Made by a program: the position numbers and the translations under genes. Under the pieces are notes generated by a model. It was not told the origin of the DNA. It made no database searches and worked only from the letters and a program-made list of their open reading frames with translations. This document shows, in pieces, positions 1 to 64,000 of a stretch of 64,000 nucleotides of DNA. Position 1 is the stretch's first letter, and the number at the start of each line of letters is the position of its first letter. Source of the DNA: Lineolata rhizophorae (taxonomy: Eukaryota; Ascomycota; Dothideomycetes; Lineolatales; Lineolataceae); NCBI GenBank assembly GCA_010093515.1, contig MU001670.1:142699-206698 (forward strand). The letters are read 5' to 3'.

Positions 1-2
1 CA

Positions 3-443
3 CTCGTCGCCAACCGGCACCTGCCCGTACCTCTCCCTCTAAACGCGCCCGCTGCGCCTTCGCCCTCGCCCGCTCGCCGTCGTTTCTCGCTCCCGTCCTC
101 GCCCTCGCCCTCGCCCTCCCCCCTCGTGCCCGCCGCCGCCGCCGCCGCCGCCCCCGTCTCCGCCCCCCCGCCGCATCCGCGCGCGCGCCCGTTCGCGTCC
201 GCGTCCGGCTCGGCCCCCGGCTCCGCGTCCGCGGCGCCGCCCCAGGCGCGGTCCCGCGCCTCGCTGGCGTCCATCATGGGCCCGTCGGACGGCCGGGACG
301 GCGCGCGCGAGGGCCGCGAGAGGGAGGAGCGGCAGCTGGCGCGGAACAGGGCCGGCGGGGACGGGGGCGACGGGGGGGGGATGGCGGCGACGACGGCCAT
401 GGCGGCCGCGGCGGCGATTGCGAGGAGGGCGCTCGTCACGTGA
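3..443 (+). CDS. 3' end of a low-complexity ORF, partial
   Basis: An open frame runs in from the window edge and stops at 441-443. The visible 146 residues are Pro/Ala/Ser-rich, then Arg/Glu-rich (around 290-345) and end in an Ala-rich stretch. I recognise no domain. A T-rich stretch at 870-898 downstream would fit a 3' untranslated region. Very GC-rich DNA keeps several frames open here on both strands, so the reading could be wrong; the minus-strand frames over the same DNA look no better. The start lies outside the window. Confidence 0.35.
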   Translation, partial: LVANRHLPVPLPLNAPAAPSPSPARRRFSLPSSPSPSPSPLVPAAAAAAAPVSAPPPHPRARPFASASGSAPGSASAAPPQARSRASLASIMGPSDGRDGAREGREREERQLARNRAGGDGGDGGGMAATTAMAAAAAIARRALVT

Positions 444-1810
444 AGGACCCGGCCGGCTTGTCTTGTTGCCTTCCTGTTGCCTTTTTTTGTCGTGTGGCTT
501 TTCGCTTCTGCACGGCGCCGCCCGGCCTCGCTCCCCTCCCCCCACCCCTGAGTTGAGATTCCCTCGCGCCAGGCGTCGGCGGCAGACGGGCTGGCTTCGT
601 CCGACGGCCCGCTTCCCGCTCTGCTGCTGCGCTTTTGCCAGGCCGACGTGCCGGTGCGCGCCATGTGGGCGGAGTTGGAAGGGCGCGCGCGGGTCCTGCG
701 AGGTGGGGAGGGGAGGAGCGGGAGGGTGCTGCGGGGGCTGCGGGACAAGGCGCCCGGGTCGTCGGCGGGGCGAGGCGTGCGGGTTGTGATGAGTGTGCGT
801 CTGTGTGTGTGCGTGTAGATTGATTGAAGGGGGTTGGATTGGAGGGTATATTTCTGGTACTGCAAGTTGGTTTTTTTTTTCTTTTTTTTTTTTTTTTTGA
901 AAGGCTGGGAGGCTTGGTTTGGGGTGATGGGAAATAAGCGCTTTTGTGTGCCGCTGCGGTGGGGTCTGGCATTGCGGGGGATACCCGTGCATACGAGGTT
1001 AAGAAGGGAGGGCCTAGGGACTGGCCCGGTGGGTGCGTTCCTCTTCTGCCTTGGACAGTGGAGGGCTTGTGAGGTCGTGCGAGTTGTCGTCCGTTGTGCG
1101 CACGTCCAATCGTGTACGAGGGCTCCGCGCTGTAGGATTGGGAGGAGCACAGTGGATGCGTTGGTTTAGGTTTCCGCTTTGCATAGCTCAGGTTTGAGGA
1201 TTGGAACCGAACACTCGAAGGTGGAAGACGGACAGAGCGTGAGCGGGCGGAATCGGAAGCACCTGGCCGGCACAAGATGTTGGCGCTGCGAGGGTTTGTT
1301 GGTCGGCGATGCTTACCCTTAGGCAGTAGATATAGGTATGCATGCGAGCGACGCTGACATTCGAGTGTCTGCTCGCTCGTCGTGGTTATTTTCTACGATC
1401 ACAAACTAAGCCTCCTGTCGGACAGTTCAAACCATTGCTGCTAATTGACTACCCAATGAAGAGCCGCCAAGATGCGACGCTGGGCCAAGTTACCCGGCAC
1501 AAATCGCCAGGCAAAAGAACAAGGCTCAGCTTTCAGCTGCCGCTTTCGTGTCCGCTGCTTCTCGTCTACCGCATTGCTTCCAACCGCTCAAACCCGGTCT
1601 CATCAGAATGTGTCCGTCTCCCCAGACGCGCCGCGCACGCTTCTATCCACAGCGGCCAGCCCCAGCCGCCTCGGCCACTTCATTTCTGTCTCGGCCACCG
1701 ACTCCATCGACCACGAAAGACAGCCCAGACCGTCCACGCAAGCCCGCAACCATTCGCCCGCCCATACTCCCACCATCCAACGCCACCATATCTCCCCCCC
1801 CTCCCCGGCC
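444..1810. other. Gene-poor interval
   Basis: I see no convincing gene. The interval holds a GT-rich stretch (about 790-820), an interrupted run of T (870-898) and pyrimidine-rich DNA from about 1640 to 1810. Long open frames on both strands read as compositional artefacts of high GC. Confidence 0.5.
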
Positions 1811-3667
1811 CTACCAAAACTCATGCCTCCCCTTCCCCTTCCTCCCCCCGCCAGGAGCAGCAGCGGCGCTAGCACCGCCCCCAAACGTCTTCTCGAACCA
1901 GCTCGTATCCCAATCGCTCGCCGGCCGCGGCTCCCTCCCCGTGAACACCAATTCGTCGTCGCCGTCGTCCTCGTCGCCGTCGTCCTCGTCGCCGTCGTCC
2001 TCGTCCCCGTCCCCGTCTCGCCCCCCCTCCTCGCGCCCACCATCACCAGCCTCGCGAGCCCCGCCGCCACCCCTCCTCCCCGGCCCCCTCGCCGCCGCCT
2101 CCTGCTCCTGCTCCGCCCTCGCCGCTTCTCCCTCCGCAAACGCCCGCCAGGCGCCCACCTCCTCCTCCCCCCCCGCCGGCGCCGCCCCGGCCTCTCGCCC
2201 CGCCGTCTGCAACCCCGCACCCGTCTGCGCAGGAATGCCGCGGCGCGTCGCCTCAGCCTGGCCCCGCACGTCGGCCTCCGATGTCGCCTCCAGGACGCGC
2301 CTGTGCGGCGGGAGGCGCTGGGTCCGAGTCCGGGTCCGGGCGTGCGGCGCCGGGGCCGCCGTCGGGGCTTGCTGCTGCTGCGGGCCGCGGGCGTTCAGGC
2401 CGCGCGTGCGGTCGACCAGCTGCCTCTGCAGGGCGCGGCCGGCGTCGCTGCGGTCGTCTGTCGTCGGCGCGGCGGTGGGGGCGGCGGCGGGGCCGGGAGG
2501 CGTGCGCGTGGAAGCGGGCGCTTCTGCTGGCGCCGTGGCGGCGGCGGCGGAGGGCTTCTGCGCCCGCTGGTCGCGGGCCCGCTCTCCCGCTTGCTCGGCC
2601 CACTCGGCGAGGTCGGGGAGGGTGGGCGGGAAGGCGAGCTCGGGGGCGGGCGGGTTGGCGGTGTCGGGCTCGTAGGCGGGCTGCTTGTCGGGCGCGGGCG
2701 GGCGCCCCGCGGGAGCCTTGGGCCAGGCGGCGGCGGAGGCGGGCTGGGCCGTCCCCTTGTTTTTGCCGCGGTGCCGGCCCTTGCTCTTCTGCGGCTGGTT
2801 CTGCTGCTGCTGTTTGGGGCGCTGCTTCGCCGGCTGCGCGGCCCTCCCGGCCCTCCTCTTGCGCGCGAGGGCCAGCACCCCGTTCAGCTTCTCCAGGTCG
2901 GCCTCGAGGTCCCAGGTGTCGAGCTCGGGCTTCGGCGTCGTCGGCGTCACGCCCAGGCTCCTGCAGAGCCGGTGCACCACGGCCGCCCAGGCCTGCCAGG
3001 TCGGGCTGGTCGTGAAGAGGGCGTACGCCTGGTCGTACGCCTCGGCCGGCACGCCGTCCCATCCATCGTCCACCTCGGGGTCCAGGCCCCGCGTCGTCGC
3101 TGCCGCCCCGCCGCCGTGTCCCCCCCCGCTCTCTTGTTCACCCTCGACGGCCGCCCACATGCCGGCCTCCCAGTATCCGGCGACTAGCCGGCCCGCGAGC
3201 ACGTTGCCGTACTCGACGAGCAGCCGCGTGACGGCGAAGGGGTGCTCGCGCGCGTCCCCCCTCAGGGCCTCCCACCGCGGATTCGCCGCCCCGACTGTCG
3301 TCCACGGCAGCACGGCCGCCGCCGTGGGGCCCTGGTGGTGGAGGGCGTCCAGCCGCTCGTAGCCCGACCCGCCGTGCACCGCCAGCAGCGGCAGGGTCCG
3401 GGTGCGGAAGAGGCGCGCGCCCGAGATGCGGGGCGCGGCGCCTTGGTCCCCCGCCGAGGGCCGGGTCGAAGGGAATTGCGGTGGCGGGCTCCACGCCGAG
3501 AGGGAGGGCGCCAGACCGGGCGCCGGGAGGGCGTCTGCGGGCGGCGAGATGCCCTTGAGGACGCAGAAGGCGCCCCGAGCCGGCTTGATCGGGCACGCAG
3601 CACGGCACGCCGCGCTGCGGCCGAGGTCCCAGATTGGGAAGAGCTCGGCGCTCTGGAAGGAGGACAT
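1811..3667 (-). CDS. Unknown protein, Ala/Pro-rich with acidic repeat
   Basis: An uninterrupted frame of 618 codons from the ATG at 3667; the frame stays open to an ATG at 3820, but the 51 extra residues are Cys/Ser-rich and lie in a repeat-bearing leader. The N-terminal third (roughly residues 1-250) is the most globular, with many Trp and Tyr residues. The middle is Ala/Pro/Gln-rich and probably disordered. Near the C-terminus a GDEDD-type repeat arises from a 15-bp minisatellite at about 1954-2018, followed by a short Trp-containing tail. I see no membrane segment and recognise no family. It is probably real because the N-terminal portion is of mixed composition and the codon pattern is consistent, but internal introns cannot be excluded. 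Function unknown. Confidence 0.6.
   Translation of the reverse strand: MSSFQSAELFPIWDLGRSAACRAACPIKPARGAFCVLKGISPPADALPAPGLAPSLSAWSPPPQFPSTRPSAGDQGAAPRISGARLFRTRTLPLLAVHGGSGYERLDALHHQGPTAAAVLPWTTVGAANPRWEALRGDAREHPFAVTRLLVEYGNVLAGRLVAGYWEAGMWAAVEGEQESGGGHGGGAAATTRGLDPEVDDGWDGVPAEAYDQAYALFTTSPTWQAWAAVVHRLCRSLGVTPTTPKPELDTWDLEADLEKLNGVLALARKRRAGRAAQPAKQRPKQQQQNQPQKSKGRHRGKNKGTAQPASAAAWPKAPAGRPPAPDKQPAYEPDTANPPAPELAFPPTLPDLAEWAEQAGERARDQRAQKPSAAAATAPAEAPASTRTPPGPAAAPTAAPTTDDRSDAGRALQRQLVDRTRGLNARGPQQQQAPTAAPAPHARTRTRTQRLPPHRRVLEATSEADVRGQAEATRRGIPAQTGAGLQTAGREAGAAPAGGEEEVGAWRAFAEGEAARAEQEQEAAARGPGRRGGGGAREAGDGGREEGGRDGDGDEDDGDEDDGDEDDGDDELVFTGREPRPASDWDTSWFEKTFGGGASAAAAPGGGRKGKGRHEFW
1954..2018. 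repeat. 15-bp coding minisatellite
   Basis: About four tandem copies of a gtcgccgtcgtcctc-type unit. On the minus strand it encodes the repeated acidic Asp/Glu/Gly tract of the unknown protein. The unit length is a multiple of three, so copy changes keep the frame. Confidence 0.75.
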
Positions 3668-6600
3668 CGCCGCTGGCCTGTTTGCTGGATTAGAGTAAGG
3701 TCTGAGGGCCGTGTGGCGCTTGTGAACGGTCGCAAGTGAAAGAGATGGCCCAACGCGGAGCCCGAAAGAGCAAGAGAAGCACTGCAAGTGTTTGGCGGCG
3801 AAAGAGCTGAAGAGGTGCACCTAGAATCAACACGAGGAGAGGAGCAAGCGCCGTAGGCGCTATGGCCCGAGTAGTAGAGTTGGATGGGCAACCACAGAGC
3901 CAGAGAGGCCTAGAAAGAGACGAGTAAAGTTGGGTAAGTGTTGCAAGTGCAGTAGCTCAGGTGCCAGCGGTGGTTGGATAGCAAAAGAGCTAGATAGACT
4001 CGGGAAGAGCAAGAAGAGCTGAGCAAGTGCTGTAGATGCTACGTCTCAAGCGGTAGAGGTGGTTTGATAAAAGTCTTGGACTGATGTGTTGAGAAGTCGG
4101 CGCACGAAGAAGAAAGGAAGAAAAGAGAAAGAAGTGCAAGGTTGGGCCGATATTTATTTGGCCAGCGGGAGGCATTTGTGTGTGGGGGCGCCGCCGAGCG
4201 GAGCTAGGGCCATGACTTGAACTCACGATGTAATGATGACTGGTGCGGCGGCGCACCAGGCCACGGCGGCAGTGGTGGGGTATGAACGCGCGGGGACAGA
4301 GACTGGGAGTTTCTCCCTAATTTAGCCAGACACCGGGCGACTAGGCATCGGCAGGTCCTATTATTATGGACCTTGGGCGCTCTTGAAAGTCCATTGATGC
4401 TGGACTGAATGGTGTCGCTGGAGCACGGGGGGGTGGTGAGGTTAGAAAGGAAAGGAGTCGCGCAGGGCTCGGCGGCGGGGAGGGAATACTTATACCTTTA
4501 GCAGCGAAGATTTGCCATTTGATCCGAGGGTCCAACGTCACGCTTTAGAAGCGAAGATTTCACTAGGCAATAGTACCACACCTTTAGTTTAGGCATTTTC
4601 TGATCTAATCCGGGAGAGAAGCGACGCTATAGACCCCAGTGAAGTCGGACCGAATCTAACGTAACTAAACGGAAATGTGAATGAGGAAAATAGCAATGAG
4701 ATGTTAGAGCCTGAGCCCCTTTGTTATGGCAAGGTTAAAAAGACCGGTCACATCAACTGTTGATCTAAAATGTTTCAACATGAACTCAAAGAGCAGGAAC
4801 TATCTGTTGGAGATAACCACGCCCATCAGAATAGATATGATCAATAGGCACGGAGCTATACATTCTGCGCACTTAGCCAAATCAAAGCACACCTACCTGT
4901 TCTGAAATACTTCACCAGGCGTGAAGAAGGGAAATGCCCATTATTGGTCCAGAAGGCCGTCACGCAGCCTAAAAGCCATCTGTTGAACATAGCCCTACTC
5001 ACAGGACCAGTGATGGGAATAATAGAATCATATTCGATGGCGTACTCCAACTAGTGAACCGGCTTGGCCTAACTGACATCGTATTAGCGAATTCCTGCAA
5101 TGACTAAAGGGGCATCCAGTTCAGTCTTATCGTATTCTGAGCCTAGGCGGCAATCCATCCTAGCCACTTACCAAAAGAGAGGGGAGAAATCGCTTGCGAG
5201 CGCTTTCTTCACGCTAAAGCTCAGGCAGGCATAAACTGAACCACAATTAGCAGGGTCACGACTAGACGGTATCTCTAGCTTAGGGACATTCATGAATGGG
5301 GTTTCAAGGGAAGACGCGGATGGGAGGGACCTTGCTGATTATCAAACAAACTTTCACCAACCTTAAAGCCGCCTAGTCGTTTCGCTCACATATCCACAAT
5401 CCCAAGACACGCGCTTCTCAAACCTCGCCTAACAGCGACACATCAACCAATACAGTCATGGGGGAAAATATGGTGAAAAGTAGAAGAACCTGGTTATTGT
5501 ATTGAACTAAACCAACAGGAGTCCTGCCACGGGCACGTCACCTCGTGCAAAACGTTTGTCTCGATAGCAGCTGGCTCAGCCCCGTTCTTCTCTTCTCAAA
5601 GGGGGTTGGGTTGTGGTGAATTTCCGGAGAGTTAAAGTCCGCGAAAGAAGAAAGCGCCCGAAGGAGCCTCGCAGACAGGAAAATGCGCTACATACAAGAC
5701 GGGGCATCTTTACCGTGCAGGTTAACACGGGAGGGGCGTGTGATGGAGGGCAAGAGGGGAAAAGTGAAAAAGGAAAGGGGAATGAAGTGAAGTCTTTCGT
5801 CTTAAAAGCCGCCCGTGGGGTGAAAGAACATAGTGGGGGGGTGTTTGGTAACAAATGTATGGGGGCTAAAGGAAACAAATCATTAATCCAGCCAACCATG
5901 CAACAAGACGGTGCGATGAACGAGAACAACCGCGCGTCTCCGCAACGGCTTCCGCTCTACATGCAAACAGGGAATACGGTTGGCGGAAAAAGAACGGTGA
6001 ATGAAAGCCTTTTGCAAACGCCGGAACCTCCCCCCTCCCTTTTAGGACTGAATTAGGAAACCAGCGCATGCTGGTGGGTGGACATCGTCAGGCCACATTC
6101 ATAGCAGCCACTTGTTGAACAAGCAAAAGTGTTACGGGACCGGAGCCCCTAAGGTGCAGGAGTTCAGTAAGGAACTTGTGTGCTCGAAGAAAGGGTATTT
6201 CGTGCTCGACCGGGATGTAGGCATTTCTGCCCCGACGCGCGGATGGGGAATAAACTTGTGTTGCCGTGGGTCATCGTGAATTCCGTGCAAGTTGTGTAGG
6301 AGAGGTGCTAGGTGTCGTGATGCCGGGGATTAGGGTGTATTTTTACAGTAATTTTTTTGTTCTTTTTTGTCTTTTATGATTCGGTGATGCGGGAGTTCTA
6401 TGCATTTGTTGGTGGAGCGGTGCGATGCGGATGGGGAGGATCGTGGGTGCCGAGTTGGTGTCGGTGGGATCGTGCTCGGGAGGCGGGGAGACGGGGAAGT
6501 CGACGGCGAGTGGTAATACAGGTGTCGGTAGGATGCCCTTGCAATGGTAGAGGTCCGTGTCGCCTTAGAGGCTGATGGCGGGGATGAGCTGTCGAGTCAG

Positions 6601-7324
6601 GGTTGGCGATTACCAGGAAAAGCCCTGACACGCCATTACAACTCAGGACACCGACATCTGACATCAGGGCGCGCACCAGAATGCTCCCTCATGCTCAGAA
6701 AGGCAGAAAGAGCAGCCGTGGAACATCAACCCAATCAAGCTTGCCAAGGGACTTGCAGGCAAAGTCGTCGTCCAACAACTTGAGCGTATTCTCTAGACAA
6801 CGCACCCCGAAGTCAATCGGGGCATATGGTTGGCAGAAAGTAGCCCATGGGCTCTCTACGACATCTGTACTCCCGTGCCGCCGGCTGCAAATTAAAACAG
6901 GAAACAATTAGCTGCTGTTTGGTTGTCGACTCCGGTCAGGTAGCGCAGCACTCCGGAATTTTGGAGCCTCCGGTTGAAGTTCGGCCGGAGGGCCCGGAAA
7001 ATGTAGTTGCTGTAAGTGCGCCTTCCTCGATCTGTCGACAAAGGCGATCCAAAATTGAAGACGGTCGCAGTTTACAAAAATTGAGGAAACAAGTGATCCG
7101 CATAGCCAGCAAAAGATAGACCGCGCAAGTGTTGTTGTACAGGCGGTATTACAGGTGAGGTAGACTAGTCAAGGCCGTGCTTCCGAAAAATGTTGGATTT
7201 TGCGGAAGCCAAGAGCGACTCAGGTTCCACTTGCGCTGATTTAGTCCGGAAGGGCCCAGGTGCCTTCGAGCTCGCATATGATTTCCCAAGTGACTGGATT
7301 GCTGCCGATGAGGATCACCGCTTC
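3668..7324. other. Gene-poor interval of 3.7 kb
   Basis: Apart from the degenerate repeats near its left end I find no supported gene. The sequence from about 4550 to 5600 is AT-richer than the flanks. Short frames such as 5613-6056 (+) have no recognisable family features. T-rich stretches near 6340-6375 could belong to transcript ends. Nothing else is evident. Confidence 0.5.
3841..4070. repeat. Degenerate direct repeats upstream of the 618-residue gene
   Basis: Three imperfect copies, about 85-95 bp apart (starting near 3841, 3943 and 4022), share the pattern gcaagtgc-gtag-tgct followed by a GGTGGTT-like end. They lie 170-400 bp upstream of the chosen start codon, so they would be in the promoter or 5' leader. 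Identity is modest and was judged by eye. Confidence 0.4.
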
Positions 7325-10300
7325 TCAAGTGAATGGCCGGATGTAGGGCTGGCCGTTGAAGACGAACGAGTTCTGCACTCGGTAGAAAAAAGCTTGGTTG
7401 TAATGCTCACCTAGCTGGCGCTTAATTTGCTCGCGAGCCCAACGGGCCGTGTCCTGGGTGCGCTGTGTGAAATCACGATTCGCGCGCACCTCTTTGGCGA
7501 ACGCCGATACCCAATCCTCGCGGTAGTAACGCGAGATCTGGCCGTTGGGGAAAGCTTCGGCCAAGTCACCAAGGACACCCATCGAGGACCTCAAGAGCGC
7601 CTCCGAGCGGTTCGGGTCGGAGTAGACGACGTTCAACAGCTGGAAGATGGCCGGGACGTATTCGGCCAGGTTTTGTTCTTTTTGTTTCGTTAGCGCATTT
7701 ACTGTACTCCGAAAGATGTGGTGTATGTTTTTTTTCTTTTTTTTAGGGTGTGCATAAACTCACGTTTTCCACTGGTCATCATGGCAACAATGGCACCATC
7801 CCAAGCATCCATAACAGCCTCTCTCAGACTCGTCACATAGTCCGCCATCTCATAGTTCGTCTCAGGAGTAATGCTAACTTGGCTCGCCTGGTTGAGCACA
7901 CTCGCAACAACGGACAAGTACGGCTCGAAATGACCATTAATAGCGTGCGCAATATCGCCAAAGGTCTGTAGAATAGCAGGTTTGAACTGGTTGCCAAGCT
8001 GGGTGCTACGGAGGTCGTTGAGCAGGTAGTTCATCAGAGCATCGCAATAAGGCTGAAGCTTCTCGTTGAGAGCACGTGCTAAGTCGCTCACGAGGCCAAT
8101 TGCCATGGAACACAACGACGGCTCGTTCTGGTTGGCAAGGGCGTTGTAAAGGTAGGGCACGAAAGCTTCCATGTACTTCTCAAAGTCTGCTTCGAGGGCA
8201 CTAGCGAGCGCACCAACAGCGCCCAGAACTGTATCGGGAACAGTGGAGCCAGCGCCGGAAGTGTTGAGCAGCTGGAGGTAAATCTGCATGATGCGGTCGC
8301 CGAGCGGCCTGATCTCCGCCTCCAGGCGCTGAATGATGGCCATAACCACCGTAGTGAGACTGGTCTTCATCTCCTCGAGCGCGAGCTTGTCCTCGACGCT
8401 AACGACCTGCTGGCTCATGGGGATGGTCTTTTCGAGACGCTCGAGGATCACTTCGGAGAGTTTGGCAACCAACGGGATACTATCGTTGGCAGCATTGGTA
8501 ACAAACGAGTTCAATACCTCGTAGGCGGCCGTGCGAAGCTGGGTATCCGCATCGGGGCGCTCGGTAACCTGAAGCAAGGCCGAAATGCTAGCCTCAAAGT
8601 GTTGGGACAGATGGTTGGTCTGGCACCCGGGCTCACCACAGAAGCGATCCGCCAGGTTCATGAGAGCCCAACAGCACGAGGAAGCCATCTTGGGATGACT
8701 AGACAAGCCGTTGAATAAGGCCGAGATGAGCGGATGGAAGTGGACTTGAGGGTCGATCGCATCCGAGCAAGCCTCACAGATGCGGCCCAACGCGTAAGCG
8801 GCCGAATCCTTGACCTGAACGACCTGGTCATCCATCATACCAATCAACACTGCCAACGCCTGCTTGACCAAGGGCTCGAGCAGCTTCTCGTCAGGGCCCT
8901 CCACAATCGCGCCGAAGGCAGAAACAGCGGCATCTCGGTAGTGCCAATCTTCGGCGCGGAGGTACTTCTCAACGAAGGTAAGGACGGTTGCGACGATTTG
9001 ACTGCCGACGGTCTGAGACCATAGGGTCAAGCATTGGTAGGCGGCGCGAGAGACATTGTACTCGTCGTCAGCATCGTCTTCATCCTGCTTAGCGAGCAGT
9101 TCGAGAAGGACGGGGACGACCTCCTGGGTCGCCACGCGAGCAAAGTTGAAGTATTCGCGTAGCTCGGTTGACCCTTCGGCCGTAGCCTGCTGGTTGTCGT
9201 CCTCGATCGATATCTCCTCCTCGCAGACGGTGCACCAAAACTCAATCGCAAGCTTGGCAACATCCTCTTCGTCGCTCTTCATGCCCTGGATGGTAAGGCC
9301 AAAGAGCGCCTTCTCCATATAGAAACGCATCTTGTCATAGTAGAGACCCATGATGCGGTTCAGGCAGCCATAAGCGCCCTGCTGTATCCGAGGGTCCTCT
9401 GCCTGGGTGGCCTCGCAGATGACCTGCATGATGTAGTTGCGCTCGCCCTCGTTTTCAAAGTTGGTGCGCACGAACTCGAGCGAGTCCGACAGCGCCGTAA
9501 CGGCCGCGACGCGGACATCATCGTCCGGCTCCTCCTTGCGCGCGCCCTGGACGACCGCCGTGAGGATGGCATTCGAGTGCGCCGCCAGGGACTCGCGCAG
9601 CTCGTTGTCATCCGACTCGCAAATGTAACCGATGGCGACGAGCGAAGACTGCTTCTGGTGCAAGGCGCCTTCGCTAACGTTGCGAACCAGCGTGGGCATC
9701 AGCTCTGGCCACGAGTCCAGAGGGATCTCGATAGAGCCAATGGCGGCAATAAGCTGGGCAGCGGTGCTGCCGGCGCGGTGATCCGAAGACGACAGGGTCT
9801 GCAGCGCGAGGTCCTTGACCGTGTTCTTAACCTGCTGGTCCAGCTGCAGCCAACGCTGCTGAAGCTCGCGCAGGCGGGCGAATTCGCGACCGGAGAAGGA
9901 GTTCTTGAGAGCAAGACCCGCAGCAGTGCGCACCGCGGCATCGTTGGATTCGTCTGCGAGTTCTTGGGCAAGGGTAACAAGGTAACCGGCCTAGATAGGA
10001 ACGACATTCATTCTCAGCATCTATGTCTACGCCGTTGTACGACGCAGCCGGCGTATGACTAGCCCGGGGGAGTTGCTTCCGCTGGCCGCGTCCAAAATCT
10101 TGGCCAAGCCACACAGGGTCCAAAATCAAACTGGGAGGCGGATGCGACACTTACGTAGTCAGCCTCAGCAGCTTGGCTGAGCTGGGTTTCGGCGTTGGAA
10201 CGGACGGCCCCATCTGCAAAACAGCCACGCGGGCAAAAATAAGCAACGTGACTGTGTGGTATGGCGAGGCGCGGAGCCCCATGGGGGACAGGATCCTCAG

Positions 10301-10365
10301 AAGCTGATGTGAGCGGGTGACGTACCTATAGCGAGGGTGCCCTGGAGCACCTGCTTGACGTCCAT
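7325..10365 (-). CDS. KAP95: Importin subunit beta-1 (karyopherin beta 1, Kap95)
   Basis: Nuclear import receptor: it carries NLS cargo, usually through importin alpha, across the nuclear pore and releases it on Ran-GTP. Exons on the minus strand: 10326-10365, 10155-10213, 7764-9990 and 7325-7677; frames join exactly, giving 892 residues, close to the family's usual 860-880. HEAT repeats fill the whole length; family-typical stretches include LIAAIGSIEIP, EFWCTVCEEE and GRICEACSDA. The first intron follows codon 13, a common place in fungi. The C-terminal end is uncertain: a good donor (GTGAGC) at 7405-7410, just after the conserved TARWAREQ segment, suggests an alternative last exon; read straight through, the protein ends about 29 residues later. 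Leader DNA upstream of 10365 is purine-rich on the plus strand. Confidence 0.93.
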
Positions 10366-11512
10366 GATGGGCCGCGAGCTCTCAGACGTCGAGGTAGGCA
10401 GAGACAAAAGAGAAAAAAAGAAAGAGGTCTGTGAAGGGAGCGTGCGTTGATGTGCCGGTCGCGGGCGGAGAGAGAGACAGTGGCGGCAGACGGAGAAGAG
10501 GGATGTCGCAGTCTTAGGAGGCCAGTAGTGCGCGAAACCCGCAGAACAACAGCGGTTGGGAGACGCAACAAAAGCGAGGGTGCGCCAAAACAACACGTGA
10601 AAGGCTGCGGCAGGCGGCGGGTGGGCTTCAGCACGCGCGACGCGCCTCGCAGACTAGGTTTGTGCTGCGGCGTGATTTTACAGTCGAGCTGCGCTCTGGC
10701 AAAGGCCGAAGGTGTAGAAAGTGAGTCTTGGACAAGGAGCCAGAGGGCAGGTGGAAGGCTGCAGCAGCAGAGAATGGCGGTGGATGAGCGTGCGCTTGTG
10801 CTGCCGCAGCGGAAGTATTGGAAAGTTGGTGGACGGGTGGTGTGTGGGGTGTGCGCCAGGCAGGGCGTCGTCGTTGTTGTGCGCAGCAAATGGCAGCACG
10901 GCAGGCTTGGGCCAGGCCGCCAGCGCCTTCTCTGGTTGGCCGGCTGCCGGGGGGGTTCCTGCCCTGAGCCCTGGAGGCCCGTCGCTGCCTCTTCTTGTCT
11001 CCCGCGACTACCCACCCGGCGGCAAGCCCGGACGTGCCTCCCCTGCTGGATTTCGCTCACTGAGCACGGCTGCGCCTAGCGGACTATCATGTACGCTGAC
11101 TGAGCCAGTTGTTGCTTCTTCATCTGGCAAAAAGCAAACACAAAATTAACACCACCACTCGCACCTCTCGTATGGATGCGGCTCGGGCTCAGAGACCAGT
11201 GCAGTGACGACATAGCAGGCAGGTACCTAAGTACCTAACCTGGTGCCCAAGAGCCAATCTACCTACGTAGTATGTACCTGGCTAGGCAACGGCAGCCTAC
11301 CTAAACGCCAACCCCACGACTTCAGCAGGCAGCTGCGAAGTTCCCTCTTACCCAATGCATGGCGAACAACAAACACGGAGCCGCGCATTACTGTGGTAGG
11401 AAACTAGCGCTCCTCACCCTTTAGGAACGGGTATACATGCCATGTACAGAAGGAAAACAGCCTCGTCCTTTGCGGCGCCTCTCCTCCACACCCAGCGAGG
11501 CAAGCCGTCAAC
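10366..11512. other. Importin promoter and 3' flank of the PP2C gene
   Basis: No gene is seen. From 10366 to about 10640 the plus strand is purine-rich, as expected for a pyrimidine-rich leader of the minus-strand importin gene. Around 11218-11305 several TACCTA/TAGGTA-type words and a CTACGTAG palindrome occur, a motif family also seen in other intergenic parts of this window. Confidence 0.5.
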
Positions 11513-13897
11513 TCACATCCTACTCGCCCGCGGATCCTCCGCCTCCCTCCGCCTCCACTCCCTCATCTCCCTCGTCCCCAAGCTCCCCACCCCGCCCTCG
11601 CTCCTCCTCTCCCAGCCCCCCATCCTCACCACCAGCGCCGTCGCATTATCCGCGTTGCCGGCGCCCACCTCGGTCGCGAAGGCCACCACGTCCCTGCTGG
11701 CCTTCTCCGGCGTCCTCGCCTCCTTGACCACATCCACGATCTCCTTGTCGCTTAGCTCGCCGCTAACGCCGTCGGACACCAACACCAGGAACGCGTACTC
11801 CGCAGGGCCGCACTCGACGCGGCGGATCTCGGGCTCGGCGCTGACGCCGACGCGCTTGGAGCTCATGTCGCCGAAGGCCCGCGTGTTGGCGAGGCCGTGG
11901 ATGCGCTCCTCGCCGAAGCTGTCCGTCGCGAAGGCGGCCGCGTAGCGCCGCAGCCGCGTCGCCTCGGCGGGCGTGCTCGTGTGGTGGTTCGTCGTCAACG
12001 GCACCGGCTCGCCGTCGCGCGTCCGGCACAGCAAAACCCGCGTGTCGCCCACGTGCGCCACCACCACGGTGCACCAGCTCGCCGGGTGCCAGAAGGGCGT
12101 CGGCGTCGGCGTGCTCACTAACGCCACGCTCGCCGTGCTTCCGCCGCGGAACCGCTGCGCCCCGCCGATGTGCGACCCCTGTTGGTCCCGCAGAGCGCGC
12201 TGTGGCGATGGCGCGGGCACCGAGAGGCGCCCCAGGATTTCGTCGTCGTTGAGAGCCCGGTCCGCGAGCACGGGGTCCTCAGCATCCTTTTTGCCGGCTT
12301 GCGCGGAGACGAAGTCGAGGTCCGCTTTGAGGAAGGCCCAAGTGAGCACGGTTTCGATACCGATGCCGTCTGCATCGGCAGAGAAGTGGTGCTTGTGCGC
12401 ATGATGGTGATGGTGATGACCGTGATGGCCGCTGCTAGTACTCTGGCCTGGTGATGATAATGACGGTGACGATGAAGACATCTGCTGGCTCACCATCTCT
12501 TTCTCAAGCGTATGCCCTCTGCCGCCAGCCGAAAGAGCAAAGTACTCCGGTTTGAACCGCTTGAAGTATCCACCCACAAGCTCCCTCCAAGAACGCACAA
12601 GCTTGCGCTCGAGCTCCTCCGCTTTACGCTTGTTGTCGGACTGCTTGACACTTTGCGTGCCAGGGGTCGCCATCTTCGTCTCATCCAAGCCTGTCGGCAC
12701 CGCCGTGCCACTCTCATCCTTCCCAGTCCGCGGCTTCAGCTGCTCCCCCTCCTTCTTCTTTATATCCACGCTTGCCAAACTCTTCCTTCCCTTCTCCGCC
12801 AATTCCCACGAAGGCACCGCACCCGGCACCGTTCCCGGCGCTGCGCCTGCTGCCTGTGCCGCCGTCGCCGCAGCAGCAGCATCGGCTTTATCTTGATTGC
12901 CCCTCCACCCCCTCTCCCGCTCCCCTTTCAACGTGCTCTTCAATTCGAACTGCCTTACCCCCTCCTCGATATATTCATGCAGCTCCTGGCTCAAGAAATC
13001 CGAACACTCCGTCCCGCCATGCCCATCGAAGACACCAAAATAGAACACCTGCGGATCTCCCACCGCGCTATCGGCCGACATCCCTTCGCCCTCGCCCTCC
13101 TTATGCTCGCCTCGAGCGCCATCAGGCGCCCTCATCCGCCCCTCCGTCGTCAGCGAAATGGGCGGCCGCTTCGCAAATGCCGGCACCTCGATCGTGCCCG
13201 CCTGATGCGCGTCCTCGTTGTACGCCCGCGTGCCCCTGCTCACGCACGCCCCAAAGTGGTGCTTCGCGCTTCGCAGCGGTATCCGCACGACGGTGGTGTC
13301 TCGCCCCACGGCCGGGGACGCCGCCGGCGAGCTCCTGCTGGGCCCGCTGAGGGAGCCGGGGGTGCCGGCGGGGGGCTGGTCGGGCGTCGATGCGTCGCGC
13401 GGGAGTTTGTGATGGGGCCCTCGAGGAGCGGCGCCGGCGGACCGGGAGTCGGGGTGCAGGGAAGAGGTCGGGAGGTGCGTGACGAAGTAGTCGTGGAAAG
13501 GGCGGCGCTGGGATTGCCGGGAGGTGGAACCGCGGCGGCCGGTGAAGTTCGGTCGAGACTGGAGTAGAAGCAGAGGACGGTAGTTGCAGCGGGGTGTTGT
13601 AAGGCGGAGTTGAGAACGAGGCTGCTGCTGTCGCGGTGGCGAACAAGGATATAATCGAGCGCGAGACACGCGTGAATAAGGTCTGTTTTGGTATCGCAAG
13701 AGCAGTGGCGGACAAGATATTGAAGCCAGACTTCTTTTTGAGGACGTGAGCGTGCCATTGTTGCCTTGCGGGCGCGCGGCGGCTGCTAGAGCAGGCCGTA
13801 GTTGCGGATGTGCGGCCGCCACTACGAGCATACTGGCGGCATCTGTATCCCCGCTCGAAGAGCGCCCACCAGCCCGTCGGACCAAATGGCGCAGCAT
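11513..13897 (-). CDS. PTC6: PP2C-type Ser/Thr phosphatase, mitochondrial Ptc6-like
   Basis: A single exon of 794 residues. PP2C phosphatases use two metal ions to remove phosphate from Ser/Thr; yeast Ptc6 acts in mitochondria and on mitophagy, and this role is inferred here by similarity. Residues 1-135 are Arg/Ser-rich with almost no acid, like a mitochondrial presequence plus linker. PP2C motifs follow in order: YNEDAH (226-231), FGVFDGHGG (287-295, metal-binding Asp and Gly), VAHVGDTRVLLC, GLANTRAFGD, LVSDGVSGELSD and ADNATALVV. Long low-complexity inserts, including a His-rich run near residue 500, separate the early motifs; this is usual in fungal Ptc6 and makes the protein longer than yeast's 442 residues. 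All catalytic aspartates that can be placed are present. The start was chosen because it opens directly onto the basic presequence. Confidence 0.88.
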   Translation of the reverse strand: MLRHLVRRAGGRSSSGDTDAASMLVVAAAHPQLRPALAAAARPQGNNGTLTSSKRSLASISCPPLLLRYQNRPYSRVSRARLYPCSPPRQQQPRSQLRLTTPRCNYRPLLLLQSRPNFTGRRGSTSRQSQRRPFHDYFVTHLPTSSLHPDSRSAGAAPRGPHHKLPRDASTPDQPPAGTPGSLSGPSRSSPAASPAVGRDTTVVRIPLRSAKHHFGACVSRGTRAYNEDAHQAGTIEVPAFAKRPPISLTTEGRMRAPDGARGEHKEGEGEGMSADSAVGDPQVFYFGVFDGHGGTECSDFLSQELHEYIEEGVRQFELKSTLKGERERGWRGNQDKADAAAAATAAQAAGAAPGTVPGAVPSWELAEKGRKSLASVDIKKKEGEQLKPRTGKDESGTAVPTGLDETKMATPGTQSVKQSDNKRKAEELERKLVRSWRELVGGYFKRFKPEYFALSAGGRGHTLEKEMVSQQMSSSSPSLSSPGQSTSSGHHGHHHHHHAHKHHFSADADGIGIETVLTWAFLKADLDFVSAQAGKKDAEDPVLADRALNDDEILGRLSVPAPSPQRALRDQQGSHIGGAQRFRGGSTASVALVSTPTPTPFWHPASWCTVVVAHVGDTRVLLCRTRDGEPVPLTTNHHTSTPAEATRLRRYAAAFATDSFGEERIHGLANTRAFGDMSSKRVGVSAEPEIRRVECGPAEYAFLVLVSDGVSGELSDKEIVDVVKEARTPEKASRDVVAFATEVGAGNADNATALVVRMGGWERRSEGGVGSLGTREMREWRRREAEDPRASRM

Positions 13898-15240
13898 TGT
13901 CGCGACAACGAGGACTCCACTCGTGATCGCGGCCGAATCGTCGCGCGCTGCCGCATGGCCGCCCGGCCGGGTCGTTGGAGGTTTGCAATAGCACCGCCCC
14001 AGCGATCCGTTTTCCGAGCGCTCAAACGGTGTCGATTTATAGCAGCATCCCAGATATACTCAGGGCGAAACCTCCAATGGCGGAATGGGAAAGACAAGAC
14101 AACAGAGGAAGGGCCTAGAGAAGAATATCAGAACAGAGCAAGAATCTGAAAGTGTGCCGAGAAGAAACGGTTGGGAAGAACCTAGGTTAGAGTCGATCGG
14201 CCGTTGCGACCTCGTCCCCGGTTCCGTTGGCGCGGGCGAGTGCAACGGGAGGGAAGCATACGTATAATTAGTGTCCACCCGCGGTCCGGAGCGCGCTTGG
14301 GCTCCCCGCGTTGCGTCACGCCTGGCGAGGGCGCGAGGCCGGCAGGGATCTCGTGCGCCTCCTCCACCCGGCCCTGCTCCGCGCGAAAGGATCGCTGGGG
14401 AGGTTATTGCAGCTTACTACTTTAAGTACCTTCATGACCAAGCAGCTATCAGACATATGCGCGACGCTATCCATGACACTCTACAGAAATCGTGCCTCGA
14501 TCTCTCCAGAATCGTGCGTTCACGGCATGTCTTGTGGTATTTAGAATCAAAATTGCACTGCTTCTAGCTCGGAAAACACCGCTTCAACATTGTGGTGTAA
14601 ACCTCGAGCGGGGATACCGACCGCACGCTCGGTTCATCACGACATTAGCAGCGAGCCAGAGCAGCATCACCATGTCACCTCTGATACCCGCAATTACAAT
14701 TACCGTCGTGCATTTCTGAACACTGACAATGCTATGGAAACAATAAACCGCAGAATCCGAGACACCACTGTGTCATCCATCCCAACCCAACCCCATTTTA
14801 TAATACTGCGCCGTGCCCATGAAAGGAATAAGAAATGCTGAAGGGCATGCAGTGACCACCAGGGAGATTGGGTTAAGAGCTACGGCTCAGGAGGCCGGCG
14901 ACGGGACCGACAGAAAGGTAAAAGATACTGATGATGATGATACACATGTCCCTAATACAGTTGAGCAAAGGCAGAAAGCAATGTGGCAGAAAGTCCGGAA
15001 ACAATAGTGCCAATTTAGGCAAGGCAATTCACGCCAGTTGGTGTAATTTCGTTGTCGCGCGCAGTGAATGTGCCATGGGTACGGTGAGAGTGCCCGGATT
15101 CTCACAAGGCCATAAGAGAGGAAAGAACCGAATGAATCCAGGCAAGGCATCTAACGCTAGTCAGTGGGATTGCGCTTTTCTGTGCCACGATTTTGCCATG
15201 CCGGGGTTGGAGATGCCGAAAGTCCTCATATGCGAGGCAC
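13898..15240. other. Intergenic, promoter of the PP2C gene
   Basis: No gene supported. Two diverged copies of a GGCAAGGC-led stretch of about 35 bp lie at 15018-15052 and 15141-15175. A TGATGATGATGA run at about 14930 has no matching box D and is not a snoRNA. Confidence 0.45.
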
Positions 15241-17217
15241 TTAGAGAGCGCGGCTGCGCGAGAACACGCTCGAATAGATCGCGTCGACGATGTACTCAGC
15301 CGTGATCATGCGGCCGCCGAAGTAGCGTCCGTTCAAGCCCTTGACTGCATTTTCTCCGCCCTCGATGCGATCGAACTTGACATAAATCTCGCCCATTTCG
15401 CTGTGGGGCTGGACAGCGATGTGGACCACCTTGCCGTATTTAGCCTCGCACTCGGTCTTGACATCGTCTTCCAGTTCTTTGACCCAGTCTTCTCCTTCCT
15501 CTCTATTTGTAGTACGTAAATCCGATCAGCCCATATAGAAGAAAATGGGTAAGGGGGACTTACTCAGCAGGATCAAACATGTAGCGGAGCCTAATGCAAC
15601 GGCTAGCTACGGGTACATTGGCGAGCAACGACGATTTCGCATCATTCGCCGGCTTGCCGGTCTTCGGCTTGGGCGCCTGGTTTTTCGAAGGCTGGTCGTC
15701 AGTGTCCATACGGGCCAGCTTTTTCATCAAAGCCTCGCGGCTGTAGTTGTTGAAATTCACGCCAGCCATATCGCTGTCATCGAGGGCGCTGGCACTAGTG
15801 CTCTTTTCGTTGTCACGTCCGTTCGCACGATCGAATCCGTTGCTGGATCCTCCAGCATGGACGCCACGGCCGCCGCTGCCGGAAAAGGCAGATCCTTGAT
15901 ACTGTTGGCCGTCACCACCGAAACGGTGGAGCAGAGAAGCAGTGGATTCTGGCGTGAACTTATCGTTTCCCAGGCCGACCCGAATAGGACGACCCGCGAG
16001 GTCAAAACCGTTCATCTTCTCCAGAGCAAGCTTCGCCGCATCAGGATTGCGGAACCTATGATGAAACTGTAAGTGCAGATCCGTACGCAAGCATAAAAGG
16101 AAGCCAAGGGTAAGAATGACGCACTGAACAAATCCATAGCCACGGCTGCGGCCAGTGTCATCAGTCTGGAGTTGGACAAACTCCAGGTCGCCGAAAGGTT
16201 GGAACACATTGCGCAAATCATTCTCGGTGATGTTGAAATGGATATTACCAACATAGAGCCGATGGAACGGCACCGAAGTTGAATTGGAGCGTGCATTCTC
16301 ACTAGCGCGATTTTGGCGATTCTTTTCGGCTTCGGTGAGTTGTGCAATGATCGGGATGCCTAGCAATCTCTGGCCAGTGAGTTGAATCGCGGCAGGGACA
16401 GATTCTTCGTTCTTGAACTCGACATAGCCGACACTAGAAAGAATATATTAGTAGGGATCTGTTTTCGGCAAAATATGCAGAGGAGCATTTACCCTTTAGA
16501 ACGGCCGGAAACACGATCCTTGACGATCTGCGCCTCATTAACTTCGCCGACCCTCTCGAAGAATTCAGCGAGCTCCCTAGTGCGAAGGCGAGCCGCAAGT
16601 TGCTGAACAAATATAGTGCGACTATCACGTTCGTCAACGCTAGGTTCCATAGGACTCGGGGAGTCACGGCGCTTTTCACGGCCGCTAGAACGGCGACTCT
16701 GGTCGCGTTCACGGTAATGATCACGGTCGCGGTCATCATCACGACGGGAGCGACCATGTGGGCGATAGTGCCTATCATCGTCAGGTGACCTGGAACGGGT
16801 TCGAGGACGGCCAGTGCCAGAGTAGTAGTCGCCACGTGAATAGCGATGAGAATCTTCCGAATCGCGACGACTATGGCGGGCGCGGTCGCGATCGCGATCA
16901 CGGTCGCGCTCACGATTACGGTCGCGCTCACGATCACGCTCACGCTCACGATCACGCTCACGATTGCGATCACGGTCGCGATCTCGGTCACGGCGAGGGC
17001 GACGATCGCTATCGCGGCTGCGGGTACGAGCACGGTTGCGGGTACTATAATCATCGTCGGCGGGGGATTTCAAGGACGCATTGCTGTCCACGTCGCGACC
17101 GCCACGGCCACGGATCTTGATCCGGTCATCCTTCGCAGCACCTTCGATATCTTTCCTCCCTTGGACGGCGGCCTTAGCCGTCTGATCAAGGAGCGCCTCA
17201 ACGTCGAAGTTAGGCAT
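15241..17217 (-). CDS. RSD1: RBM39/Rsd1-type splicing factor with RRM domains
   Basis: Probable RNA-binding splicing coactivator of the RBM39 (CC1.3/HCC1) family, which bridges U2AF and SF3B. Exons on the minus strand: 16493-17217, 16125-16433, 15564-16055 and 15241-15502, giving 595 residues with exact frame joins. The N-terminal 200 residues hold a long Arg/Asp/Glu repeat region (RS-like) after [12 protein letters not shown]. Next come RRM1 (from RTIFVQQL, with the intron between GRSKG and VGYVEF), RRM2 ([20 protein letters not shown]) and a C-terminal UHM-like RRM in the last exon ([24 protein letters not shown]). The start at 17217 was preferred over an ATG five codons upstream because it opens onto the conserved [10 protein letters not shown] segment. 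Domain order and linkers match the family, so confidence is high. Confidence 0.93.
16870..16990. repeat. Hexamer-like repeat coding the Arg-Asp/Arg-Glu tract
   Basis: Tandem CGATCA/CGCTCA-type hexamers (plus strand) encode the alternating charged tract of the splicing factor. Composition is strongly strand-asymmetric. Confidence 0.7.
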
Positions 17218-18353
17218 TTTCGAGCAAGGCACAATTGCAGTGGTTTGGAAGAAGTTCGATGTTCACTGCCGAAGTGTTAAACTTGTCGCGGTCGGGTGGC
17301 AAACAGGCAGGCAAGTCAGACCCTTAAGAAGTCTTGTAAATCGCAGTGGAACGTGCCGGAGCGAGAAGTGGCAGGTGCCGGGAGACCTCTCGGAGAATAG
17401 CACGATGAGCGGGATGGAGAAGTTGATGACAAAGAGGATGAAGAGTCGGAAAGTGGTAGGGTGGTGAGGTGGAGGTTGGAAAGTTTGCCGCGACCGGCGG
17501 ATAATTTTAAGCGGCGAGAAGCGCTCGTGTCCGCGCTAAACCCGATATGGCGACCACCACCCAGGCATGGGAGCCAGGCGGCGGGGCAGCGCCCAAATCT
17601 GAATTGAGACTTAGATCTTTTGAAGACTATAAGGCAGCCGAGTAGAACCAGATAGTTTCTTCCTTCAAAGAGCCGACCAATGATGTCGATAGCACCAAGC
17701 TAGACTAGTCACACGTTCGATACCTCGAAATGCTCGTTCTCATCAGAATCGATAGTGACTTTTAATCGTCTACAACTCACACAGACTCTAGCCACTTGCG
17801 AGGGAAGTGCGTCCGTCGCTGTTAACATTGCGTCTTGTTTGAAGGCGAATTGAGACAATGGCTTCGTATTTCTTCAGGCTCAAACTCTTTCAAAGACTAA
17901 TATTAACGATAAAACCAACCTATTCAGGGTTAGAATACCTCTTGCGCTTCTATCGAAGGCGGCCATAATCTGTAGGTCGCTAGGTTCGCTAGATCGCCTC
18001 GATGCGAATGGAACTATCCCTAAATAAATCCTAAAAGAATCACATATTTCCGAACATCTGCAATATTGAATTACGTCTTTACTCTTATTTGGTCGTCCAG
18101 ACCTATTTACAGGAGACTGCCTCTACCGCCTCCAATCAAGTCGTTTGCATCATATGAAGGTAGGAACATCAGTCATGTAATACATGCTTTCGCTAATCAA
18201 GCATAAAACAAAAGCCACAAACTCCATTGCCAGTGTCCAGCGCCAATGCTTCAAATCGCCATGACGGCGCTGAATATAGAAGTCCGTAGTCTCAAACTTT
18301 ACCAATGTGCATGCCGCACCTGATCTACTCGGCCACTTTTAGTGATGATCTCT
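17218..18353. other. Intergenic, AT-rich
   Basis: No gene seen. The first 280 bp are probably the leader of the splicing factor; 17600-18350 is AT-rich with no long frame and presumably includes the HSP104 3' flank. Confidence 0.5.
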
Positions 18354-21137
18354 CTACTCATAGAGGTCCATGTCCGCCCCATCCTCCAACTCCTCAATCG
18401 CGTCCTCCTCATCGTACATCTCCGAATCCTCGTCCATATCGCTATCGGTATGATTTGGCAGGACATTGATATGGCCGTCCTCGAGGACGACCCTCGCCGA
18501 CTCGCCATCCCTAATGGTGCCTCTCAAGATCAGCACCGCCATGCGATTCAGCACTTCCTTCTCGATCAGTCTAGCCAGCGGTCTCGCGCCATACGCAGGG
18601 CTATACCCAGCCGAGCCGAGGTAATCCCTAACTTCGTCTGTCATCTCGATACGCACGTTGCGTCCGTTCTGCTGGAGCCGCTTCTGGATCTCGTCGATCC
18701 TAAGGTCCACAATCTTACGAATTTCGCGCCTCGTCAAACGATTGAAGATGACGATGCTGCTGATGCGGTTGAGGAACTCGGGTAGGAAGTAGCTGCGCAG
18801 CGCGCCCATGACCATCTCCTTGGTCGTCGGATCGATCTTGCCGTCTGGCGCGTTCGGCCGTGACAGATACTCCGCGCCCAAGTTGGACGTCATGACGACG
18901 ATGCAGTTCTTGGCGTCAACGATGCGGCCCTGGCCGTCCGTAATGCGCCCGTCGTCCATGAGCTGCAGCAGCACCGTTAACACCTCTTTCGCTGCCTTCT
19001 CCACCTCGTCGAAGAGCAAGATGGAGAACGGACGACGGCGCAGTGCCTCCGTAAGCTGGCCACCGGCATCGTGTCCTACATAGCCCGGTGGAGCACCGAT
19101 CATGCGCGACAGGCTGTGCCGCTCCTGATACTCGGACATATCGAAGCGGATCATGGACTTGGGGTCGTCGAAGAGGAACTCGGCCAGCGCCTTGGTCAAC
19201 AGTGTCTTACCGGTACCGGAAGGACCGCAGAACAAGAAGCTAGGCGGCTGGCTGGGGTTAGCCAGGCCAGAGCGCTGCAGCCGAATAGCGTTGGACACAG
19301 ACGTGACGGCCTCCTTCTGACCGACGACGATGTGACCCAGATGCTTCTCCATGTGGAGCAGCCGATCCTTCTCGGTGGTCTTTAGACGCGTCACTGGGAT
19401 GCCGGTCCAACGGGCGACAATCTCGTTGATCTGGTCGGGGCCGACCGCGTCGGTGAGCAAGGCTTCTTGTTGTCCGTTGGCGCGGCTGTACATCTCCGCG
19501 TCGGCGCGCGCTTTCTGGGCCTCGAGTTCCGTGATGCGGTGCTCGACGTCGGGAATAGCGTAGTACTTCAGGTCCGAGGCGGTCTGGATGTCGCGCATAC
19601 GCTCGGCTTCGGCCGCCTTAACTTTCAACGAGTCAAGCTTCATCTTCGCCTCCTGGATCTCCCTACTGCGCTCTTTCTCCTTCTCGTATTTCTCCCGCAG
19701 CGGCTTCAACTCCTCTTCAACGTTGGCGGCCTCAGCCTTCGCATCACGCAAACGTGCGCGGGACGCCTCATCCTTCTCACGCTCGAGGGCGTGGATCTCA
19801 ATCTGCAGTTGGCGCAGCCTACGCTCCATGTTGTCGAGAGCTTCAGGCTGGGACTCACGGGTGACACGAACGGCAGCGGCAGCCTCATCGACGAGATCGA
19901 CAGCCGAATCCGGAAGTCGTCTTGACGTGAGGTATCGCGCCGCAAGATTAGCGGCCGCTACGATAGCACCGTCGAGAATGGTGACACCGTGGTGGACTTC
20001 GTACTTCTCCTTCAGACCACGCAGAATGGAGATTGTCTCTGGGATAGTAGGCTCCTTAATGAGCACCTGTTGGAAACGGCGCTCGAACGCCTGATCCTTT
20101 TCGATGTACTTGCGGTATTCGCCCAAGGTCGTAGCACCAATGCAGTGGAGTTGACCGCGAGCAAGCATGGGTTTGAGCAGGTTTGCAGCGTCCATGCCGC
20201 CCTCGCCGCTAGCGCCGGCACCCATGAGCAGGTGGATTTCATCGACGAAAAGGACAATCATCTCCTTCGATTCCTCAATCTCCTTCAATACGCCCTTCAT
20301 ACGCTCCTCAAATTCTCCGCGGTACTTGCTGCCTGCGACCAGGGATCCTACATCAAGTGAGAGCAGCTTGCAGGCAGCCAAGTTGGCCGGAACATCGGCG
20401 TCGACTATCCGCCGCGCGAGACCCTCAACAACGGTGGTCTTACCGACACCAGGCTCACCAATGAGTACAGGATTGTTCTTGGTGCGCCGTGACAGGATGC
20501 GGATGACACGCCTAATCTCCTCCTCTCTGCCAATGACAGGATCGATCTTCCCCTCCCTAGCCATAGCCGTCATATCGATTGTGAACTTCTTGAGGTTCTC
20601 GCCTGCATCCTCAGCGTCCGCCGTCTTGGAGTCGACGCGCCGCGTGCCGCGAATCTGCGTAATGGCCTCGTCGATGAGCTTCGTCTTGGGCACGTTGGCC
20701 TCCGCTAGCGCGCGCTGCACCGTCGAGTCCTGCACCATAGCTTGGATCAGGTGGTCCACAGCGATGTAGCTGTCCTTTTGCGTTTTGGAAAGGTCGTTGG
20801 CGGACCGCAGCATCTTGGAGAAGGCTGGCGACACCGAAACATGGTCTGGCGGCGGGTCCTGGCTGGGCAGCCGCACCAAGGCTTTATTCAGATTCCGACT
20901 GAGCTGCTGCACGTCGCCGTGGGCCCGTTCCACGACCTGCTTGAAGAGCGGCGCCGACGCTTGCGCGTGCGACTCATGTTGCGGTGCTTGTTGGTCTTTG
21001 GAGAGATCGGGCTGTGGATCGAGGAGGGCGACGGCGAGATGGACGGGGAGGAGCTGCGAGTGTGCGTATTGGGTTGCGAGGGCCTGGGCCTCAGACAGCG
21101 CCTGAGTTGCCCGGTCCGTAAACTGGTAGTTCGACAT
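18354..21137 (-). CDS. HSP104: Hsp104/ClpB-type disaggregase
   Basis: Hexameric AAA+ chaperone of cytosol and nucleus that pulls polypeptides out of aggregates with Hsp70/Hsp40. A single exon of 927 residues, the family's usual length. Clp N domain (about 1-150), first Walker A GEPGVGKT at 227-234 with a downstream VLFVDEI Walker B, a coiled middle domain (about 410-530, rich in Glu/Lys/Arg), and second Walker A GPSGTGKT at 638-645 with LLFDEVEKA after it. The C-terminus is acidic, ending in MDLYE. No domain or nucleotide-binding motif is missing. An intronless gene fits a heat-induced transcript. A perfect heat-shock element lies about 205 bp upstream of the start codon. Confidence 0.97.
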   Translation of the reverse strand: MSNYQFTDRATQALSEAQALATQYAHSQLLPVHLAVALLDPQPDLSKDQQAPQHESHAQASAPLFKQVVERAHGDVQQLSRNLNKALVRLPSQDPPPDHVSVSPAFSKMLRSANDLSKTQKDSYIAVDHLIQAMVQDSTVQRALAEANVPKTKLIDEAITQIRGTRRVDSKTADAEDAGENLKKFTIDMTAMAREGKIDPVIGREEEIRRVIRILSRRTKNNPVLIGEPGVGKTTVVEGLARRIVDADVPANLAACKLLSLDVGSLVAGSKYRGEFEERMKGVLKEIEESKEMIVLFVDEIHLLMGAGASGEGGMDAANLLKPMLARGQLHCIGATTLGEYRKYIEKDQAFERRFQQVLIKEPTIPETISILRGLKEKYEVHHGVTILDGAIVAAANLAARYLTSRRLPDSAVDLVDEAAAAVRVTRESQPEALDNMERRLRQLQIEIHALEREKDEASRARLRDAKAEAANVEEELKPLREKYEKEKERSREIQEAKMKLDSLKVKAAEAERMRDIQTASDLKYYAIPDVEHRITELEAQKARADAEMYSRANGQQEALLTDAVGPDQINEIVARWTGIPVTRLKTTEKDRLLHMEKHLGHIVVGQKEAVTSVSNAIRLQRSGLANPSQPPSFLFCGPSGTGKTLLTKALAEFLFDDPKSMIRFDMSEYQERHSLSRMIGAPPGYVGHDAGGQLTEALRRRPFSILLFDEVEKAAKEVLTVLLQLMDDGRITDGQGRIVDAKNCIVVMTSNLGAEYLSRPNAPDGKIDPTTKEMVMGALRSYFLPEFLNRISSIVIFNRLTRREIRKIVDLRIDEIQKRLQQNGRNVRIEMTDEVRDYLGSAGYSPAYGARPLARLIEKEVLNRMAVLILRGTIRDGESARVVLEDGHINVLPNHTDSDMDEDSEMYDEEDAIEELEDGADMDLYE

Positions 21138-21341
21138 TGTGGTGTTTGTAGTGTTTGTGGTGACTCAAAAATCGTGCGAGAAATTTTCGAAGAGAGCAGT
21201 GAGCAGACGTCTTTATAGTGAGGCAAAGTGGAGCAACTCCGAATTTTTGGTCGAACAGCCTCGAATATGCCCCACTGCACGTTGAGTGACCAGAAGTGTC
21301 GTGACAGCGCCAGGCGACGCTCGACGATGAGCTGATCCGGT

Positions 21342-21359
21342 TTCGCGAAGCTTCGAGAA
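21342..21359. promoter_or_regulatory. Heat-shock element upstream of HSP104
   Basis: TTCGCGAAGCTTCGAGAA is four perfectly alternating 5-bp HSF units (TTC/GAA spaced by two bases). It is centred about 215 bp upstream of the HSP104 start on the opposite strand. Trimeric HSF binds such arrays; regulation of HSP104 by it is inferred from position. Confidence 0.85.
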
Positions 21360-21611
21360 GGCAAGCCCAACCGGGCGTGACGTCGGCGGGGTACCCCGGT
21401 TAGCTCTGATTCGGCTAGCTGCCTCACCTGTCTAAACCCTACCGAGCCTAGCACGCCCGGATATACAACGCAGCTGCTGAGCAATTACTAGGAAACAACC
21501 AGGTTGCCAAATCAGCGGCCGCCAATGGGCTTATCAAATTCTTATTCGGTACAACTAACCTATGATCCTTGCGGGCGATCCTGCCGGCCCTCGGAGATTT
21601 CTCGCCGTGTC

Positions 21612-22200
21612 TACCTAGGTACACACTTACCTGGAAAGAGCCTGCCACTACGTAGTACGCAAGTAATGCCTTAATGCCTCGAAATTGCTTCTTCCTTCTC
21701 ATACTCTATGTCTCGCTAGAAAGATTACTGTTATTTTCACGCATAATGCGCTAAGATAACAGACCGATGCGTTACTACCGTCTCGTCACGACATTGCTAA
21801 GTTACTATCCTAATACTCGTCAATGTCCGGCCACCTCACTACCCCAATCCTAAACTTTCCGCGTTCCATACTAATCGCACACGAGGAAACCCGAAACGCA
21901 AGTCCAGAATGTACCTAGGTAATAAGGACCGACTTTCCGCCTTCAAGAAGGCCCCGAGCGAGTAGTAACAGTTCGACCAACAACTCGCCAATTAGCATTC
22001 GACACGCCCACCAGGCGTAGGGAGCTGCAAGCTCCCGTTCTTGGGAAAGGTGTATGTTGTGCTATGCTGGCCAGCCTCATAAAAGCACCAACGCCTTGCA
22101 CTGCCCTGCCACAAGGGTAAATATTTCTTCTTCGAGAAATTCCGTTTTCCTAAGCGTAATGAAACTGTCATTTCCTTCTCAATTTCACAATACCTAGGTA
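21612..22200. repeat. Cluster of three TACCTAGGTA palindromes
   Basis: The same perfect 10-bp palindrome occurs at 21612-21621, 21912-21921 and 22191-22200, spaced 300 and 279 bp. Function unknown; it could be a factor-binding site or a remnant of a dispersed element. Confidence 0.7.
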
Positions 22201-23198
22201 GTTCTCGAGCGCACTTATCCGGTTTTGCGCAAGGAATGCCGCGAGCCTTAGCATATGTCTGGCTTAACTATTATGTAGTCTGGAGAATCATCCGAGCCGT
22301 TTACCACGCGTACACGCCTCCGATGACTCAAATCCATTTCAAGGTGTCTAACCACATCTGGAAAGTTTTAGGTAATGAGCGCACTCTTACGACAACCGTC
22401 GACACTGAGGGAGGCATATAGATTCTACGCGCTTGGCAGCTTGATCAGTAGGCATACAACTATAAAGCCATGTTGAAAAATGGTGGCGCATAAAAATCGG
22501 CCAAAAGATTATGAAGTTCTACGTGAATTTTACGTGGAGTTTCTCAGGTAACAAAAGATAGTGCTCTTCTAAGATTTCCTGGATTCAAATATCACTAAGC
22601 TTTTCATATGCCACTCTATGAATGGCTAGGCCCTACCGAGAGGCGTTAGTCCCCAAGGGTGATGCTCCAAGTGGTAGTCTCTCGTCCGATCTCGAGGGTT
22701 TTACCAAACTAGTCCGCTTAGCGCGGTGTATCTATGTTTTAATCTTAGTACTTGGATATGAACCCCTAAAGAGATTCCCTGTTGACATGTACAGCGACAG
22801 TCTACAATGGCAAATACCTTCAGGCTGGTTTCATCTGAGGTCAGTGGCCCATATCACTTTTCACCTTGTGAGGACGTTAAAGGACCTTGTCAACGTACAC
22901 TAACACAAGGAAGACCTTTGCTAGTAAACTTAATCGGATTATCGTAACCCTATTACTTGTCAACAGAAGCGGACGACGAAGATCGATCCTGAAGTTTGAA
23001 CGTCGTATAAACAATATCTTACAGGCACTAGCCAATAATGCTAGCTTAGGAAAACACCACAATTTTCGTATAACTTAGTGACGTAGCGATAGTGTAACAT
23101 CGGTCCCTCTTCCTCTGCTTCCATGTTTGTTTCTTCATGAGCACTTCTCCTGGTACCATCAAGTTCGCTATTGGGAGATGTGCCTCAACTACACCTAC

Positions 23199-24035
23199 TC
23201 AACAGCCCTCGATGTACTTCGAGCCCTCGTTAGAGGGGCCTCTTTGATGTGACATGTCTTCCCACTCTTCCGCTTGTTCACTCCGTCTTCCCCCATTGGA
23301 ACTCCCCGACGCCATCACAGCCAGCTCACTCGGCGACTCTCCGGCCTTCCGGCCTTTCTGCCATAGCAATTCCACTGTTTCGTGCCCCGGCAACTCGGCC
23401 TCTACATGACGACAACCTGCAAACCTTTGCTCCGCCGCGAGCTTATTCGAGCCACCCTGCGCGTCGCCAACTGGCGTCCTTTCCGCATCGTTCTCCACCG
23501 GCCTCGTGAATACCACCGCAGCTTTCCCTAATATATTTGCGCTCACGTTGCTCCCTGCGAGCTCCGGCAAGTCTCTTGGATCGTCCGACTTCGAAAACGG
23601 CGAGGGGGATGGTATAGAACGTCTCCTTCCTCCTTGCTTGTTCTTCCTCCGGCGACGGCGCTAGAAGATGAAAACTGCAAGGTAGATTATAGCGATCGAA
23701 GCAATACCTGCGCCAATGCCAGCTTTTGCGGCAACTGAGAGACCACTCGATTCGGACGAGGCCGCTGTGGTAGATGTAGATCCCCGAGGGGTTTCTGATG
23801 CAGTCTCCGTACGGGTCACAAAGACGGGCGGAGGGGCTGAAATGGTCGCATCGCTGGACAACTTCGTAGCTGAGGGCATAGAAGAAATTCTAGAGGTTTG
23901 TGGGTCACAAGTTTTCATGCTCGATGTCCTTTCCATTGTTGTCACTTCTACTGTGGTTGCTAGAAGGAGATCTGCCATTGTTCGGTCCGTACTATACGAG
24001 ACAGAGACAGAAGTATGATAACAATGGGCAACCAC
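23199..24035 (-). pseudogene. Single-pass membrane-sensor-like gene, interrupted
   Basis: The minus strand reads a Ser/Thr-rich segment (24035 to about 23750), a hydrophobic helix (AGIGAGIASIAIIYLAVFIF), then a TAG at 23661-23663, and continues in the same frame with RRRRRKNKQ and a hydrophilic tail of about 145 residues to a stop at 23199. A Ser/Thr-rich ectodomain, one helix and an Arg-rich inner boundary is the layout of Mid2/WSC-type fungal wall sensors. The stop exactly at the membrane boundary could be a TGG-to-TAG change. No signal peptide or cysteine-rich domain is seen upstream, so the 5' part may be lost or on unrecognised exons. A potential intron ending at this TAG would shift the frame of the tail. 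Either a truncated, tail-less protein or a decayed gene. Confidence 0.45.
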
Positions 24036-24404
24036 AATTACATCTAATCAGCATCCAAGCAGAAACTCGACTCTAGGAATTCGATATCGCAATTTTACTC
24101 ACATTCCACGCTGGACTGTGTTTAAGTAGGCTGCTACTATTCTGCTAAGTCCACACACCTGGAGCATTAAGCTACATTTAATAAATAGCTGAGACTTCTC
24201 TAACGCTAGTTTTTAGAGAAGCAGGAACTTGGTAAATAGTAAACAATAGGTGGCAAATCTGCGGTGTATTTGTCAGGACGTGCCAAAAAATTGCAGCAAA
24301 AGGCTGGAGATCGCAGCTGAAGACAGGACGCCAACAAAGGACACTAAGTATTGCATACACGTGAAAATAGATACTGGACAGGGCATACGAAACAACAAGG
24401 CTTA

Positions 24405-24480
24405 ACTAAGATTCGAACTTATAGTTCCAAATCCTATCTAGGATGCCATCTGCAGTACAGGACCACTCAGCGTTGGCAGT
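24405..24480 (-). pseudogene. tRNA-like (class II) remnant or SINE head
   Basis: On the minus strand a box-A-like GCTGAGTGG is followed about 60 bases later by a box-B-like AGTTCGAATCT inside a T-arm (TAAG paired with CTTA). That spacing fits a class II tRNA with a long variable arm. The acceptor stem does not pair, so it is not a working tRNA. A mutated tRNA copy or the head of a tRNA-derived SINE are the options. Confidence 0.3.
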
Positions 24481-24799
24481 GGAGCAATTCAAGCCCTTAG
24501 ATTACGACGCAAACCGATCGCGGCATGACACCAAATTTGGGTCAAAAAAGTTAGGACAAGACTCTACGGCAGTTACACGACTCTGAACGATAGTGCTAGT
24601 TAGCAGTTCGCACCGGAAGTAGGCCCATTTGACTATAGTTAAACCTCTACTTTCATTCCTTTCCTCACGGTAGTACCAATATGAGGCATTCACACTAGCA
24701 AGCAACCCATGATGGAACAAGGCCCAAACCACCCCACAACGCCCGGAAAGCACGGTCAGTACATTTACACGATCACAACCACTTAAGAACCGCATTTCC

Positions 24800-24818
24800 G
24801 GCGGAGCGGAGCTCCGCC
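24800..24818. terminator. Perfect hairpin downstream of fibrillarin
   Basis: Arms GGCGGAGC and GCTCCGCC with loop GGA, about 135 bp after the fibrillarin stop. It may lie in the 3' untranslated region; a role in RNA 3' processing or stability is only a guess. Confidence 0.4.
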
Positions 24819-24954
24819 AATCCTAGACCTAAGAGAAAAAGGAGAAGAGATGGATGATCACAACACCATCCTCTCAGCTTCTTCGTCCGAACCCTTCAAC
24901 CGCGCACGGCCAGATCTCCACCCATCCACTCCATTCATCCACCGCACCATACGT

Positions 24955-26153
24955 TCACCTATTGTAGATACCGGTGACCATGGCGTGGTCACGCTCGAAC
25001 GGTTCCAAAGTGAGCTGCTCCTTGGGCTTGATGCGTTCCTCCCTCAGCTTCTGCACCTCCTTAACGAAGACCATCTCGGGAGCTATGGTCGAATCGATGC
25101 AGTTAGCCTTGATGGAGACGACGACACCACCACCAGATCGAAGAAACATGTGCGCGTTGAGGCCGACGATACGAGCCTGGTCGGGTTGGGCTATATCGGC
25201 GAAGATGGCGTCGACCATGGGCATCAAGATGCGGTACCGCATCGGATGGCGCGCATCCTCGACGATGGGAATGACGTTGGTGCGGCGCGTCGCCATGTTG
25301 ATGAGGTCGCGTCCGGAGCGGTGCGAGAACTCGACAGCGAAGACCTTTCCAGTGGGGCCAACGATATCGGCCACGTGCGACACCGAAGTGCCCGAAGCGG
25401 CACCCAAGTAGAGCACCTTGGATCCCGGCTTGATGTAGATCTCGTCGAGGCCGCCTAGGATGCCGGCCGCTAATTTGCTGCGGAATGGGTTCCAGACGCG
25501 GTATTCGACAGTAGTGGCGGGAGCGGAAGTGTTGTCGCCGTTGGCCTCCTTCGGGGTTTCGGTCGAGCCAATCGCGATGCGCTTTTCGCCGTATACATTC
25601 TCACCGGGGACAAGGTTCTTGGTCACGAGAAGGTCCTCCTTGCCGCGAGCGACGAAGATGCCGGGGTGACGATGCGGTTCCTATGTGGCGTCAACAGTGC
25701 TGATCTCATCTAGGGGCAATATCTTTCGGACGGACGCACGACCGTATACTTTGTTCCACCCTTAGCTCCGCCCTTTCCTCCGCGCTTTGGGGCGCCTCCA
25801 CGGCCGCCTCTACCACCGCCGCGAGGAGCGCCACGGCCGCCGCGCGAGCCGCCGCGTCCACCACGATCGCCAAAGCCGCCTTCATCGAAATCATCGGTAG
25901 CCGTTAGCTCAAGAGGAAAATTGACAGCAGGAGATGACTCCTGTCATTCGGACTCCCCAGTATTCTATTATTCGGGTTGCCTCAAATACATAACACATCA
26001 TGCCTCCCAAAGCTTTAGATGAAAAACAATTCTAAAAGGGACCTCACCTCTACCGCCTCCACGGCCACCACCGCGGAACGAACCGCCAAACGAACCGCCA
26101 CGCCCACCGCCGCCGCGGCCTCCACCGCGTCCTCCGCGCGGTGCGATCGCCAT
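24955..26153 (-). CDS. NOP1: Fibrillarin, rRNA 2'-O-methyltransferase
   Basis: Catalytic subunit of box C/D snoRNPs; it methylates ribose 2'-OH groups of pre-rRNA in the nucleolus using S-adenosylmethionine and is also known to methylate histone H2A. Exons on the minus strand: 26048-26153, 25740-25879 and 24955-25680, giving 323 residues, the usual length. A Gly/Arg-rich domain (about 1-75) is followed by [16 protein letters not shown] and [18 protein letters not shown], then the methyltransferase fold with [19 protein letters not shown] (SAM site) and family motifs up to [10 protein letters not shown]. The acceptor of intron 1 was chosen downstream of a perfect GCTAAC branch point; it keeps the Gly/Arg run continuous. 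It shares a 360-bp divergent promoter with the uL22 gene, fitting co-regulation of ribosome biogenesis. Confidence 0.95.
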
Positions 26154-26513
26154 GGAAGCTGCGCGGGCACTGCCTGGGATGCTGGTGTTGTCAAAGCGCC
26201 CGGCCGGGTTTGTCGCAATTGTTGATGTTGCACAAGAGAGGGAAAGTGGTTGTGGGCTGAAGCTTTTGACGCGAAAAAAAGTGGCGGGCGGTGAAGGTCA
26301 AGCTAGAGCTCGCTTGGCCGGCAGAATATCCACAGTTTTTGGGGAAGCCGCCTTCGAGCTCGCTTAACCCTCCCATTATGTAAGCTGCGGCGCACACGCT
26401 GAGCCTGCTCACCACACGGTTGCATATCGTGTGCGCCGCCTGCTCAAATTCTATCATTGACGCTGTCCCCACACCAACACATCCACGGATTCCATCGGCC
26501 ACGACCTTCCACG
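26154..26513. promoter_or_regulatory. Shared promoter of fibrillarin and uL22
   Basis: 360 bp between the two start codons. It contains TTAACCCT (26364-26371), a telobox-like word often found in ribosomal gene promoters, and a 10-bp direct repeat GAGCTCGCTT at 26306-26315 and 26356-26365. Both positions suit upstream elements for either gene. Activity is inferred. Confidence 0.6.
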
Positions 26514-27442
26514 ATGGTGAGTTTGTCCCAAACACAGCTCTGCTCTCCACCCTATGCCTACAATATTTATCCAATATTTTGCGATTGACGGGTTGGCCTG
26601 GCAAACGACTGGCGAACGACACGGATAACTTACCACCTCCGAATTTGCATACGATCAGGTCCGTTACGCCGCCACGTACATCGAGCCCGCGAAGTCGGCG
26701 CGCGCCCGTGGGTCGTACCTGCGCGTCTCGTTCAAGAACACGCGCGAGACGGCCCAGGCCATAAACGGCTGGAAAGTCGACCGTGCCCTGCAGTACCTCG
26801 AGAACGTTAAGAACAAGGCCGAGGCAGTGCCTATGCGCCGCTTTGCCGGCAGCGTTGGAAGGACCGCACAGGGTGAGTCTGGTTGCCCAGCCTTTGCATG
26901 CGACGGTTAGGGGCTTGGGGGCTAGGGAATGGAGAGCTGGGAATGTCACCAAAACATAATCTTGGCTGGCACGGGAGATATTGAGACGCGGAATAAACAT
27001 ATGGAAGGGCAGCAAGCTAAACTGGCATCTCGCACCCATCAGGCAAGCAGTTCGGCGTCTCCAAGGCCCGCTGGCCCGTGAAGTCAGCGGACCACCTCCT
27101 CGGCCTTCTCAGGAACGCCGAAGCCAATGCCGACTCTAAGGGCCTAGACACCGGCAACCTCATCATCAAGCACATCCAGGTCAACCAGGCTCCCAAGCAG
27201 CGTCGGCGCACCTACCGTGCTCATGGCCGCGTATGTATACTTTCCCTGTTTGTCGAGGGGCTCGAGACATTGATAACCTATAGATCAACCCCTACATGTC
27301 CAACCCGTGCCACATCGAGATGATCCTGACCGAGGGTGAGGAGGTCGTCCAGAAGGGGCCGCAGGTCGTGCGTAGGGAGGAGGCTCGTCTCAACGCTCGG
27401 CAACGTGCGTCTCGCGTGAGGAGGGCTATCACCGCGGCATAG
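26514..27442 (+). CDS. RPL17: 60S ribosomal protein uL22 (L17)
   Basis: Large-subunit protein lining the peptide exit tunnel. Exons 26514-26516, 26659-26872, 27043-27230 and 27284-27442 join in frame to 187 residues, the usual length. The sequence after the start reads [20 protein letters not shown], with [15 protein letters not shown] and [20 protein letters not shown] later, all family-typical, and a basic C-terminus. Exon 1 is only the ATG, directly followed by GTGAGT; downstream ATGs would lose conserved residues. The final intron has a TGATAAC-like branch point. Divergent from fibrillarin. Confidence 0.96.
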
Positions 27443-27787
27443 AGGGCTGGGGAGAGGCAGCTGCGACGGAACGGAGAGAAAGATCAGTCACGGACAGGAG
27501 TTGCTGCTTGCAAAAGGGACAACCAGGGTGCAATCCATTAGTGACCTTTAAAGGGTCTCATATTTTAACGTCTTCCCCGACACCACTTTCTCACACCCAA
27601 TACGGTCTCCATTCTACTGGCGGATGGTAGACAGGCTACTAAATAAATAGCCTGTTTCTACATGTCTATTGTTCTATGCATTCATCTATGTGCTCGAAAT
27701 GATGTCCGGCCCCGACTGAAACCGATAGACAGTTGGGTCTGCATTCAACAGAATGGTTAAGGAGCATACATGACTGAACATTTCGTG
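27443..27787. other. Convergent 3' flanks
   Basis: 345 bp between the uL22 stop and the stop of the convergent phosphatase gene. AT-rich from 27540 on; nothing else is seen. Confidence 0.5.
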
Positions 27788-29136
27788 CTACAGCCTTGAT
27801 GGCTTATCGTCGGGCTTATCGTCATCCTCTGACTTCAGGCTCGATGCCTCCCCGCCTGCTGGCTTAAAGTGGGCATTCAGTGTATCATTGTATGTATTTG
27901 GGTTCTTCAAAAATGATTCGTCGTTGGAGAAGAACCTATTGACTGGTCGTTAGAGTCGAGTTTAGGGGCTGAGCAAATGGATATCGAAGCACAGTTACTT
28001 ACCAAGTCCTCTCCTCCCCGCCACTCAAGAACCCACAATCTCCATTCCTAACGCAGTCCCACCCTCCTCCCACGCCAACACCTTCCCATCCTACTTCCTC
28101 CAATTTCTCGGAATTCCCCTTCTCCTCGCCAACTTCCCTCTCCCCTCCTCTCCGTTTAAACACACTCAAAGCACACGTCCCCACCCTAAAGTCCTCCTCA
28201 TCCCATCTCTCCGGCCTCCTTCCCGTCAGCACCCTCCCTGACGCGATCATCGTCGCCGCATGCGTGCACAACAGCAGCGCCTTTGGCTGCGCCGGATCGG
28301 CGTCGGCCGCGGCGATGATGCGCGATAGTGCATAGGCGACACGGGCGTGTAGCGTAGGGATGGATTCGCCGTTCGAGGAAGGGACTAAAAGGGGTGCGGG
28401 ATGAGGGTAAGGCGGTCGGGGCGAGGGGAGAAGAGACGGGAAGTGCGTTGTCAGCGTATCGTAGGGGGCAGGAGAGGGGTGAGTGAAATGGGCAGTGCCG
28501 TACCACTCGCTGTGGGCGGGCGTTGGTCAGTTAAGGATATTCCTAAGCTTGCAAATTATAGCAGTGCTGAGATCTGTGGATTTTTCCTTCCTCTGCTCCG
28601 ACACCTGGCTTAGGTATCATATTATGGCATTTCCGTAGACACATACGTCCCGTGACTACAGTGTCTAAAGCTCGGGATAATAAAGACAAAAGCGCACTCA
28701 CCCAAGCCCATTCTCCACCCTCACCACTCCCTCTCCCTTGCCCCTCTCAAACAGAGCCTTCGCCGCCGGCTCTAGCGTCTGCAAGCAGCGATAAAACGGG
28801 CTCGAGTACAAGAGGTCCGGTGGCGGTTCGAGGCGCTGGATTTCTTCGGCCAGTCGGTTAGCCTGGTCGACGCCGTAGCTGGCAAGGGCCGGGTCGGCTG
28901 CAATGCCTGTGGGCGTGCGGATCATTGAGGAATAGCTGCCAGTGGTGGAGTCGACAACCCAGTTGGAGCGGTACTGTATCCTCGGTGGCGAAGTTAGTGA
29001 GGGAGACTTTCACAGGCTGGCTACTCAAACGCTCAAATCGTTTTCACCTCCATGCACTCCGGGCAAGGCTTAAACTGAGAAACAGTGCAGTCAAACTTAC
29101 ACCATGCCTACAGACATAAATAGCTTCGAGAACCAT
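27788..29136 (-). CDS. Histidine-phosphatase (PGAM-like) protein, Tfc7-type
   Basis: Exons on the minus strand 29101-29136, 28702-28973, 28003-28509 and 27788-27935 join exactly to 320 residues. The N-terminus MVLEAIYVCRHG contains the catalytic Arg-His-Gly of the histidine phosphatase superfamily. Then come RSNWVVDSTTGSY, LYSSPFYRCLQTLEPAAKAL, NGLGEWYGTAHFTHPSPAP, NGESIPTLHARVAY and LLLCTHAATMIASGR with the second catalytic His. This set matches fungal relatives of the tau55 (Tfc7) subunit of TFIIIC, whose N-terminal half is a PGAM domain. The present protein ends in a short acidic/Lys tail, so it may be the phosphatase alone or the TFIIIC subunit; I cannot tell. All four introns boundaries are canonical. 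It is convergent with uL22. Confidence 0.85.
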
Positions 29137-29683
29137 TTTGGTAGTATATGGCTGCGAGCAAGGGAAAATTTGGAAACCAAGAGACATTGGTACCGTCACC
29201 TGCGATAAGTTGGAGTTTACCCGAGTTCTGCCTCGGTCCAACTAGGGAAGTTGACGGACTAAATTTTCTCAAACGGACAGCTAGACCTACACAAGATAAA
29301 ATTTTCACAAGAACCCTTGCCCATTAAATAATACAATCGATCAGAAAGGTGGCCAGGTTTAGGTTATAATATATTGTTCTGCCATCCATTAAACATTGGG
29401 ACAGCTCAGCGTGTTCCGTGCCACGCATCACACGGCGTGGAGCAGTAACTTGCACGTAGCACTTAGCAAATAGAACACAAAGTGCAAACAAAAGGTAGCA
29501 AACAGCATGCAGAGGCTCGTTCAAATAGCTTTTTTTTTTTAATCTCCTGCGCGCTATGGAATCAAGAGCCAACCCAAACCTAGCCGCGCTATTCCAGCCA
29601 GGACAGGGTATCGCCCAGCATCCTAAGATGACTCGCGCGTGGCCTTATCTATCTCCAGGGCACGCGAGACGCAGTGTCTCTCA
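29137..29683. other. Intergenic
   Basis: 547 bp between the phosphatase start and the uS8 stop. AT-rich with a 12-base T run near 29529. No gene seen. Confidence 0.5.
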
Positions 29684-30391
29684 CTAATAGAAGAAACCCA
29701 GAATCTTGCCACCTGCGTGTTTCCGCCTAGCTTCCTCGTGATCCATGATGCCAGCCGAGGTGGTAAGGACAACGTAGCCAAACTGACGCGACGGCAGCAG
29801 CTTGACCACCCAGTTTTCGATGTCGCGCAGTTGAACGTTGTAGCGTGGGGAGATGACGCCACATTTGTTCAAGCTGGCCGAATATTAGCGGGGATATTCT
29901 GTTACACAGGGGTTCATGGACACACCGGCCGTTGAGTTGAATTACGATTTTGCCGTTGCGGTGGTCGTCGACTTCCTCGAATTCGCCAATGTAGCCTAGG
30001 AACAGTGTACGTTAGCATATGTTGCGAAATCTTGAACGTCAATCTCCAGAAGGAAAGGTGTCAGGAAACGCTTCAGTCCGTCGCAGAAATGTTGCTCTAT
30101 CGGGCACTTAAAAGACAATGGCAAGTGGGAGAAACAATGAAGCCATTGCCTAGTTATCAGCCCGAATGGAATTTGGGGGGGTGGGAAATATCGAAAAATG
30201 GCTGCGATTTTCTCGTTGCGATCCGCCAACACCAGGATATGAAGAATTCTAGACATACCATGACGCTGCATGACCTGCAAGAACTTGACGATGACCTTAG
30301 AGCTCGGGCGGATGAGCACCTGGCGCTTGCCGGCCCTCTCGGCGTTGTTGATGCTCTTCAGCGCATCGTTCAGGACGCTGGTGCGGACCAT
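29684..30391 (-). CDS. RPS22: 40S ribosomal protein uS8 (S22/S15a)
   Basis: Small-subunit protein that binds 18S rRNA near the central domain. Exons on the minus strand 30259-30391, 29926-29995 and 29684-29873 join to 130 residues, exactly the family length. The protein starts [20 protein letters not shown], continues [20 protein letters not shown] and [20 protein letters not shown], and ends [22 protein letters not shown]. Intron 1 (29996-30258, 263 bases) is far longer than the other introns here and holds a box H/ACA snoRNA fold. In yeast the orthologous RPS22B hosts snR44 in an intron, so the arrangement is probably ancestral. The short second intron is 52 bases. Confidence 0.96.
30017..30166 (-). 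ncRNA. snR44: Box H/ACA snoRNA in the uS8 intron, probable snR44 homologue
   Basis: Pseudouridine guide RNA, read on the minus strand. Hairpin 1: outer stem TCGGGC (from 30165) with GCCCGA (30100-30105), inner 7-bp stem CAATGGC with GCCATTG. Box H AGAGCA at 30093-30098 follows one base after the stem. Hairpin 2: outer stem TGCGA (30081-30085) with TCGCA (30023-30027), then box ACA at 30020-30022, three bases before the predicted end. The pocket of hairpin 1 has GATAACT on its 5' side and TTTAA on its 3' side. These complement AGTTATC and TTAAA that flank a UC in the conserved 18S segment TTAAATCAGTTATC, the site of yeast pseudouridine 106. The pairing arm lies about 15 bases before box H, as required. 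Yeast snR44 guides that site from the same host gene. The target of hairpin 2 was not identified. Confidence 0.82.
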
Positions 30392-31449
30392 TGTGGCGGC
30401 GTGTCACGAGGACGAGATTCTCAACGGCAAGAAATTTTGCGGATGAGGTATCTGTATTGTGCCCGATTGGAGGAGCTGCTGTTAGCCTTCAGAGAGCCCA
30501 GAGCCAGAAAGGAGTGTCCTTCCATTCGCCTCGAGAAAGGGTTCCTTCAGCTCGCGTTTGCTGCGGAGGAGCGGGCGTGTCACGGCGACGCGTGGACGCC
30601 CTATGAGTGCACCGTCCCGGCTATCTGAAGGGCACTATAAACATTTTACGAAGGGCTTTGGTGCGACATACCTCGAGTTGTCGGTGACGAGCGCGTGGGT
30701 TGGTTGGCGATGTGCTAGCGGTGGTGGTGGGTGTTGTAGCTGTGCCGACCTGCGGAGGTCGACTGCGCGAAATTGCTGTGGGCGCCAATGGCTTGGCATG
30801 TGCGCACTCGCTCGCCGGTCGGTGCGCCGGCTTAACGTGTTAATCCGAATTTGAGCCTCAGACAGTCATTGCTAGCAAGAGCCACGAAATGTTGAAAAGC
30901 CTGAATAATTTGACAACAAAAGCAGTTACTTCAAGCCTTAAATATGGATTGAAAAGTTCAAACTTGCCTTTACTAGATGTTGTAACAATACTTACTAGAT
31001 ATGGCACATCGAGGTCCAGGGCGCATGTCTACAGATTATAATGATAGAGACTTCTTCCGCAGTAGACAGGCTTAAATATTTTGCTCCATAGAAATTTCCG
31101 GCCAGATCAACAAGCCTAGATACGAAATTCTTCGTGGCCTCCTCATCTGGCTAGTTGTGTATATCTCCATGTGGGCCCAGGGCCCAGGGCGAAGTACTAC
31201 GTACTACGTAGACAACCAACAGTGCCAAGACCTTGGGCAGGAGGAGATCCCTGGAGCGAAGATCGCGCTACGCTCGGAGAGCCTCGGCATTGCCGATATC
31301 AGAAAGTCATGATGTCCGTGGCGAACGACAGTCTCACGCATTTCTGTCCCTTTTGTATAGGTTCTCCATCTAGATGATTTCTCTACTTGTATAAGATCCG
31401 TTCCTCCCGTCATCCTTGCCAACCTGTATAGAACATATCCATCCCCACC
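30392..31449. other. Intergenic, uS8 promoter
   Basis: No gene is supported. Frames within 30400-30850 overlap the likely uS8 promoter and leader. At 31195-31209 the word TACTACGTA occurs twice in tandem. AT-rich between 30880 and 31140. Confidence 0.5.
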
Positions 31450-32445
31450 ATGTCCGCCACCACCCCCGAAGCTTGCTGCACCTGCGCGACCCTCCTCTCC
31501 GCCCGTCCCCCCGCCTACACGTACGACGAAAAGCACCCCTACGACGAAAAGCGCCCCGACCAACCGCCTACCATGACGCCCTCCCGCCGCCTCCCCTGCT
31601 GCCGCCGCGCCATCTGCGCGCCCTGCACGACCGCAAACCCCCGCTTCGCAACCTACTGCCCCTTCTGCCAAGTCAGTACCGGCCCCTCGGCGCTGCCCGC
31701 CACCGGTCTGCGCTTGCCGCCGGCGTACTCGCCGCCGTCGTCGCTCGTCCGCGCGCGCGGGTCGCGCCGCCACGTCAACGAGGGCCACCGCTTCGACGAG
31801 GACGAGCAACCGCCGGCGTACACCCCCCGCCCCGGCGCCGTCGCGACACCGCAGCTCGATGAAAAGGCCTCCTCCTTCGCCGACGACGAGCCCGCGGCGC
31901 CTGACGTCCTACACTTCCTAGACCCGGAACGCGATTCGGTGCAGTCGCTCGCGCTGCGCTACGGGGTGCCGGCGGCGGCGCTACGGCGCGCCAACGGCCT
32001 GTTTGCGGACCACCTGCTGGCGGCGCGGCGGACGGCGCTGATTCCGGGCGAGTATTACAAGGGCGGGGTGAGCTTGAGTCCGCGGCCAGTGGACGGGGAG
32101 GAGGAAGAGAGAAGGAAAGGGTGCGTGAGGAGGTTTATGGTGGGGTGTAAGGTTGCGGAGTGAGTTTTGTTCTAGTTGTCCCGTCCTGTTCACCGAACGA
32201 GTCGGATCGTGCGGATTGATTTCTTTTGGAGTGGAATCTAACAGGGTTTGTCCAGGTACGATGTGGCCGTATTGTATCTTAAGCAGCACGATTACGACCT
32301 CAACGCTGCAATCGAAGCCTACAAGGCTGATGAACGCTGGGAGAAGGAAAACCCGCTACAAAGTTCGTCGAAGAACAATGGTAGAAACGAACGACCACGG
32401 CGTAGATTTGGTGTTGGTGGGAGCTTAGCCGGACAGCTTTTCTAA
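31450..32445 (+). CDS. LysM protein with Cys cluster, three PY motifs and UBA-like tail
   Basis: Exons 31450-32159 and 32256-32445 join (CTAAC branch point in the intron) to 299 residues. No signal peptide is visible, so unlike secreted LysM effectors it is probably cytosolic. N-terminal Cys pairs (residues 9-12, 50-51, 56-59, 70-73) resemble a small zinc-binding domain. Three PPAY motifs lie at 20-23, 90-93 and 121-124; PPxY binds WW domains of Rsp5/NEDD4 ligases. A LysM-like fold covers about 152-200 (SVQSLALRYGVPAAALRRAN). After a basic Cys-containing linker, residues 237-266 (EYDVAVLYLKQHDYDLNAAI...) look like a UBA/CUE-type helical bundle. A link to ubiquitin is inferred from motifs only. 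Position 31501 on is GC-rich with Pro codons. Confidence 0.82.
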
Positions 32446-34193
32446 GCTGCCCTAAGAAAGACCTAATGTGTTCACTGACTGCATTTCCTGGTTGGCATTA
32501 TCTTCGGAGTGCGGTATGCCCTTGAATGCTGCTGGATGCACTGTACCGGATTATGCTGACGGCACGTGCTGTCATCGGACGTCTGAGTGTTTTATTTTAG
32601 AGCTCCACAACGTCGGCACGGCCCTTTAACTGTGTACAACAGCTCCCTCATGCTTACACTCGTTCTCGATTTTGAGGCACGGGAATAATACTTAATACGC
32701 CGCGAGCTCCGTGGGTGGAGTGTTTAGCCCACGATGGGTTCCACCCCGGTTTGGTGTGTTGTTCGCGCACTGAATTTAAGGATGTACTCTACCTAGAAGG
32801 ATACGGGTTCCTAGGGCTCTATGGACTACTATGAATTCGAGATACCCACTTCTGTTCAACGAAAACAGGCCAATATGCGAAAACTCCAATTTTTCGGACG
32901 CTCAGAATCAGTTCATATGCCTTCGTCTCGCCGTTCCCATGAACCGTTCCTTGATTTTCTGTGCCACATTCGGCGGGTCTCCCTTCTTAAGCGCTGTACA
33001 ATATATCAACATGCGCCTGTCCATTGGCCACTGCCTCGGCAGCCAACCGCCGCCCGGGGGGACCAACCATACGTACACTATAGCGGGTCTGTCGCGCAAT
33101 CCCGCAAGCGCCCAAAAAAAGGTCGGCTTCTCGCCGTTCGCCGAACGCCCGGACTTCAATTCCCCAGTCTAACGCTCGGATCTCTGCGACGTCCGTCCGC
33201 CGCCCGCCCTTGTTGGCGGCCGCCCATCATCGTTGGTTTCACGCGGCTGCAGGACCCCCTGCCTGCCTGCGGGCGTCTAAAACAAGAAGCGTCGCGCGCC
33301 CTCGGACCCTAACCTCACCTCCGACATTTTCCCATTGGACCGCCTGCCGAGCGGGTCATCTGCTTTCGCGCCCGCGGCGCCCGCACCGGGGCCGTCTGCG
33401 GCGCTGATTGGGCTGCCGCTTCAGCCGTTGGCCTTACCCGTTGCCGTTAGTCCTTATGTGCAGACAGGGGCCAGTTGCTTAAAATTGCCCAGCGAGTGGC
33501 CCTGGCGGGGCGGTTGGCGCTGTTGGACGGGCGCCAGGGCCTTCCGGACGCCCGCTTGGTCTTAGGGCGATCGTCCCTCGAGGGAATAGGATGCAGCGAG
33601 ATCTAATTTTTGCCTCGCCCGTTAGCCGCCTGGCTCGAGCGGGTGGGTTAAGTGAGCGTTCGCCGAGCGGGAAAGGATTGAAGCAACGATTTTGGAGGGG
33701 TTGAGTGAGCAAATGTAGGTTTAAAGGACGGCTGGGGCCCGCCCCCAAGTTGAGTTGCGGTTCGACATAGAGGTTCAGTGTATTTCCTCCGTCTCTTTTC
33801 GTGCAGGGGAGTTTCAAACACTTGCGGTTTCTTGCTCGTGCATTCTCTCTGGCGCCCTTTTCCGAGTGCCTTTCTGAAGTGTTTCGTCTATCCAATCCCC
33901 CTTGGACGCCTATCCTAGGACTCGTAGGGTGTTTGTTTCATTGTCTGTGCCCCTATCAGGATCATCCGTCAGCCCTGTCGGAGTTCGTTTCTATTGTTCG
34001 ACCCGGACCACATATATCCACGAGGCCAGTCTTGCGCCACTCTTCGGTTCGCTCGTCCACTCGATATCCTCGACTTTCACTTCGCTCTTCCAAACGCTGG
34101 TCGTAGTGACTTCTACATTTATCCTTTCCACACGATTCAATTTCCGAGTCGTTGCAAAATTCAATTCCCTCTTTCCCATCACACTCGGCCATA
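32446..34193. other. Gene-poor interval
   Basis: 1.7 kb without a supported gene. Frames at 32821-33312 and 32831-33172 (+) show no family features. From 33950 on it is probably the leader of the next gene, which is pyrimidine-rich. Confidence 0.5.
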
Positions 34194-34939
34194 ATGTTCA
34201 ATCTCCGCATTCCGTTGCTGGTCCTCGTCGGCCTCAGCATCGCCTTCTCCATCTGCATCATCGGCACCGCCTCCCACACACTCGCCGTGTACAACTCGCA
34301 GCGCGACAGCAACCCTTGGTGGATGCCGCTGTGGCCCGACCACTTCGACACCAACGGGACCAAGTCGCTGATCGGCTCTGCCGTCGCCGTCGTTCTCTTC
34401 GACGCCATCTACCTCGTCGTTTACCTCGTGCCCACCGTAAGTCCTTCCCAGAGCCCCACATCGATTAAACACCTCCATATTGATATGTTTCACTCTAGTT
34501 TGACACTCCGTCTCGCCCGACTTTCAACGCCCTCGTCGCTCTCGCGACGGCCCTCCCCTGCGCCATCGTCACCCTCGCCACCCTCGTCTACGCCCACATC
34601 CTCAACCACAACGCGCCGGCCACCGACACGCTGCAGACCTGGACATGCGCGTTCCGGTCGTCGTCGACGGCGGTCGACCAGCTCGACGTCTCGTCGTCCG
34701 TCTCCAACCAGCAGTTCACGCAGCTGTGCCACGAGAGCAAGTTCGCGCTGTACGGCACGCTCGTCGTGTTCCTGTTTCAGGGCTTCGTCATGGCGGGCGC
34801 GGTGGTCAACTGGGGACTCGAGAAGTGGGGGAGCCATAAGGAGAAGAAGAACGGGAAGGTCCTGGGCGATCAGGGGAGCGATAATGTGCATATGGTTGGC
34901 ATGGGCGTCTATGAAACGAAGCCGCCGCACGCGGCTTAA
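34194..34939 (+). CDS. Four-helix membrane protein, MARVEL-like
   Basis: Exons 34194-34436 and 34499-34939 give 227 residues. Hydrophobic segments: about 6-27 (right after the start), 60-81, 94-115 and 172-192; this four-pass layout with both ends in the cytosol resembles fungal MARVEL-like proteins. Between helices 3 and 4 lies a loop with two cysteines (WTCAF, TQLCHES) that might form a disulfide. The tail is Lys-rich and hydrophilic. The start was chosen over an ATG 14 codons upstream because it puts the first helix at the N-terminus. Family assignment is by topology, function unknown. Confidence 0.8.
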
Positions 34940-37900
34940 GTAGCGCTGCGTGCCCTGACTTAGTCGTGGTTGATCCGCTGCGTGCTGAAACGGTTTTGTA
35001 TGCCGCTGGAAGCGGCTAATTGCAGTGTTGGGACAGGCAGGCACTGGGAGAATTGGCTGGGAATACGTCTAGGCTTGGACCTTAGATGTGGCGCACTCAA
35101 GGGTTTCGGCCAGATCGAGTACTTTTCTTTCTACCAGTTACTATTTTTCTTTAACATGATTGTACTTAGGCATCTTGAAGGGATCTGTGTTATTGGGAGT
35201 TTGCAAAGGAGAAATGGTCTCGATGTGATGACCCAAAAGAGAAAGTCTAAGGACTTCTTTGAGCGTAAGGTACGAATGTGAAAGCTAGAATATATCAACT
35301 TTGGCTTCACTACTCTGGTATTATTCCCGACCAAATCATCACTAGGCCACGTATACTCAACTACAACTAGTGCTGTGCCAACGTAGTACGGCCAACTATA
35401 CGATAGAACCTTCCCCGAAATTCTCCCACTAATATCACAACTTTCGTATCGACCATCCAAATCTTAGGATGCGTAGTTCCAACCTGGCAAGAGAGTATAG
35501 AGAGATTTGCGACGTCACGTTACAGTCCGAATGGACGCTACATGTTTGTGGAAGACTATTCTCTTACCGAAAGAGGCTTCATCCATGGTTCGCGGTGCTT
35601 TAGTACTTTTGCTATTAATTCTGAGTGGTTCAGCACCTACTAATTACTATAGGATGGTATCTTTATTGATAGCTCCGCTTCACGCCTGGGCCATAATACC
35701 AGCAAGGTGCCATATGTACGTACAACTCCTGCCTCTGTCGCCATTAAGTCGACGTCAAAACCAGCACACTGTCAACTGCTGCGTCATGCACACAAGTACC
35801 GCAACCAAAGTACACGATTTCTGCAACTGTGTGGGTTGCAACAGCGACGGTATCCACATATCCGGCGGGGAAAGCTTCTGCGACATCCCATTCGAATGGT
35901 GCGACCGAACACTCGTTGTCAGGCAGAGTCGCGGCGACCACTCCCGCGGGAAACTGAGCGATGCAGGACCCATCTACCATCAGATGGCCCTACGGGACCT
36001 ACATTTGGTAGAACTACTACTCTCATTCCAAAGTTCCCTGTTTTGTGTATGACTCTCCTATCTTTACTTTGAGGAGAACGTTTTCGCACTTTGTTTTATT
36101 GTTGTACTTTTCTTCAAGAGGCTTCTACGCCGCTACTAATCAATATTTAGAATGTTTTAGAATATTAGACGCACCATTTACATATAAAAGCGTCGACTAC
36201 CAATTTTTTTTTTTTTCACATATTTGAAGATAAGTGAAAACCGACATCCTACCATCGGAATAGTTGATCTTAGCTAAGGCCATGATTTCAAGGCAGGCAC
36301 TACTGCTCAAGGGCATGAATCGAGTGAATTATGCTGTAGGAGTTCTTAATGCGGTGCATATCTCAAAGCTCTCGTCAGAGTGCATTCCCAACCAACTAGA
36401 TACTCTGAAGATCATAGTTCAGTTGCTGCATTATTTAGGTCCAGACGGCCAAGACCATGGAACGTCTAGACACTTCGACCGGAGTCAACTCCCTCAGCCT
36501 CCTCTTTGCTATACTTCTCATAGAAATTTGGCTACCCTATTATTGGATACTGGGATCGCAAGATCGTTAATGTAGGGAGTGACTGCAGTCGGTAATTTTG
36601 CCTTTGGTGATAGCATTTCACTCGTATCGGAACCGACCCGATTCTACCTGCATAGTTACATCTGAATATCACAATTAAGCAAACGGACACTTCGTTCAGG
36701 GTCTTTACTCCCTTCTCCGAATTAATGTTCTCTAGCTCTTTGATTAAGCACGTCGGCACTCAAATGTTGAGACACTGAACACTCCGGCGTCGTGATATGT
36801 TAATGCGAACGTTTCGATCTCATCAGCGTCAGTCGACAACACAACAAAATATAGAAAAACGGTGCGTAAAACATGAAGTATTTCTAGTTGCGATCATATG
36901 CTGATTCTTCAGAACCACGGAGAAGAACACGCGAACTTTAATTGGATCTCCACATGCTCCCTAGCGCCCTATAGAAGTGGAAACACGCTACGGAGAAGCA
37001 AATGTCGAACAAGCTCCAGTGCGAACCAATCAAAGAAGCAAAATCTATTCGAACAGCGTTTTTAGCATCGGCATGCTAACGAAACGCGCTGCTGATTTAG
37101 TTCCACTGAGTTTTACGACTTATCTCTTTAGAATGAATACGCAACTATATGGCTCACGGGGTTCAATCATCTGAATATTCTTCGTTGGTGCGGTTTACCT
37201 GATCGCGCTTATGTCAATTTCTCTATGCGAGGAATTGCATGTTTCATCAAGAGATCGTATACCGGTGGTTCTGAAGCAAGGCAGTACTTCTTCGAACCAG
37301 CAAGGCATCCAGTGCGTGGTTACATTTTTGAGCGTTTGACGTATCCTCCATATCTCGCTTTTTGGTTTTCAGTTGTTCTACTTGACGCATTCGTAATAGT
37401 CTGTTTTACAAGTCTATGATAATGGCTCGTTCCGTCTCTACAAATAGGAACTACCCAGGTAACAACATCAAGAAACCGTCGTTAGTGAGTATAGTCTCTT
37501 GATGTTTGATGATAAATATGCTAGAGCATTCTTCCGCAAATTGTGGAAGGTAAGGGCACTTATGGTACTTGTACTGGTCAAGAGACCCGATAGTTAGGTA
37601 AGAATCCTTGATTTTTTAGGGTAGAGAAACTAGAATTCTACATAAAATAAAGACCGAAGGGGCTTTTGGTGGAATGGCGAGCTGAACTTCGGCTCTAGCA
37701 TCGGGTTTTCCACTATTCTGACAGTACTTTGAGTTACGTACCTTTATATGGCTTGGCGATTTTAGAATCTATGATTTTGTTGAGCTGGGTTGTTGCGTTG
37801 TTCCGGGCCAGAATTTAGTAGTCTCGCCAACCGAATATCACTGCATCCTCTTCGAACATCTCAATCCGTTCGATTTTCTGCCGCGCATTTGCATGTAGTA

Positions 37901-38645
37901 ACAGCGCGGGGTTCACATCATGCACTTACCCGAAAGTCAGTGACGCGAACGAACGTTGCTGTAACTAATCGGTTCAACGAACTCTGACTACCGAGCTCGT
38001 CGTTCAAATTATGCCGAAACAAAAGCCGTAAGCGACCAGCTGACGACAATGAAGGGAAAAGTTGGAGATTTGAGCTTTTGTGTGGCTTTGCCAAGTCGCA
38101 CGGCATTCTTGTTATGGATGCCCCGTCCGTTCGTCCAGCGGCGCCTTGTCGGCGGGCTGGCTTGGCAGGCCGGTAAGTTGTGCTGGGATAGCGAGTCTGG
38201 GCGCAGCATTGGCACCCCGCGTTTTGCAGAGGCCAGCCGGGGCCAGCCTGGTAGACCTGGAACACAATACAGCAAGAACGGTGTGGGACCAAGGTGATCT
38301 ACTGTTCAAAATGCCGTATACGGTCCCGGTCGCCGTTGGGCGAGGCTCGTAGGCCTGCCACGCGAGCCTGGGATGGCAGCGCTGCCAAGATAGAGGAAGA
38401 GATCGGATGCTGGGAACGGCAGTACTGCTTTCAAACTCCTGGTCACTTGCGATGGAATTATATCTGTCCATGAGTGACCGAGATGATTGCGCCCCGTTTG
38501 ACCGGCGATCGCTCAGCCTTGGCTCCTGACGCGAAAAGCTTTGCTTTACATTCACTTATAAAGCTCCGGTCTGGCAACAGCAGCCGACCACTTCTTCTCC
38601 TTCTCCTTTGTCCTTTGAGAAGCTGCAGTATCAAGATTATCTACC
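34940..38645. other. AT-rich gene-poor interval of 3.7 kb
   Basis: No gene supported. Frames at 35507-36052 (+), 35744-35980 (-) and 37225-37419 (+) look partly protein-like but lack recognisable domains and convincing splice partners. Low GC and the lack of long frames fit decayed DNA; no terminal repeats were found. The last 200 bp are the transporter promoter. Confidence 0.5.
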
Positions 38646-40436
38646 ATGGCCGCCGACAAGCCAACGATGGAGGAGCCTAGCACTGAGAAACTGGATAGTT
38701 TGGAGGGCCATGCCGCAGTGCATGCGCGAGCCGATGCCGTGACCACGACGTTTGATGCAGTTGTCGAAAAGCGAATTCGCAGAAAGCTCGATTACACCAT
38801 CTTGCCTGTCGCCATTTTGATGTACTTGTTTGCCTTCATTGACAGGTTAGTAGCGTGGCGTAGCGTTCGATGTTGCACCTTTGTGAATAGCCGGTTTCAA
38901 GCAATGAGCTAATGGTCCGCTCAACAACAGAGCAAACGTTGGAAATGCGAAAATCCTGGGCATGGAAGAGGACTTGGATTTGACAGGCGACCGGTTTAAT
39001 ATTGGATTGACCACATTTTTCACTTCATACATTTTCTTCGAAGTGTAAGTCGCTCTACAACTTGCAGAATTCTTCGCTAATTTCCGAAGGCCTGCCAATG
39101 CTGCTTGCAAAAAGCTCGGCCCAAAAATTTGGGGTAAAGACGTCAATTCCAAAATTGAAGGATGAGAAAGAAGCTGACGATAGCATAGTCCCGTTCCTCG
39201 GCACAACGTTCGGTTTGACGACGATGTTGATGTCTACTATGACAAACTACAAATCTTTCTACGCCGCTCGGTTCATGCTTGGGGTCTTTGAGAGTGGCAT
39301 TATGCCTAGTTTAGTCTACTTGCTTTCATGCTTGTATGTTGTCGCTGGAATTTCCGTTTATGGAAACAGTCTAACAAGCATTAGCTATCGTCGGCACGAG
39401 TTGGTCAGCAGAGTCGGGGTCTACGCTAGTTTCTCATCCTTGAGGTCAGTCTTAGCGTATCGGTTTCGAAGTGGAGGTAGAATCATACTAACGGACCGTA
39501 ATCAGCGGAGCATTCGGTGGCCTCCTCGCCAGCGGCCTCTTCTACGTTCCACAGTGGGGCATGATCCACACTTGGCGCAACATCTTCTTTTTCGAAGGTC
39601 TGATCTCTACGCTCATCGGCATAGGATCTTACTTCGTCATCGCGAACCACCCATCCCAAGCATGGTTCTTCACCGAAGAAGAAAAGCAAGTCGCCTCGTA
39701 CCGGATGGCGCAGGAGACGCGCGCACAGCACACCGAAGGCCTGAGCTGGCGCTACTTCAAGCGCGCCATCTTCAACATCAACGTGCTGCTCGTGTGCGTG
39801 GCTGACGCCTGCTGCCTGTGCGTCATGAACTCGATGGCGCTCTTCACACCCACCATCCTGCGCTCCATGGGCTTCTCCCGCATCCAGTCGCAGCTCATGT
39901 CGGTGCCGCCCTACGCCTGGGCTACGCTCGTCTGCGTATCCGTCACATTCCTGTCCGACCGCACGCGCACCCGCGGCGTCTGGCTGCTCTTCGCAATGCC
40001 TTTTACCATAGTTGGTTTCGCGATCCAGCTCGGCGTCGACGGGCCGACCGGTTTGCTTTACTTCTCCGTCTTCTGCTGCTTGACGGGAGCCTTCACGGCA
40101 GCCCCCATGCTCATCGCTTGGGCCGTCGAGAATAGCTCTGGATACACGACGCGTGCTATCGTGGCTGGTTTGACGGCCGGGTGGGCGAACTTGGGCGGCC
40201 TCGTTGCTACCTGGACTTACATGGCGGAAGAAGCACCGCGATACACCACGGGCCATGCCATAAATTGCGGTGCTGCCGTCTTGTGCACCATCATCGTCGC
40301 TATCACGACGGTTTATTTAAGGTGGGAGAATAAGCAAAGAACCAAGGGCAAGCGGGATCATCGTATCCAGGGCATCACAATGGAGGAGGCGGCCGATCTA
40401 GGCCATAAACATCCGGAGTATGTATTCACGCCTTGA
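38646..40436 (+). CDS. MFS transporter, Dal5/anion:cation symporter family
   Basis: Plasma-membrane secondary transporter, probably for an organic anion such as allantoate, nicotinate or pantothenate; substrate not determinable. Exons 38646-38845, 38931-39044, 39090-39133, 39189-39333, 39385-39444 and 39506-40436 join exactly to 497 residues. Family stretches: RRKLDYTILPVAILMYLFAF, RANVGNAKILG, TSYIFFEVPAN, KKLGPKIWVPFLGTTFG, ARFMLGVFESGIMPSLVYLL, YRRHELVSRVGVYASF, GAFGGLLASGLFYVP. About 12 helices. Exon 3 is only 44 bases; the open frame that runs through it is the wrong one, and only the spliced frame recovers KKLGPKIW. No disabling change is seen. Regulation unknown. Confidence 0.9.
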
Positions 40437-41234
40437 TAGGGCGTTACATCAAGGTTGGAGACTGGTCAAAATTGCGGTCCAACAGTACTTGATTCGGTCT
40501 CTTGAATGAGAGTTCTTTCGTGGGCAAGTTTGGAGTATCCCGTAACCATTAATGAATGAAGATAGCAAGCATGGGACAATAGACACACCCTTGTGCGTCT
40601 GCCTAGTCTAGATGCCTCAATTGAGTTTTGCCAAGAGATAATCAAAAAGTCCACCTTGAGACAGGGGAGATTTTGAAATTGTGTCGGTCCCGGAACATTC
40701 CTGGGCAGCTGGGGTGCAGCAACCAGCGGGGTACGACGTGACTAAGCATACAGCACCGAACCATCTAGACCGTCCACGGTACCAGATAGACTCCTAGGGA
40801 CAAAAGTCTAAGGGACGCATCTTGCTGCCTTGGTGTAGGGCACTTGCCGTGCCCGGTAGCCGGGTCCACCCACGAGGCGATCACTCAGACCGCCACGCGG
40901 GGTCACTCAGAAGGGAAATCTCAAAGATCAAGCACCAGTTGAACTCACCAGTCAAATATTAGAGCCAGCGCCATTACAACTGGCAACAGTGGACTAGCGC
41001 GAAAAGCAGTTGAGCTCGATATGTATTCTGACGCTGTCATTGAAGTGCCGAACGCCACAAAATCGGTATCATCCAAATACGAGACCCAGAACAAAAATCC
41101 ATTGCAAACTTCGCCGTCGCCGCATCCGACACATGATTCTCCCACACAACTACGTCATACCACAACATTCCTTCACCTCACAATCAACACCAACTTGCTC
41201 ACCGTCCACTCACCCACACTTGCCCACGGCCAAC
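40437..41234. other. Convergent intergenic
   Basis: No gene. Two overlapping hairpins at 40838-40864 (GGGCAC/GTGCCC and CCCGG/CCGGG) lie about 400 bp after the transporter stop. Short direct repeats (TCACTCAGA) follow at 40880-40910. Confidence 0.45.
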
Positions 41235-42984
41235 TTAATACCTATACGTCACCGCCTTTGTCTCCACCGGACTCACCCCTTGCTCGTCCTGTCCCCAACT
41301 CTCCCTGCGTCTCCCCCACGTCCCCGTCTCCGTGGCCGGGCTCACCCCGCCTCGATCCCTGCGCCCCTCGTCCGCGGGTCCGGACCCGAAGCTCGGCCCC
41401 GTGTACTCGGCCGGACTCGTGCTCGGCCCGTACTCGTCTGCCGTGCTAGTCTTGCTCGGCGCGCGACGCGGTAGCACCGGCGGCCCTCCTCCTCCGGTCG
41501 GCGGGTGCGCCGCCTCCTCGTGGTGGTCCGAGAAGGGGTTCTCGAGCGGCGGGTACTCTAGCGCGGGCGGGAGGAACGTCTGCTGCGACGGCGGCTGCGA
41601 CTGCGGCTGCGGCTGCGGCTGGGCTAGCGGCGGCGAGTTCGAGGACGCGCCGTTCTCGCGCGACGAGAGGGAGGCGCGCATGTTGGGCGGCGGTCCCGGC
41701 GGAGGCGCGTACGTCGATGTGGCAGCCACGGACGAAGGCGGTTGCGGCGTCGGCGCGATGATGTCGTGCTGTTGGTGCTCGCCCGGGCCGATCGGCGGCG
41801 AGGGCGACTGCCCGGGTGCCGTGCCGAGCGCGCGGCGCGCCTGCAGGACCGCGCGCTGGTGCTTAGAGCCCGCGAGCGAGAGCTGCTCCGTTGTCTCGAT
41901 GAGCGTCTGCATCGTGTCGTCGTCGGGCGCCGGGTTGTCGCAAGCCATGTAGGCCTGGAGCGAGCGGCTGGCCGCCTGGCAGCGCTCCGCGAACTCCTTG
42001 ACCAGGTCGTTGCTGAGCAGCTCCGTCGGCGGCGTCGACTGCACGAGTTGGAGCAGCAGTTTGGCCGTTGTGCGCGCTTCCTCGATGCGAGCGGCGAGCT
42101 CCGGGGGAGGCGGGAGGCTCTTCACTCGGCTGCTGCTGCCGCCGCCCCGCCCAAAGAAGTTGCCGTTCTGGTTACTGCCCTGTTGTGCCGCCTGGCCGCC
42201 ATTCCAAGGCGGCGCATTTAGCGTACGTGGGCCGAAGGACGCTCCTGGGGTGGCCAGGACGACCTCGCGGCGCCACATAGCGAAGAGCGGGTTGAGGTTT
42301 GTGTCGTAAGCCTTTTCTGCCTCGAGCGCGGTCAGAGTCTCGCGAAGGATCTGCTGCACTGACGGGTCGCGACCGGTGCGCAGCAACTCCTTGACCGTGT
42401 GGCAGAACTTGTCGTTGAGATTCTTTGTAAACGACGGGCCCGGGTTATCGGCCAAGATGCGGATCAACATCACACTGTTGTATTGCACGTGAGGCCGGCT
42501 GTAGTTGTCTTTGCTTAGGAATTTGCGGATCTGCGCGGCCGCTGCCGCGGCAGCGGCCGGGGAGGATTCAGCGGCTTCGACGATGGCAGGAAGGTGCAGA
42601 ATCTCTTCGCCCTGCTCGACGTGTCGACATTAGCACTCCGCAACAACTAGTAGTTGTTTCCGAGTTCAGACAAATATAAGGTTGACGTACCTGAGTTCCC
42701 GGCTCAGCAGACTCGCAGAATAACCTCTATTGAAAGGGATCAGTTTACTGTCGTAATACTCCGAGATGCCATTTGCCATGTCAACCTACCACACCTCGGG
42801 CCGCATTGGCTTCAGGTGTATCAAGATCGGCACCAACGTCGTCTACGAAGAGGTATCAGTCAGAAACGTGTCCGAAACTTTGTCAAGAGCGCATATGGAT
42901 AGCTTCAAGCCTACCATTCCGCTTGCCCAATATATTCGATATTCCCAGGTTGCCCAGGTTGCCCGTGAACTTCTTGAGCACCAT
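41235..42984 (-). CDS. VHS/ENTH-like and GAT domain trafficking protein
   Basis: Exons on the minus strand 42915-42984, 42790-42842, 42691-42726 and 41235-42611 join exactly to 511 residues. The N-terminus (MVLKKFTGNLGNLGISNILG) precedes a VHS/ENTH-like helical superhelix (about 50-170; SVMLIRILADNPGPSFTKNL, KFCHTVKELLRTGRDPSVQQ). A GAT-type three-helix bundle (about 223-314, ELAARIEEARTTAKLLLQLV) follows. The C-terminal 190 residues are Pro/Gln-rich, with an NPF motif (ENPFSD), a possible EH-domain ligand. Such proteins bind ubiquitin and phosphoinositide membranes in Golgi-endosome sorting; yeast relatives are Gga and Lsb5. The exact subfamily is not clear. The first three exons are short (70, 53 and 36 bases) and were found only by frame and splice signals. 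Confidence 0.87.
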
Positions 42985-44329
42985 TTTTGGCAGTGGCGGA
43001 CGAGTCCGCGCTATCAGCGAGTGGTGGCTGGTTGGGCGTGACCTGGTCTGAGAACTAGATGCGCAGAGTCGATGAATTAAAGCGTGGAACGGATTAGGCG
43101 GGGTACAGTTCGGCGGAGGTGCGCGGGTGGAGGCGGAAGAAAAGCAAGAGGGTAGATATAAGGCAGCAGGGTTTGTGACGACAGCAAAGGTGCGCCGGGG
43201 AGCTAGTCTGTTGGGGCGCGTGGGGACAAAAAGTGCAGCAGGAGGGTGGAGGTTTGTCTCCTCGCCCAGGCGTCGCGGCGCGGATGCGCGGCTGGCCGAG
43301 CGGTGGTGCATGCACAGCCCCAACGGCGCCTGAACCGGGGACGCGCAAGCCGCCGTCGCCGCTCATTGGCCGCGCCACCGCCTCGCTAAGCCCATGTGAT
43401 GGCGCGTCCCCAAGTGCGCGTTGCCTTTTCCCTCCCAGCCGCCTCTCCGGACGCCTTCCCGTCCGCTCCGTTGTGATGCCGAGTTTGTCCGCATGCCTCT
43501 GCAGAAATTGGTGCACAACATTTCCCCTCGCAGGTCGTGACTAAGACTTCCGGCCCGTCTTAGTGGTCCATCATGGATATCCGGCCTTTGCCTTACTCCG
43601 CATTGCGAAGCTCTTCGTTCTGTGGCTTTGGCACCGGCTAACCTAATATATCATGCTAGCGACGTATGCGACCACTTCTACGACCGGCGTAATAGTCGTG
43701 CCTTTTGTGGGCGCCGCGGAATCCGGAGAGGAGATACGTGCGCTTGCCCAAGGTGGGGGATACGGACGACCGCGGCATAGATACTTCATTCTATCGTTAA
43801 TTTTTATGTTAGTCCGGGGCATCAGGTAACTAACGCACTCTACGAGCATTTATTTTCAAGTTGTCTTAGAGTTGTGAACTTGTTGGCGCAAGCTAGGCCA
43901 AGTTGTTGCACGTGTCATATGAGATCTAGGTAGAACATGGCAAAGAACACGACTAGCATTCGGGAAGCTGAGCTAAAATCAAGCTCCACTTACCAGCTTA
44001 GCGCGGAATATTTCAGCGCATGGATTTCTTCTCGTTGGTGAACGCGGACCATTTAAGCGTCGTTTCGGGACAAATAGCTGACATACCTAGACCAACTCCA
44101 ACTCCTTCAGCTTACATTGTCTTTGACGTTCTAGGCAGAACTATGCAGCATGTTGTGGGAGAACCAGCGTGGGCAAAGTCCATTTTGGACCATACGTATA
44201 CGTAGCCCTCGAAATGAATGCCCGCATCGACGCGTAATGTCAAGACAAAACACATCAGGAAGAGGGGATTAGTAATGGAGGGCTTCTCGAACTTGTTTCC
44301 TTTTACCTTAGAATTTCTCACAATCATTC
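42985..44329. other. Intergenic
   Basis: GC-rich leader or promoter of the VHS-GAT gene to about 43550, then a drop in GC at the edge of an AT-rich island. A GGCCGAGCGGT word near 43293 recalls a tRNA-Leu D arm but no tRNA folds there. No gene seen. Confidence 0.5.
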
Positions 44330-45941
44330 TTAAGACGTATGTGCCTGGTGAGCGTTGCTCCTCTCATGGTTATCGAGGCAATTCTCAACGTTGCCATCGT
44401 CAGCAAGTGCTTCCAAATTGAGTGCATCATCAAACCACACTTCCTGCGGGAAAGCGTCATCGGACAATTCGTGGAGTCCGTCGAAATCTATACTAGATGG
44501 AGCAACGACGCTGCCATCGCCCTCTACATTGCCCTCATCATCGCCGATCTCAGATGAATTGTTTCTGTACTGCGGTCTGGCGACCATACTGTCCTCAGCA
44601 GTTGTCACGGTTGGGGCAGCATGAGGTGTGTTTGAAATTCGCACGCTGCTACAGACAGATTAGCCAAACGCATGTGCTCTTGACAATCTAGAGTTTATAC
44701 CGTTTCAAAAGATCGTCTAGATCCTCTCCTTTGTGCATTGTACGAAGATGCGTACGGAAGCTGTCTTTCCTAGGCCAAATTTTACTTGGATTTTTGCAGA
44801 ATGACCCAGCACACATGAAATATTCAGATGGAAGAATTTTATGCTTAGTGTAGCGGTGTCTGTCCAGCTCGTTTGCGCATAGGAATACCACATGCGTGGT
44901 ATCGTTTTCCCAACATTCTCGACAATTGAACTCTTTAGTTCTTTTTTTACTGCTTGGTGTGTCAAGTTAGATATTAAATTGGCACCTTGTACCATAAGAG
45001 CCGACAAACCGGCATAATGCAGTGACATACCGCTGCTTTTTATGTTTACCATTGACGACCATCTCATATTGCATAGATGAGGGTCGAAGTGAATTGGCTA
45101 CAACACCGCGCTGGATTGCCTCCCCGCTAGCGGCCCTTCCTTTTCTAGAAACAGAGTGTGTTGATGCCACATTGAAGTTCCGTCTCCGTGGACACGTTCC
45201 CCAAGAGGTATTCATTGGCCGCCATAAATTTTTCGTGACTCCAATCCCGTAGATGTCAGACGGGAGATCTTCAATGAACGTAGCGGACCGCTCATCAGCC
45301 TGGTGCACATCTGCTTGAGCGTGATTAAGTGGCTCATCCAAGCCTCTCGGCCATGCTGTCAAATCTGAGTCAAGGCGATCAGCAGATAGTGAAATTTGGG
45401 AGAGTAGTGTCCGTGTAGCAGTAGTAGGTGCAATGAGTCGGTGCAATTTGTCGATGTTGTTTCGGATGTCATGGATCGCATTTTCGATGCAGTATACCAT
45501 ACTTTCGACGCCAGTATTCATATCGCTAGGGCCCAAAGTGAAGTGAGCTTGTCCACCTTGGCGCCTACTTTTGTCGTCTGCGGAGGGAAGCACTCTCCTA
45601 TTCATAGGGGCAATCACATCTGTTCACCAGGCCAAAGTCAACTCGCACTCAATTTAAACAAATCGAAAGCAGAGGAGCAGTGGACTGAACCCACCATGCG
45701 TTAAACTGTCAAACACATTCCTTAAGCAATCCAATGACTGCCTTGCGTATCCTGAATATTGCAAAGAGCTGTGATATAGCATTGACTCCAACGGACCATC
45801 AACAATGCCAACTGCCTCAGCCCATAATTGAAGCCGCTGGTGGCTCCTTTGGACCGCCGTATGTTGGGCTTCATTTGGGAGTTTGGTCAATGCTTCTGGA
45901 AATTTCTCGCAGCAAGCCCGCCACTGAAATATGACAGGCAT
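44330..45941 (-). CDS. C2H2 zinc-finger protein with N-terminal helical domain
   Basis: Exons on the minus strand 45695-45941, 45031-45619, 44701-44949 and 44330-44648 join in frame to 467 residues. The N-terminal 80 residues (CCEKFPEALTKLPNEAQHT, RLQLWAEAVGIVD) resemble the helical N-terminal domain found in many fungal C2H2 and NLR-like proteins. Zinc fingers follow at about 286-350: FNCREC with an unusually long spacer to HRYTKH, then CAGSFC...FRTHLRTMH after a WPRKDSF turn. The C-terminal exon is acidic (SDDAFPQEVWFDDALNLEAL), like an activation region. The start at 45941 is uncertain, because TTTCAG just after it could be an acceptor of an upstream exon. GC is lower than in the core genes. 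Probably a transcription regulator; target unknown. Confidence 0.72.
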
Positions 45942-47279
45942 AGAACTCTCTTGAATATTGTTAGAAACCTTTGTTCACAATCTCAATAAATTCAAAGGAA
46001 AAGCCCTGCCCCAAAAAAGAGAAACACTTATCTTACCCATGGTATCCGAGTTCAAAACGATAGCGGCAGAAGAACGAAACAATACTCTGCATCATAATTT
46101 GGATTAGCTTTCATGATTTTCGAGTTATTTAAACCAAAGCCTGGTAATCCAGGACCCCCGGCAAGTGATACCTGCTTATTTATCTCTTGGGATGGTCCTC
46201 TTTTTACCGTACTTGCGAATCACAAAGGAATAGTTCCGATGTTTGGTTCAGGGACAAAAGGATTGAACAGAAAACTAGCTTGTTATGAGAACTACACTCA
46301 TACGAGGAGATATTTATTTGCAAAAACTCATCTAGAGCCTTAAAATGCTAGGCAGGATGTAGATGTGGCCTGCAGCACTGCCTTATTTCCTATGTCCAAT
46401 GTGGCGTTAACAAGGCATTCTTGGTCCGCCCCGCTTGACCGATCTTTTAGGATTTTCTCGGCGCATGGACTGCTATGATACCGCTAGCACCCCACCCATC
46501 TGAGATGAACATTATAACGATAGTACGCAATGCATATCACAGGAATAACCAACCCTTCCTGCTGCCTTGTAACTCGCGTGACTTACTTCGGACTATGCAG
46601 AGTTAATCCGTCAGTCAAGCCGTCAGTTCACCGCTTGTTTCTGATTTCTAGGGCTTATAAGGGAAATGAGACCAAATGTGTTCTGATACGGCGATGATTA
46701 GCCTGGTAAGGCTGCTAAGGCTGGACTAACCGAAGTCGTCAATAGGCCATGCCATTCGAGAGTCCAGCCAAGAAGGCAGAGTCTGCCTACATCTTGTTTC
46801 AGGCGCGGCACCCTTAACGTGCCTTGGCGACAAAATTTCCAGCCTTATGCTGCCTTCCTGCGTTTTTAATTGCCCTAAAAAGTAAGGCGACTTGTAGTAA
46901 GGCAACTGCCTTAAAAGATAAGGCGACTTATCGCGGTTCTTAATTTGCCTTAATTGGCAAGGTAGTTGCCTAATCTTCTTCGCTAGCCCGATGGTTCTAT
47001 GTATATGTTTTGGACTTTAAATTAAGCCCAGTCTTTTGTCTGATTTATTAAGTCATTAAGCTCTGCTTTGAAGAGTGCCCATCCGACGTCTTACCGCCTT
47101 GCTCTTCAGTTACCAAAGAACATAGGCCTACACACGACATTTCCTTTCTTTTTCCAGACTGCAGGTAGGCAAGAGATCTAGTGCCAGAAGGATAGGGTTA
47201 TTGTGTCTTTACTAGTTTTTTAACTAACGATAAACAAACGAGATCTGAACTCATTCAACTGTGAACTAAACATTCATCG
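45942..47279. other. Divergent AT-rich interval with a GCCTT/AAGGC-rich block
   Basis: No gene seen. From about 46700 to 46985 the words AAGGC and GCCTT recur about a dozen times, including an 11-bp direct repeat TAAGGCGACTT (46883-46893, 46919-46929), a hairpin TAAGGC-AACT-GCCTTA (46898-46913) and TTGCC-TTAATT-GGCAA (46945-46960). Confidence 0.5.
46700..46985. repeat. Block of interleaved short direct and inverted repeats
   Basis: Dense AAGGC/GCCTT words form nested small hairpins and direct repeats (see positions 46883-46960). It could be the end of a small non-autonomous DNA transposon or a binding-site cluster between the two divergent genes. No target-site duplication was found. Confidence 0.4.
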
Positions 47280-49131
47280 ATGGACTGTGGACTCGCTGTC
47301 GTGGGGAACATCCTTGCACTCTCTCAACTGCTCAATGACATTCCTTTCTCAATTGGAATTGCTTCCAGTGCTACCAATCATCTGCAAGATGAGGGTGGAG
47401 AATTTTTCAAATTGGAGTCAACACTGAACTCACTGAAGGAAACTGCAGGCGGGAATTCAATGATGGAAGAGTTAGTCGAAGATACCAAGGCACGTTCAAA
47501 TCATCTGGAGAAGTTGCTCACGTTGATGAAAGATACACAAGATGGAACAAAGGTTTGTTCTTTGAAACCGTTCCCAGTCACATCTAACAGAATTCTAGGA
47601 TCATGCAAAAAATTCATGCTGTAGTGCCGCAATTCCGATCGATCCGAGTTTGGAAAATCAAGTTCTCCTGGTCAAAGAATCTATCGACTCTTTGATTTCG
47701 TTCAGCATGATGATACTCTCTCAAGACTCGTTGCCTCAAATGTGGCCCGTGCTGTCCAACAGGAACTCAAAGAAGCTCGCCTCGGTGCGGAATTCTGTGG
47801 ATTCTCTACACAGGTCGTTAATAGATATGGACAGACTGCTTCGACCTGAGTATTTCATCAGCGACGTCAGGGTATTCTCTAACCTCAACTGGGCAGCTGG
47901 GAAGCGTGCTGAACATATCATACAAGCGCGCGTGCGTCAATTGGAGGATCGTCATGAAAGGTATTACCCTCCACAACTGATCTTTCAAGAATATCCTCAT
48001 GCAGAGGACATATCTTTGTGCTAATATTTTGTTTCTATGTGCTTTCACTTCCTTCTACTGACAGAAGGTTAATTTAGTACACACAAAAATTATTCGAGCA
48101 CTCTCCTCGCGCTGATCTTGTCCGACGGCAATGTCCTTTTCGATTCTTGTTCATATGCATTTCATTCTCTCCATCATGGGGGGGATAAGCTAAGACGCTC
48201 TTCCCGCTTGCTTCACGATCGAGGAGAGGGACTCAAGAGAAGAAGGGATAAGGTTCATGGAGGTGTGCCGGGTCTTCGCGGGCGATCGAATGCAACTTTC
48301 GATCAGCTTTGTCGAGGGGAAAACATGACCGACACATTCTACCCTAGAGGCCAAAACAAGGCCACAATTTTCCAGTCAATCGACTCTGCTCACCGTTGGA
48401 ACCTGCATCGGACGCTCCCCATGAGAGCGGCGAATCCAGGCAGTGGATTTGATATGTCTGCAGGTTGCGTCTCTTTTCCTCGACACTGCAAACGGAAAGC
48501 ATCTATCCTGCAATACCAATGGCTCTGCCATATTTGTGAACATGACAAGTGTTCTGGACTAGGGGCCCCCATCCCGGTAGAAAAACTTTTCGACATATCG
48601 TGCGAGAGGACGACCATTGCGGTGCAGTTGAAAATAGCTGAAAAAGTTGCGAGTTTTGTACTGAACTTCCATGGAACAGCGTTGTCGATTGACGATTGGA
48701 GTCTTCGCGATATGTTTATCTACTGTCAGGGCGACTCTATCCAGGAAGCTTGTCTCGCCACGATGCATTTCTCCAAGGACATTCATGCTTGCAAGTCATG
48801 TGCTCCACCGCAAGCCCGGCAGACAGCCGAGCGCAGCTTCGATTCCGTCCAGGAAAGCCGAAGGCCGCTCCTCTTCAGCCTCGGTGTGGCACTTCTCGAA
48901 ATCGGGCACTGGGCACCTCTTAACGCTTCTGACCCCAACGATGTAAATGCGATAAGGCGTTTATCTTTGAGGCCGTGCGCTCTTGGCCCAAAATACCAGG
49001 AACTCGTTCAAAAATGTCTTTGGTTGGACACGAAGTCTCCAAAGGGCATTTCTGAAACGGAGTTGAACTGTGCGGTATACGAAAACATTGTTCGGCCACT
49101 GCAGCACCTTATCGAACTTGTCGAGCAGTAG
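47280..49131 (+). pseudogene. DUF7580-type fungal protein, probably damaged
   Basis: Exon 1 is 47280-47552 (91 codons, helical, MDCGLAVVGNILALSQLLND), exon 2 starts at 47599 after a CTAACAG branch region and reads through residues such as SIDSLISFSMMILSQDSLPQ and LNWAAGKRAEHI to about 47960. The C-terminal region (about 48420-49131) contains KLFDISCERTTIAVQLKIAE, LSIDDWSLRDMFI, LLFSLGVALLEIGHW and YQELVQKCLWLD, the layout of the fungal DUF7580 domain. Between the two parts (about 48060-48400) the best homologous frame reads IIRALSSR, then TGA where Trp is expected, and then SCP; no clean splice path bridges it. So either the exon structure is unusual or the gene is decaying. DUF7580 proteins are fungal, often with helical N-termini as in immunity-like proteins. 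Divergent from the C2H2 gene. Confidence 0.55.
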
Positions 49132-52100
49132 TCCAGTCAAAAGTTAGTTAAGCATGAACATCACAGCCTTACATGCGGAGCTGTGGATCTACTTACTTAT
49201 AATATCTTTATTGACAGATTTTGTGAAAAATAGCCTGAGTGCGCCGCCTCCAAATACCGACGGAGAGTGTAGGCGCTGGATACGACTTCCTGATGCAGGG
49301 TGGAGACCCTATTGGTATTGAGGCTATTCCTGAGATACAAGATTTTCTATCTTATCGCATGGCGTTTCTGCTTTTGCGTTCTGCTTTAGTAAGTTGATTT
49401 AGTACTCAGTTTTACTGCGTTCATTACTCTTCTGGATTCGGCACTCTCGGATCACAAAATCTGAACCAAACGTTTTTCTTTTGTTTTCCATCGTTTATTT
49501 TCTCGTTCTTAAAAAGTAAAACCAAAGAAAAAAAACAAAAACAAAGAGAAAACCCGTTGTTTTATTCTACCCTTGCAGTGACGGCAGATTTAATATATAT
49601 TAATACTGAGAGAAATATCAGCTTACCTAAATGCTGCCAAAAGAACACTTTCCCATAAGCCCGCCTTGGAAGAATATAGAAATGATAGGTGTAATGAGGA
49701 TCGTAATGACATTTGTTATGCAATCACCGACATAGGCAAACTCCCTGGAAATAAGTGAAGCAGGAGCACTCTAATGCATCTAACTCGCCCCTCTCCGCCC
49801 TAACCACTATAAATGAATAGTCGATGCAGCTTTTCCTTGCAGCCATTGGATTTCCATTGGATTTTCATACAGTCCTAGCCCTATTTGTTTTAATGCTGCT
49901 CTAGACGAGCTACTCTCCGTTGAACCCTCTCACAATCTGCCTACCAACTACAATGCTAGCAAATTTATGCCCTTACAACTACCGCACAGGATCCATTACA
50001 CGCGTCTTGCAAGAGGTTGTGAAGGCTCATTCCTTCGCCGTGGCCATTGTTTCAAGCATAGAGAAGGTAGGAGGCCTCCAAAAGTCCGTTGAGTCCTCCC
50101 GTGGAAGGTGAATAAAATGAAAGCCATCTGGCGCTTCCAGGCCTCGCAGTTTGGCATACTATATGCGCTGTCTCGTTGCTATACGAGAGAGGGAGTCTAA
50201 GCTAGCTAGGGATAGTTATCCCTAGCCACGGTCTTGGATAGACCATCTCAAAGGTACATATAGGCTACGAATGTCCATAGGAAAAAAGGGAAACAAGCTA
50301 AAACAGGTTTTCGTCCTCAGAAGGTTTCGCCAATAAATATAGAACTTAGAAGCACTCGATAAACGCCAGCTTGATAGGGAGAAAGAGATAATAATAATAA
50401 TAGATACGCTGTCTGAGATGTCAATAGCTTACCTAGAGTAGTGTGATCTAAAATTTGTCGTCCCAAAGTGACCTATCTCTCGACAGGCTCTTTATGATCT
50501 TGGATTGATAGGTCTGATATTTTGTCCGAGGTCTTAGCAAGACATTTATGACTGGCCGAGCACATGCATTGCTAGATAGCAGCTGCGATATTCACAAGGC
50601 GATGACCCGCCAGGATCTGACCAAGCAAATGAACATCTGATTCAAAGCATAGGAGAAGTTGTTGAGGTAGGGAAAGTCTTATGAAGTGATTTGGCTATTT
50701 GGTTAAATGGGGCTATCATCAAAAGCCACAGGGATAGCGTGAAAAGGGTACTTATTTCTCTTATATGTAGCTTCCATCCGCGTCCTTGGGCCGAAACTAG
50801 AAAATGGTGTTCCTGGAAATTCAACTCGTTGAAGTCTAGGAATCCATTGTACTGAGTCGACTTTCATCTCTCTTGACAGACTCCGAATGCTTGACTCGTC
50901 CCGGCCACTGAAGTGACCCTATACGATAGCCACTCATATCCAACATTTTGTGTAGGCGCAGCTCTCAAAAAGGAAGACAGCGCAATAGTCTGTCCTAAAA
51001 ACACGGTAAAAATTTCTAGAACAGTTACGCTGGAACGTGGATGCCACTGCGTGTCGTATCCCTCACAAGGCACTTGTGGCTAGGTAAGTGCTACCGGACC
51101 TCGGGGCCAAGCGCCGTTGAGGCGCAGTCATGAGGCTCAGCCCTCTAGCAATCATTTGCACCTGACGTACGGAGTACAATTTCAGCCACTAGAATCGCCA
51201 ACAGTTCCGCACCGCGCCGCGTCGCTTTCAATTTGTTGGATGCGATTCTAAGCCGCACGTGGAGCACTTTGAGGTGTGTTTCAACATTCGTCGTTAACCA
51301 ACGACAGACATTAGTCCGTGTCGAGCTAGTTCATGATGCGGTGCGGATGTAGGACTTGAGAAAGTATGAGGAAGGTATCGATACCGCCGCGACAAGTGCG
51401 CCGTATGGAGGAACAGCAGTAGCGTGTTGCGCTGCGACTCTAACTGTTACAGCGCGACATTCAATAGTGGAGGGGGTTACATGGAGGTGACGGTGGGATC
51501 TTATGTAGCAATGACCGGCGGCGAGATCGACAGGCCCCAAGGCTCCCAACTTCGACATCCATAGTCGGAAATTCCAAAATTTGTTGTTCCATCAAGACAA
51601 AAGAATTCACCCGCTCCACAATGGTAGGCAAACATTTCCTCAGACGACAAACCGAGGAAGCAAACGTCCTCAGGACTTTCAGGTCGCGATGAGGGTTGCA
51701 TTGCGAACTTCACGAGGCTAGTGACTGCAACAAGGCAGCCAGGCACCCGGCCAGCGTTACTATTTTTTGCCCATCGGTTGCGCCCCGCCTTTTACCAGCG
51801 CGGCGGCTTCCCGGCAACCGTGCATCTGTGACCCATGGAACGACGGGCATCGGCGACCTCGTGCGTCGCTTCCGGAGCCGAGGAACAACGCAGCGCGCTC
51901 TTCCGCAAGAAGTTTCTGTGCCGCTTCCAGGGCGAGCGTACTACGTCTCAAAAGTAGACGGGCGACCGGGGCCATAAGAAGCGAAACAAGCGGTAGAAAG
52001 AAAGGACTGAGAGGCCGGGTGACCGATCAAGCTCCCAGGCGCAGTATACGTATGTACATGCATATACGTACCTACAGCTACAGTAAGGCAGTGCCGAAAC

Positions 52101-53726
52101 GCAAGGCAGACTCCGCAAACAAACTTAAAGGGGGCCAAATGGGCGGGGAGGCGTCAGCCTCCACCGCTCGCTGAGCTCCTCCGCTAGCCCCCCCGAGCGT
52201 TTTGTTTGAAACCTCCTGGGGCTGGGGCGGCAATCGCGGAGTCTGGCAGTTGTGTGGCGGCGCGTTACAGGGCTCAGAAGTGAGAGCGGGACAGGCCGCT
52301 CCGTCGTGCGAACCGCCGCCGATCGGCCGGGAATTTGAGCGAATGAAGGGCGGGTGTGGGAGGAGCAAATTGATGAATGGTGACTTTGGCAGAAGCCCGC
52401 CCGCCAATTATCGCGACTCTTGCGGCGTCGCAAAGCGTCGACTAATTAGCTCGAGGAACAGCGTGCAGGCGAGACCGTTGGATGACGCAAGGATATGGTG
52501 TTGGCTAGGGTATCGAGGATTTGTCGGCCTGTCGAAATGGGGGCCAAGCTTTTTTTGCTTCGAGAACGAAGAGCATTGGCGCCGCTTTGTCCCAAGCCTC
52601 TTGCAGGGTCAAGGCGCGGAGCACCCGTCCGTACATCTCGATGTATGCGGGAGGTCCTAACAATGTTGGACTGTAAAGGCCAGCGGCATCGACCCCTATT
52701 ACACAACACATTTGCTCCCGGCGGTTCTGCGAAGTGAGATGCAGTTGATACGGTTTCCGCGATGGAGCTAGACAACCGATCACCGGTACAGAACATATTC
52801 GGTGCGCGTGGGTTGGGTGCTGAGGACGCGGGAAAGCCGCGGGTTGGCTGTCTAACGCGACGTTGTGTCATTTCCTCCCTTTGGCGCAGGGCTCAGCCTC
52901 CCGGCAATTGCGGCGGTGGCTCACGCGGCGCTCTCGCGCGCCAGCCAGCCAGCGCAGCAGCGCCCTCGTATCAATGTTCCTCGGATGTCCTACCCTTTTT
53001 CTGGCTTGAGCACCCCAAAGAAAACTTTCCCGCCTCCCATCATCGCCTTGCCTGACTTTTTCTGCTTCCGTTTTATTCCGTATCCGACTTGCCACCGCCT
53101 ACACTTCCACTCGTTCGTGCCGTACAGTCACGTTGGGAAGGGGAGATCGCCGTCATCACACATAATCGTCCCAGTGCCCAGGAAGAGTGATAGGCTCGTG
53201 CGCCTGAATACCACCTGCAATTTTCGCGTGCAGCTGAGAGTACCTTCAACTTGCCGCGCCGGAAAGACCGACACGTTTGGTCAGACAGCGTCCGCTCGTT
53301 TTTTACTTGTCTACTAGTTCAAGGGGCCCATCATTCGCTTCTTCCGACTCCTCGACTCCCACATTCTCGCTCTTCCGTTATAACTAGGAGTGTAAATCTT
53401 CGGCTTTTATAACACTTGGGTCTATCTCGCGGGCCGTGAAAGAGACGAGACTTGAGACAAGACCTCGAGGCTGTCCGCGCGTGCATAAACTGTCTTGGCG
53501 ATCCAGGCACCACCACCATTACGACGCCGCGCCGACTTCCCGGAACTGCGTTCATAACATCGATTCCGCATTCCTCTTAGCTACCTGCTGCGCAGTCTTC
53601 TCGCTGTTGTAGTAGGTCGAGCCGCTTGCATAGCGCATCCGAATTCGAATTCTTGTTTCCCACCTCACGACGTCGTTTGGCTCGGATCCTCGGTAGCGAC
53701 GCGCGGCCGTCGCTGGGTGTGCGCCA
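49132..53726. other. Long AT-rich then GC-rich gene-poor interval
   Basis: 4.6 kb with no supported gene. 49140-50860 is AT-rich, with A-rich stretches (49510-49555), a microsatellite of ATA units (50388-50402) and a perfect 10-bp-arm hairpin at 50205-50226. 51330-53560 is GC-richer with many accidental frames on both strands and no family match. The part near 53400-53726 is probably the leader of the next gene. Confidence 0.5.
50205..50226. repeat. Perfect 10-bp inverted repeat
   Basis: Arms GCTAGGGATA and TATCCCTAGC with a 2-base centre (GT). It lies in AT-rich intergenic DNA. Function unknown. Confidence 0.6.
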
Positions 53727-55309
53727 ATGCGATTCCGGCCGCGTAGCTACCGCGCCTCGCACTCGTGGGACTACAATACCGAGCAAGATGTTGTTGTAAG
53801 GATTCTTCGGACTGTTTTAATTGAGCGATAGAATATATAGTGCTAACGGAGATTTTTGCAGTGGTATTGGCGCTTCATTGCGCTCCTGGCGTCGTGGATG
53901 ATTCTAGGAGGGTGAGTTTCACTTGCACAGCGTTGACAACACCACACACGCGCACTGCCTTCACAGACAAATCTGCCATCACAAAACTGCTAAGACCCAC
54001 AAGCTCACGCTAACACTCTAATCTCGTCACCAGTTACCTCATCTTCCCCGCCACCTACGACACCGACCCCCGCCTCCGCTTCTCCCGCGCCGTCCTCTCC
54101 GTCTTCATCGTCGTCCTCCTCGTTGCCGGCTATGCATTCACCGCTCTCCTTGTCTTTGCCCTGCCGCGGCACCTCGCCTTCCACACCGAATCGGTGTTCC
54201 TCCCCGCACTGACCTCGTCCGCGCTGGGCCTCCTCACCGTCTTCTACGCCTTCGCGTCGTCGACGCGCTTCGATTGGACCACCGGCGCTGTCCTCCAGAC
54301 CGCACTCGCCGCCTTCAGCACGCTCGTCTACGCCGTCCTGCTGCTCTTCACGCAGCGCCGGCGCGCGCGCAAACTCGCGCACGCGCGGGCGAGCTACGAG
54401 GCCGTGCTGGCCAGTCAGACGGGGGGCGCCGGTAGCGTCTCGGTGCCGCTCTCGGCCACGAGCCCGCGCTCCTCGGCGCACCTGCTGGGCTTCTACCCGC
54501 CGCGGCAGAGCGGGAGCGGGGCGCGCGGAGGCGGCGACTGCACGCCCACGGGGCCGACGAGCCCTGTGCCGTGGCACTCGGCTACGAGCTTGGGCTCCTC
54601 CGGCGCCGCGGAGCGCGGCCCTCTCAGTCTTAGCCGCGAGTCGAGCCTCTACAACAACCCGAACAACACCAGCGCCAGCAGCGGCGGCGGCGGCGGCGGC
54701 GTCGGTTCGCGCCTGCTACGGTGGAGCAACACGAACAGTGGGGGACCCAGCCGGTCGCACTCGTACCGGCACAGCACGGGCGCCATCGCGAGCAGCGCGT
54801 CGGGCGGGGCGACGACTCCGACGCGGTCGACGTCGACGCTCGGCGCGGCCAGTTCGGCCGCCACGGACGAGCCGTCGTCGTCGCTGGCGGACCCGCGCCG
54901 CGCGGCGGCGCACCGCGCCTGGCTGGCGAACCAGCACCCGGCGTCGCTGCACACGCCGGCGCACGCGCCGCCGCCGCTGACGGACGAGGAGCGCATCAAC
55001 GCGCAGATGGCGAGCCTGCTGCGCAACGGGGCGCGCGACTGCGGGCCGAGCCCGGACGCCGGGTCGAGCACGTTCCGCATCGAGTGGCCGGGGGCGGGCG
55101 ACTCGGAAGGCGAGGGCGAAGACGAGGGCGAGACGGACGAGGAGAGGGCGGCGAGGAGGAGGAAGTTTGCGGCGGCGGGGGAGACGAGGGAGAGGGGCAG
55201 GAGTAGGGGGTTGGCGGTGGAGGGAATGGAGGAGGAGAGGGCGAGAAGAGTGAGGGAGGCGAGTAGGGAGGAGAGAAGGAGGGAGATCGAGATGGGGTTG
55301 AGGAGGTAA
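53727..55309 (+). CDS. Conserved fungal membrane protein with disordered tail
   Basis: Exons 53727-53795, 53862-53911 and 54034-55309 join to 464 residues. The start ATG gives MRFRPRSYRASHSWDYNTEQ, then DVV joins WYWRFIALLASWMILGGYLI across intron 1. Four hydrophobic helices: about 24-43, 57-79, 92-110 and 122-140. The rest (about 145-464) is Ser/Gly/Ala-rich, then charged and Arg/Glu-rich at the end, probably cytosolic and disordered. The helical part looks conserved among filamentous ascomycetes; I know no function. The longest open frame starts inside it, but the two short upstream exons restore the first helices. Very GC-rich tail. Confidence 0.83.
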
Positions 55310-56032
55310 TGTGTGATTTTGGTCGGGCTGGTTTGGTTTGGTACGGCTGCGATTTTATGCTTTTCGACGGGGTACCATGGGCTTGTAGGATGACGGCGTC
55401 TGGTGGCAGCTTTTGAGGTTTTCTTGGCGTTTTCTGTTGACTTAACTACTTTTATTTCTTGCATTCTATGGCGGGATATCGGGAACGGTTTCGGATCCTT
55501 TGGCCGGCGTGCCTTTTCATATTTTTTTCCTTGGGTAAGGACGTGTAAGGATGGGTGAAATTTGGTGCTGAATGTTGAATATGGCTTTCACGAGAGGAGG
55601 TGGGTATTGTGATTGTTTTCGGAGTAGGGTTCGGGAATAGAGAAGGCTTGAATGGAATGGGCCGAGATTTGGGGTACGAAGTTCGAAATTAAGGTAAAAT
55701 AGTAATGAAAGGATACTGTCCATTGCTGCATATTACATTGAATATGATCTGTGCTTCTTATTGGTATCCCAAGAAAAGAACAACTCAAAAATAATTGTAC
55801 ATCGCCGTCTGCGATTGTCCGCTAGTTCATCTTCATTTTTCCAGATATCTCGAATCCGGCAGAAAGCTTCTCCGCAGCGTCCAAGAACAACCAATCGCTT
55901 CCCGTGACGGCCATAACGTAAGCGACGCACACCCGGCAATTTCGACGAGGCTCGACCTTTTGCGCCGCCGCCGTCCCCGCGTCGCCGCTTCTGGACCACG
56001 AACACCGCACACTCCCCTCGCTATCACTCGCC
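55310..56032. other. Intergenic
   Basis: 3' flank of the membrane protein, AT-rich from 55420 to 55800, then the pyrimidine-rich leader of the eS25 gene. No gene seen. Confidence 0.5.
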
Positions 56033-56716
56033 ATGGTATGTACCACCCCTCATTGCAGACGCGCACACAGATAGTGCATTTTGGCTCGTGATGATTTGAC
56101 GGATCTTGGAATGCTAACGCTAAGGCGAGTTAGGCACCCGCAACTGGCGGCAAGAAGCAGAAGAAGAAGTGGTCTAAGGGCAAGGGTACGTGAGACGTTT
56201 TCGTTATCGACGTCAGTATCGAAGAGAGACTAGGAAGAAACGATTGGGGAGGATGGCAGAAATACGACATGCGACGAGCCGTCAAGTTGGATGGGCGAGG
56301 GATACATCGAGTGCTACTGCAATCGCGAGAATATACCGGGATAGCTGACGCATTTCTCTCTTCGCCGTACCGTAGTCAAGGACAAGGCCAACCATGCCGT
56401 CGTCCTCGACAAGACCACCTCCGACAAGCTCTACAAGGACGTGCAGTCGTACCGCCTTATCACCGTCGCGACGCTGGTCGACCGCCTCAAGATCAACGGC
56501 TCGCTCGCCCGCGCCGCGCTCAAGGACCTCGAAGAGAAAGGCCAGATCAAGAAGGTTGTCGGACACAGCAGGTTGAGCGTCTACAGTACGTTGCAAAGCA
56601 CTTTGTACCATTTTGTTATGGGATCAGTCCTGAAGCAGTGGTCAAGGTATCGGTAGGGTCATGATTGAGAACTAACGGAATCTTTTGCAGCACGAGCGGT
56701 TGGTGGTTCGGATTAA
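56033..56716 (+). CDS. RPS25: 40S ribosomal protein eS25 (S25)
   Basis: Small-subunit protein at the mRNA/tRNA head region, needed for IRES-driven initiation in yeast. Exons 56033-56035, 56134-56185, 56376-56585 and 56691-56716 join to 96 residues. Family features: a Lys-rich start (APATGGKKQKKKWSKGKVKD), NHAVVLDK, YKDVQSYRLITVATLVDRLK, INGSLARAALKDLEEKGQIK and an end TRAVGGSD. The first exon is just the ATG, followed by GTATGT; the last exon adds only eight residues. Both were set by frame and family ends. Length equals the family norm. Confidence 0.95.
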
Positions 56717-56980
56717 GCGGTTACGACGGACAGGTGGATGGGTTGGGAGGGAAATGGCATTATCACGGGTGTTTGAATTTTAGGGTTTCTAGGCCAAATA
56801 GACTGGCTTTGATCCACATTTTGCCGCCTGAGGCACCCATAAAGATTGGGTTATTGAAAAGTTGACGGAGAAGAAATCTTGCCCGAACTACGTGTCTTAG
56901 AAGAAGCAGTGTTTTGATATAGTGGAGCTTTTCGTGACATCATAAGAATCTGAAATAAACATCCCCCCATACGTCCATCC

Positions 56981-58021
56981 TCACCCGCCTCCCTTCTTCT
57001 CCCCAACTCTTACTCTCCCTTTCACATTGCCCTCCTTTGCCCTCTTCTCCCCTTCCTTCTTTCTCTTCGGCCTCATATTTTTCGCCCCCTCACACAGTCC
57101 CCTCGGCTCCAACCGTTCTAACCATCCTTTTTCTCTCTTAATCCAGCCCACTTCAAAATATTCTTTCCCTGTCTCCCCCCTATAAGTTTTCGCCCACCCT
57201 TCAATGGCATCATGCACCTTGCTCCTCGCTTCCTCCCACTCCCTCTCCGCCCTTTCTCTTAGCTCCGCCTTCACTGGCCCCGCCTTGCCGCCTTTCCGCA
57301 CTAAGCGTCCGTCCTCAGTCTCAACCTCCGCTTCATCTGAATCTCTAGGGTCGCCGGAGGCAGCCGGGTCAGGCTCCGAGTCCGGATCCAGCGGGACGAA
57401 GACTTCCTCGGCGCCGCGCAGGTCGGGCGTCAGGTCCTCGCGGAAGCAGCCTGTGATGAAGGCACGCGCGGCGTCGCGTCCCGCGAAGAAGTGGTAGGAC
57501 CCACCAGGCCCGTACGTGTGCGGGTTGGTCGAGACGTCGTAGATGGTGCCGTTGAGGCCGACATATATGGGTTTGGCGGGGTCGGAGCCGTCGTAGGCGA
57601 GGAGCTGCTCGTCGGTGAGGATGACAGGGCCGCGCTGCGTCGAGGTGCCGTCGGCAATTAGCATCCAATGAGTTCAGGAGGTGGGTCTTATAGGGCTAGT
57701 GAGGAGTTCGCATGGCGAGGTATTGTGAGGGTCTGGGACAAAACTTACCCACCACGACCGCAGCGCCTGCCCTCGCACAAACCACGGTCGCCACCCCCAC
57801 AGCAGGCTCTCCCCGTTGCTGATGTACCAGCTAAGCGCGCAGCTCAGCAACGCCGCGCCGCCGAGCAGCCGCAAAACGTCTAGCACGCCTAGCTTGTTCC
57901 TGCTGTCGTCGTCGGCGTCTGCTCGGGACGGTGGCGTCTTGCTTGTGCTATCGGAAGTGCTATCGGACGTCGAGGGTGGTGCAGATTTGCGTGAGCGGAG
58001 GGCGCTCTTGTCGGATGCCAT
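56981..58021 (-). CDS. Membrane-anchored cytochrome-b5/PGRMC-like haem-binding protein
   Basis: Exons on the minus strand 57749-58021 and 56981-57634 join in frame (intron 114 bases, GCTAAT branch point) to 308 residues. A Ser/Asp-rich N-terminus precedes one hydrophobic helix (about 45-68) and an amphipathic linker. The cytochrome-b5-like steroid/haem-binding domain spans about 92-185: GPVILTDEQLLAYDGSDPAK, IYVGLNGTIYDVSTNPHTYG, GGSYHFFAGRDAARAFITGC. The Tyr in this area may coordinate haem as in PGRMC/Dap1. The C-terminus is a highly basic tail. Dap1-type proteins help ER cytochrome P450s in sterol synthesis; that role is inferred. The frame stays open to an ATG at 57663 inside the intron, which would lose the membrane helix. 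Confidence 0.87.
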
Positions 58022-59367
58022 ATGTGGATACGGGGAAGTGACAGGAAGATTGTTGGGTTTTACGTGGCAGCCTAATTTGGCGTGGCGTGAGAGCTTCGTT
58101 GTTGCTTGTGGTGCTGTCCTCCGTGGGGATCCGTTGGGGTTACGGGTACCGACGAGAAGGTTCCATGGGCTTGTGATTTGGACGGGACGCACGCGTCACT
58201 ACTGTGATTCAAACAACGAGAAGACTAGCCGGGAGGTAAATGGTGCGGGAGTTCGACGGTCAGACATTTGGAAGGAGAAGTTAGAACTCGTGGAGTTTAG
58301 GCCAGATAGCTTCAAAATCCTAGCTCGCTGATTGGACGGATCCCCACATATCGTGCACGTACACTGGGGCGCTCAATTGATAGGTTTTGCAAAGCGCCTC
58401 CGGACACAAAAAGTCAGCGGGAAAGACAATAGAGACGAAGTTAAATCACTTAAATAATTCTAGTGAATCTAAGGCTACGTTCTTTCTAGTCGTCCGGTTC
58501 TTCTAGAGGTCCGTGGGCCCTCTGTCTCCTGGCGTCTGGATTCTGGCGGGTGGCCGGCTTCGGACTCGAATCGTGTACTGCTACCCAATTATATGAGGAT
58601 TATACCCTTTCATTATCTATCGAGCAATGTCTACTTTGGGCCGGTTTAACTGTTTGGTTCATGAGTTTGCTATGCTTACCGCATTAATACTTCAAATTAG
58701 GATTTAACGGAGTTAGTCAAATACCATCCAAAATATCTACGAGCAAAAGGAGCAAGTTAAAAGACATGAAAACCATCAAAGTGATAGCTGCAGAGTACGA
58801 AGATTCCTCTTCAAAACGCGAATAACCATATTTAGAAAAATCATGCAGTCACCTGTCCCTTCAATACAGAATATTTGCGCCGCATTCTTGAGGATGAGCG
58901 TGGTTATCACGTGTTAGTAACCGGCCTTATTTTGCACTTCAACCACCTGTGGCTAGTCTTGGCATACATCACATGTCCCCTCAAGTTTAAGCTGCAGGCT
59001 TGGGACGCCGCCAGGAACAGCGTGCCGTCACGCGTTGGGCTGCAACAGATGTCGCAAAGATCCCTTGCAGCGACAATCAATCGGGTAGGAGAATGCCCGG
59101 CCGGTGAATGTCGCGTGTGTGGTTCAACTTGTGGGCTCAATAGCGTAGCCATGACGTCGACAAGCTGTCTCAGGCAAACCGCCCCTGCCGTTCGGACCCT
59201 TCAAAAAGCTCCCCGCCACAGAGCTTCAATTTGACTTTTTCCTTCATCTTCCCACTTTCGAAGCATACCACATTCCTGAATTCCTGGATCCCACGGCGCC
59301 CTCTTCAACCTTCAACTTCCTAGATAACTTCCGAGCCGCGACTTGATCGTATCAAAACATCGTCACC
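58022..59367. other. Intergenic, divergent promoters
   Basis: 1.35 kb between the divergent haem-protein gene and the hydrophilic-protein gene. AT-rich from 58430 to 58870. No gene supported. Confidence 0.5.
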
Positions 59368-60147
59368 ATGGCTACAAGGAACTCCGAATCTGTCGCGCAC
59401 CAGGAGGCTGCGGCACGCGAGTTCCACCCCTCAAAGCCTCGCGATGAGCCGATGACCACCAAGGGCGTAAGTCCAGTTTCTATCTTCCCGACAGCGCGAC
59501 GTTAGATGTCAAGTCTTGAACTATGTATTGTCATATCATGAACTTAGCATTTGCGGTCAAATCTACCTTCCACTTTATCTGTCTTAACTGTCCTCTATGA
59601 ATCTCTTCCAAAAGCAAGATCTATGAGCTAACCCTTCTACCAGCACGCTCCCGGCGTCCTCGCCTCCGAAGCTGACCGTGCCCCCGAATTCCACGCCCAA
59701 ACCCTCCCGCCTGGCACCGCTCCGCGTGAGGCTACCTTCAGGCCCAATGCCAACACCGAAGTGCCACCGACCACGAACTACGCGCGGTCCGACGCTGTCG
59801 ATCCGGACGCCCCGACTGTCGACGCATCGGCGACCATCGGTGGCGCCACCTCGGCGGACATGCACCAGGGCCTCGGTCACCCGGGCCAGGGTCAGACGAG
59901 TGCCGAGATGAGGCATGATGGCGAGAAGCACCGCGCGAAGCAGACGCACGGCCTAGGTGGCGTGGGTGCCAACGTCGGCACGAAGAACCAGATGGTGGAC
60001 CCGCATGATCCGCAGTTTGCTGGTCAGAGGGCACTGGATAAGGATGAGGCTGAGATCGGTAGGGGAAATCTGGGCGGCCCGCCAGCGGAGGATAGACTGC
60101 CGGCGAATGCGGAGGAGGTGGCCGCTGAAGCTCCGCGCGGTCGGTAA
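59368..60147 (+). CDS. Hydrophilic 200-residue protein, unknown
   Basis: Exons 59368-59466 and 59644-60147 give 200 residues, frame preserved over a 177-base intron. No Cys and no Trp; rich in Ala, Gly, His, Asp, Glu and Pro, with almost no hydrophobic core, and a Gly/Gln/His-rich middle (HQGLGHPGQGQTSAEMRHDG). Such composition is typical of stress-induced disordered proteins of fungi (LEA- or conidiation-like), but I recognise no family. The ATG sits in a good context (TCACCATGG). A pyrimidine-rich leader precedes it. Confidence 0.78.
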
Positions 60148-60255
60148 AGGCTAGGGTGTCAGAATTGGAGAGTGGAGCAGTCATGATTCCATATGGAAAA
60201 GATGAAAGGCTCAGAAAAGCCCTAAGCATACTTAGATAAGGGCGGTAACGCATGA

Positions 60256-61985
60256 TCAACGATAAAATAAAAACTCCGGCTTCATTAATGCCGTGATACA
60301 TACAAAACCGTCCTCGATCGCGTAAGGATCGTGTGAGATTAATAGGGATTTTACTTCTACGTAATTACTGAAGTTTCTTGCAGGGCCCTCCGGGTCTGGT
60401 TTACGACTTGTAAGCAGGAAGTAACTTAGCACATGACTAGCGTCCATGGTGCTGCGGTCGATGCGATGATAATAGCCGTCCACTAACCATATTTGAATAT
60501 CTTCGTTTGAAGGAACTGCATTTAGAGCCTCACATATCCGGCCAATATGCATAGTACAGCAGCGAGGAACCTAAGTCAATAGGCTAACAGCTGAACCGAC
60601 AATTTAGTAGAATGAGCGGTGACTATGTCGTGTGAAGTTCTGAATAGAATAGTTGCCTCCAATTGGGACGGAGGAAAATACAATACTCGCCATACATTAC
60701 TGCTAACGCTACGGTTCTGTCTTTCTTACTTCAATGGCAACCTGTAATTCATGTAATAAGATGGACAATAGCAATGATTGATGATAATCACCGAATATCA
60801 TCGCTTGAAGTCGCTCCATTTCTAAGCATACGTAATTGTTGCCAGCACGGAAGTTTGGCTCCACATAGATCTCCATTTCTAGATCTTTAAAATGTTGGTA
60901 TAAGTTTACTGTGGGCTTTGTTCCTACAATCACTGATTAGGCATAGGTCTAGGTAACCAAACTATCGTATGGGAAGATGATCAAGAGACTTTGTTCAAGC
61001 ACGTCTCGTATGCCTATCAGTGCTCGCACACCTCGTAGCTAATGTCTGCATCGGACTCATTGAGAATACTGGCGGAATATTTTTCGCCTCTTAATTATAT
61101 ATGTGACACGCGTTTCATTGTAAGAAAGGGAAAAGGGATAATTATAACTTGATGCATCTACACACGGCCTGCTTCAGTAATTGTTAGGGCCATAATCCAC
61201 AACATTTCCGACTTGGAGAATGCCGCTATTGTAACCCCCTCGAGATTACTTCGATGTGTTGGTCAGGAGCCCATAGATCAGCTCAGGCAATATTCCTTGA
61301 AACTTTCTGGCCCAGGATACCCTCTGGTTTGTATCGTTACTCGGTATATATATTCTCTCCCAATTGAGAACCCGATGCAAGTCCACCTCACTAAAATGGA
61401 TAACATACCTACGTTCAGAATTGCGCTGATTGTATGAGACTTTGTTGTATAATTCTACGGAATGATCTAGTAGTATAGAGGTGGTAGTACTGAATTTGGT
61501 GGTCAAGACTACTAGTTCTGCTCTAGTTCGGTCTTAGCTTTATAATAATAACTGTGCTAGGAATACAATGCGGTTCAGAGATTTTTGTTCAGTTTATTCA
61601 CGAATAGGTAGTTATCAAATTTTATTCAAGAGGCAAGTCAATTAGTATACGCACTTCTATCCGGTATTCTCAAGTATTGAATATTTCCATAAGTAATCGT
61701 GCCCAGCCAGTCAGTGTTGATGCCATCCATAGAGGATTTGCCCGCTAATGCTATTTGGAATTTGAAGGACATAGAAGGGCTGCCTCTCAAGTTTGGCTGC
61801 TGTGATTCCTTCAATAACACTAGGTATGAAAGCAAATCAACATTAGATTGCGCATCAACTTCTATTTACTGGCTATCAGTGCAAATACGTCAAAAGCACG
61901 TGCCGCATACCCATCGCAAGCCGGATCCGTGTCCGTTAAATGAGCATCGACTATTGGCTCTACCTGAATCTGTATAAGGGCATCC
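60256..61985 (-). CDS. Unrecognised multi-exon gene, exon fragments
   Basis: AT-rich DNA whose minus strand gives several protein-like blocks. The first, near 61980-61870, reads IQVEPIVDAHLTDTDPACDG and FDVFALIA, then an intron (61820-61869, GTAAAT to CCTAG with a CTAAT branch) joins in frame to LLKESQQPNLRGSPSMSFKF and LAGKSSMDGINTDWLGTITY. Later blocks lie at 61506-61246, 60933-60709 (YVEPNFRAGNNYVCLEME) and about 60575-60256 (CCTMHIGRICEALNAVPSNE, LTSRKPDPEGPARNF). The last ends with a stop at 60256. The joins between blocks were not resolved. I do not know the family. It could be a real low-GC gene or one in decay. Confidence 0.4.
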
Positions 61986-61989
61986 TACT

Positions 61990-64000
61990 AAAGGTCACGG
62001 TGGCGCCCGTCAATGTGGCTGGCGCTCGCTCCGCCCCGCCTGCCTACTATACGCAATTTCGCTCAGAGCAACATTGCGAAAGGCCGATAGCGATGACGGG
62101 CCGCCTGCGCGCATGACGATCAATTTCGAGGAAGACGTCTGGATCGATAGTTCCGATCCCAACGGAAGCGCCGGCACACCCACACAGCAAACGGCCCGCG
62201 CATGCATTGCATACAGACGAAAATATAACGTACGATGCGACCGGATGCATTCCCGCCCATCCACTTCGGCGCGATCTTGCAGCAGTCGGAATACCCCCCG
62301 GCTGCAGCGCAATCAATGATACTTCCGGCCTCCATCTAAAACCAACAGCGCGCGGCGCGTAGCTGCGACGCGACGCGACGGAGTCCTATCCCGAGTTCGC
62401 GACGAGACAATAAACAACGCGACAGGAAGAAATCAAAACATACCTACCTCGAAGAATGAGAAAAAGGGTCAAAAGATGAAAAAAAGGAATAAAATTACCC
62501 TTTAGGCTTTACCCACGATCCCTGGAGAAGATCCAGGCTGTTCGGCTACGCCCCGCTGCAGGAACAAAACCTATCTGCTTCGCTATCATCCTTGACCCCC
62601 GAAACGTGGATCGGCGGAGCGGAGCGCCGTGGCGCGGCGCGGGGCCAGCCCATCCCAGCTGAAGCGGGGCCACCGAGGCCGGGTTCAACGCGTTGCGCCT
62701 CCGGAAGTGTGCGGTGCTCGCGAATACGAGGGGAATAGTGCCGGGAATGTATCTAGAAAAAAAGGAAATAGGAAAATCCGAGCGGATGGTTGCTTAAGCA
62801 GGTACCCAGCCAACAGAGGGCATGTGGCTCGTATGGATGACAGACAGAAGGGAAGGGCGGTGTTTGCGATTGATGGATGGATGGGCGCTTGGGGCACGTT
62901 CGCGAAGCGCCACGGAAGGAATCGGGCCCGAAAGGGCCCAAGGAGAGGCCGCCCTATTGATGGAGTTACGGGGAGGCCAAAACACGGCGACACAAAGGCC
63001 CAAGTCGCCATTTCTAGGGTGGATCCATCGTTTTTCAGTTGTGCGGTGACTTAGACATTATCCACATGCAACTTGAAAGTTGCGACGATTGTGACATGTG
63101 ATAGCGAGGAATCGTCCTGGACTGACATCATTCGATTGAAAGAAAGACACGAAGCAATTCGTTACAGCTGCCCCATCGTATCGATCCCTCGCCCGTCTGT
63201 TGTGGTCCGAGCGGCTTTTAGACGGATCGAGACTATGAAGTTGAAGATTGACTATTAGATCGTCGGCCAAGTCCGGCAACTCGACATTTTAGCTGCGTTG
63301 TTCCTTGTATCTCAGACACTCCCATCTGTTTAGCCGGGAATTCTTTTTTCGTTCCCGGTGACGCATTCAAAGAGCTAGAAAAGGCGTTTGAAGCGGTAAT
63401 TCCGGACTCAACTCCGCGGGATACTGTCTTTAAAATTGAAGAACGCTTGAGTAACCAAGCTATCACTAAAGAAGGAAGCAAAACACACGACGGTGGGCTG
63501 ATCTAGATGCTTCTCGTGGTGGTGTTGGTAGCCACCTTTAGCGGAGCCACAAATGAAATCGACTCGGGATGACACGGCGTGGCGCCGGTGAAGGTCGGCG
63601 ACGAGAGTTTGCGTGAAGCTTCAACGATCAAGAGCCGCGCCCCGGTGGTTGAAGCCCAACCTCAAAAAGCAACACAACATCCATGAATCATCCACAAAGT
63701 CCATTGCACGTGTTGTGTGTTATTCTCCTTCCTGGCAGCTAATGAAGATCAAGCGATGAGGCTCCGCGTGGGGTGCATGAAGTTAGATCTTAGTGCGGGT
63801 AATCAAAGAAAAAGAAAAGGGTTAAGTCTAGACTGGCCCAGGAGAGTGAAGAGGGCGCCGCAGGGGCGTCACTGCCACACAAAAGATCAAGAAGGGTCCA
63901 ATAAAGGGGGCAAATAATGATGAAATAGATTGAGATGGAACACGGCCGTAGGCGCCCACGCGATCGAAACCCAGAGACAAAATGAACGAAATGTCCCATA
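61990..64000. other. Gene-poor right end
   Basis: No gene supported. 62340-62700 contains CGCGA-type and other GC-rich repeats; frames near 62629-63054 on both strands look accidental. The rest is mixed composition. A gene could begin beyond the window edge. Confidence 0.45.

Follow-up and report, generated by a model that had tools for sequence, protein, structure and literature searches.

Intronic snR44 in fungi

In Saccharomyces cerevisiae, the box H/ACA snoRNA snR44 is encoded within an intron of RPS22B (PMC9068511, PMC9045821, PMC4202332), and published tables assign to it the 18S rRNA pseudouridine psi106, together with psi1056 of 25S rRNA as an additional listed target (PMC8307265). 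The level of psi106, which is guided by snR44 from RPS22B intron 2, drops by 36.8% when Dbr1 is missing (PMC9045821). A corresponding arrangement has been described in four CTG-clade species, in which an intron of the RPS22A orthologue carries snR44; the Candida snR44 shares its host gene with the RNA analysed here but belongs to Saccharomycotina rather than to a filamentous fungus (PMC5033589). Moreover, the RPS22B/snR44 structure has been listed as conserved in both Saccharomycotina and Pezizomycotina (Hooks et al., PMC4937481).

Among filamentous ascomycetes, a close described relative is Neurospora crassa Nc ACA1, an intronic snoRNA of 136 nt detected by Northern hybridization and reverse transcription, for which snR44 is given as the homologue (PMC2780460, Table 2). 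Its H-box pocket is assigned to 18S psi105, and its ACA hairpin is also listed for 26S psi1037 (PMC2780460). In Fusarium graminearum, a putative intronic SnR44 has been reported, the level of which depends on Dbr1; in the strain devoid of this enzyme, SnR44 is reduced and lariats holding intronic snoRNAs build up (PMC9606315). The snoRNA set used in that study and the alignments used in PMC8476143 originate from the fungal snoRNAome (PMC5824354), which lies outside the literature searched here; within the parts of the literature searched, no explicit uS8 host was found for a named Pezizomycotina species.

In vertebrates, ACA36, ACA50 and ACA62 (chicken GGgACA3) are listed as functional counterparts of snR44 for 18S psi105, although the chicken RNA differs in having CNOT1 as its host and in carrying the 18S-105 guide in its 3' hairpin (PMC2653536). 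Comparable host linkage is reported for other fungal snoRNAs: among the fungi examined, 82% retain the intron position in RPL7 (snR59) and 72% that in NOG2 (snR191) (PMC8476143). On the other hand, the 13 losses of snoRNA-bearing introns recorded in the Saccharomyces clade speak against permanent linkage (PMC4202332).

The uS8 gene and its introns

The locus lies in a 64-kb stretch of the Lineolata rhizophorae genome (64,000 nucleotides, hereafter the window). The window contains 63 ORFs of at least 150 aa, six of which, besides uS8, were run against Pfam. Three minus-strand ORFs, at 18354-21137, 11513-13897 and 7699-9933, matched a ClpB/Hsp104-type AAA+ chaperone, a PP2C phosphatase and an importin-beta-like protein, and the plus-strand ORF at 48118-49131 matched DUF7580, while those at 1472-3187 (plus) and 26191-27039 (minus) gave no Pfam match.

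The gene encoding uS8 (RPS22) occupies the minus strand and consists of three coding exons, at 30259-30391 (133 bases), 29926-29995 (70 bases) and 29684-29873 (including the stop codon), whose spliced product is a complete 130-aa protein. This product, third exon included, matches Pfam Ribosomal_S8 (PF00410), as well as 96 distinct sequences in the PDB, and the two top matches, 7r81 and 5oql, both named 40S S22 and belonging to N. crassa and Chaetomium thermophilum particles, extend over all 130 residues. The first coding exon had one match in the fungus's own genome in a protein search, and its length presumably equals the 133 bases of the first coding exon in yeast. Intron 1 (29996-30258, 263 bases, GTATGT...TAG) is in phase 1, follows codon 44 and interrupts codon 45, and the spliced gene model places intron 2 at 29874-29925. 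Within intron 1, the motif GCTAAC at 30011-30016 is the likely branch site, judging from its resemblance to the consensus. The identity of the host, proposed in an earlier note on this DNA, was observed directly: the snoRNA described below lies inside an intron of uS8.

Upstream of the uS8 start codon, on the same minus strand and within 30671 to about 30476, a GTATGT is followed about 180 bases on by GGCTAACAGCAG. The GTATGT...GGCTAACAGCAG pair has the appearance of an intron in the 5' UTR whose branch site and acceptor lie very close together. A 5'-UTR intron is also present in yeast RPS22B (PMC9068511).

Layout and family assignment of the intronic snoRNA

Read on the minus strand from 30166 to 30017, intron 1 presents a hairpin, AGAGCA, a second hairpin, ACA and three further bases, which is the layout of a box H/ACA snoRNA. 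The mature ends given here are estimates, the 3' end being taken as ACA plus three bases. The first hairpin opens with a basal stem of 6 bp (5' side at 30160-30165, from folding), which is followed by the 5' guide piece of pocket 1, GATAACT (30152-30158), the pairing of which reaches U30159 via a G-U pair. The 3' guide piece, TTTAA (30108-30112), has its first base 14 bases before box H, an AGAGCA conforming to ANANNA (30093-30098). The second hairpin (30023-30085), closed by UGCGA/UCGCA, folds weakly and carries no recognised rRNA guide, and box ACA is found at 30020-30022.

The two hairpins differ markedly in the stability of their predicted folds. For hairpin 1 (30167-30099), a folding energy of -26.1 kcal/mol was equalled in none of 200 dinucleotide shuffles (z -4.54), whereas the -14.8 kcal/mol of hairpin 2 (30092-30017) was equalled in 43 of 200 (z -0.79), and for the snoRNA as a whole, support was moderate (5 of 200 shuffles as good, z -2.08). 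Of the arrangement read earlier from the letters, hairpin-AGAGCA-hairpin-ACA with correct spacings, the order of elements and the H-box spacing of 14 stand, but the second hairpin is weakly backed by folding.

A strict pattern, requiring both guide pieces, both boxes and their spacings, was present in one of 50,000 dinucleotide shuffles of intron 1, compared with 31 for the two guide pieces alone, and each of these patterns occurs once in the window, at the snoRNA locus. Across the 30,968,845-base assembly, the exact pocket pattern has a single occurrence, again at the snoRNA locus, and its reversed control has none. Searches with the pocket patterns matched no relatives in the viral contig or genome contig collections.

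The family assignment was observed independently of the earlier note, which had named a search with the snR44 family as a check. A scan of both strands of the 64 kb with 4,227 Rfam families yielded a match to RF01262 (snR44) at 30027-30167, with 39.7 bits against a gathering score of 33 and an E-value of 0.00027; snR44 was the sole family in the window at the gathering threshold, and likewise the sole one at E <= 0.5. Sequence and model align well over hairpin 1 and also align over the tail, with 54 bases of hairpin 2 left out of the alignment, and the RNA is shorter than the model (about 150 bases vs 211 model positions). In its H/ACA layout, its first pocket (near-identical in the Rfam alignment), its 18S psi106 target and its location in an RPS22/uS8 intron, it resembles S. 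cerevisiae snR44. A match to SNORA9 (RF00411), a family separate from snR44, was also recorded at the snoRNA and was rejected at 21.3 bits against a cut-off of 85. A whole-genome search with RF01262, in which 36 of 350 candidates were scored, returned no match and missed the snoRNA locus itself, while two of its 14 prokaryotic controls gave matches, below the cut-off. We regard this search as an unsuitable first look and draw nothing from it on copy number.

Pocket 1 and its probable 18S target

Segments of 18S and 25S rRNA had no match in the organism's own assembly, from which rDNA may be absent, and the 18S segments likewise had none in the viral contig collection; therefore, yeast 18S rRNA served as a stand-in target. 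Pocket 1 was compared with the first 131 bases of this sequence, with the whole of contig JAFDYJ010000027.1 and with 592 bases of NZ_QBKZ01000001.1. Both records are filed as bacterial and match Rfam LSU_rRNA_eukarya: the former, a MAG contig, contains eukaryotic SSU, 5.8S and LSU parts, and the latter, from Mangrovicoccus ximenensis, holds a 592-base eukaryotic LSU match at 3004-3595 inside a 1.16-Mb contig. In both, the eukaryotic rRNA is likely to reflect contamination or chimeric assembly.

Among the sequences compared, the best site for pocket 1 was position 106 of yeast 18S rRNA, with a score of 12.5. There, the 5' guide UGAUAACU forms eight pairs, one of them G-U, and the 3' guide UUUAA forms five, a complementarity to the yeast sequence that is in line with the reading that GATAACT and TTTAA address the segment around psi106. 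The pocket is framed by an upper stem of 10 bp and a basal stem of 6 bp, and its H-box spacing of 14 fits the H/ACA rule under which 14-16 bases separate the target uridine from the box that follows it (PMC2780460). The psi106 pairing score was reached by two of 5,000 mononucleotide shuffles of hairpin 1. A competing pairing of pocket 1 with position 2297 of JAFDYJ010000027.1, in the LSU part of that contig (4+9 pairs, two of them G-U), scored 12.0 against 12.5 and was discarded, since the 3' guide in this arrangement would consume part of the basal stem. The statement of the earlier note that yeast snR44 guides 18S psi106 from an RPS22B intron is found in print (PMC9045821).

Hairpin 2 and 25S psi1056

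In terms of Rfam cut-offs, psi1056 is a listed snR44 target outside the Rfam threshold. For the comparison with hairpin 2, stand-in LSU pieces from other organisms were fetched by pattern, namely from IMGVR_UViG_3300007304_000456, JAFDYJ010000027.1 and NZ_QBKZ01000001.1. The end of the first of these, a contig filed as viral, resembles eukaryotic LSU rRNA at the psi1056 region (about 3526-3400, minus strand), and the contig gave no Rfam match at the cut-offs. We took psi1056 to be the last U of the U-run by yeast numbering, an assumption under which 1042, 1052 and 1056 all fall on U. The psi1056 region reads GTGGGCCATTTTTGGTAAGCAGAACTGGCGATG in all three pieces; as the fetch patterns already held GGTAAGCAGAACTGGCGATG, and for JAFDYJ010000027.1 and NZ_QBKZ01000001.1 the preceding TTTTT as well, independent agreement is confined to the bases outside the patterns.

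With spacings of 13-16, hairpin 2 offered no psi1056 pocket on JAFDYJ010000027.1 or NZ_QBKZ01000001.1, both of them stand-in LSU sequences with the site set by yeast numbering. When spacings of 10-17 were allowed, the best pairing on JAFDYJ010000027.1 comprised 3+5 pairs, a score equalled or exceeded in 763 of 5,000 mononucleotide shuffles, and NZ_QBKZ01000001.1 gave the identical 3+5 pairing. The triplet AUA (30020-30018), considered as the second box, was also set aside; the 25 best matches listed included no pocket for psi1056. The second guide may thus have been lost from snR44 in this fungus, or may lie beyond the reach of the pairing model used. This is one point of departure from the published relatives: S. 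cerevisiae snR44 is listed for psi1056, a guide for which was not found in hairpin 2 here on stand-in LSU sequences, and the departure may represent either a loss or a limit of the test.

Most probable explanation and alternatives

The element is very probably the filamentous-ascomycete snR44, a box H/ACA snoRNA released from intron 1 of uS8 (RPS22) by debranching and trimming, which guides pseudouridylation of the uridine matching yeast 18S U106. A refinement of this explanation, involving no contradiction of it, is that snR44 in this lineage has been reduced to a one-target guide, in which the 18S psi106 pocket of hairpin 1 and the uS8 host intron are retained, while the guide for 25S psi1056 has disappeared from hairpin 2, which acts only as a particle scaffold or guides an unrecognised target. 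The missing psi1056 pocket at spacings of 13-16, the mere 3+5 pairs at 10-17 and the weak fold of hairpin 2 all point in this direction. Nevertheless, Nc ACA1 of N. crassa is listed with both targets (PMC2780460), and the LSU sequences compared were stand-ins from other organisms, as the fungus's own 25S was not found in the assembly. The agreement of JAFDYJ010000027.1 and NZ_QBKZ01000001.1 over the target reflects selection by the fetch pattern and does not imply invariance of the site, whose position, moreover, depends on yeast numbering, and the pairing script disallowed the bulges or odd spacings of real guides. We therefore consider this reduction possible, yet rather unlikely.

Two further readings would deny the RNA its function. 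A snoRNA-like fossil, with sequence kept by descent but processing and use lost, would accord with a hairpin 2 that folds no better than shuffles; however, both boxes, the 8+5 guide and the 10-bp upper stem are intact, which would be unexpected for an unused RNA, and the RNA of published relatives has been detected (PMC2780460, PMC9606315), so that this reading appears highly improbable. Still less credible, to the point of being negligible, is a chance resemblance in an ordinary intron, picked out by a reader seeking snR44. Two-box patterns are indeed loose and hairpin 2 is unconvincing by itself, but the Rfam E-value applies to the whole window and all families scanned, the strict pattern is as rare among the intron shuffles as reported above, and the pocket pattern falls at one place in 31 Mb, which lies within the gene that also hosts snR44 in yeasts.

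Proposed biogenesis and significance

By analogy with the published relatives, and from general knowledge of such RNAs, the snR44 orthologue would be transcribed with its host, processed in a debranching-dependent manner and active in catalysis. After splicing, the debranching enzyme would open the intron 1 lariat, and exonucleases would then cut the linear intron back to the protein-bound RNA. The resulting H/ACA particle would, through pocket 1, convert the uridine matching yeast 18S U106 into pseudouridine. The estimated 3' end of the snoRNA (30017) adjoins the likely branch site GCTAAC (30016-30011), which would put the RNA inside the loop of the lariat, consistent with a requirement for debranching. 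Release from the spliced intron by debranching is, on the analogy with these relatives, the most likely route.

The RNA is one more snR44 orthologue, correctly called and with good sequence support, and it is ordinary, because snR44 in an RPS22 intron in yeasts and intronic snR44 in N. crassa and F. graminearum have already been published. Hence, the earlier suggestion that such a homologue would bear on a very old host-guide linkage loses its element of surprise, as both the linkage in yeasts and snR44 in Pezizomycotina were already described (PMC9045821, PMC5033589, PMC4937481, PMC2780460, PMC9606315). The finding itself raises no new question.

Its value lies in enabling correct annotation of the locus and in adding another example of a guide RNA whose host is one and the same ribosomal-protein gene in budding yeasts and this filamentous ascomycete. 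If the reduction to one target is real, pseudouridine at the 25S site would be absent or would depend on a different guide, and only the 18S target would keep host and guide together. A true loss of the second guide would reveal on which half selection acts in a snoRNA with two targets.
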